Positions 1 to 38,732 of a stretch of DNA of 38,732 nt are shown piece after piece (position 1 is the stretch's first letter; each line of letters opens with the position of its first letter). Position numbers and translations under genes: made by a program. The notes beneath the pieces were generated by a model. It ran no database searches. It saw only the letters and a list, made by a program, of their open reading frames with translations, and was not told the origin of the DNA. The DNA lies in NCBI GenBank assembly GCA_030595715.1, contig JAUVCN010000012.1:1-38732 (forward strand), written 5' to 3'. The stretch comes from Thermoplasmatales archaeon. Its GTDB lineage: Archaea; Thermoplasmatota; Penumbrarchaeia; Penumbrarchaeales; Penumbrarchaeaceae.

Positions 1-393
1 GGAAATGAGGACTACCTGAAGAAGTTGAAGACGATCGCAGATGAAAGAACCGAATTCCTTGGTTTCGCTTCCACGAAGAAACTGGCAAAACTATACTCTG
101 CAGCTGACGTAGGGATCTGGGGAAAGGCCTCCATCACCATCAGAGAAGCAATGAGCTGCTCACTTCCATTGATCCTCTTCGATGATCGGAACATGCAGGA
201 CCTGCTCAAATGGGATAATGGTATTGCCGTTAAAAAGGAGCCGGAGCAGATCGCATCGGCGATGAAAAGGCTCGCTGAAGATCCGGATGAAAGGAAAAGG
301 CTCGGAAACAACGGAAGGAAAGGCGTCGAGGAGGACCTATCGTCCGAGATCGAAGCGAAACGACTTCTTGAGATATACACGAAAGGTTCCTGA
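1..393 (+). CDS. Glycosyltransferase family 4 (group 1), C-terminal fragment
   Basis: The reading frame is open from the first base, so the gene begins upstream and only about 130 C-terminal residues are present. The visible part is the nucleotide-sugar-binding half of a GT-B glycosyltransferase. It has a motif of the form GFAS..KLAKLYSAADVGIW, followed by an ITIREAMSCSLPLI segment; in GT4 enzymes this region carries the Glu that contacts the donor ribose and the following glycine/proline loop. A helical C-terminus of the usual type (asaM..La.D...R..lG.ng) completes it. The donor and acceptor cannot be named from this part. Its stop codon lies 4 bases from the stop of the convergent surface-protein gene. 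A role in surface glycan or N-glycan synthesis is inference. Confidence 0.8.
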   Translation, partial: GNEDYLKKLKTIADERTEFLGFASTKKLAKLYSAADVGIWGKASITIREAMSCSLPLILFDDRNMQDLLKWDNGIAVKKEPEQIASAMKRLAEDPDERKRLGNNGRKGVEEDLSSEIEAKRLLEIYTKGS

Positions 394-397
394 ACCC

Positions 398-3300
398 TCA
401 ATTCTCCGGCAACTCCGTCTGAGGTTTCTGTTGAGATGGAGATGACAGATCATTGTTGACAGGCCCATCTGGACCCTGTACCGTAGCAGTTGCTGAAGGC
501 GTATTAACAGTTGGTTGCACCTGCTGGACGGGGGGAGGAGGCTGAGGCATGGCAACACTCGGTTGCTGGACGGGAGGAGAAGTTGTTGTATCGATCGAAG
601 GTTCGTTACGGACAAACCCGTCCACCGGGTTCATGATCGTGAGAGGCGCAGGCTGGAATGAACCTACCGGAGTGACAGGTTGTTGTACATACTGAGCCGG
701 GGGTAATACACGTGGAACGACCATCGGCTGCAGCTCACCTTGAGCGGTGGGCGCTGGACCCAATACAGCCGGTTTAAGAGCAGGTCCAAGTACGGGACCT
801 GCAGGTGTGTATACCTCCTCCTTGATCACGTCCTCATCTTTCGAACCTCTTCTGAGCAATACAAAGAGAAGCACGACCACGATAACAATGATCAAAATAA
901 CTATTGCTGCTATGATCCCGATCAATAAAAGAAGTGAAAGTGAACCGGAAGTATCATCGGATCTCGGATTACCAAGGACCTCTAGAGATGATGGACCGCT
1001 CCCTACATCGTTCTTTGCGATCACGAAATATTTGTAATCCTTTCCATTGAATACGTTCGTGTCGTTGTAATCCCTTGCTCCCGGGCCGAGCAATACTATC
1101 AATGTGGGTTCCTCGACACCCGGCATATATCGGTAGACCTCAAAATCGGTTATCTCCGTCCCGCCATCATCTGCCGGCTCATTCCATTTTATCAGAACGA
1201 ACCTGTTCCCGGAGATCGAAGATATATCCATAACCTGTCCGGGTCTTGAAAGTGGTTTCCCACCTATTGGAATGGTAGGGTCCGATGGACCCTCATCGTT
1301 TACGGCTGTTAGAACATATCGATAGGTCTGACCATTCACAAGTGATGTGTGATTGTATTCGTTCACGTGGGGATCAAGCACTGTCAGCAGTATGAGATCG
1401 TTCGTTCCTTCAACAAGGAACAGTTGAATGGACACTACACTGTTCCCGCCATCATCATCTGAAAGGTTCCAGAAGAGGTGTATGAATGAATTGCCCGAAA
1501 AAAGAGAAAGATGCTCGGGTACACCGGGTACGGTCCTCGGAACCTCTTCCACCTCATCCGTATATCGGGAAGATCCAACACTATTGAATGCGCATATCCG
1601 GTATGAATACCTCTGACCATTGATGACATCCGTATCATTGTAGGAAGATCGACCGCTTCCCGGTCTATATATCTCATCCCATTCTCCGTATGCTTCCATC
1701 CTCATGACAACATAACCCTCTACCGGATCTCCGCCGTCATCATCGGGTTGTTTCCAGTCCAGGATGATGAACGAATCCCCATATGCAATCTCCAGATCAT
1801 TGGGTTCGGATGGTACCGTCATGGGGATCGCCATCACCATGTTACTGTTGAAAGATCCTCCAACTGAATTGAAACAACGTATGTAGTAGTAATAACTCTC
1901 ACCATTTTGAACATCGGTATCATTGTAAGATCTTCCCTCACCGTTCAATGACCAGACCAGATGAAATTCACCATCAGGATCCGATCCTCTGAACAACTGA
2001 TATGCAAAGATCGGGGTACCTCCATCATCCACGGATGCGGACCATTCAAGATGTACGAACGAATCTCCAGTCTTTTGGACGAGATCCACAGGAGGATCTG
2101 GTATGGCCAATGGGTAACCGTATGAAGCAGGTGATAAAGGACCATCACCGATCATATTGATCGCCCTGATGCGATATCCATATTCTTTCCCGTTCAAAAC
2201 ATCGGTATCGTTCATGTCCAGTACATCGGATGTGACATTCAGGAGGAATTCGAATCCGGTCCCGTTGTCCCTCTCGATGATGTATACGATGATATCGGCC
2301 CCACCATCGTAAAGAGGTGGGGACCATGTCAGATGACAGAATTCATCACCGGACCTGATCTTGAGGTTCCAGGGTTCGGAAGGTAATCCCATAGGAGTAG
2401 CATGGACCATATCGGAATCAGGACTTTCCCCTATGGCATTCAATGCCCTGATAATATAGTGATATGTGACCCCGTTCACTACATCGGTGTCATTGAAACT
2501 GAATATATTGCTGTTCACCCCTGAATGGAACTGCATTAGACCCGGATCGTCACCCCTCAGGATCCGGTAGTTGGAGAGAAGCGATGTCCCGATATCATCC
2601 GGAGGGGACCATGTGATGACAACAAAACCATCACCTGCATCAGCAACCACAGATATGGGTTTGGTAGGTGCCCTTTCATTAACCTCAACAGAGTTGTAGA
2701 TCTCAGATACCTGAGAATTACTTAGACCGTAATTCCAGACATCAACCTCATCCACACAACCTTTGAAGGGATAATTGTTCTGACCACTGTTGCCCATGTT
2801 CCAGTTGGGTCTGACGGTCAATTCGGGATATGTACCGACTACGGATCCGGAAGATACACCGTTGATGTATAGATAGGACTTACCATTCTCATCGTTGCTC
2901 ACATACATCACATTGGTCCATCTGGCAAGCGGTATCTTCCTTGTTGATACAAATTCCCCACCATCAGCATTTGGGAAATTGCCTGGATTTGAGTTTGATT
3001 CACCATCCCATCTGCCATTTGCTATTAGTTTCTGGTCTTTGATAGAAAGTCTGAACCATGAGATCCATGTACCATTTATGAACTCCGAGTGGGTGAAGAG
3101 GTCCTGTTCACTAACGATATCGTCGGTCCATATCCACATCGAAATGGTAAAGGTATTCGATATTCCCAGGTCCTTTACAGGAATTCTGATAATGTCATCC
3201 ACTCCATCAAACCGTGTACAACTTCCATTCATTCCAATATACCATTCCGGATCCTGGTCATCGGATCCTCCCGTTGTCCCAAGGAATCCATCATTCCCTG

Positions 3301-4111
3301 AGATGATATCAGATGCTTCCTGTCCTTCATTTTCATCAAGTGGCCAAAAAGAATGTTGGGGGATGTGGCCAGTATATCGAAACTTAACCTCTGAAGCTGA
3401 CAGTGCCCTGTCGAATATCGCAACCTGGTCAATGTCACCTTTGAAAGGCATGTAACCACCCCAACCAGAACTTCTTAAGCCAAGGGTGAGTCTTGTATTA
3501 CTGGAAGTTGAATCTTTCGTCATTGACTTTGTGAAATTCCATTCACCATCAATATAGACCTTTCCTTCGCTACCATCATAGGTAATGATCACATGATGCC
3601 ATTCATTGTCTCTCAGATCAACAGTACCTCCGATATTACTTCCCGTACCCCCGTCATAGAGTGATAATCTGGGTTTTCCATCATTAAGATAAAAAGTATA
3701 ACCAGTTGAAGTACCCTGTCCATACATCTTGTCAAGAATAGCTAGATATGGGGCTGTTGAATCCGTTTTAAACCAAGTTTCCATGGAAAGGTCTCCGGTC
3801 AGGTCCATCATCGCTGATGAACCAACCATCGCATAATCATTGTATCCGTTAAATTTGAGGCATGAACCGTTCAAACCAGAACCCCAGGTTGGATCACTTG
3901 ATTGCGTTGATGTCGAACCACCAAGTACAAAATGATTCCCATTACCTGTATTATCCCTTGCATATTGGCCGGAACCCTCATCGAGGAACCATTCACCGAT
4001 CGGGCTCGGTCCAAAGACCCCCCCATCAACATTATCTGTTGATATTGAAAAATATGTTACCGATGTCAATAATAAGAGTAGTACAAGCGCCGAACACCTC
4101 AGACCATCCAT
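398..4111 (-). CDS. Giant LamG/fibronectin-III surface protein with C-terminal membrane anchor
   Basis: The 1237-residue protein starts with a signal peptide (about residues 1-24). Two LamG/concanavalin-like jelly-roll modules follow, at about 35-247 and 252-473, with the characteristic EVDVWN/QVAIFDRALS strands. Six fibronectin type III repeats lie at about 481-573, 575-669, 671-763, 765-860, 861-954 and 956-1050. One hydrophobic segment (about 1057-1087) is followed by Arg-Arg and a roughly 150-residue Pro/Gln-rich tail that should be cytoplasmic. Each FN3 repeat has an N-x-T/S sequon at the same place (N540, N634, N730, N825, N920, N1016). A GGGGAAGGAT ribosome-binding site precedes the ATG, and a TAAATATC box lies near 4143-4150. 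LamG modules commonly bind carbohydrate, so an adhesin or glycan-binding role is likely but unproven. No enzymatic domain is visible. Confidence 0.85.
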   Translation of the reverse strand: MDGLRCSALVLLLLLTSVTYFSISTDNVDGGVFGPSPIGEWFLDEGSGQYARDNTGNGNHFVLGGSTSTQSSDPTWGSGLNGSCLKFNGYNDYAMVGSSAMMDLTGDLSMETWFKTDSTAPYLAILDKMYGQGTSTGYTFYLNDGKPRLSLYDGGTGSNIGGTVDLRDNEWHHVIITYDGSEGKVYIDGEWNFTKSMTKDSTSSNTRLTLGLRSSGWGGYMPFKGDIDQVAIFDRALSASEVKFRYTGHIPQHSFWPLDENEGQEASDIISGNDGFLGTTGGSDDQDPEWYIGMNGSCTRFDGVDDIIRIPVKDLGISNTFTISMWIWTDDIVSEQDLFTHSEFINGTWISWFRLSIKDQKLIANGRWDGESNSNPGNFPNADGGEFVSTRKIPLARWTNVMYVSNDENGKSYLYINGVSSGSVVGTYPELTVRPNWNMGNSGQNNYPFKGCVDEVDVWNYGLSNSQVSEIYNSVEVNERAPTKPISVVADAGDGFVVITWSPPDDIGTSLLSNYRILRGDDPGLMQFHSGVNSNIFSFNDTDVVNGVTYHYIIRALNAIGESPDSDMVHATPMGLPSEPWNLKIRSGDEFCHLTWSPPLYDGGADIIVYIIERDNGTGFEFLLNVTSDVLDMNDTDVLNGKEYGYRIRAINMIGDGPLSPASYGYPLAIPDPPVDLVQKTGDSFVHLEWSASVDDGGTPIFAYQLFRGSDPDGEFHLVWSLNGEGRSYNDTDVQNGESYYYYIRCFNSVGGSFNSNMVMAIPMTVPSEPNDLEIAYGDSFIILDWKQPDDDGGDPVEGYVVMRMEAYGEWDEIYRPGSGRSSYNDTDVINGQRYSYRICAFNSVGSSRYTDEVEEVPRTVPGVPEHLSLFSGNSFIHLFWNLSDDDGGNSVVSIQLFLVEGTNDLILLTVLDPHVNEYNHTSLVNGQTYRYVLTAVNDEGPSDPTIPIGGKPLSRPGQVMDISSISGNRFVLIKWNEPADDGGTEITDFEVYRYMPGVEEPTLIVLLGPGARDYNDTNVFNGKDYKYFVIAKNDVGSGPSSLEVLGNPRSDDTSGSLSLLLLIGIIAAIVILIIVIVVVLLFVLLRRGSKDEDVIKEEVYTPAGPVLGPALKPAVLGPAPTAQGELQPMVVPRVLPPAQYVQQPVTPVGSFQPAPLTIMNPVDGFVRNEPSIDTTTSPPVQQPSVAMPQPPPPVQQVQPTVNTPSATATVQGPDGPVNNDLSSPSQQKPQTELPEN

Positions 4112-4162
4112 TATCCTTCCCCAGAAGTGACAGTCATTTGAAGATATTTATCTCTATCCGCG

Positions 4163-4525
4163 TCAAGAGATCTTGTGGAATTCAGCGACCACCGCCTCAC
4201 CAGCGGTCCTGAAAGCTCTTGAAACCCCACCTACACCAAGTTTCACTCCACCGAACACCCTGGAAACCACAAGGCAATGTGAATCCAACCCCTCTCTCTT
4301 CAACAGTTCAAGAAGGACCTGTCCGGGGTGCCCTACCTCACCATCGTTCTTGAAGGTCACATCCCCTTCGAACCTAACTGCATAACAGTGATGATTGGCC
4401 TTCTTGTAGGACCTCCTGTGGACCTTCAGGACCTCCAAGATATCATCCATGGAATCCAGTTCATAGAGATGCGCAAAGAACCTGGACCTGGTCTCTATGA
4501 ACTTGACAGCTGAAAGCTCCTTCAT
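4163..4525 (-). CDS. IMPACT/YigZ family (UPF0029) protein
   Basis: This 120-residue protein covers the N-terminal IMPACT/YigZ domain only. It shows the family landmarks in order: an ETRSRFFAH strand, SYKKANHHCYAVR, a NDGE loop followed by GHPGQVLLELL, and VVSRVFGGVKLGVGGVSRAF. Bacterial YigZ proteins are about 200 residues with a second ferredoxin-like domain that is absent here. The eukaryotic relative IMPACT binds the GCN2 activator GCN1; the biochemical role of prokaryotic members is not settled. The start is 2 bases before the stop of the RelE-like gene on the same strand, so the two are probably co-transcribed. That placement may be only operon convenience. Family assignment is firm; function is open. 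Confidence 0.85.
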   Translation of the reverse strand: MKELSAVKFIETRSRFFAHLYELDSMDDILEVLKVHRRSYKKANHHCYAVRFEGDVTFKNDGEVGHPGQVLLELLKREGLDSHCLVVSRVFGGVKLGVGGVSRAFRTAGEAVVAEFHKIS

Positions 4526-4526
4526 T

Positions 4527-4766
4527 TCAGATCACCTTGCCCTGTACGGAGATCATCAGGACTATCAGATCGTCCTCGGAAAGATCGATATAAACATACC
4601 CCGGCCCGGTTCTCAAGCGATAGGCTGGATCGTTAACGAGCTTCCTAAGGTACCTGTCCGGCCGGATCCTGATCCTCTCAAGGACACACACTATCCTTCT
4701 GGCCTCGCTCACTTCCATATTCCGGAGTGATGAGACCGCAGTCCTTGAGAAATATATGTCACCCAT
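4527..4766 (-). CDS. RelE/ParE-superfamily toxin-like protein, degenerate active site
   Basis: The 79-residue protein has the archaeal RelE layout: a short N-terminal strand (IYFSRTAVSSLRNM), two helices containing RRIVCVLERIRIRP, the RKLVNDPAYRLRTGPGYVYID sheet, and a last strand DLIVLMISV. In known RelE toxins the end of the fold carries basic residues and a Tyr (a pattern like HRR..VY, or the PRGRAY of archaeal RelE) that cut ribosome-bound mRNA. Here the protein stops after ISVQGKVI, and the usual Arg of the G-D-Y-R-V strand is also missing. It may be inactive or use other residues. The ATG directly abuts the antitoxin stop codon, the classic toxin-antitoxin arrangement. Membership of the superfamily is likely; activity is doubtful. 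Confidence 0.7.
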   Translation of the reverse strand: MGDIYFSRTAVSSLRNMEVSEARRIVCVLERIRIRPDRYLRKLVNDPAYRLRTGPGYVYIDLSEDDLIVLMISVQGKVI

Positions 4767-4985
4767 TCAGATCCCGATCTCTTTCCTTACTTCTCCGAGG
4801 GAATAGAACTCACCGCTCTTGATCTCCCCTCGTGCAGCGGCGATCTCCCTGCTTGTCTGTTCATCAAGGTCCTTGATATCCTGAAGGATCGACCATATGA
4901 CCTCTTCGTAGGTCTCCTTGTGGTATAATTTCTTCGAATTGATCTCATCTTTGAGATCGTCGCTTATCTGGATAGTGGTGACCAT
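4767..4985 (-). CDS. RelB/DUF7557-like antitoxin
   Basis: The 72-residue protein begins with a ribbon-helix-helix-type N-terminus (TTIQISDDLKDEI, then YHKETYEEVIWSIL) that should dimerise and bind DNA. It continues into a helical C-terminus ending REIAAARGEIKSGEFYSLGE, which resembles the toxin-wrapping tail of archaeal RelB antitoxins. I start it at the ATG at 4985; a TTG two codons further up is in frame but lies inside the operator repeats. An AAATTATAAT box about 30 bases upstream would give a leaderless or nearly leaderless transcript. The toxin gene follows with no gap. Autorepression through the repeats between 4981 and 5028 is inferred from position and symmetry. Confidence 0.75.
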   Translation of the reverse strand: MVTTIQISDDLKDEINSKKLYHKETYEEVIWSILQDIKDLDEQTSREIAAARGEIKSGEFYSLGEVRKEIGI

Positions 4986-5028
4986 AGTCAACTATAGTTG
5001 GCCATTGATTATTATAATTTACTATAGT
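4981..5028. promoter_or_regulatory. Operator/promoter of the RelBE-like operon with 10-bp phased palindromes
   Basis: The palindrome ACTATAGT occurs exactly at 4991-4998 and 5021-5028. Close variants sit in phase at 4981-4988 (ACCATAGT) and 5011-5018 (ATTATAAT). The spacing is a multiple of 10 bases, so the sites fall on one face of the helix. They surround the likely TATA element and the antitoxin start codon, as expected for a ribbon-helix-helix autorepressor. Binding is inferred, not shown. Confidence 0.5.
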
Positions 5029-5103
5029 TATCTCAACTCCAATGAGATCAAGGAATAGTTTTAATCATCATCATCCATTACCAGCGTCATCGGAGTGAGA
5101 CCA

Positions 5104-6891
5104 ATGGAAGTCAAAGAAAGGGTTCAAAAGCTAAGGGGTCTGATGAAGGAAAATAAAGTGGAAGCATACATAATTCCCTCAACGGACCCACATCACAGCG
5201 AGTACCTGCCGGAATGCTGGAAGAGGCGACAGTTCATCTCGGGATTCACCGGGTCTGCCGGTGATGTGGTCATCACATCAGAAAAAGGAGGACTCTGGAC
5301 CGATGCAAGATATTTCCTGCAGGCCGGAGACCAGTTGGAAGGATCCGGAATAGAACTCTTCAAGATGGGGATGCCGGAAGTACCAAAACTGGTGGACTGG
5401 ATCAAGAATGAGCTCTCCGAAGGACAGGCCGTTGGTGTCGATCCGAGGGTCCTTTCGATCGAACTTGCAAATAGCTACAAGAAGGTCCTCTCTGAGAAGG
5501 ATATCAAGATCAAGTTCATCGAGATCAACCTCGTAGATGAGATCTGGAAAGATCGACCATCACCTTCCGATTCACATGTCAGGGTACATCCATCCGATGT
5601 AAGTGGAGAGAAGGTGGAGGATAAGCTCCGGAGGATCAGAGAAAAAATGGAAGCAAAGGATTGTTCCGCACATGTTCTCTGTGCCCTTGACACTATCGCA
5701 TGGACCTTCGATCTGAGAGGGGATGACATCGATTTCAATCCTATCTTCATCTCCTATGCCGTTATAACGGAGGATGAGGCCCACCTCTTCATCGATGAGG
5801 TCAAGATAACAGAAGAGGTGAGGGCACATCTGGAAGGACTGGTCAAATTCCACCCCTACGATGCTATCTCCTCATTTCTCGGGACGATCGCAGAGAAGGG
5901 AGAAAGGGTCTGGATCGACCCGAAGACAACCAATAAATGGATGATGCTTCCCCTTGAGAAAAAGGTGAAGACCCATATGGAGAGATCTCCGATAACGGAT
6001 ATCAAATCCGTGAAGAACGAGATCGAGCTGGAGGGATTCAGGAACTGCCACATAAAGGACGGAGCTGCCATGGTGAAGTTCCTGAAATGGCTCGAAGAGA
6101 ACGTACCAGAAGGAGGTGTTACCGAGATCTCAGCTTCAGACAGGCTCGGATCATACAGAAAGGAGAGCGAGGACCTCGTTGGACTCTCTTTCACCACGAT
6201 CTCCGGGTATGCCGATCATGGAGCCATCATCCATTATGATCCCACTCCGGAAACAGATGTCGAATTGAGAACAGAGGGCATATATCTGGTGGATTCCGGA
6301 GGCCAGTACATCAACGGGACAACCGACATCACAAGGACGATAGCGCTTGGCGAACCCACCGACGAACAAAAAGAGATGTACACCCGGGTCCTCAAAGGGC
6401 ACATAGGATTGTCCATGCTCAAGTTCCCCAGGGGTTTCAGTGGAAGACAGATAGAACTTCCGGCAAGAAAGGCACTCTGGGATGTCGGCAAGAATTACGG
6501 CCACGGAACAGGACACGGTGTGGGCCACCACCTCAATGTCCATGAAGGACCAATGGGGATCACACCCCGGGACATCGGAGTCCCCCTCCTGCCTGGAAAT
6601 GTGCTTTCGAACGAACCTGGCTACTACAAGGCAGGTGAATATGGTATCAGGATCGAGAACCTGATAGTGGTTCACAGGGATGAAGAACTTTCATCCGAAG
6701 ATATGGAGTTCCTCTGTTTCGAGAACATCACCTTCTGCCCGATGGACCTCAAGCTGATCAAGAAAGATATCATGACAGAGGATGAGATCGAATGGCTCAA
6801 CGATTATCATGAGGAGGTCCGCACAAAACTATCTCCTCTCCTGGATGATGATCTGAAGAGATGGCTCATGGAGCATACGAAGGCGATATAA
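5104..6891 (+). CDS. pepP: Xaa-Pro aminopeptidase (M24B, aminopeptidase P), three-domain form
   Basis: The 595-residue enzyme has the long aminopeptidase P1 architecture: two creatinase-like N-terminal domains (about 1-150 and 155-310), a pita-bread M24 domain (about 311-540) and a C-terminal M24-C extension. The five metal ligands expected for a dinuclear site are present at D397, D408, H471, E504 and E518. Their relative spacing is the same as I recall for human XPNPEP1. The GHGTGHGVGHHLNVHEGP and SNEPGYY/GIRIEN blocks are intact. It should remove N-terminal residues preceding proline in cytosolic peptide turnover. No signal peptide is seen. I start at ATG 5104 because GGAGTGA lies 5 bases upstream; a GTG at 5095 overlaps that site. 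The start of the next gene almost touches its stop. Confidence 0.93.
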   Translation: MEVKERVQKLRGLMKENKVEAYIIPSTDPHHSEYLPECWKRRQFISGFTGSAGDVVITSEKGGLWTDARYFLQAGDQLEGSGIELFKMGMPEVPKLVDWIKNELSEGQAVGVDPRVLSIELANSYKKVLSEKDIKIKFIEINLVDEIWKDRPSPSDSHVRVHPSDVSGEKVEDKLRRIREKMEAKDCSAHVLCALDTIAWTFDLRGDDIDFNPIFISYAVITEDEAHLFIDEVKITEEVRAHLEGLVKFHPYDAISSFLGTIAEKGERVWIDPKTTNKWMMLPLEKKVKTHMERSPITDIKSVKNEIELEGFRNCHIKDGAAMVKFLKWLEENVPEGGVTEISASDRLGSYRKESEDLVGLSFTTISGYADHGAIIHYDPTPETDVELRTEGIYLVDSGGQYINGTTDITRTIALGEPTDEQKEMYTRVLKGHIGLSMLKFPRGFSGRQIELPARKALWDVGKNYGHGTGHGVGHHLNVHEGPMGITPRDIGVPLLPGNVLSNEPGYYKAGEYGIRIENLIVVHRDEELSSEDMEFLCFENITFCPMDLKLIKKDIMTEDEIEWLNDYHEEVRTKLSPLLDDDLKRWLMEHTKAI

Positions 6892-6892
6892 G

Positions 6893-7138
6893 ATGTGCTC
6901 ATCTGAAAGATGGAAGGAGGACCTCTACAACGAGGTCTTCCAGTCCAGACTTGAATACCTCGGAAAGAGAAAGGGGAAGGACCCATCCTTCGACCTCGGG
7001 GTAATGGAAAAGATCCTGGATGCCGAATACAGGAAACAGGACCTCGCCTGGTCGGGAAAATCCCCCATACAGGAGATCACCGAGGCTGCCACAATAGCAG
7101 CCTACGAACATTTCAAGGCTCAGTGGAGTGGAAAATAA
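6893..7138 (+). CDS. Small conserved-looking hypothetical protein
   Basis: This 81-residue acidic/basic helical protein is not one I recognise. Its ATG lies 1 base after the aminopeptidase stop, so it is almost certainly translated from the same mRNA. It has no signal peptide, membrane segment or cysteine pair. The C-terminal half (SPIQEITEAATIAAYEHFKAQW) looks like two packed helices. The tight spacing argues that it is a real gene, and codon usage resembles its neighbour. No function can be given. Confidence 0.6.
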   Translation: MCSSERWKEDLYNEVFQSRLEYLGKRKGKDPSFDLGVMEKILDAEYRKQDLAWSGKSPIQEITEAATIAAYEHFKAQWSGK

Positions 7139-7199
7139 CACTTTTCTATCGATCCCACCTTCACCAAACCCCCCCCCCTGCATTTGCTTATGAACCTCC

Positions 7200-7919
7200 A
7201 TGGAGATCGTACGGGTCCCCCGGAGACTTTGCATGGGAACGAACGACAGCTCGAAGATGATACGGACCGGATTCGCCCTTTTCGATGACCTCTTCGGTCC
7301 TTTCACTTCCGGCGACATACATTTGATCGTCGGAAGGACCGAACTGACCTACAACCTGATGGACCGCCTCGTTGTCAACGTCGCCAAGGAAGGGGAGGCT
7401 GCCTACTATATCGATGGAGGTCATCGTGCGGATCCCTTCGCAATGGCCAGGATATTGAGGATGCAGAGGATCGACCCCAGAGGAGCCCTGCACAGAGTGA
7501 TGATAGCAAGGGCGTTCACCGCCTACCAGATGGATACTCTGATCAACATCAACCTCATGAAACTGAATGAACCGCCTACCCTGCTCCTGATATCGTCCAT
7601 GGACCGGCTGTTTTCGGACCCAGAGGTCGAGACCGAGGTTGCAAGGGGGATGGTGAAGAACTGCATGATGTCCCTCGATGCCATGGCGGCAAAGGGGTGT
7701 TGTGTCGTGATAGCGGCCACCGGAGGAAGCCACGGAAGCGACCTTCTGCCTCTGATCACACCTTATTGCTCCAACTGGGTATCGCTCAGGAACAGGCAGA
7801 AGGGAAGGGTCAGGATCATCACTAAGGGAGGGACCTGGATGGACATCTCATCGATACATCCATACCAGACCATGATAGATGACTTCTGGTCCGCTCCGAT
7901 GCCAACGGAGGCGGTATGA
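7200..7919 (+). CDS. RecA/RadA-superfamily protein with degenerate P-loop
   Basis: The 239-residue protein follows the RadA/RadB-paralogue fold: a TGFALFDDLFGPFTSGDIHLIVG entry strand, then a YYIDGGHRADP strand-loop, the ARAFTAYQ signature typical of RecA-like archaeal paralogues, and a hydrophobic TLLLISSMDRLF strand at the Walker B position. The Walker A stretch reads GRTELTYN (about residues 45-52) where GxxGxGKT is expected, so nucleotide binding by the usual route looks lost. Met12 at 7233 is an alternative start. Its stop overlaps the start of the next gene (ATGA). A role as a non-catalytic partner in recombination or polymerase function is inference from the fold and the nearby polymerase gene. 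Confidence 0.7.
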   Translation: MEIVRVPRRLCMGTNDSSKMIRTGFALFDDLFGPFTSGDIHLIVGRTELTYNLMDRLVVNVAKEGEAAYYIDGGHRADPFAMARILRMQRIDPRGALHRVMIARAFTAYQMDTLININLMKLNEPPTLLLISSMDRLFSDPEVETEVARGMVKNCMMSLDAMAAKGCCVVIAATGGSHGSDLLPLITPYCSNWVSLRNRQKGRVRIITKGGTWMDISSIHPYQTMIDDFWSAPMPTEAV

Positions 7920-8179
7920 TGGGGAGGACCTGCCCAACGTATCGAACGCTTCTGGAAGATGAGATCAGGTCCTGGGAGACATTCAGACGGGCACTTCGAA
8001 AGGAAGACCGGGAGGCGTTCGACAGATTGATGGAGAAGGTCAGGATGCACGCATCCGCCTCATCCAATGCTGCCAGACTGAACCCGTTCGAGGCACTGGT
8101 AATGGCAGCCCTCGTCGATCTGATGAGGGAAAGGATGAATGAAGGGATGGGGATCAGTCGCAGTTCATCGGAAGCCTGA
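7916..8179 (+). CDS. Small helical protein coupled to the RecA-like gene
   Basis: The 87-residue protein starts inside the stop of the RecA-like gene (ATGA overlap), which implies translational coupling and probably a complex with it. It is predicted to be all-helical: a charged N-terminal helix pair (LEDEIRSWETFRRALRKEDREAFDRLMEKV), then a LNPFEALVMAALVDLMRERM helix that could pack on a partner. I do not recognise the family. Its last 26 bases overlap the 3' end of the convergent kinase gene. A structural partner or adaptor role is a guess from context. Confidence 0.65.
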   Translation: MMGRTCPTYRTLLEDEIRSWETFRRALRKEDREAFDRLMEKVRMHASASSNAARLNPFEALVMAALVDLMRERMNEGMGISRSSSEA

Positions 8180-9542
8180 TCCTGAACGTGGCACCCCGGG
8201 AGCTGTGTTCCATGAGGCTTATCTCACCTTTGGACCTCTTGACCATTGAACTGACAAGGAATAGACCCACCCCGGTTCCTCCCTTGTCTCCATAGGAGAA
8301 ACCCTCCTCGAAGATCTTTTCCCGGATCCCCATCGGTATTCCATTCCCAAAATCGATCACGTCCACGATATTCTCACCTGCATCCTGCAAGAGCACGAAC
8401 CTCATCCTTCCGGTATGGCCATGTTTGATCGCGTTGATCACAAGATTCTGTATCACAGTATAGAAACCCACGTCGACCGTGAAGTCTGCCTCTCCGACGA
8501 TATCATACGGGATATTGAACCCGGTCATGATACCCTGGATAAGGTTTTTCACCAGCTTCCTCTTCGTTCCATCATCAACTGTTACCGCTTCCTCATATTC
8601 CTTCATCTCGTCAATGAGGGTCACACTTCTGTTCACACTCGCTTCCACCATGGACAATCTCTTCACATCGCCTGTCAACTCGATCAGTTCCAGGGTCTGC
8701 TTGATTATCATCAGGTTGTTCAACATGTCATGTCTCAGGATCTGTGTGATATCCTTCAACCTACGGTTCAACTCCTGTATCCTCCTCTCATCACGTTTGA
8801 GTTCGGATACATCCCGGATCATGCCGTTGTATCCTACAACGTTCCCATCATGGTCCTTTCTGATACTGGATGTGAGAACGGAATCGAATGTGCTCCCGTC
8901 CTTTCTCTTCAGAAGGACCTCGAAATCCTTCACAAAACCTTGATCGTGTATGATCTCCTTGAACCTGGACCTGTCGGAGGAATTCGAGTATGTATCCCTG
9001 GCATTGATATTCAATATCTCCTCATCCGTGAACTGGAACATCTTCAGAGCAGACCGGTTCATCTTGAGTATCTTCCCATCAAGGTCAGTGACATAGATAC
9101 CTTCCATTGAATCCTTGAAAACGTTACTTATCAACTGCTGGTCCTCGGCGATCTTCCTCTTGAATTCTTTCAGTTCCGTGACATCCATCAGAGAAACTAT
9201 CGATAGGTCCAAATCCTTCATCAACGTGACCTTTGCGATCAGGTTCCTTGTTATCCCTTCTCTTGTCTTGAACAGGAACTCGTATGACCTGGGTGCTGTT
9301 TCATCAGATATCCGTCGGGTATTATTGTATCTCAGAAGTCTCTCCTTGTCACCCTCGTGAACGAATGTGACCCATGACATGTTCCCCTCCATCTCCTCTT
9401 TAGAATATCCCGAGAGCCTCTCGAACTCATCGTTCACCATCAAAATAGTGGTATCCGCTTCGACCACAAGCATTGAGGTGCCCGTAGCTTCGACCATTGT
9501 CTGATAGGATATCTGGTTAATGTTTCCACTCGGGTCGGTCAA
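8154..9542 (-). CDS. Orphan PAS-PAS sensor histidine kinase (soluble)
   Basis: The 462-residue protein has two PAS domains (about 12-122 and 135-250, each followed by a PAC-like strand set and a VTELKEF/VSELKRD linker). A histidine-kinase core follows, with the phospho-acceptor in ILRHDMLNNL (H271), an N-box (QNLVINAIKH), a G1 box (DFGNGIP) and a G2 box (GGTGVGLFL). No membrane segment is seen, so it should sense a cytosolic signal or bound ligand. The start is TTG, preceded by AAGGTG with 5-base spacing. No response regulator is nearby. It lies on the opposite strand between the RecA-like pair and the polymerase gene, so it probably interrupts an older arrangement. The ligand is unknown. Confidence 0.9.
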   Translation of the reverse strand: MTDPSGNINQISYQTMVEATGTSMLVVEADTTILMVNDEFERLSGYSKEEMEGNMSWVTFVHEGDKERLLRYNNTRRISDETAPRSYEFLFKTREGITRNLIAKVTLMKDLDLSIVSLMDVTELKEFKRKIAEDQQLISNVFKDSMEGIYVTDLDGKILKMNRSALKMFQFTDEEILNINARDTYSNSSDRSRFKEIIHDQGFVKDFEVLLKRKDGSTFDSVLTSSIRKDHDGNVVGYNGMIRDVSELKRDERRIQELNRRLKDITQILRHDMLNNLMIIKQTLELIELTGDVKRLSMVEASVNRSVTLIDEMKEYEEAVTVDDGTKRKLVKNLIQGIMTGFNIPYDIVGEADFTVDVGFYTVIQNLVINAIKHGHTGRMRFVLLQDAGENIVDVIDFGNGIPMGIREKIFEEGFSYGDKGGTGVGLFLVSSMVKRSKGEISLMEHSSRGATFRIRLPMNCD

Positions 9543-9770
9543 TAGAACACCTTGATATAGATTAAATTACAATCTCTATTATTTCATATTATTGCCATGA
9601 ATATCTACATGATATCATGATCGGACCGCTTGAGAACGAACATCCATGTGGAGAATAGAACCGGACCCGGCCATCGGAAGGGACGAAAACCAGACCGGAA
9701 ACTTCAGACACATGACCATCTATCAAATGACCTGGAATGGACATTCACTTCACTCTCCCCCCCACCCTTC

Positions 9771-9779
9771 TTTTTACAG
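9771..9779 (+). promoter_or_regulatory. Probable TATA element of the polymerase-like gene
   Basis: TTTTTACAG is centred about 25 bases before the ATG at 9800, the distance expected for a leaderless archaeal transcript. No Shine-Dalgarno-like sequence precedes the start codon. The rest of the 9543-9799 gap holds the kinase upstream region; no other gene is seen there. Confidence 0.4.
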
Positions 9780-9799
9780 TTTGAAATGGAATCCATCCC

Positions 9800-12079
9800 A
9801 TGAAAGGGTGGGTCCTCGATACCTACGCTGACCACGAAAGGGACCTCATGGACCTGTGGATCATCGATGGGTCCGGAAAACGGTCCATGATAGCACACAG
9901 GTTCCATCCCGAGATCAAGGTCGCAGGGAATAGAGAGGACCTCGTAAATCTGGATCGATATTTGAAGGATATGGACGGCCTGAAAGAAGTGGTCCGGGAG
10001 AATGGATACCTGGATGTCCAGGACAGGCATCCCAGGGACCATCTGCGCATCATCATCTCCAGGTATTCCATGATGATGGATATTGCAAAGGACATCGAGG
10101 CATTCGGCAACTACAGGGACTACTCTCTGTTCAATGTCGACCTTCGCCTCCCGACCAGATACCTCTACGAACACGGTATCTTCCCCCTGGCGAAGGTACA
10201 GGTCGCCAATGGATACAAACTTCTTGAAAATGGCGACTGGGGAACCAACCCTCTTCCTCCACTCAAGGCAAAGGTACTCCATGTCATACCGGAACAGAAA
10301 GGTCCGGTCCCGAGGATGACGGACCCCATCAGGTCCGTCAAGGTTGGAGACATGGAGCTTTCCGGCGAGAAGGAGGACCGGATGATCATGGCCGTGGTGG
10401 AGGAGCTGAAGAGGACCGACCCCGACCTTGTGCTAACGTATGGGGGCGACACGTTCGTCCTTCCATATCTATACGAAAGAGCGCTTGTCAACGACCTGGG
10501 GCCATACCTCAAGCTCGACAGGTCGGGAAGGCGATTCAGAGCACCTGTAAAGACCGGAAGGTCGTACTTCACATACGGACAGGTCAGATACAAGCCACCA
10601 TACTACCCACTGAAAGGGAGGATCCATATCGACCTGGAGAACTCCTTCCTTGTCAGGGAAGGAGGGCTCATCGGTGTTGCTCTCCTTTCAAGGATGTCTC
10701 TCCTTCCTCTTCAGGTCATGTCCAGGCTCTCACCTGGTTCGGCCATCTCCTACATGGAATGCGTGGAAGCACTCGGAAGAGGTCGGTCGATCAGATGGAA
10801 GAAGAATGATCCCGAAGGATGGAAGAGTGCGATCGAACTGTCCCGGTCCGATAGAGGGGGGCATATCTTCGATCCCATCGTCGGAGCCTACTCTGACGTT
10901 ATCGAGATGGACTTCTCATCCTTCTATCCACATATCATGTGGAAAAAGAACCTGTCGGTGGAGACACTGGGTTGTGACTGCTGTCCACCGGAAACAGACA
11001 ATACGGCACCCGGTCTCAATTATCACTACTGCAGGAAGGATATTGGACTTATCCCCCATGTTGTGGGCGATATACTTGCAAGGCGGATGGAATACAAGGC
11101 TGCATTCAAGAACAGGGTCCATCAGGGAGAGTTCCCTGAAGAGAGAGGGCTTGGACCCATCAGACCACCAACAGGCCCCGACAGGTTCTACCATGCATCC
11201 AACACACTGAAATGGGTACTGGTGACCTGCTTTGGATATACGGGATACAAGAACGCAAGGTTCGGCAGGATCGAGGTCCATGAATCGATCACAGCCTATG
11301 CGAGGGATATGCTTCTGAAAGCAAAGGAGCTGGTGGAAGAGAACGGTTTTCGGATCCTGCACGGGATCGTCGATTCCTTATGGTTGACAGGTCCGAGGAA
11401 CAGAGCAGAAGAAGTTGCGGAGCTGGTTGAAAAAGAGATGGGCATACCCATCGGGGTGGACACCGTCTACAAATGGCTGGTCTTCACACCGAACAAGACG
11501 AACGGTGTCGGGTCCCTGAACAGATACTATGGTCTGAGAAAGGATGGGACCTTCAAATACAGGGGGATAGCCTCAAGACAGAGGTCCACCCCGGTGTTCA
11601 TGAAGGGGGCTCTGACGGAAATGATAGAGTCCCTCTCGGGAGCAGAGAACGCCGATGAGATCCCCTACCACCTCCATCATGCGTTCGATGTTATGAGGGA
11701 TAAGGGAAGGATGATCATCGGCAGAGAGGTGGACCCGAAGGACCTTGCCATCACCATCAGGCCGTCGAAGGGACTGGATGAATACACGACAAGATCCGAA
11801 CATGTGGCAGCCATGCAGTTGTTAAGGAGGGAAGGGGAGAACATTCAGGGAGGGCAGAAGGTCCGGTTCGTTGTTCTCGACCACAATGCAGGCAGGCCGG
11901 AGAACAGGGTGGCCCTTCTGAAAGATGACATGGATGATGTAAATTACGATATCAATCGATATCTGGAACTCTCGGCAAGGTTCATGGGTCAGGCTCTTGC
12001 CGTGTTCGGTGTGACGGAGGAGGACGCCTTGAGAGCTTTGAAAGGAGTGGAACAGAAAGGGTTGGAAGATTTTCTATGA
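9800..12079 (+). CDS. Divergent family B DNA polymerase, exonuclease motifs lost, altered motif C
   Basis: The 759-residue protein is a full-length family B polymerase by layout. Motif A is intact ([10 protein letters not shown]371). The motif B region keeps its Lys (K471) and an [12 protein letters not shown] loop, but the usual Asn-Ser is replaced by VT-C. Motif C reads HGIVDS (521-526) instead of YxDTD(S/G): the catalytic second Asp (D525) is kept and the first is Ile. In the 3'-5' exonuclease domain, Exo II is recognisable (YGGDTF, D217). The Exo I D-x-E is replaced by HVIP near 161-164, and the Exo III Asp is absent. Proofreading is therefore unlikely, and polymerase activity is uncertain. 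Archaea are known to carry inactivated or divergent PolB derivatives, and this looks like one. It is unlikely to be the main replicase. The adjacent RecA-like pair may be functionally linked. Confidence 0.85.
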
Positions 12080-12109
12080 TGCACATGTTAACTTTTCGCA
12101 CCATAACGG

Positions 12110-12117
12110 TTTAATAA
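12110..12117 (+). promoter_or_regulatory. Probable TATA element for the beta-helix surface protein
   Basis: TTTAATAA lies about 40 bases before the TTG start at 12153, and GGAGTGA (12141-12147) lies 5 bases before that start. A transcript beginning near 12140 would have a short leader carrying this ribosome-binding site. Confidence 0.4.
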
Positions 12118-12152
12118 CCAGAAAGACAGAATCCTGACGTGGAGTGATTTGA

Positions 12153-15100
12153 TTGAAAGGGAAAAGGATCGCATTCTCGACAATGTTGATATCGACCCTC
12201 ATCATTTTGACCGTTATACCTCCTGAAGCTCCTGGAGAGCTCATAAATAAGGATCTTCTGGAATTCCATGATACAATATGGATATATTACGATTCGAAGT
12301 TCACTTCTTCAGAGGGTGTTTCATCAGGAAACGGAACGGAAGCGAACCCTTACATCATCGAGAACCTGACCATCAATATCACCGGGAGTAAAAGTGCAAT
12401 TACAGTTTACAATACAGAATCTCATTTCATAATCAGGAACTGTTTGATCTTGAATCCTTTGAATACGTCAACAACCGGGATCTACTTTTCAAATGTAAAA
12501 AATGGGACCATTGAGTTCTCCGATCTCATCAATTCCAACATAGAGATAAGAGGATCCACAGATATCGAACTGAATGACCTGTTCATCAACAGGTCCCATA
12601 CAGGAATCAATATCCAGGACTCATCGAACATCACAATAACTGATTCGGTACTGGAATTCAATGAATACCGTGGATTAAAGGTGAAGGATTCGAAGGATGC
12701 GAGCATTCTAGGATCGGAGTTCGAAGGAGAGGAGAAGTGTATCGAGATCTCCGGGTCCACTGGGAAAGTGGAAGATTGTACTTTCCTGAGCGCAACAAGA
12801 GGAATTGAAGTGTCGAATTCAGGATCGTTCGATGTCAGGGGAAATATTCTGACTGACGTGTTATATGGGATCCGGTCAGATTACTCTGATCGGAAAAATA
12901 TCAGCATCACTGGCAACTCGATCAAGAACAGTAGAATCGGCATCTCTCTTTTCAATGGTGAGGCTCTGATCGAGAATAATACGATCACAGGCGATGAAGC
13001 TACCGGGATCACATCATACGGGGAAGGATCCTTCACCAGCATCGTAAGGAACAATACCATAACAATGCAGAGAGGATACGGTATCTTCGTAAACGGACCT
13101 ACGAAATATTACTCGAATACTCTGACCGGATGTGGTTTCGAAGTGGAGCCAGGTATCCTCGAGAACATCAGACCGATAATCCCGGAGAACAACACGGTCA
13201 ACGGGAGGCCGATCTTCTTCTGGAACGGAAGTGATGGGGATCTTCCCGGGTTCACGGAGATTCCCGGCCAGATCATCCTGGCCAACATGGTCGATACGGA
13301 GATCAGAGATCTCGATATGGGGAACGAATCTATGGGAATCCTGATCGGTGGGATCTCGGATAACGTATCGATAGAGAACTTCACAATTTCCGGGGCTCAA
13401 AGAGGCATCAGATTGTATGGAACGAACTCGAGAATTGGAAACAGTACCATATCGAACTGCGGATATGGCATTTATCATGAAGGATTCAATAATCGAATAT
13501 TCAACAATACGGTCACATCATGTAGTAACACGGGTCTCTATTCGACGATCGCAGGAGATCTATACAATCCGGGAAGGAACCGTATAGAACATAATGTTTT
13601 CAGTGAGAATACCGAAGGCATCTGTATCAGTCATAGTAATGAGTTGATATCCGGCAACACGATATCCATGAACCTTCAAACAGGAATATACATATCATCT
13701 GTAAGCAGTAACAACAATGAGATCACCGACAATCTGATCACCCATAATGGCGGAAACGGGATCACCCTCTCCCAGGCAAGGGGAAATCTTGTATCCCGCA
13801 ATACAATATGTGCAAACGGAGGATCGGGGATTGAAAATACTTACATTGCCTCGGGGAACATGTATCAGAACAACACGATCACAGATAACGACGAGTACGG
13901 GATCAGGGTAGAATATGGATACAATACCATAGAGTACTCGAATATCTCCGATAACGGACTCAGAGGGATCTACCTGGTAGGAAGGATCAACATGGTCCAT
14001 CACAATACCATCAGGGGAAATCCGGTCGGGTTGGATATCCTGAGCGACGAATTGAACTCGATATATAACAATTCGATATCGTGGAATTCAGTCGGGATCA
14101 GGACATACTGGTCGGAGGATATCGAGATTACCAGGAACATCATAGAGGACAATGATCTGGGATTATCCTTCAACCGTACCAACGATGCCCTGATCTTCGA
14201 CAACATCATCGACAATACGGAGAATGCTGAGATCCTCGAGTGGTGCGACAACCTCAACTTCCACACTGATAGAACTGTAGGAAGGAACATCGTCGGTGGA
14301 CCTTACATCGGTGGCAATTACTGGTCCGATTATTCAGGAAATGATACTGATTTCGATGGTCTTGGAGACACACTCACACCTCACTGGCCCGGAGATATCC
14401 ATCCACTTGTTCTGATCCCACCCCGGATCGGATGTGTCGATCTGTCCGATGAGGAAGCATTCACTGGATCCGATTTCGATCTTTTCTTTGCATTCAAGGA
14501 CCTGATCACAGAGAACCTTGTGTATGCGGACCTGGAGGTAGATCTATACAACATCAATGAAGAATTGATCCTGAAACAGAAGTATGATAGAGAATACCTT
14601 GGTGAAGACGATCATTTCAACACGAGCATTTCGATCCCCACAAGCTGTTCCAAACTGGAATATTCATTCACATTCGATGATGGTTATTTCGGGTTCTCTA
14701 CGATATCCCGAACACTGGATGTGATCGATACCATCCCCCCTACGATAGATTCCCTGGTTCTTGAACCGATCAATACGGGTGAAAGGATATCCATATTCAT
14801 GAATGTCCGGGATAATTACAGGGTATCGGACATCACATGCGATCTGAGATCGAACGGGAATGATGAGATACTGGAACATTCGCTTTTCAGGCCTCTGGAG
14901 AATTCGGAGACCACATGGGAAGGGAGCGTCCTGGTACCCTTTGATGCTGTCAATATATCCCTGAACATCACGATGGTGGACATCTCCGGCTTTATCCTCC
15001 ATCACAACATATCATGGATGGAAGTAAATGATACGATATCTCCAGTGATCAGAAATCTCTCATATTCGTTGAAAGATGATGAGAGAAGGATGGTAATCGC

Positions 15101-16280
15101 ATACGAGATCAGCGATAATATCGGGATCGAGGAAGGAGAAGTATCCATCCATTTCCATGAAACGGATTCCATTAGCAACTCCACCCTTATCAGACATAAC
15201 GATCTTATCTGGACCTGCGAGATAGATATCCCCCAAACATGTCACAGAATATCTCTATCCGCCATGGTTACGGATATGGCAGGGAATATCGCCGAACATG
15301 AAGAGACGATATATCCGGAGATCCTGTGGGAGAAGAATGTCGTTGACAATTCCGACATGGTCGCAGAAACAGGTAGATCCTTCCTCATAGATATCCAGGT
15401 CATTCCATGGATGGAAGATGGTGTTGCATTGTACTTCGATCTTGATGGATCCGACAGGAATATCATAGAGAACATAACGAGCTTCAGAATAGACCGGATA
15501 CCGGAGGATTCGAGGATTCTGGAATACGGCATCATCATCGGAAAGGGCCCCTGGTCATCTACCTGGTCATTCAACAGGACCGTTATTGACATGACTGAAC
15601 CAGTTGTGAATATCTTCTACTTGGATCCTGTAAACGGGAAGAAATGGGACCTGATGGTCAACATGGAGGATAATCGGGAGATTGAAAACTCTCTGATCAA
15701 CATTGATCTCGGGAACGGGTGGATATCTCTTATCGGAGATGGTGAGGGAACATATTCCATCGATATACCTTCAGATATCGTGTTCATCCGGTTGAACATC
15801 ACCGTTTCGGATGCATCCAGAAATGAGGTGACAATGGATGAATGGATAAATGTGATCGATCGAACGGATCCTGTCATCATCGATTCGGAATCGGGAACGG
15901 CGGAAGATTCCAAGATGAGAATGTTCGTTTGGGTCATTGTGGAGGATAACAGGGAGATCGACAGGGTGGTTGTCACATATGATCTGAATGGAGGAGAGAA
16001 GATAACAACGAACATGACAGAAAGATCCGAGAATTACTTCGAATTCCTCCTATCCAGAACGGATCAGACCGATGAGTTCAATTTCAAGGTGACCGCCCAC
16101 GACACATCCGGTAACGAGGTCGTATTGGAAGGCCGTATTGATGGAGAACGAAATGGAAAGGAAGAGAAAGGATTGAGATCAATATTTATCATCATCGGAT
16201 CCTGCATCATTGGAATCATCATTCTGTCCTTCATCGTGGTCAATCGAAGGAAGGTCGAGAAGGAGGATCGAGAAGAATGA
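12153..16280 (+). CDS. NosD-type right-handed beta-helix surface protein, membrane-anchored
   Basis: The 1375-residue protein has a signal peptide (about 1-29). A very long parallel beta-helix region follows (about 50-740), made of repeats such as IENNTI, ISGNTI and NIIDNT, typical of NosD/pectate-lyase-like folds. It closes with the GGNYWSDYSGNDTDFDGLGD signature near 713-735. Several Ig/cadherin-like modules occupy about 755-1325, marked by recurring DTIPPTI/DRTDPVI boundaries. One membrane helix (about 1341-1361) and a short charged tail end the protein. Many N-x-S/T sequons are present. The start is TTG at 12153, chosen because of GGAGTGA 5 bases upstream and the signal peptide. Beta-helix domains of this kind usually bind or cleave polysaccharide; no catalytic triad could be assigned, so a surface binding or structural role is as likely. 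Confidence 0.85.
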   Translation: MKGKRIAFSTMLISTLIILTVIPPEAPGELINKDLLEFHDTIWIYYDSKFTSSEGVSSGNGTEANPYIIENLTINITGSKSAITVYNTESHFIIRNCLILNPLNTSTTGIYFSNVKNGTIEFSDLINSNIEIRGSTDIELNDLFINRSHTGINIQDSSNITITDSVLEFNEYRGLKVKDSKDASILGSEFEGEEKCIEISGSTGKVEDCTFLSATRGIEVSNSGSFDVRGNILTDVLYGIRSDYSDRKNISITGNSIKNSRIGISLFNGEALIENNTITGDEATGITSYGEGSFTSIVRNNTITMQRGYGIFVNGPTKYYSNTLTGCGFEVEPGILENIRPIIPENNTVNGRPIFFWNGSDGDLPGFTEIPGQIILANMVDTEIRDLDMGNESMGILIGGISDNVSIENFTISGAQRGIRLYGTNSRIGNSTISNCGYGIYHEGFNNRIFNNTVTSCSNTGLYSTIAGDLYNPGRNRIEHNVFSENTEGICISHSNELISGNTISMNLQTGIYISSVSSNNNEITDNLITHNGGNGITLSQARGNLVSRNTICANGGSGIENTYIASGNMYQNNTITDNDEYGIRVEYGYNTIEYSNISDNGLRGIYLVGRINMVHHNTIRGNPVGLDILSDELNSIYNNSISWNSVGIRTYWSEDIEITRNIIEDNDLGLSFNRTNDALIFDNIIDNTENAEILEWCDNLNFHTDRTVGRNIVGGPYIGGNYWSDYSGNDTDFDGLGDTLTPHWPGDIHPLVLIPPRIGCVDLSDEEAFTGSDFDLFFAFKDLITENLVYADLEVDLYNINEELILKQKYDREYLGEDDHFNTSISIPTSCSKLEYSFTFDDGYFGFSTISRTLDVIDTIPPTIDSLVLEPINTGERISIFMNVRDNYRVSDITCDLRSNGNDEILEHSLFRPLENSETTWEGSVLVPFDAVNISLNITMVDISGFILHHNISWMEVNDTISPVIRNLSYSLKDDERRMVIAYEISDNIGIEEGEVSIHFHETDSISNSTLIRHNDLIWTCEIDIPQTCHRISLSAMVTDMAGNIAEHEETIYPEILWEKNVVDNSDMVAETGRSFLIDIQVIPWMEDGVALYFDLDGSDRNIIENITSFRIDRIPEDSRILEYGIIIGKGPWSSTWSFNRTVIDMTEPVVNIFYLDPVNGKKWDLMVNMEDNREIENSLINIDLGNGWISLIGDGEGTYSIDIPSDIVFIRLNITVSDASRNEVTMDEWINVIDRTDPVIIDSESGTAEDSKMRMFVWVIVEDNREIDRVVVTYDLNGGEKITTNMTERSENYFEFLLSRTDQTDEFNFKVTAHDTSGNEVVLEGRIDGERNGKEEKGLRSIFIIIGSCIIGIIILSFIVVNRRKVEKEDREE

Positions 16281-16342
16281 ACCCTCTCATATACGGGTAA
16301 ACCAATAACTACCGGATTCCGATAATATATCAGAGGGTTAAA

Positions 16343-16831
16343 ATGAGGTCGCTTGTGGTTTACTATTCCCTCAAGGGAAAGACAAAGGGCGTTGCAGAAT
16401 ACATCGCCAAGGAACTAAAAGCCGATATGGAACGGATAGAACCTCTGCATCCAATAAATGGCGAGAAATTCATGTCGTTCTACGGTGACCGGGATGAGTT
16501 CGGAAATGATACGAGAACTGATATCTCACCTCCAAAGCACGATTGGAAGAAATATGACCTGATAGTTGTTGGAACCCCGATATGGGCCTGGGCACCGGCC
16601 CCCCCTGTCCATTTATATCTGAAAAGAGAGGGCATAAAGGGGAAGAAGGTTGCAATATTCTCCACATCCGATGGTGATTCCAGGGACGCGCTCACCAAGA
16701 TGAAGGGGCAATTCGCTGGCAACAGCGTTATCGCACAGAAGGAATTCATCTCGAGGGACGTTATTGAATACAAGATATCGAAGAAGAAAGCCGTCGCATG
16801 GGCAAGGAACCTTAAGAAGAGTCACCCATAG
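16343..16831 (+). CDS. Flavodoxin family protein 1
   Basis: The 162-residue protein is a flavodoxin-like FMN-binding domain. It has an N-terminal LVVYYSLKGKTKGVAEYIA strand-loop-helix for the FMN phosphate, the YDLIVVGTPIWAWAPAPP loop for the isoalloxazine ring, and the KVAIFSTSDGDS strand. It should act as a cytosolic one- or two-electron carrier. GAGGG lies 5 bases before the ATG. It forms a tandem pair with a paralogue that starts 10 bases after its stop. The electron donor or acceptor is not evident from the neighbours. Confidence 0.85.
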   Translation: MRSLVVYYSLKGKTKGVAEYIAKELKADMERIEPLHPINGEKFMSFYGDRDEFGNDTRTDISPPKHDWKKYDLIVVGTPIWAWAPAPPVHLYLKREGIKGKKVAIFSTSDGDSRDALTKMKGQFAGNSVIAQKEFISRDVIEYKISKKKAVAWARNLKKSHP

Positions 16832-16841
16832 GGATGATGTT

Positions 16842-17318
16842 ATGAAAAGCATCGTTGTTTTTTACTCATATGAGGGAAACACAAGACTGGTAGCCGAGAA
16901 CATAGCCAATTCGATCGGGGCCGATATTATCGAGATCAAACCCGAAAAGGAGATGAAGAGCAAGGGGGTCATGAAATTCCTTTGGGGAGGAAGGCAGGCC
17001 ATGATGGGTGTCAAACCTCCCCTAAGAGAGATCAAGAAGGACCTGAACAGCTATGATCTGATCTTCATAGGCACACCTGTATGGGCCTGGAGTCCAGCAC
17101 CTCCTATCAGAACCTTCCTGGAGGATCACCTTCCCAAGGGAAAGAGGATCGCCCTTTTCTCCTCCTGCGAGGGAGGGGGAGGAAAGACCTTCGAAAAGAT
17201 GACGGAAATGGCCAGGGGATGCCGGGTCATCGGAACGCTTGAATCACTTGCCCCTTTGAAACGAGAAAAGGAGAATACCCTCCAAAAGGCAAAAGTATGG
17301 GCAAAAGGTCTTATCTGA
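16842..17318 (+). CDS. Flavodoxin family protein 2 (tandem paralogue)
   Basis: The 158-residue protein repeats the layout of its upstream neighbour: IVVFYSYEGNTRLVAENIA for the FMN phosphate loop, YDLIFIGTPVWAWSPAPP for the ring loop, and RIALFSSCEGGGG. It differs in a WGGRQAMMGVKPPL insert in place of the acidic loop of the first copy. The start is the ATG at 16842 with GGGATGATG just upstream; an in-frame ATG at 16764 would add residues that do not fit the fold and would overlap the first gene. The two are surely in one operon and arose by duplication. Partners are unknown. Confidence 0.85.
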   Translation: MKSIVVFYSYEGNTRLVAENIANSIGADIIEIKPEKEMKSKGVMKFLWGGRQAMMGVKPPLREIKKDLNSYDLIFIGTPVWAWSPAPPIRTFLEDHLPKGKRIALFSSCEGGGGKTFEKMTEMARGCRVIGTLESLAPLKREKENTLQKAKVWAKGLI

Positions 17319-17347
17319 ACCCGATACGACCGATCAACTTGATCATA

Positions 17348-18553
17348 TCAAAAAGAGTCCTTCTTGATCTTTCTCAGTATTCCAAGCAATCTCTTCCTGG
17401 CAGGGAAATCACCGATCATCACGGTTGCAAGACCTCCTTTCACAAGTTCGCCGTTGATGTAGATCCGGTTCTTCAGAAATACAAGGTCACCTTCTATCCC
17501 TTCTGCTTCCTCGACCGAGATCTCCTTCCCGATCACGAACCTCTCAAGGTATTCCCTTGCTTTTGTATGGTCCGATATATCTATACCGGCAAGGGTGATC
17601 TCGCGGCGATCTTCAACCATCAACCCAAGGTTATCGGTTATTCCCCTTACCCTGATCAGGTCCCTTTTCTCAACCTCTCTTTCGGGTGGGTCCGCATTCC
17701 GGATAGCCGGAATGTATCCAGTATCATGTTCCGGCATCTCCTGGCCTTCCAATTCGAACGATCCGACATCGATGTTCCTTCCGAACCTTTTCTTCATTAT
17801 CGGAACAAAATCCCTGTTCAATTCGAAACCGACGCCCACCCTGCCATTCTCGTGAGCCGCCTGGATCGTGGTACCGCTTCCAAGGAACGGGTCCAGGACC
17901 TTCTCGTCTTTGAAGGTGAACATCCTTATCAAACGGGAAGGGAGTTCCACCGGGAACATTGCTTCATGGGACACCTGCCGGGCACCACCGAATGTCCAGT
18001 GACCGCTATGGAACCGTTTCCACTCCTCCTTGGTCATCCTGGACATCTCCTTGATGGCCTTGTCCCTTTTCGGCGATGGTCCCGGTTTCTTGAAGATCAG
18101 TATGAATTCATAATCGATCTCAACGATCCCGTTTGGAGGATATGGATACGAACCCATGATAACAGCCCCTCCGGAGGTGTTCATCGTGGTCCTCTTGTTC
18201 CAGATGATGGACCCCATAAAATCCATATCGAGTTGTTCCATCTGGGATATTATCTCGGAATGTAGAGGGATCACCTTGTATCGTCCGTAGATCGACGATC
18301 TGGCGAACTGGTCACCGATATTGATACATATCCTTCTACCTGGAGAAAGAGTGCGGACACACTCTTTCCACACGAGGAAAAGGTCCTTCAGATACGAATG
18401 GAGGTCCTGCCCATGACCTATCTGCTCCTTGCATCCATAATCCTTGATGTGCCAGTAAGGAGGAGAAGTGACCACAAGGTCCATCGAGGAATCTTCAATG
18501 ACCCCCAGGTCCCTTGAATCTCCAATGTAGACAGTATGCCTCCTTGGAATCAT
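17348..18553 (-). CDS. Orphan beta-class DNA methyltransferase fused to a C-terminal SNase-like domain
   Basis: Residues 1-260 are a site-specific DNA methyltransferase of the permuted beta class. The catalytic motif IV TSPPYW (29-34) comes first and the SAM-binding motif I, DPFLGSGTT (221-229), comes second. SPPY is most common in N4-cytosine enzymes, although some N6-adenine enzymes share it. Residues about 298-385 look like a staphylococcal-nuclease/Tudor-type OB fold (ITLAGIDISDH, then REYLERFVIGKEISV, then INGELVKGGLATV). The catalytic Arg and Glu of SNase are not conserved (Thr and Asp at those places), so it is probably a binding module. No restriction endonuclease is nearby. The gene sits 33 bases after the STAND gene on the same strand and is probably co-transcribed. 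The target site is unknown. Confidence 0.85.
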   Translation of the reverse strand: MIPRRHTVYIGDSRDLGVIEDSSMDLVVTSPPYWHIKDYGCKEQIGHGQDLHSYLKDLFLVWKECVRTLSPGRRICINIGDQFARSSIYGRYKVIPLHSEIISQMEQLDMDFMGSIIWNKRTTMNTSGGAVIMGSYPYPPNGIVEIDYEFILIFKKPGPSPKRDKAIKEMSRMTKEEWKRFHSGHWTFGGARQVSHEAMFPVELPSRLIRMFTFKDEKVLDPFLGSGTTIQAAHENGRVGVGFELNRDFVPIMKKRFGRNIDVGSFELEGQEMPEHDTGYIPAIRNADPPEREVEKRDLIRVRGITDNLGLMVEDRREITLAGIDISDHTKAREYLERFVIGKEISVEEAEGIEGDLVFLKNRIYINGELVKGGLATVMIGDFPARKRLLGILRKIKKDSF

Positions 18554-18586
18554 TGAATGGTCATCCCCTGGCCAATATTTCTATCT

Positions 18587-21397
18587 TTATCCATTCAGGG
18601 ATGAAAGCAGTTTCTCGGCCTTCTTTCTCCCCGTAGCGAACCCTCCCTCTTTTGAAAGGGATATCGCCTTCTTCAGCATCATCTTCTTCTTTCCGTTGTT
18701 AACATGTTTTTTCCTGGCCCATCTTATAAGGAGGACGACCTGTGGTTGAACGGCATCATACAGTTTGGAGGATGAAAGAGCAGCATCATATAGGATATCC
18801 ATCCATTCTGTCCCCATAGGTTTTATCATCGATCCTATCTCGAAAGTGTTGTCCAGGAACCTATCTCCTGACATATTTACCGAACACCAGTCCAGATATG
18901 ATCTGAGGTCCTGTTTTGCCTTGTTCCGGTCATCATCCAGGATCGATCTCATGGAATGAAGGAATAGATCGGCCGATCGTTCCTCGGCATTCATTTCGGC
19001 AGAAGCTCTCCGATAGAAGAATCCGGATCTCCTGTTCCGACCTTTCAGGAACCGGTTTATCATCTTCACACCGGTTGTTCTATCTTCCTTTCTTATCAAG
19101 ATCGAAAGGATCTTCCTCATGCTCTCTTCCAGTTTTCTGTAGTTTTCAATATCCTGATAACCTATGATGCATGTTTTTAGCTCTGTGATAGCCTCGATCT
19201 CATCCCCGGTCCGGATATGGAGATCAGCAAGATCATAGAGTGATTCAAGTTCGAGGGTCTTCGACCCTGAACCTATAGCTTCGATCCTGGCCTTTTCAAG
19301 ATAGTTCAGTGCCTTGTAACTCTTTCCAAGTGATCGATAGATGACCCCCATGTTCAGATGCACATGGGATAGGCCTCTCTGATCACTGGATGCCTTCAAT
19401 ATCCTTTCCGAATCCTTGAAGAATTTCAGGGCGGTCCTCATGTCTCCCCGTTCCAGATATGCCACGCCAAGATTGTTGAGGGCTTTTGCCTCTCCCATCT
19501 GATCGTTCGCATTCCTGAGGATGGCCAAACTCTCCTTGTATCTCTTGATAGCACTTTCAGAGACACCTTCCAGTCTCGCCAATTCACCGAACCTGTTCAG
19601 GATCCTTGCCAATGCCAGGTTCCAATCCTCATCTCCGCCCTTTGTGATCTCGATGTCACAGATCGATCTGGCCTTTTCAAGCATCTCCTTTGCATCTACA
19701 AGGTCATCCTTCAGAACCGATGATTCGAAGCCGATAAGATACTTGGTCACCCTATCGATCTGTTTCAGGTCCCTATCATCTATCAGCTGTGCGATATCCC
19801 ACACCTGCTGGTACCCCTTGCATGCCAGATATTCACCGTATTTCAGAACGTAGGTCCTTACTTTTTTCTCCTTTCCAGCCAGGTTGGCAAAATGGATGGT
19901 CTCCACGATATCAGGATCAGAACCCCTGGTGGAGAAATGATCGAAGGCTTTGGCAGACAGGATCCTGGTCTCGCTGGAGGTTACCTTGTTCATCACGGAT
20001 TCCTTCAATAATTCATGAAGGAAGCATGTCCCATTCGGGTATTCCACAAGAAGCATCCGATCGATCAAGTGCTTGACCATCCTTTCATTGACCCCCTCAA
20101 GTTGAAGGAAGGCCTTCGGATAGACCGGTGATCTGAAAAGGGATGCAAGTTTCACGATACTCCACTCTCTCTCGTTCAACTGCGAGACCATCTCCTCCTG
20201 AATGAACCGGTCCAATGAGAACCTGGCATCATTCCAATCAACGGATCCAGTCAACATATAAAGCTGAAGGGCAAGGGGGTTTCCGCAGGTCACCTCCTTG
20301 ATCAGATCGATATCATCTAGCGGTTGGTTCCTGGAGGTGAGCATCTCTCCGATCTCGGGCCTGTTCAGACCCTGGAGTTCCAGTTCGAACAGACCTCTTC
20401 TCATTGATACCTCGGTCCTTGTGTATATCGGAGGTCTGACCCTGCTGGTCACGATCACCCTCACTTTCCTGTCACCTTCAATGATCGCTTCCTTGAAAGC
20501 CTTGAAAAGGTCCATAAGATCATTGGGTGCCTTGTGAAGGTCCTCGATAACCAGTATAACCTCCGTGGTGGAAAGGTCATTTATGGCTGCCCGAACAGCA
20601 TCGTAAAGGTCAAGCCTTCCTTCCGAGGTCATATAGGAGAACAAGGACTCTCCGCCCATGGACCGCAATCCCAATGATATCTCGTTCAGGAAATTGTTTG
20701 GTCCCATATATGTGTTGCATGAGGTCCAGATCACATTCTTCTCATTTTTCTTCTCGATGAACTTTGATACGAGCGATGTCTTTCCCTGCCCTGCAATGGA
20801 GATAACGGATATGATCCTGTTATCCTGATCGTGAATGTTATCTTCAAGCAGTTTCAGCTCTTTCGATCTCCCGAAGAATTCCTTGATCCGTGGGATCGTC
20901 TTTTCCAATCTGGCCCGATGTAGATCTGCTCCTCCGATCAATGTAAGGTCGATCTCGTTCTTGGAGATCATGTCCGAGACCAGTTCGAACATCTCAACCT
21001 TCCTTTTGAGTATTTTTGACACTGTTCTGAGGGACTTCTTGAGATCCCACTCCTCGATGGAACCTTCGTTCGTTCTTACTGTCAGATATTTGTTCTCAAG
21101 TTCCCTTATGAGTCGATCCGTATGATCGAGACCGTTATGATCAAGGAAATACACCCGTCTCTTCCGATCAAGTCCTGTCACATGAGAGGAGCGGTGGGAA
21201 AGATACCCCTTACTTTCCAGGTCAGTTATGGCTCTTGATACATGGTTCTGCCTTGAAACGAGTTCCTTGGCCATACCTCCCTGTGATAGGATCTCTGGCA
21301 CCGTATATTCTTCCCTGTAGCGATCGTATTGGCTCAGAAGAAGCAATATCCTGTTCTCGAGTGTTATCCTCTTCAGGTAGACTCTCCTTCTCTTCAT
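18587..21397 (-). CDS. HTH-STAND ATPase-TPR regulator
   Basis: The 936-residue protein begins with a winged-helix domain (about 10-100, with a KELVSRQNHVSRAITDLESKGYL recognition region). A STAND/AAA-like NTPase follows: FFGRSKELKLLE (about 174-185), Walker A IAGQGKTS (201-208), Walker B VILVIEDLHKA (280-290) and a sensor strand VRVIVTSRVRP. A second winged-helix/linker region precedes TPR-like repeats (about 620-770, for example ALNNLGVAYLERGDMRTALKFF). Such proteins are multimeric signal switches; with an N-terminal HTH they usually act as transcription regulators in archaea. No toxic effector domain is seen, which argues against an Avs-type defence protein. It precedes the methyltransferase gene and shares a divergent promoter region with an Ig/PKD surface-protein gene. 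The signal is unknown. Confidence 0.85.
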   Translation of the reverse strand: MKRRRVYLKRITLENRILLLLSQYDRYREEYTVPEILSQGGMAKELVSRQNHVSRAITDLESKGYLSHRSSHVTGLDRKRRVYFLDHNGLDHTDRLIRELENKYLTVRTNEGSIEEWDLKKSLRTVSKILKRKVEMFELVSDMISKNEIDLTLIGGADLHRARLEKTIPRIKEFFGRSKELKLLEDNIHDQDNRIISVISIAGQGKTSLVSKFIEKKNEKNVIWTSCNTYMGPNNFLNEISLGLRSMGGESLFSYMTSEGRLDLYDAVRAAINDLSTTEVILVIEDLHKAPNDLMDLFKAFKEAIIEGDRKVRVIVTSRVRPPIYTRTEVSMRRGLFELELQGLNRPEIGEMLTSRNQPLDDIDLIKEVTCGNPLALQLYMLTGSVDWNDARFSLDRFIQEEMVSQLNEREWSIVKLASLFRSPVYPKAFLQLEGVNERMVKHLIDRMLLVEYPNGTCFLHELLKESVMNKVTSSETRILSAKAFDHFSTRGSDPDIVETIHFANLAGKEKKVRTYVLKYGEYLACKGYQQVWDIAQLIDDRDLKQIDRVTKYLIGFESSVLKDDLVDAKEMLEKARSICDIEITKGGDEDWNLALARILNRFGELARLEGVSESAIKRYKESLAILRNANDQMGEAKALNNLGVAYLERGDMRTALKFFKDSERILKASSDQRGLSHVHLNMGVIYRSLGKSYKALNYLEKARIEAIGSGSKTLELESLYDLADLHIRTGDEIEAITELKTCIIGYQDIENYRKLEESMRKILSILIRKEDRTTGVKMINRFLKGRNRRSGFFYRRASAEMNAEERSADLFLHSMRSILDDDRNKAKQDLRSYLDWCSVNMSGDRFLDNTFEIGSMIKPMGTEWMDILYDAALSSSKLYDAVQPQVVLLIRWARKKHVNNGKKKMMLKKAISLSKEGGFATGRKKAEKLLSSLNG

Positions 21398-21533
21398 GGG
21401 ATCCTCGATACCAGAAGGTGGTCAGTTGATTTAAATTTTAATCATCGTATGGTATATTTCCTTGTCTTTGGTATATCTGGACTGCAAACTTCTTATCTGG
21501 TGTGCCATAGACCGTTATTCGGGAGCATCGATA
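21398..21533. promoter_or_regulatory. Divergent promoter region between STAND regulator and surface protein
   Basis: The region holds the palindrome ATTTAAAT at 21429-21436, about 36 bases before the minus-strand ATG, which also has a GAGGAT ribosome-binding site. It also holds GGTATATTTC (21451-21460) and GTATATCTGG (21471-21480) reading toward the plus-strand gene, where GGGAG at 21521-21525 precedes ATG 21534. Which box serves which gene cannot be settled by eye. Confidence 0.35.
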
Positions 21534-23432
21534 ATGCACGGTAGAAATGTCATCTTGATGTCCACGATCGTTCTTGCCTTCATTACGATCGGGGTCATGG
21601 CGTTCCCATCTGCAGTTTCCGGTGAAAGTAATGCCGAACTTTCGCTGGGTGGGGTCGATCCGGATTCGGGTGATACATCTACGTTCTTCACTTTCTACGT
21701 GACATACAGGGACCCGAGCGGCACACCTCCTGATCACGTTCTTCTCATCATAGCGGATTCATCGGTTTTCATGATGCCGATCGGGGAGGACCACTCGAGC
21801 GGTGTGATATACCAGGTCAGGATAAACCTACCTGAAGGAGACCATCAATACTACTTCATGGCCAATAATACAGAAGGATGCATACGACATCCTGAGGATA
21901 GGGACCTGGCGGTCCAGGTCAAGGATGTTCACTCTCCGGAGCTATCGGACGCGAAGGTAACTCCCCATGTTGGGAATACATTTGATGAATTCGTCTTCTC
22001 CGTCCGATACATGGATCCGGAGGATCGGAAACCTGAAATGATGGTCGTCAGGATCGATGATTCCACACATGACATGACCACCAATGGTTCTGATGATTGG
22101 GACCTTGGGGTCACATATAGGTTCATTACCAAACTTTCACCCGGAAACCATCCCTATTTTTTCTATACAAAGGCAGGGGAGGGATCCGCGCAGGTCCCGG
22201 AGGAACCAGGAACATACCTCTATGTCTTGGTGGATGATCCACCGATCTATACCGTCATCGGTCAAACACCCCACCTCTCTAACCAGGGACCCGATGTATT
22301 CGGTATCATGATCGAGGGGGAGCTCACCAGCAATATGACCGTGGACCTTATCCTTGATGATATCACCCATGAAATGCATAGAACATCGATAAGTGGTGAC
22401 GGGATACAAACATTCGATGTGATGACCCATCTCGCTTTTGGCATGCACAGATACCATTTTCTGATCTCCTGGACCGGGGGGGAGCTCAGATATCCTGATG
22501 AGGGGGCCCTGGAGATAGAAAAGACCGATACCTCCGATCAGGTTGGGACCAACATCCCCCCTATTCCTGTGTTCAGGATAATTACCACGGGAAGGACGGT
22601 TACTTTGAATTCATCATCATCCTTCGATCCGGACGGAATGATATCCGGGTCCTACTGGATACTGGATGGAGAACTTCACTTTGGAGAAGAAGTGGTCCAT
22701 ACATTTGAGAGATTTGGATACCATACCGGTTCATTATCCGTTACCGACGATAATATAACCACCATAACGAGGGAATTTGACATCTGGGCCTACGATCTCC
22801 ATGTCCATGAACCAATGAACATGATATCCAGCTACTATACGGTTGATGAGAACCTCATTATCGATAAGGAGAGAGGAGGAAATGAGATCATCATCGAGAA
22901 CGGTCCGTTTACCGATAAGGGTCAGAGATATTCCATCAAAAAGGAACTTGCCGGACCCGGGATCATCGTCCTTGAGGTGAATTCATCGATCGTTCCCTGT
23001 TGGTCGGAAGAAGAACCCAAAATAGTCATTGATGGGACAACTTTACCCATGGTGGACCTGGCAACCATCCTTTCCACAATTGGTGACACCGAAATGGCAT
23101 CGGTCATAAAGAACGTCGATTCCTATCAGATCATAATTTACATTGAGAGGAACGGCTCCATCGATCTGAGATTGTGCTCTCTTGTCGTTGAAAAAGGGGA
23201 AAGCAATGTTGATCTGGTCAACTTCCCCATTGTCACCATTGCATCGGTTCTCATTTTCTTGATGTCCCTGATCACGATCGGAACTTTCCTGCTGTTTCGT
23301 ACGAGAATATTCAATGGACCGAGGGATCCTCATGAGGATTTTGCGATCTCCTCGACCGATCTGAAGAATGGATCGTTCGTAATGGACAGAAAAGGAAAGA
23401 AGATAGAGTGGGAGGCCTACCTGGAAGAATAA
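21534..23432 (+). CDS. Secreted Ig-like/PKD repeat protein with membrane anchor
   Basis: The 632-residue protein has a signal peptide (about 1-30). Three related Ig-like repeats follow at about 36-115, 125-225 and 228-325; each pairs a FxFxVxYxDP strand with a VxYxxxxxLxxGxHxYxFxxx strand. A PKD domain sits at about 335-425 (IPVFRI, then SSSSFDPDG, then VVHTFERFGYHTGSLSV). A domain I do not recognise leads to one membrane helix (about 563-585) and a short charged tail. I start at ATG 21534 because GGGAG lies 8 bases upstream and the signal peptide begins there; a TTG at 21462 is in frame but adds an unlikely N-terminus. It is probably displayed on the cell surface. No catalytic residues were found. 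Confidence 0.75.
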   Translation: MHGRNVILMSTIVLAFITIGVMAFPSAVSGESNAELSLGGVDPDSGDTSTFFTFYVTYRDPSGTPPDHVLLIIADSSVFMMPIGEDHSSGVIYQVRINLPEGDHQYYFMANNTEGCIRHPEDRDLAVQVKDVHSPELSDAKVTPHVGNTFDEFVFSVRYMDPEDRKPEMMVVRIDDSTHDMTTNGSDDWDLGVTYRFITKLSPGNHPYFFYTKAGEGSAQVPEEPGTYLYVLVDDPPIYTVIGQTPHLSNQGPDVFGIMIEGELTSNMTVDLILDDITHEMHRTSISGDGIQTFDVMTHLAFGMHRYHFLISWTGGELRYPDEGALEIEKTDTSDQVGTNIPPIPVFRIITTGRTVTLNSSSSFDPDGMISGSYWILDGELHFGEEVVHTFERFGYHTGSLSVTDDNITTITREFDIWAYDLHVHEPMNMISSYYTVDENLIIDKERGGNEIIIENGPFTDKGQRYSIKKELAGPGIIVLEVNSSIVPCWSEEEPKIVIDGTTLPMVDLATILSTIGDTEMASVIKNVDSYQIIIYIERNGSIDLRLCSLVVEKGESNVDLVNFPIVTIASVLIFLMSLITIGTFLLFRTRIFNGPRDPHEDFAISSTDLKNGSFVMDRKGKKIEWEAYLEE

Positions 23433-23438
23433 ATGAAG

Positions 23439-23474
23439 CAAGCGGGTCAGGTGAATGGAAGAGAGACCCGCTTG
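23439..23474 (+). terminator. Perfect 10-bp hairpin after the surface-protein gene
   Basis: CAAGCGGGTC at 23439-23448 is the exact reverse complement of GACCCGCTTG at 23465-23474, with a 16-base loop, starting 6 bases after the TAA. No T-run follows, whereas archaeal termination mostly relies on T-rich tracts. It may instead protect the 3' end or serve the two convergent transcripts. Confidence 0.35.
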
Positions 23475-23525
23475 TAAACTTCAATTCATAGGTTCACCGC
23501 AGCAAGGGATCGTCTGGAGAAGGCT

Positions 23526-23714
23526 TCATCTCGAGGTTCGTAAATAGTTCTCGACGGATCGGTCCCAGGTGGCCTCCGCGTCCTTGTTGAAGTAACACCC
23601 GGGTAACTCACCTCTCAGTCGGTGGAATCTCACGCATTCACAGCATTTTCCCTTCTTCTCACATGGATAGGTGCAGTTGCAGTCGCTGAGGTTCCTATCG
23701 ATGGTGCATTCCAT
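23526..23714 (-). CDS. Small cysteine-rich protein, DUF6485-like
   Basis: The 62-residue protein begins MECTIDRNL and carries eight cysteines in a tight pattern: C3, C12, C14, C18, C24, C25, C27 and C40. Landmarks are DCNCTYPCEKKGKCCEC and RGELPGCYF, then DRSVENYL. This matches the DUF6485 pattern as I remember it, of unknown function and probably metal-binding. The reading frame stays open far upstream across the oppositely oriented LOG-like gene, but that extension is low-complexity shadow sequence. The compact protein from the ATG at 23714 is the real gene. It is transcribed divergently from the LOG-like gene. Confidence 0.7.
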   Translation of the reverse strand: MECTIDRNLSDCNCTYPCEKKGKCCECVRFHRLRGELPGCYFNKDAEATWDRSVENYLRTSR

Positions 23715-23793
23715 GGAAATGAAATGATCCCACTTGCTATGAACCTTTCTGAAAAGGGGTCCTGCTGAACCATCCACCCATCCGGGAGAATTG

Positions 23794-23800
23794 TTTATCG
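23794..23800 (+). promoter_or_regulatory. Probable TATA element of the LOG-like gene
   Basis: TTTATCG lies 21-27 bases before the ATG at 23821, with no ribosome-binding site between. This is the spacing of a leaderless archaeal transcript and supports choosing that ATG over an in-frame TTG at 23791. Confidence 0.4.
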
Positions 23801-23820
23801 TATGTTCACTCTTGGGTTCC

Positions 23821-24339
23821 ATGGAACGAGAAAGGAGAAAGGTTGTTGCTGTCATCGGATCAGGATCCGCCACCGAAGAGGAACCGGGGTACCAGGCGGC
23901 ATCGATCATCGGAAGATCACTCGTCGACAATGGATTCAGGGTGATGACCGGTGGACTGCATGGCGTCATGGAAGGAGCCTTCATCGGGGCAAAGAGCTCA
24001 AAAAGATATCGTGAAGGGGACACCATAGCAGTTCTCCCTGGAATTGATCCCGACGATGCCAACATGCATTCGGACATAGTCATCCCAACAGGACTCGGTA
24101 TCGGCAGGAACATGATAGTCACCAATGCAGATGCCATTATTGCGATCGGTGGAGGTTCCGGCACCCTTTCCGAGATCGCGTTCTCCTGGCAGAAAGGAAA
24201 AACAATAGTTGCGCTTGATATCCCGGGATGGAGCGGTGAGCTTGGAGGAAGAGCTCTGGATGATCGAAGACCTGATGATGTCGTGATCAAAGCAAAGGAC
24301 CCACATCATGCCGTGGAATTGATGATGTCCGAACTGTAG
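23821..24339 (+). CDS. LOG-like Rossmann-fold protein, TIGR00725 family
   Basis: The 172-residue protein is a single Rossmann-like domain. It opens with VVAVIGSGSA, continues with FRVMTGGLHGVMEGAFIGAKSS, and carries the AIGGGSGTLSEIAF motif that corresponds to the PGGxGTxxE signature of LOG-type nucleotide phosphoribohydrolases. Family members of this length fall in TIGR00725, where substrate and activity are mostly untested. Release of a base from a nucleoside monophosphate is the reasonable expectation. It is probably transcribed alone from its own leaderless promoter. Confidence 0.85.
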   Translation: MERERRKVVAVIGSGSATEEEPGYQAASIIGRSLVDNGFRVMTGGLHGVMEGAFIGAKSSKRYREGDTIAVLPGIDPDDANMHSDIVIPTGLGIGRNMIVTNADAIIAIGGGSGTLSEIAFSWQKGKTIVALDIPGWSGELGGRALDDRRPDDVVIKAKDPHHAVELMMSEL

Positions 24340-24390
24340 AGCCAATTGAAGAAGCTGGACCGAACCGAATTTTCGTAATACAGATACCTT

Positions 24391-24398
24391 TTTATAAG
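24391..24398 (+). promoter_or_regulatory. TATA element for the CDP-alcohol phosphatidyltransferase gene
   Basis: TTTATAAG is a near-ideal archaeal TATA box. It lies about 33 bases (centre to ATG) before 24427 but only about 15 before the in-frame ATG at 24409, so the second ATG is the better start. Confidence 0.55.
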
Positions 24399-24426
24399 GT
24401 CCATCCGAATGCAAGTCGGGGTCTTA

Positions 24427-25011
24427 ATGTTCTTCAAAAGAGAGTATCTCACGATTCCAAATGGGCTGTCTGTCTCCAGGATCGTGTTCATGCCGCTACT
24501 GTTCCTGTTCATCATAACTGACCATAGATTGCTCTTTTTGATGCTCTACATCATTTTGGGATCCACCGATCTCCTGGATGGACTGATCGCAAGGAAGTTC
24601 GATCTGATATCCGAGATAGGAAAGACCCTTGATTCGGTTGGAGATCTCATATTCTACCTGGGTTCCCTCACTTTCATATATATGATGTTCCCGGAGGTGG
24701 TTTTCAACAATTCCATTCCACTCCTGTTGTTCTTTATCATATTCACGCTCTCGTTCATAGTGAGCTGGGTCAAACTCGGAAAACCCATCTTGATGCATAC
24801 CAACCTTCTCAGGTTCAATGCAATGATGGTCTATTTCCTGGTCATCTCCTCTTTCCTGTTCGATACATCCAATTTTGCTACCGTCATCCTCTGTATCTAT
24901 TACCTCGCCTTCATTGATGAGATAGCAATATTCCTTCTCTTCAACGAGTTCGACAGGGATGCAAAGTCCGTGATCCATCTTCTCATGGAAAAAAGCAGGG
25001 CTTCCAGGTAA
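24427..25011 (+). CDS. CDP-alcohol phosphatidyltransferase (membrane phospholipid synthesis)
   Basis: The 194-residue integral membrane enzyme carries the complete family signature D-x2-D-G-x2-A-R-x8-G-x3-D-x3-D: DLLDGLIARKF, then GKTLDSVGD. It has about six hydrophobic helices. In archaea such enzymes join a polar alcohol (inositol phosphate, serine, glycerol phosphate) to CDP-archaeol; the head group cannot be read from the sequence. The first helix begins right after FFKREYLTIPNGLSVSR, the usual N-terminal helix of the family. Its stop lies 2 bases from the stop of the convergent S9 peptidase gene. Confidence 0.88.
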   Translation: MFFKREYLTIPNGLSVSRIVFMPLLFLFIITDHRLLFLMLYIILGSTDLLDGLIARKFDLISEIGKTLDSVGDLIFYLGSLTFIYMMFPEVVFNNSIPLLLFFIIFTLSFIVSWVKLGKPILMHTNLLRFNAMMVYFLVISSFLFDTSNFATVILCIYYLAFIDEIAIFLLFNEFDRDAKSVIHLLMEKSRASR

Positions 25012-25013
25012 TA

Positions 25014-27092
25014 TCAAATATGCTCTTTGATGAAATCAAGTATCGATGTATACCATACATGGGAGTTCGCCGGTTTCAGGACCCAGTGCCCTTCATCGGG
25101 AAAATAGAGGAACTTCGATGGGACCTTCATCACCTGTAATGCTGTGAAAAGGGAGACACCTTCTGATACCGGGCATCTGAAATCCATTTCTCCCTGGATC
25201 ACGAGCATCGGTGTCCTGAAGTTCTGGACATGCATATGAGGAGAATACTTCAAAAAGATATCATGGCCCTCGTGAGGCATTCCTCCATGCTCCCAGATAT
25301 CGAACCAGAGTTCCTCTGTCATATAGGACATGGCCTCTTGATTGAATATGCCGTCATGCGATATCAGTACATTGAACCTGTCACTGTGACCTGCGATCCA
25401 GTTCACCATGAATCCACCGAAACTCGCTCCCGCCGCTGCGATGCGATCCCTGTCAATGAAGTCAAAATTATCCAGAACATGGTCAAGTCCTTTGATCAGG
25501 TCCTCGTAACATCTACCACCCCAGTCCCCACTGATCTGATCGGTGAACTCCTGTCCATAACCGATCGATCCTCTTGGATTGATCTCCACGACAACGTAAC
25601 CGGGGGAGGCGAAAAGTTGTGAGTTCCACCTGTAATGGAAGTGGTCGAAGAATGCCGATTGAGGTCCGCCATGGATGATGAATAATAGAGGATACCTCTT
25701 CGATGGATCGAAATTGGGTGGTTTGAGGAGGAATCCGTTCACCTGATCATTATCACTCCCCGTGTACCAGAATCTCTCAAGAGGGTTCATGTAGATCCCT
25801 TCTTTGAAGATCGATCCGTGATCGGTTATCTTTTCCACATTCTGATCGAATACTACCTCACCTTCCGGACCATTTATCAGATCCGGTATCTTTCCCTTAT
25901 CCAATGACATCAGATGAATATCAGCTGGTCTGGTGGAATCCTCCCTCGTTAGAAGGATGCGTCCATCGGGGTGGAGTCTCAGGTCCTTTTGAAATATACC
26001 TGAGGTATACTGTGTGATGTAGCCGTCTTCGACATCCATTCCATAAAGGGACATGGAACCCCTGTCAGCGGCTGTGAACAGAATGATATCCCCCTTATTG
26101 TTCCAGATGTATTCAGATGGCGATCTGTCGAATTCCTCTGTCGGTACCTTTGTGATCTTTGTTGCCCGATCGTAAAGTTTGATCCTTAGTCTATCCGCTT
26201 CATACATCGGTTTTTCGGCTCCCAGATATGACAGGTATTTCCCGTCCGGGCTGTATCTGGGCTCAAGGTCCACGGCATCATTCATTGATATTCTGACTGG
26301 ATCGTCCACGGGTTCGATGCCATCCAATTCCTGGATGAAAACAGAGTTATTTGTTGAAACTGCAACTACATCATCAGGATTCTTCACATAAGCGATCTCA
26401 TCTCCTTCCGGTGAGAAGACGATATCCTGCGAACCTCCGAGGCTTATTGGTGGAACATCTGCATCACCCGGGGTTACATCCTTCATCTTCTTTGACCCGA
26501 TATCAACTATGAATACATGTGACCTCTTCATATCCCTCCAGTGGTCCCAGTGCCTGTAGAGAAGTGAATCCTCCAACCTGGCAGAGGACTTCTCATTGAT
26601 GAGACCGTAGGTCCTGGCCAGGACAATGGATCCCTTCCCATCTTCGGGGATGTCCTTTACATCCCCATCGAAGTGGGGAGAAACGATCACGAGACGTGAG
26701 AATGCCATTCTCCTGTTATCCGGGGCCCAGATCAACTGGGAGGCCCCTCCATCACCTTCGGTGATCTGATATGCTTCACCTCCTTCTTCGAAAGGAAGGA
26801 CCCATATCTGACCTCCATCTTTCCTGTCCGAAACGAATGATAGTAGCTTTCCATCCGGGCTCCATCTGGGAGACGAATCCTTATGATCTCCCGGTGTCAG
26901 GTCCCTCTCTTCACCGGTATGGAGGTCCAGTAATTTGACGGTAGAACATGTCTTGTTCTCTATGTGGTCATGTTCTGATGAGACGAAGGCAGCGAACCTT
27001 CCCCCCGGATGAATATCTGGTGCTGAAATTCTGTCAACCTTCATCAGGTCTGTAAATTGGATCGGTCTCTTTCCGGTCATGGGTATCGCCAT
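25014..27092 (-). CDS. S9 prolyl-oligopeptidase-family peptidase (acylaminoacyl-peptidase/DPP type)
   Basis: The 692-residue protein has an N-terminal beta-propeller (about 20-410) with repeated SPDGK-type blades (RWSPDGKLLSF, RYSPDGKYLSYL). An alpha/beta-hydrolase domain follows. The catalytic triad is clear: Ser557 in GASFGG, Asp637 in GEMDFRCP and His669 in DEGHW. The IHGGP oxyanion loop (about 473-477) is present. No signal peptide is visible, so it probably trims peptides in the cytosol. The ATG at 27092 is used here; an ATG four codons in (27080) fits a leaderless start better relative to a TTTTAATGG box near 27108-27116. With the M24B and M18 enzymes it suggests active peptide catabolism. 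Confidence 0.92.
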   Translation of the reverse strand: MAIPMTGKRPIQFTDLMKVDRISAPDIHPGGRFAAFVSSEHDHIENKTCSTVKLLDLHTGEERDLTPGDHKDSSPRWSPDGKLLSFVSDRKDGGQIWVLPFEEGGEAYQITEGDGGASQLIWAPDNRRMAFSRLVIVSPHFDGDVKDIPEDGKGSIVLARTYGLINEKSSARLEDSLLYRHWDHWRDMKRSHVFIVDIGSKKMKDVTPGDADVPPISLGGSQDIVFSPEGDEIAYVKNPDDVVAVSTNNSVFIQELDGIEPVDDPVRISMNDAVDLEPRYSPDGKYLSYLGAEKPMYEADRLRIKLYDRATKITKVPTEEFDRSPSEYIWNNKGDIILFTAADRGSMSLYGMDVEDGYITQYTSGIFQKDLRLHPDGRILLTREDSTRPADIHLMSLDKGKIPDLINGPEGEVVFDQNVEKITDHGSIFKEGIYMNPLERFWYTGSDNDQVNGFLLKPPNFDPSKRYPLLFIIHGGPQSAFFDHFHYRWNSQLFASPGYVVVEINPRGSIGYGQEFTDQISGDWGGRCYEDLIKGLDHVLDNFDFIDRDRIAAAGASFGGFMVNWIAGHSDRFNVLISHDGIFNQEAMSYMTEELWFDIWEHGGMPHEGHDIFLKYSPHMHVQNFRTPMLVIQGEMDFRCPVSEGVSLFTALQVMKVPSKFLYFPDEGHWVLKPANSHVWYTSILDFIKEHI

Positions 27093-27275
27093 ACGAGAGC
27101 TGAAAAACCATTAAAAGATTTGGCATTAAATGTTCGAGACCCGATCATCAATGAACAAAGACCCAACGAACCTCTCCTATTCTGAAAATTGAGAATGACA
27201 TGTTGAGAACGAACCATATCCTGTAGAGCGAGAGCACAGAAACACCCGAATCTCGGACGAGTAGGTATTTCTTGG

Positions 27276-27530
27276 ATGTATCCTATCATTCCCATGATGA
27301 CCCCTATGCTCATCCCTGTTGTCCCGGGTGTCCGAAGAGGATCCGACAGGGTAAAGAAGCTTCAAAAGGAAGCGGCAGAGGCAGAAGTTGGATCGGAATC
27401 CCTTCCCAAATCGTTCGAATACTTCTGCCCCGCCTGTCTATATCAGACCAATGAATTTACCGTTCTCTGTCCGAAATGTGGTAAGGAGGGGTTGAAGGAC
27501 TCCGGGAAGGACCGATTCAGAAGAATATGA
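27276..27530 (+). CDS. Small zinc-ribbon protein
   Basis: The 84-residue protein ends in one zinc ribbon: CPAC, 10 residues, CPKCGKEG. A short hydrophobic, proline-rich N-terminus (MYPIIPMMTPMLIPVVPG) precedes a helical Lys/Glu stretch (KKLQKEAAEAE). The N-terminus is too short and proline-broken for a confident membrane helix. Nothing around it tells its function, and the family is not recognised. The zinc ligands support a real gene. The 183-base gap before it holds the S9 peptidase promoter and no other gene. Confidence 0.6.
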   Translation: MYPIIPMMTPMLIPVVPGVRRGSDRVKKLQKEAAEAEVGSESLPKSFEYFCPACLYQTNEFTVLCPKCGKEGLKDSGKDRFRRI

Positions 27531-27700
27531 GGACCAAACAGGGAATCCATGGTCAGAGGAGTACCTTTTGTAATGAACAGTAAAAGGGAGATCTACCAGT
27601 CCTTTAAAGACTACAGAAGAGAAAAGCTACATATCTGATTTCTACCAACCCATCGATAATTGTTAATAAAGTATCCGACAATTTATACAAAGGGAGAGCG
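27531..27700 (+). promoter_or_regulatory. Upstream region of the FG-GAP lipoprotein gene
   Basis: GGGAGAG (27692-27698) is a ribosome-binding site just before ATG 27701. TTAATAAAG near 27663-27671 is a better placed TATA candidate than TTTATACA at 27682-27689, which is too close to the start. The rest is AT-rich with no supported gene. Confidence 0.35.
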
Positions 27701-29278
27701 ATGGAAAATATTAGAGCATCATCAATACTTTTCTGTTCTATGTTAATCTCAATTTTCTTTACCGGGTGCCTCGATGATGGAGTGAATGGTGAGGTGACAT
27801 TAAGAGTGGAGGATCTATTCTACAAGGATTTCAAAGGCGACGATTACTCTCTCAGAGTGCGGATAAATGTCAGCAACGAATATAACAAACATCTGTACCT
27901 AAACACTGAGGATTTCAAGCTTCATACGTATGATAATATGACCATCAATTCAACAGAATTTTCCGGAAAGGGAAATCTTGAAATTGGAAAGAATGGTTCC
28001 TACCTCGTTTCATGGAACGGGATCTCCAAAGAACATATGGCAGAAAGCATATCTTTCAACGCAAGATTGGAAGGTGGATCCGAAGGTGTATCCGAGCGGA
28101 TCCAGCTTGATTTCGAAAAGGTATTCATGAGATACAAACTGTTCAGTGTGAATAATTGTCCGGATGATAGGATCCTTTTCAGGAGGCCAGAGTCCGTCGC
28201 AGTTGGAAATTTCAATGAAGATCCCTTTTTAGATATAGCTGTTGCCAGCTTTGGTGTGTCATCTAATGAGTTTCAATATCCACACCAATATCCATCATAT
28301 TGGGTCGATGATGGACTTTTTATAAATGAACAGGGACCATTGGAGTTGCTCGATCCTTCGAACTCTACAAGGTTGGGAAATGGAACATGCGGAAGGGATG
28401 TAGCAGTTGGGGATATTAACCTCGACGGACTTGATGACCTAGCCATTTGCTACTGGAATTCTAACAACGTGGAGATCTTTCTTCAGAAGGAGAGTTTAAC
28501 TCTGGATGTTGAACCCGATCTTATACTTGAGACATCAAGTCAACCCCACAATTTGACCATTCGGGATATCAACGATGATGGGAGACCGGACATTGCGGTC
28601 ATTGGGGGTCACCCCAGACTCGATGACACCAAAGAAAATATCTCCATCTATCTTCAACGAGAAAATGGTAGTTTTCCCTCAATCCCGGATTCAAATTTCA
28701 TGGGGGAGGAGGGATATTTCGCTTTTCACGATATAATGCACGATGGGAGTCTTGATCTGATCTTCGGATCATCCATCTATTCATTCAACTTGACAGGAGA
28801 GCTTACCGAGAAATTCACATTCAAAACAACAAAAACTGGTCAGATTATGATTACGGATATCGATCGAAATGGATATGAAGATATCATGATCGGTTCCGAC
28901 CTGTTCCTCAGATCCAATGAGGGTCTTTTCAGTGCTCTAACGTCATATGGTTTCCCTGGATATGGAAAGCCGATATCCGTTGACGTAAACGGAGATGGAA
29001 GGCTTGATATCGCTATTGGCAGATCTATTTATTTCCAGGACCTGAATGGATCATTCAGTATGGAAGAGGATAAGATATTAGAATTCGAGGGTATGATCCA
29101 ATGGGTAGAGGACCTGGATGGTGATGGAGTGATGGATATTGTCACGATCTCGGGTGACGATGTTCTGATTTACTTTGGAGACAGGGATATCGATAATGAT
29201 GGATATCTGGATAAATTTGATTGGTTTCCAATGGACCCAAATAGCTGGGACCCAAGAGGGGTAGATCCGATCGGTTAA
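27701..29278 (+). CDS. FG-GAP/VCBS-repeat lipoprotein
   Basis: The 525-residue protein has a lipoprotein signal peptide ending FTGC (Cys23 as lipidation site). A beta-rich N-terminal domain (about 30-145) resembles the ligand-free Ig-like DUF4352 type. At least six FG-GAP/VCBS blades follow at about 167, 233, 287, 384, 427 and 469, each with a calcium-loop pattern such as GDINLDGLDDLA, RDINDDGRPDIA or VNGDGRLDIA. A final DxDNDGYLDxFDWFPMD element, common at the ends of archaeal surface proteins, sits near 495-513. It should form a seven-bladed beta-propeller held at the outer membrane face by a lipid. A binding role is likely; no enzyme motif was seen. By eye the gene is more AT-rich than the genes left of 27 kb. 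Confidence 0.82.
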   Translation: MENIRASSILFCSMLISIFFTGCLDDGVNGEVTLRVEDLFYKDFKGDDYSLRVRINVSNEYNKHLYLNTEDFKLHTYDNMTINSTEFSGKGNLEIGKNGSYLVSWNGISKEHMAESISFNARLEGGSEGVSERIQLDFEKVFMRYKLFSVNNCPDDRILFRRPESVAVGNFNEDPFLDIAVASFGVSSNEFQYPHQYPSYWVDDGLFINEQGPLELLDPSNSTRLGNGTCGRDVAVGDINLDGLDDLAICYWNSNNVEIFLQKESLTLDVEPDLILETSSQPHNLTIRDINDDGRPDIAVIGGHPRLDDTKENISIYLQRENGSFPSIPDSNFMGEEGYFAFHDIMHDGSLDLIFGSSIYSFNLTGELTEKFTFKTTKTGQIMITDIDRNGYEDIMIGSDLFLRSNEGLFSALTSYGFPGYGKPISVDVNGDGRLDIAIGRSIYFQDLNGSFSMEEDKILEFEGMIQWVEDLDGDGVMDIVTISGDDVLIYFGDRDIDNDGYLDKFDWFPMDPNSWDPRGVDPIG

Positions 29279-29292
29279 CACTGTGAGTGTTT

Positions 29293-29324
29293 GAACGATC
29301 GTTTTATATATCGAACATTCGTTC
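29293..29324. promoter_or_regulatory. Promoter and twin operator of the MNT/HEPN operon
   Basis: TTTATATA (29303-29310) is flanked by two GAAC-N4-GTTY inverted repeats at 29293-29304 and 29313-29324, exactly 20 bases apart. The first contains the perfect palindrome AACGATCGTT (29294-29303). Another GAAC half-site follows at 29333-29336, again 20 bases on. This is the layout of an autoregulated toxin-antitoxin promoter. The winged helix of the first gene is the obvious candidate repressor. Confidence 0.5.
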
Positions 29325-29339
29325 TTTATCTTGAACAAA

Positions 29340-29900
29340 ATGAATGGATTCAATATATTCAGGTCCAATGTCCACTGGAAGGTCATCTACTTTCTAACTC
29401 TGCATGGAAATGACCATTTTCTCAATCTATCCGGGTTATCAAAGAAGATCGGAATAAGTAAATCAATGGCATCCAATGCATTGAATGACCTTCTTTCAAT
29501 GGAGATTGTCAAAAATATGAAGATATCTAACTCACACATCTATTCTCTTGGAGAGGGAGCTTTGATAGATCAGATCAAAAAGACGATCGGATTGGATATG
29601 ATCATCAGATCCGGATTGATAGGTTCATTATTGGAGATGGATCCAGACCTGATCTCGATCTATCTTTATGGATCATTTGCAAGGGGAGATTTTGATAGGA
29701 GAAGTGATATCGATATTCTCTTGATATCATCCAGTGGAAGGGTAAAAAACATAGGATCTCTTGATCCGATAGAAGGATTCGATGTCAATATTGAAACTTT
29801 CACCCCGGGGTCCTGGAGTTCAATTAAAAAAGAAAACAAAATATTCTCGTCCAGAGTGATGGAAGATCACGTCACTCTTTACGGGAGTGGATTGATCTGA
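29340..29900 (+). CDS. Winged-helix plus minimal nucleotidyltransferase (MNT) protein, antitoxin-type
   Basis: The protein (186 residues from ATG 29340; a TTG at 29331 is also in frame) has an N-terminal winged-helix domain (about 8-75, with LSKKIGISKSMASNALNDLLSMEIV). The C-terminal half is a polymerase-beta-like nucleotidyltransferase with the GSFARGDFDRRSDIDIL motif, that is GS followed by the D-x-D metal pair. In HEPN/MNT systems the MNT partner neutralises the HEPN RNase, in studied cases by transferring AMP onto it. The HEPN gene follows directly. The fused HTH suggests that this protein also represses the operon. The TATA box at 29303-29310 fits either start. Confidence 0.85.
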   Translation: MNGFNIFRSNVHWKVIYFLTLHGNDHFLNLSGLSKKIGISKSMASNALNDLLSMEIVKNMKISNSHIYSLGEGALIDQIKKTIGLDMIIRSGLIGSLLEMDPDLISIYLYGSFARGDFDRRSDIDILLISSSGRVKNIGSLDPIEGFDVNIETFTPGSWSSIKKENKIFSSRVMEDHVTLYGSGLI

Positions 29901-29956
29901 AATTCAAGGAATGTATTGAGAAAGGCCTTATCAAAAGAACAAGAACAGAACCTGAA

Positions 29957-30328
29957 ATGATCGATAAAGAACTGAAGAATGCAATTCACCATCTTGAGAA
30001 TGCTAAGATATGCATTTCCGATAAGATGTTTGACCTAGCAGTGGTCTCAGCTTATACATCAATGTTCCACTGCGCAAGAAGTCTATTATTCGGTTCTGGA
30101 TACAAGGAGAGAAGTCATGTTTGCTTGATATCTTTCTTGAAGGAAAAATATCCCGAATTGAATGAATTGACGAATTCCATGGATACTTTTCGAGGTGCCA
30201 GGCATACAATGCTGTATGGAATTGATCCAATGGTCTTGAAAGAGGATGCAATAGCAGGTATTGAAAGATCTGCTGATTTCATAGATAGGGTCCGATCCAT
30301 GATCAAACGTCAAGAACACATGGAATGA
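29957..30328 (+). CDS. HEPN-domain protein (putative RNase toxin)
   Basis: From ATG 29957 the protein has 123 residues and forms the HEPN four-helix bundle. Helix 2 is YTSMFHCARSLLFGSGYKERSH and the active-site-like helix carries RGARHTMLYG, the R-x-x-R-H/Y-G variant seen in archaeal HEPN partners of MNT proteins. The family usually has about 20 more N-terminal residues (F-E-C-x-E-K-G-L type). That sequence is present here in the same frame (FKECIEKGLIKRTRTEPE) but without an ATG, GTG or TTG. A CTG at 29897, preceded by GGGAGTGG at 29883-29890 and overlapping the MNT stop, may be the true start. Its 3' end overlaps the ferredoxin gene by 19 bases. Confidence 0.8.
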   Translation: MIDKELKNAIHHLENAKICISDKMFDLAVVSAYTSMFHCARSLLFGSGYKERSHVCLISFLKEKYPELNELTNSMDTFRGARHTMLYGIDPMVLKEDAIAGIERSADFIDRVRSMIKRQEHME

Positions 30329-30570
30329 GCTATCGCATCCTTCGGGCAGGCATTGACACATGCACAGCAGGAGATGCATTTTGTGATGTCAATATTGTCG
30401 GCTTTTCCGTCCTTCAGCACAACTATCTCCATGGGACATGCCTGAGCGCATTCGGAGGAACCTGTGCATTTATCGAGATCAACGCTCCATGTGATATCAT
30501 CATAAGAATAGGTCCGGTCCATTTCAACACCGTTCATGAAATGACATCCGCTATATTTGATATGACCCAT
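30310..30570 (-). CDS. Two-cluster ferredoxin lacking one cysteine of the first cluster
   Basis: The 86-residue protein ends in a bacterial-type 2[4Fe-4S] ferredoxin fold. The second motif is complete (C65-x2-C68-x2-C71-x3-C75-P). The first reads CTGSSECAQACP (C35, S38, C41, C45), with Ser where the second Cys belongs. Loss of that ligand typically gives a 3Fe-4S cluster or a Ser-ligated 4Fe-4S. The roughly 25-residue N-terminal extension (with C9 and H10) is unusual. GAGGGGG lies about 7 bases before the ATG at 30570 and supports this start. It is probably a monocistronic electron carrier; its partner enzymes are not in the window. Confidence 0.85.
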   Translation of the reverse strand: MGHIKYSGCHFMNGVEMDRTYSYDDITWSVDLDKCTGSSECAQACPMEIVVLKDGKADNIDITKCISCCACVNACPKDAIAHSMCS

Positions 30571-30667
30571 AGCAATACCCCCTCATAGATGAAAATATAT
30601 CCATAAATTCCTATTTGGATCGAAAATGTATATTTCCAATATCATCTATATACCACCCGGTGGAGAA

Positions 30668-30802
30668 ATGGGTTGGTTCAGGAGAATAGAGCCCCTCGAG
30701 GAGGAGATCGAGGAGGAGATCATACCAGAAACTTACATTTCCCTGACATCGGGAAAGAAGGTTGTATCCAACCTCGGCGAGATGATAAGTGATACAAAAT
30801 AA
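30668..30802 (+). CDS. Putative 44-residue acidic small protein
   Basis: An ATG at 30668, preceded by GGTGGAG and by a TATA-like CTATATAC around 30645-30652, opens a 44-codon frame. It starts MGWFRRIEPLEEEIEEEI and ends EMISDTK. Its last 14 bases overlap the GTG start of the downstream membrane-protein gene, which would allow translational coupling. I do not recognise the protein. The promoter-like box, the ribosome-binding site and the overlap support it, but its shortness keeps confidence modest. Confidence 0.4.
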   Translation: MGWFRRIEPLEEEIEEEIIPETYISLTSGKKVVSNLGEMISDTK

Positions 30803-31598
30803 AAAAAGGGGATCTGAAAAAAAGGATCACAAGAACAGGCCCTGGGGTCTCGGAGAAAATGAGTTCATATCGAATATGACCTCATTTGCAGCTTTAAAGA
30901 TCGAACAGAGAGCAAGTGCAATGGGTCTCATGGCGTTCTGGATGATATTTGGATCTATTTTTTTCATGACAACTTATCTAGTTGTCATATCTTCAGTTCA
31001 TCCGATCAGAATGATCGTGGCATCCTCCGTGATGGCAATATCAGGCATCATAGCAATAATTTACATCAGGTCGAAGGTAAAGAAGAATGAAAAAAAGGAA
31101 CTGGAAAAATTGGACCCGAAGGATCCGGGAAAGCTAAACTGTGTGGTCTCTCTTCTTGACGATCATATGCTAGTAGAGTTCGATGCGGTATATTCCGTCT
31201 ACGAAAATGAGGTCTATTATGATGAGATCGGGTCCTTTGAACTGAACGGTGCTCAGTATCTGAAGAAAAAAGGGATCAAGATATCCATGCCGGATGCAGG
31301 ATCAAAGGTGAAGATGGCCCCACATCCGGGTCATATCCTTGGAGGTATCTATCCTCTGAGAACCCCTTCGGACCAGCTTGTGGCCATCAGATTGAAGAAT
31401 AGGATCCCGATGAATTGTTTCAGATCCCCCACGGGTTTGATCGCATCAAGAAGCCCTGACAAAAAGGTTTCATCCGATCAGTTGATCATTTCCATAAGAA
31501 ATGAGGATAAAACAAGGTTCAATGATTCATTGATGTATCATATGGAGCACCAACCAGTGAACATTGAAGGGTCCAGAGAAGAAGAATATTGGTATTGA
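30789..31598 (+). CDS. Two-helix membrane protein with C-terminal soluble domain, unknown family
   Basis: From the GTG at 30789 the protein has 269 residues. A hydrophilic N-terminus of about 45 residues is followed by two membrane helices (LMAFWMIFGSIFFMTTYLVV and a second beginning MIVASSVMAISGII). A Lys-rich linker then leads to a beta-rich soluble domain of about 170 residues (strands such as LNCVVSLLDDHMLVEF and VAIRLKNRIPM). That domain faintly recalls PH-like folds, but I cannot assign it. ATG 30876, just before the first helix, is an alternative start. The GTG is favoured by the overlap with the small upstream frame. Function is unknown. Confidence 0.65.
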   Translation: MIQNKKRGSEKKDHKNRPWGLGENEFISNMTSFAALKIEQRASAMGLMAFWMIFGSIFFMTTYLVVISSVHPIRMIVASSVMAISGIIAIIYIRSKVKKNEKKELEKLDPKDPGKLNCVVSLLDDHMLVEFDAVYSVYENEVYYDEIGSFELNGAQYLKKKGIKISMPDAGSKVKMAPHPGHILGGIYPLRTPSDQLVAIRLKNRIPMNCFRSPTGLIASRSPDKKVSSDQLIISIRNEDKTRFNDSLMYHMEHQPVNIEGSREEEYWY

Positions 31599-31624
31599 AA
31601 TTGGATGTGATGGAATTAAAAGGT

Positions 31625-34135
31625 TCATTCCTCTTCATCCCAATCCATATCTTCTTCTGAAGAACCTCCCTTTTTTACGACGACAATGATTACCATCGAG
31701 ATCAGAGATACGGCAGCAAGTGCTATCAGCACATAGAGGAAGAGGTTAGGATCCTTTTCTTCCCCCTCTGCATCATCATCAACTGGTTCGATATCATCAT
31801 CCAGAGGATCAATATCATTATCTGGAATGGTAGAGTTATCATCCGGCCCCGGATCATCCGGGATTGTAGTGTTATCATCGGGATCGGTATCATTTACCAG
31901 AGGTGTGACATTCCCATCATCTGTATCGTTGATATGGGTGATTATCACCAAAGGTCCTGTGATCGTTCCTTTCTCACCTAGAAGATCTGTGACATTGAGA
32001 AGAATTTCATGAGATCCTACCGGCAGATCAAGATATAACGAGGAACCATTCCCGAGGAATCCAGAGATATTTGAATACCAGCTGAAAATATTATCATCAC
32101 CATAGGGAATATCCGGATCATCTGCAGAGCCATTGAGATAGAACATATCACCCGTGAACACAGGTTCTGAAGGCATTTCTATTGATAGACCGGATGGCGC
32201 ATCATTCACTGGAAGAACATCGATCATTATTGTTTGAAATATTGTGCCTTCATCGAAATGAGCGGTGAAATTTCCCATCTCATATCCGCTCCAGTTGGAG
32301 TTAGGAATGATCAACGCTCTATGCTCCAGTGGATCGAAGTTGACAGTAAGGTTCCCTCTCCCTTTGTATGAATAATTGATCAGTTCATTATCAATATCAA
32401 CAACCCAATTTGAGAGATCCAATAAATATTCATTGTCTTCCTGGAATTGAAAATTCATTAATGGGCTTACGTATCTCGGAGGATCATCCACTCCCAATAT
32501 GGCAAGTGACAGGTTCACCTCATCGTATCCACCATTTCCATCAGATAAATTGAGACATACCCAGCAGGATCCAACATCATCATTTTCGGGGAACCCTGAA
32601 AGAACCATGTCAATATTATCGAATTCCAACCATGTTGCATTGGATGAAAATTCCCAGATAGAACCCTCCTCATTATCATGGGCCATCATGAATTCATAAT
32701 ACCAATCCTCGATCGCAGATGAGAGGTTCTGCGTAATTATCTTGGGAGGGGTGTTATTGACCCTCAATGAGATGTTCTCATCATCGAATCCACCCATCCC
32801 ATCTGAGATGTTGATATGAACAAAGAAAAGACCAACATCCAGGTTGTTCGGTAACCCTGTAAGATTCCCCGATGTTGAATTCAAATTCAACCAGGAAGCA
32901 TTGGTTCTCATCATGAATTCGATAGGATCAAGGTCCGGATCGCGAGCATCTATCGAGATCAGAAAAAAAGAATCCTCATCGGTGAAGGTAGTTCCTGTAA
33001 TATTCAAAATCGGGGGATGATTCACGTATTCTCCCAATAACCAGGGACTGAACGTTACATTAATGGAAACGTTGTCCCCCGTTCCAGTGGGATTCATTGA
33101 TGGTTCATATGGCCCTGTGTGATTTCCCCAGTAATTGTGAGTCGCATTGATAGCAACAGATGTGGAGGAACAGTTCATTCCCCACTCCGTGTTATTGATG
33201 AAGGAATTTCTATGAACGTGAACATTGGTCGATGTCTGGTATGATCTGATACCTTCATTATTCTCGATGAACAGGTTGTCCGCTATGAGGTTCCTGTCAG
33301 CTCCATTTGACAGGCCCAATCCAATATCAGTTCCCATGAAAGAGTTGTTATGGACCACATTATCTGTTGATGAACTGATCATCAAACCTGATCTACCCGG
33401 ATCGGCATTTGAGAATTCATTCCAACCGATATCATATCCCTGAGAATTGAACAATGACAGATGATAGCGATTGTTGTTGAATTCATTCCGGGTAACCTCA
33501 ACTCCCATTGCATTCATGTAGATGATGCCTCCAATAGCACTGGTATTGAAGGTATTGTCCCTGATGATGTTCCCATTGGCTCCTCTTTCTGATCTCACGC
33601 CATATCCATTCATTAAGAATGTGTTATTTGCCAGAACATTTTCCGGTCCACTATTAAAATAAACTGCATTGTTATTGTTATTCTGGAATAGATTTCCATG
33701 AACGTGGCATCCGGTGGAATAAAAACCCACTCCTGCAAATTCATGATGGGGTGACCCTTCCCTGAACTGAAATCCAGTTACATTCACACCGTTGGCAGTT
33801 ATGTGGAACAGGTCCTGATGGTCCAGAGTATTGTTTCCATCCAGGATCGTCTTCAATGTTCCATTTCCTATCAGGGTAATACCGCGATAAATATTGACAG
33901 CCTCATAGTAGATCCCGTCGTAGACCCTGATCACATCTCCATCGGATGCTGTATCAACCGCATCCTGTATGGTTGTATGATCACCAGTTCCATCCTTTGC
34001 TACGATGATCGTGGAACTGATGGATGATGAGAATGTTACTGTTCCAGATTCTCCGTCAGCGATTGATGAAGCAATAGATCCCATGGATAACTGGATCAGG
34101 ATCAGGCATATCAGGAAAAATGCGGAAGCTCTCAT
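31625..34135 (-). CDS. NosD-type beta-helix/cadherin-like surface protein, membrane-anchored
   Basis: The 836-residue protein has a signal peptide (about 1-27). A parallel beta-helix follows at about 45-375, starting with the pectate-lyase-like entry TTIQDAVDTASDGDVIRVYDG and including NVLANNTFLMNGYGV and NIIRDNTF. It ends with NYWGNHTGPY. Next come two or three cadherin/dystroglycan-type modules (about 376-600, with FTDEDSFFLISIDARDPDLDP and VHINISDGMGGFDDE) and an Ig-like part. An Asp/Pro/Thr-rich stalk, one membrane helix (about 800-823) and an acidic tail complete it. GAGGGAT precedes the ATG at 34135. The architecture parallels the surface protein at 12.2-16.3 kb. A role in polymer binding is plausible; no active site was assigned. 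Confidence 0.85.
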   Translation of the reverse strand: MRASAFFLICLILIQLSMGSIASSIADGESGTVTFSSSISSTIIVAKDGTGDHTTIQDAVDTASDGDVIRVYDGIYYEAVNIYRGITLIGNGTLKTILDGNNTLDHQDLFHITANGVNVTGFQFREGSPHHEFAGVGFYSTGCHVHGNLFQNNNNNAVYFNSGPENVLANNTFLMNGYGVRSERGANGNIIRDNTFNTSAIGGIIYMNAMGVEVTRNEFNNNRYHLSLFNSQGYDIGWNEFSNADPGRSGLMISSSTDNVVHNNSFMGTDIGLGLSNGADRNLIADNLFIENNEGIRSYQTSTNVHVHRNSFINNTEWGMNCSSTSVAINATHNYWGNHTGPYEPSMNPTGTGDNVSINVTFSPWLLGEYVNHPPILNITGTTFTDEDSFFLISIDARDPDLDPIEFMMRTNASWLNLNSTSGNLTGLPNNLDVGLFFVHINISDGMGGFDDENISLRVNNTPPKIITQNLSSAIEDWYYEFMMAHDNEEGSIWEFSSNATWLEFDNIDMVLSGFPENDDVGSCWVCLNLSDGNGGYDEVNLSLAILGVDDPPRYVSPLMNFQFQEDNEYLLDLSNWVVDIDNELINYSYKGRGNLTVNFDPLEHRALIIPNSNWSGYEMGNFTAHFDEGTIFQTIMIDVLPVNDAPSGLSIEMPSEPVFTGDMFYLNGSADDPDIPYGDDNIFSWYSNISGFLGNGSSLYLDLPVGSHEILLNVTDLLGEKGTITGPLVIITHINDTDDGNVTPLVNDTDPDDNTTIPDDPGPDDNSTIPDNDIDPLDDDIEPVDDDAEGEEKDPNLFLYVLIALAAVSLISMVIIVVVKKGGSSEEDMDWDEEE

Positions 34136-34219
34136 GGTATCCCTCGGAATACTTCTCTCAGGGAGCAGGTCTTTTCGTGATTTATAAAAAGATTGGTATG
34201 ACCAATCGCAGAAATATCA

Positions 34220-35014
34220 TTATTTTCTGGGTTTGTAATGCCTTGTCAACCAACATGAAAGCCCATCAAGGCCGGGGAAAAGTACCCTCTCGTTGATATT
34301 TGCCTGGTCCAATTTATCCCGGACCTCCCATTTGATCTCCTTCGGGATCACTATCATCCTCCACAGGTCCTTGTTCCGATCAAGAAGGTCGGTCAATCTT
34401 CTCCTTGAATTTGACATCACCGAATGGAGGGAATACTGGTTCACCAACCTGTAATCCATGGAGGGAGGATCAAAGAATACCACGAAATCCTCATCGGAGA
34501 TCTCCCCGAATTCCTTCAAGGTCCCTGCCACATCGTTCAACATCTCCACGGTGAATCCATTGGCACCCTCCTCCTCCAGCTTTTCTTTCAGAACCTTTGG
34601 AAGTTTATCATGGAATTTAATATAATCCACCATGAGGATCGCCCCATCCTTATCATATTCATCAAGATCACATGTTGCAAAGTGAAGTGACACAAATGGA
34701 GAAAAGGTCCAATCCAGCAAACGTGTAGGCAGTCCATGATGCTGGGCGATCACAAGCCAGTTCCAGATCGAGAACTTGTCGGTCTTATCCATCCTGGCAT
34801 ATTTCTTAAAATTCCTTATCAGATGGAACTCGATATCCCAGTAATCCCCTCCAAGTCGTCTCAGGGAAGTATCTGGAATATGTTCGGATGAGCTTAGCCC
34901 CCTGAAAGCGAAATTTGACCTGTGTCTCTGGATGCTCTCATCCCAGGAATCCACATAGAGTTCCTCGATCAGTTCCGCCCACGAATCAACACGAATAATA
35001 TTTTCTGATGCCAT
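34220..35014 (-). CDS. FRG-domain protein
   Basis: The 264-residue protein is a complete FRG-domain protein. The name-giving motif is in NFAFRGLSSS (about 33-42). The central WLVIAQHHGLPTRLLDWTFSPFVSLHFA block, DYRLVNQYSLHSVMSN and the C-terminal VLFPGLDGLSCWL are all characteristic. FRG proteins are widespread in prokaryotic defence neighbourhoods and prophages, but no biochemical activity is established to my knowledge. The gene sits 54 bases downstream of the MutS2-like gene on the same strand, so read-through is possible; a weak own promoter cannot be excluded. No companion effector or restriction gene is visible. Confidence 0.85.
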   Translation of the reverse strand: MASENIIRVDSWAELIEELYVDSWDESIQRHRSNFAFRGLSSSEHIPDTSLRRLGGDYWDIEFHLIRNFKKYARMDKTDKFSIWNWLVIAQHHGLPTRLLDWTFSPFVSLHFATCDLDEYDKDGAILMVDYIKFHDKLPKVLKEKLEEEGANGFTVEMLNDVAGTLKEFGEISDEDFVVFFDPPSMDYRLVNQYSLHSVMSNSRRRLTDLLDRNKDLWRMIVIPKEIKWEVRDKLDQANINERVLFPGLDGLSCWLTRHYKPRK

Positions 35015-35068
35015 TTGGATCCCATCCGATGAACATAGATACGTCCAGAAATAGATTGCGCTATTGAA

Positions 35069-37048
35069 CTACTGGTCGAATTTGGACAGAACCGTGGAGT
35101 AGATCTCCTTCTCCTTCCCCTTTGATCTTGCCTCCAATTTCCTGAGGATCAGCTCGGGGGTTGACCTGGCATGTTTTCCGATCATGGGGGATCTGTCAAC
35201 TATCAGTTCATGACCCTCATCCAGACCTCTTGCTTCTATACCATCCACCCTGCAGTCCACAAATCGCAAGATCTCATCTGCCATATGGGTTACGACAACG
35301 GAATAGGCATCCCTTTTCTGCAATTCATCAACGAACACGCCAATGACCCTGGAAGCGGCTTCCAGTTCGGTCATGGCCTCAAGTTCATCTGCAAGGACTA
35401 AGGAACCCTGATCGACATCCAGCACAAGAGGCAGAAGCTCCTTCAGGAATCCCTCAAGACCACCTGCATCCAATCTTCTCCTGGGTTTGTAGAAGAAGAT
35501 ATCGGTGATATCCGGCAGAAAGGCCTTGTCCGCAGGGACAGGCAGACCCATCCGGGCCATGATCATGATCTGGGCCAATGTTTCAAGCAAGGTGGTCTTT
35601 CCACCGGAATTCGCTCCTGTCAACAGGGATGTCCTTGACCTGGAATTCTCTCTGAACGGGAACATGATACTTGCAAACCCGGGAACCGAACCCAGATGAT
35701 AATCGATCAACTGCCTTTGATTGGTCGATCTGATCATCAAATGACATGCATGGTAGATACCCAGCCACCCGTTGACTGCTTTGAATGGCTGAAGCTCATG
35801 GTCTTTTATGAAACACCCCATCCCAAATCTGAAATCGAGGTCAAGTGCCCATTTGATCTCCTCTTTTACCTGTTCCCACAGATCGGCCAGTTCAATGGCC
35901 ATATCCTGTTTCCTTCGGAATCTCTCACCCGCAGCTTCCTCCTCGATGTCGGAGATCATCCGTTCCAACGAGCTCTCATCTACTTTCAGAGGATAGCCCA
36001 TTGAGAATAGGTCCCTTCTCTGGCCCAATTCATTGAACACCATTTCTGCGGCTTTTTTCGAGTGCTCTCGATATATCTCCCGTAAAGCTGGAGGTTCATC
36101 AGAAGATAGTAATGAAAGGGTATCAGAGCCTGAAAGTGTCAGGTCCTCTATCCTTTCCTTCATCGCGGATTCGAGCTTTGACCTGATATCCTCTACGGTC
36201 TCCCTGATCTCATCGGGCCCTTTGATCTCCTTGGTGAGGCTGTTCATCTGTTCCAATTTCCCAAGGGCCATCGGTGAAGCCCCCTCCATGGAAAATATCT
36301 CCTGGAGCCTTGAAAGGGACCTCAACTGTTCCATTCTTCCCCCATAACGATCGAGGACCGTCTCGGGGACTATCCTCTCTGGTGCTGAATCCATGTGGAC
36401 AGAAGCTGCTATGGGGATCTGGGATTCGTCCATCTCCCTCAAATTATGGACAAGGACAAGCTCACCCTCCGCAGCAGGGTCCATCTCATCCGGAGAAAGG
36501 ACCAGACATCTCCGGTCCAATCCCATCTCCCTTACTCGTTGATAGGCTTCATCATCTTCCACTATCAGGATATAGTTCAATCTGGCATTGGTTCTCCTGG
36601 ACCTTTGACCCTTTCCAACGGATAACAGGCATCTTCGGACCTCTTCCCGATCCACGTCCTCCACCATGGATCCCATCTCAAAATGGTCCCTGGCCATGAT
36701 CTCACGAGATCGGAGGTCTCCGCATGGCAGTAGAAGAGATGTCCGATTTTTCCCACTGGGTGTCTGCATATAGGACCTTATCAGTTCGGATATTGACTGG
36801 TACACGGACCTTGACCCCTCTGTCCTAAGGATCGACCCTGGATCCTCTCCCCTGAAAGCCAGAACGAGCTCTACGGCCATCCTCTCCGAGATCCGTTCGA
36901 CGGAGGAAAGTGAAGTGACATCTCCCTCTGTTAGCATCCTGATAAGAGTATCCTTACCCCCTACGGTATCCCTAAGTGTAGCGATCCTTCCTTCTCCAAA
37001 ACCCTTGATGCTCAAAAGACAATTTAGATCCTCATCTAACCGACCCAC
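35069..37048 (-). CDS. MutS2-like ATPase with N-terminal helix-hairpin-helix region
   Basis: The 659-residue protein ends in a MutS-superfamily ATPase: Walker A TGANSGGKTT (477-486) followed by LARMGLPVPA-like spacing (IMARMGLPVPA), and Walker B SLVLADELEAMT (D554, E555), then VVVTHMADEIL. The loop after Walker A and the Pro-Ala match MutS2 rather than mismatch-repair MutS. Residues 1-65 contain a helix-hairpin-helix-like pair (LLSIKGFGEGRIATL, then LSSVERISERMAVEL). There is a long helical core and no Smr nuclease domain. It probably acts on branched DNA or recombination intermediates. The GTG start lies inside the KaiC-like gene (13-base overlap), so the two are translationally coupled. Confidence 0.85.
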   Translation of the reverse strand: MGRLDEDLNCLLSIKGFGEGRIATLRDTVGGKDTLIRMLTEGDVTSLSSVERISERMAVELVLAFRGEDPGSILRTEGSRSVYQSISELIRSYMQTPSGKNRTSLLLPCGDLRSREIMARDHFEMGSMVEDVDREEVRRCLLSVGKGQRSRRTNARLNYILIVEDDEAYQRVREMGLDRRCLVLSPDEMDPAAEGELVLVHNLREMDESQIPIAASVHMDSAPERIVPETVLDRYGGRMEQLRSLSRLQEIFSMEGASPMALGKLEQMNSLTKEIKGPDEIRETVEDIRSKLESAMKERIEDLTLSGSDTLSLLSSDEPPALREIYREHSKKAAEMVFNELGQRRDLFSMGYPLKVDESSLERMISDIEEEAAGERFRRKQDMAIELADLWEQVKEEIKWALDLDFRFGMGCFIKDHELQPFKAVNGWLGIYHACHLMIRSTNQRQLIDYHLGSVPGFASIMFPFRENSRSRTSLLTGANSGGKTTLLETLAQIMIMARMGLPVPADKAFLPDITDIFFYKPRRRLDAGGLEGFLKELLPLVLDVDQGSLVLADELEAMTELEAASRVIGVFVDELQKRDAYSVVVTHMADEILRFVDCRVDGIEARGLDEGHELIVDRSPMIGKHARSTPELILRKLEARSKGKEKEIYSTVLSKFDQ

Positions 37049-37644
37049 TCCCCCACCCCCGATTCCAACACCGCACCACCCTTGCTAAAAGGCCATTTTA
37101 TCGTTTTTATGGTTCTTCTCCCATCTGGACCTCTGGACATTTCCAGGATCCCTTCTGAAGTATGGTCTCCCGAATCGAAATATCGGGACCCACCGATCAC
37201 CAGGGTGGCCATACCCATATCCCTGGCCTTGGAAAGGACATTCTCGAGACCACTGAACCAGTGTTCCAATTCCCTCATACCCAGAACCTCTGGGCGATCC
37301 AATACAAGTCTCCTGACAGCACCATCTTCGATCAGTCCGAGAAGACGGTCAACCCCTTGCAGATCCCTCGTTTTCAAGAAAATGGGATCATCGGTCTCGA
37401 ACAATGCTTTGAAAGAGCGATTGCCTATCAAACCTCTAAGTGAGCTCACCAGAGGAACCGTGGTAAAGGATACGAAAAGACCCGGTTCGTTCTTTTCAAA
37501 TCCTCTTGAGATGAATCTCAGGGAAAGATTGATCTTTCCTGAACCTGGACCCCCAACAAGAGAAGTGACAGAACCCGAAGGTAGACCACCCCCTAGGGTT
37601 ACATCAATGTCATCGATCCCAATATCGAACATATCCGCAGCCAT
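37036..37644 (-). CDS. KaiC/RadA-like RecA-superfamily ATPase, altered P-loop
   Basis: The 202-residue single-domain protein starts with the KaiC-type entry IGIDDIDVTLGGGLPSGSVTSLVGGPGSGKINLS. The P-loop has its Lys but Ile where Ser/Thr binds magnesium (GPGSGKI, about residues 32-38), so hydrolysis may be impaired. A KaiC-like GLFVSFTT strand, a RRLVLDRPEVLG strand at the Walker B position, and a MATLVIGGS strand follow. It is shorter than typical KaiC-like proteins (about 230-250 residues). Its end overlaps the MutS2-like gene, which strongly suggests a joint role in DNA handling. A TATAGCTA-type element lies near 37674-37681. Confidence 0.75.
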   Translation of the reverse strand: MAADMFDIGIDDIDVTLGGGLPSGSVTSLVGGPGSGKINLSLRFISRGFEKNEPGLFVSFTTVPLVSSLRGLIGNRSFKALFETDDPIFLKTRDLQGVDRLLGLIEDGAVRRLVLDRPEVLGMRELEHWFSGLENVLSKARDMGMATLVIGGSRYFDSGDHTSEGILEMSRGPDGRRTIKTIKWPFSKGGAVLESGVGEWVG

Positions 37645-37728
37645 GTATAAGCCCCAACCCGATAGGAAGTGTGATAGCTATACAAACTAGAAAAAGGTTT
37701 ATGATAAGTTGGATGAAAATACCAATGA

Positions 37729-38004
37729 TCAGGACAAACCTTCTTCCCTCAATCTCTCCAGGATCCGTTTTTCCCGTTCTATGGCCTCCTGGGCGTCCCG
37801 TTCAAGAGATCCCTCCATCATCTCCTTGATCCTTTTCTGCTTCTGAAGCCACTGCTCCATGTTCGATCTGATAACCTCTGACGGATTGTAATGGTTCTCT
37901 TTGCAGAACTGAAAGAACTCCGTTGCGATATCCTCGAAATTCTGAGTGACAGCAATATGTATCTGATCACCGGGTTTATAGATCTTCGTTACTCTACGTC
38001 CCAC
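37729..38004 (-). CDS. Ribbon-helix-helix-like DNA-binding protein
   Basis: The 91-residue protein has an N-terminal strand (DQIHIAVTQNF), a helix, and a second helix NPSEVIRSNMEQWLQKQK, the arrangement of a ribbon-helix-helix fold with the typical SEVIR turn. A long charged helix (about 55-90, ERDAQEAIEREKRILERLREE) follows and may form a coiled coil. The GTG start is well supported: AAAGGAGGG lies 6 bases upstream, the strongest ribosome-binding site in the window. It precedes the KaiC/MutS2/FRG run on the same strand with an 84-base gap and could regulate it. That link is inference. Confidence 0.65.
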   Translation of the reverse strand: MGRRVTKIYKPGDQIHIAVTQNFEDIATEFFQFCKENHYNPSEVIRSNMEQWLQKQKRIKEMMEGSLERDAQEAIEREKRILERLREEGLS

Positions 38005-38177
38005 GGAGTGCCCTCCTTTCTCTGAACTGGATATTCGTTAAATTCGACGGGTCCATATTTATTGCTTTTGATTCCAGTATTGTCACATGATAATCTTCAT
38101 CGGATCAAAAACACGGGCTATCCGTGCATTTCAAATGGATGTGAAATCTAATTATGGATGCCACCATTACAGTGAGC

Positions 38178-38732
38178 ATGGCTGATGAAGAACCGGAGAA
38201 GGTCGCCAGGAAGAAGGTCCGAAAGAAAAAGAATGACCCTCATTCATGGAAAAGAAGATGGACCGCTATCGAAGTGAAGGACAGCGATGCCATTGAGAGG
38301 ATATCGAAGGATTACATGCATCATCTCTGGAAAGCTTCAACCGAAAGAGAGGCTGTACTCTACTGGAAGGAAAAATTGAAGGCATCTGGTTTCAAGGACC
38401 TGGACCGATCGAGGAAGATATCTCCGGGGGAGGGATTCTTCATCGATAATAGAGGAAAAGGAATACTGGTCGGAGTAGCCGGAAAAAAGGACATTACAGA
38501 AGGAGCGAACATCATCGTCTCTCATCTTGATTCACCCAGACTGGATCTGAAACCCAGACCGATAACTGGTGATGAGGATACGGGTCTGGGTCTTTTCAGG
38601 ACCCACTATTATGGTGGGATCAAGAAATATCACTGGGTGAACATACCTCTTGCCCTTAAGGGCAAGGTGGTTCGAGAAGATGGATCAAGTATCAATATTG
38701 ATATCGGCATGGATGAGAAGGACCCGGTGTTC
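38178..38732 (+). CDS. M18-family aminopeptidase (aspartyl aminopeptidase type), N-terminal part
   Basis: The gene runs off the window; about 185 residues are present. After a basic N-terminus (KVARKKVRKKKN), the fold shows the M18 landmarks: EGFFIDNRGKGILVGVAGKKD, the IIVSHLDSPRLDLKPRP block with the first metal-binding His, and RTHYYGGIKKYHW before the butterfly domain. M18 enzymes are dodecameric zinc aminopeptidases that remove Asp/Glu or other residues from peptides in the cytosol. ATG 38178 is used; an in-frame ATG at 38154 is possible and is preceded by GGATGTGA. The remaining metal ligands and the substrate pocket lie beyond the window. Confidence 0.85.
   Translation, partial: MADEEPEKVARKKVRKKKNDPHSWKRRWTAIEVKDSDAIERISKDYMHHLWKASTEREAVLYWKEKLKASGFKDLDRSRKISPGEGFFIDNRGKGILVGVAGKKDITEGANIIVSHLDSPRLDLKPRPITGDEDTGLGLFRTHYYGGIKKYHWVNIPLALKGKVVREDGSSINIDIGMDEKDPVF

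Follow-up and report, generated by a model that had tools for sequence, protein, structure and literature searches.

A predicted orphan CTAG methyltransferase of a Thermoplasmatales archaeon carries a degenerate staphylococcal-nuclease tail that may hold DNA

We analysed a window of 38,732 nucleotides from a Thermoplasmatales archaeon, in which a complete gene on the minus strand (17348..18553) encodes a protein of 401 residues composed of a DNA methyltransferase and a C-terminal domain resembling staphylococcal nuclease (SNase). We consider it probable that this protein is an orphan member of a Type II beta-class methyltransferase family that is often paired with an MjaI-family restriction endonuclease, that it forms N4-methylcytosine (m4C) in the sequence CTAG, and that its catalytically dead SNase tail serves as a DNA-holding module. 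The coordinates of the gene agree with those of an initial annotation made from the sequence alone, which did not give its strand. The features of the protein are collected in Table 1.

Table 1. Features of the methyltransferase and its tail, with positions in the window
Feature	Residues	Position	Strand	Evidence or remark
Methyltransferase domain	25-255	17789..18481	-	Pfam N6_N4_Mtase 8.6e-40; PDB 2zie 7.3e-55; Foldseek 1.7e-24
Motif IV, TSPPYW, catalytic (S/D)PPY motif	29-34	18452..18469	-	invariant or near-invariant in 36 homologues
Region between motifs VIII and X, candidate target-recognition region	122-197	17963..18190	-	pLDDT; position by family knowledge
Motif I, DPFLGSGTT, AdoMet-binding	221-229	17867..17893	-	almost invariant in 36 homologues
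SNase-like OB-fold domain, catalytic residues lost	300-395	17369..17656	-	AF2 pLDDT, Foldseek, Pfam SNase in tails of relatives
Thr320, place of SNase catalytic Arg35	320	17594..17596	-	family column against intact SNase L143; family column K/S/R/G
Asp328, place of SNase catalytic Glu43	328	17570..17572	-	alignment to L143; family column K/R/D/N
N-R-I-Y-I-N	362-367	17453..17470	-	both Asn invariant in 73/73 aligned tails

The methyltransferase and its family

The initial annotation had recognised a DNA methyltransferase, and the match of the N-terminal domain to Pfam N6_N4_Mtase, at 137.5 bits above the cut-off of 26.7, bears this out. Motif IV precedes motif I, which places the enzyme in the beta class, and the S-P-P-Y form of motif IV is typical for N4-cytosine enzymes. 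Based on these motifs, the protein is predicted to be an N6_N4-type, beta-class methyltransferase that methylates DNA. The candidate target-recognition region lies in the span between motif VIII and motif X, which we take to be the usual site of target recognition in beta-class enzymes, and contains two loops of low model confidence (pLDDT; residues 122-136 and 190-197). The best match in both sequence and structure is TTHA0409 of Thermus (PDB 2zie/2zif/2zig), which shares the methyltransferase fold but stops before the tail and is without the last 130 residues of the window protein. Intact homologues are 53-58% identical to the window protein across almost its full length.

The methyltransferase start is preceded, at a distance of 33 bases, by the gene of a 936-residue protein with an HTH, an AAA/STAND-like ATPase and TPR repeats (18587-21397, minus strand), and the two genes possibly form one transcript. 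A joint operon function was considered and rejected, since this neighbourhood is not kept in relatives. Other neighbours, all on the plus strand, are a divergent family-B DNA polymerase of 759 residues (9800-12079; Pfam DNA_pol_B 2e-21), a secreted-looking protein of 1375 residues with NosD/right-handed beta-helix repeats (12153-16280), and two flavodoxin genes in tandem (16343-17318; Flavodoxin_4, 4e-12 and 2e-13). DNA polymerase and flavodoxins likewise stand near the methyltransferase in another genome of the same family (L115).

Is the fusion of a methyltransferase with an SNase-like tail an unusual arrangement, as the initial annotation had supposed? Our homologue set comprised the best 80 loci from a scan of 84,980 genomes, and among these the tail is present in 72 of the 72 genes longer than 380 residues; the eight remaining loci are shorter open frames at contig ends or with broken frames. 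With 72 complete homologues carrying the tail, a chance fusion or an assembly artefact is rejected. The 80 loci are distributed over Thermoplasmatota, Thermotogota, Aquificota, Bacteroidota, Chloroflexi, Spirochaetes, Nitrospirae, Deltaproteobacteria, Armatimonadetes and others. Moreover, the full-length tailed family has been catalogued before: the PADLOC model PDLC03259 (Type II methyltransferase, 423 positions) matches the window protein at 1.4e-106, and the C-terminal part of the model hits each of the 46 scanned tails (best 1.5e-62), the window's own tail weakly (0.0032). The arrangement is therefore common and not new. However, PDLC03259 carries no SNase label, a literature search for an SNase-methyltransferase fusion found none, and the reuse of the nuclease fold in this methyltransferase family seems undiscussed in the literature searched. 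Among the matches listed, the closest tail-less relative near the tailed clade is a protein of 313 residues (L012).

We also considered spread by phage or plasmid. In the methyltransferase comparison list of the phage search only one record covers 80% of the query, at 24% identity, and none of the best 80 IMG/VR loci showed the tail, on which grounds this route was rejected; one plasmid record covers at least 80% of the query.

Fold and lost active site of the tail

The initial annotation had read an SNase-type OB-fold in the C-terminal 100 or so residues from two strings, LAGIDISDH and INGELVKGGLATV, which are both present (residues 321-329 and 366-378). The structure prediction is in line with this reading: the AlphaFold (AF2) model of the tail has a pLDDT of 92.4, and its best 50 Foldseek matches in the PDB are, without exception, chains of staphylococcal nuclease or SND1 (E 2e-4 to 3e-3, TM about 0.6); no unrelated fold was matched with confidence. 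The window's own tail stays under the Pfam threshold for SNase (PF00565; 12.3 bits, cut-off 21). Yet 40 of 46 homologous tails match this profile with E-values of 1 or below (best 2.1e-7), and a PF00565 search of related genomes found five relatives, two of them from the same taxonomic family, whose tails exceed the cut-off. Conversely, a profile built from the tails recovers a stand-alone archaeal SNase (L143; 3.7e-12) with intact DGDT, VRLIGINAPE and YNR motifs. Taken together, these three observations argue that the SNase likeness goes beyond chance, and the tail is best modelled as a degenerate staphylococcal-nuclease OB-fold. It shares its fold with staphylococcal nuclease and with the SN repeats of SND1/Tudor-SN (PF00565), but differs in that the catalytic Arg and Glu positions are unconserved and that it is part of a methyltransferase. 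The Foldseek matches, which are SNase and SND1 chains with SN repeats, did not point specifically to a Tudor domain; the suggestion of a Tudor-type reader of a modified protein thus found no specific evidence.

Can the tail still cut? The catalytic positions were assigned by hand, aligning the tails by eye to the VRLIGINAPE stretch of the archaeal SNase L143. This alignment confirms the replacement of the catalytic Arg by Thr and of the catalytic Glu by Asp that had been proposed for the window protein, in which the loop bearing Arg87 is deleted as well. At the place of Asp21 the window protein has L309 nearby and the family column is mixed, and the place of the calcium ligand Asp40 is taken by D325 in the window protein and by K/R/E/V elsewhere in the family. 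Across 73 tails, none of Asp21, Arg35, Glu43 and Arg87 is conserved as a family column, while G323 is kept in 72 of 73. Judged by these alignments, the loss of the active site appears to be family-wide, and the window tail is very probably unable to cut. Although the SNase fold as such would fit an active nuclease, and with it a self-contained restriction-modification enzyme, we regard this reading as extremely improbable: the catalytic columns are lost, the window protein is without Arg35, Glu43 and Arg87, and relatives encode a separate endonuclease.

Partner endonuclease, orphan state and predicted target

Downstream of the methyltransferase, 48 of the best 80 loci encode an MjaI-family restriction endonuclease (RE_MjaI, PF09568, up to 1e-68), which lies within 170 bases in 43 of those 48, often with overlapping genes. 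No other conserved neighbour was found among the 80 loci. The endonucleases beside these methyltransferases fall into two subfamilies, about 25% identical to one another, and each adjoins tailed as well as tail-less methyltransferases, so that all four combinations exist; the tail-less pairings are L125 with subfamily 1, and L121, L122 and plasmid pFZ1 with subfamily 2. The tail-less methyltransferase of L125 and the tailed one of L046 adjoin the same endonuclease subfamily, which looks like a natural exchange of the modification enzyme.

A profile search for RE_MjaI, in which M. jannaschii matched as control, found no such endonuclease in the window's own genome, whose assembly is about 96% complete and could therefore miss one, nor in the seven further genomes of the same family. 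As far as these genomes tell, the window methyltransferase would be an orphan with respect to the MjaI-family endonuclease and not part of a complete restriction-modification system. Five of the seven other genomes carry a complete tailed methyltransferase. In a tree (branch support not shown) the window's clade is nested among endonuclease-paired members, which suggests that this clade lost its endonuclease. Further orphans exist, some with endonuclease fragments left. At one locus, L127 of genome G109, the MjaI-type endonuclease is interrupted by four internal stops while the tailed methyltransferase is intact, so that an orphan seems to be emerging there. Orphan CTAG m4C methyltransferases are known in Halobacteria (PMC10609329).

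Which sequence might the enzyme methylate? M.MthZI has been reported as an m4C CTAG methyltransferase, of which M.MjaI is a homologue (PMC5867850). The methyltransferase gene of pFZ1, which we equated with M.MthZI on the basis of plasmid, size and neighbour, adjoins an MjaI-family endonuclease, and this endonuclease is 48-57% identical to the subfamily-2 endonucleases beside tailed methyltransferases. The window methyltransferase is itself related to those paired with RE_MjaI. Methyltransferase and endonuclease of one pair must share a recognition sequence; since the endonuclease subfamilies swap between tailed and tail-less methyltransferases, one common target for all pairs is the simplest reading. 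Based on this swapping and on the homology of the endonucleases to R.MthZI, the target of the window enzyme is likely CTAG, and its product is most likely m4C, given the S-P-P-Y form of motif IV and the above report on M.MthZI. Within the 38,732-nt window no other 4-base palindrome is as depleted as CTAG (11 observed, 32.6 expected, O/E 0.34), which lends weak support, since CTAG is rare in many prokaryotes.

Enzymes of the M.MthZI (pFZ1)/M.MjaI type have the beta class and the SPPY motif in common with the window protein, to which they are about 32% identical, but they have an MjaI-family endonuclease as partner where the window member has none, and they lack the SNase-like tail. Instead, the alignment shows that the MthZI-type enzymes have additional segments behind motif IV and ahead of motif X, which are missing in tailed enzymes. 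As these tail-less enzymes apparently recognise the same site, the tail should be unnecessary for CTAG recognition in general.

Role of the tail

Across the family the tail is strongly basic: its pI has a median of 9.5 and exceeds 8.5 in 99% of members. Such a pI is in itself no proof of DNA binding, however, and the tail of the window protein, with a net charge of +2, is less basic than the family median (+6). At the same time it varies much faster than the methyltransferase domain: relatives are 24-45% identical to the window protein in the tail and 65-69% in the methyltransferase domain. Tail divergence is equal in orphan and endonuclease-paired members at equal divergence of the methyltransferase (at 60-65% methyltransferase identity, tail identity is 0.321 for endonuclease-paired pairs and 0.327 for orphan pairs), and the constraint on the tail is thus independent of the endonuclease.

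This independence bears on the idea that the MjaI-type endonuclease docks on the tail or is regulated by it. Such a role would fit the downstream, often overlapping endonuclease gene of so many relatives, but we consider it highly improbable, since orphan lineages conserve the tail to the same degree and the same endonuclease subfamilies also partner tail-less methyltransferases.

A role for the tail most likely lies in holding DNA. In this reading, which we consider the most likely, the orphan enzyme would transfer a methyl group to N4 of the cytosine in CTAG, and the basic tail, without the ability to cut, would hold or position the DNA for the methyltransferase and take over part of the work done by the extra insertions of the tail-less MthZI-type relatives. 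The absence of these insertions from tailed enzymes could also mean that the tail reads target bases as a true part of sequence recognition, its SNase ancestry being incidental to that role; this appears unlikely, given that the tail varies far faster than the methyltransferase domain though the target seems constant.

The main rival is a protein-protein module that makes no contact with DNA and mediates dimerisation of the methyltransferase or binding of another cell protein, in the manner of the SN repeats of SND1. These repeats are among the best structural matches of the tail and provide surfaces for interaction, as in the MTDH-SND1 complex 4qmg, and related enzymes paired with the same endonucleases do without a tail. 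We give this possibility some weight but still find it doubtful in view of the basic character of the tail throughout the family, of RE_MjaI as the sole conserved neighbour gene, and of a tail constraint that does not depend on this endonuclease. A DNA-holding module remains the most economical reading.

The dead SNase tail might instead act as a sensor, such that the orphan marks CTAG only in a particular context, e.g. in single-stranded, RNA-paired or protein-bound DNA. We think this very unlikely; if true, this archaeal lineage would use CTAG methylation as a regulated epigenetic signal.

In summary, a widely distributed family of Type II methyltransferases appears to have adopted a nuclease fold as an accessory domain. 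Two groups of methyltransferases, one with a tail and one with insertions, probably act on the same CTAG site beside interchangeable endonucleases and thus offer a clean comparison. The orphan lineage described here is a candidate case, outside Halobacteria, of m4C methylation at CTAG with a regulatory role.
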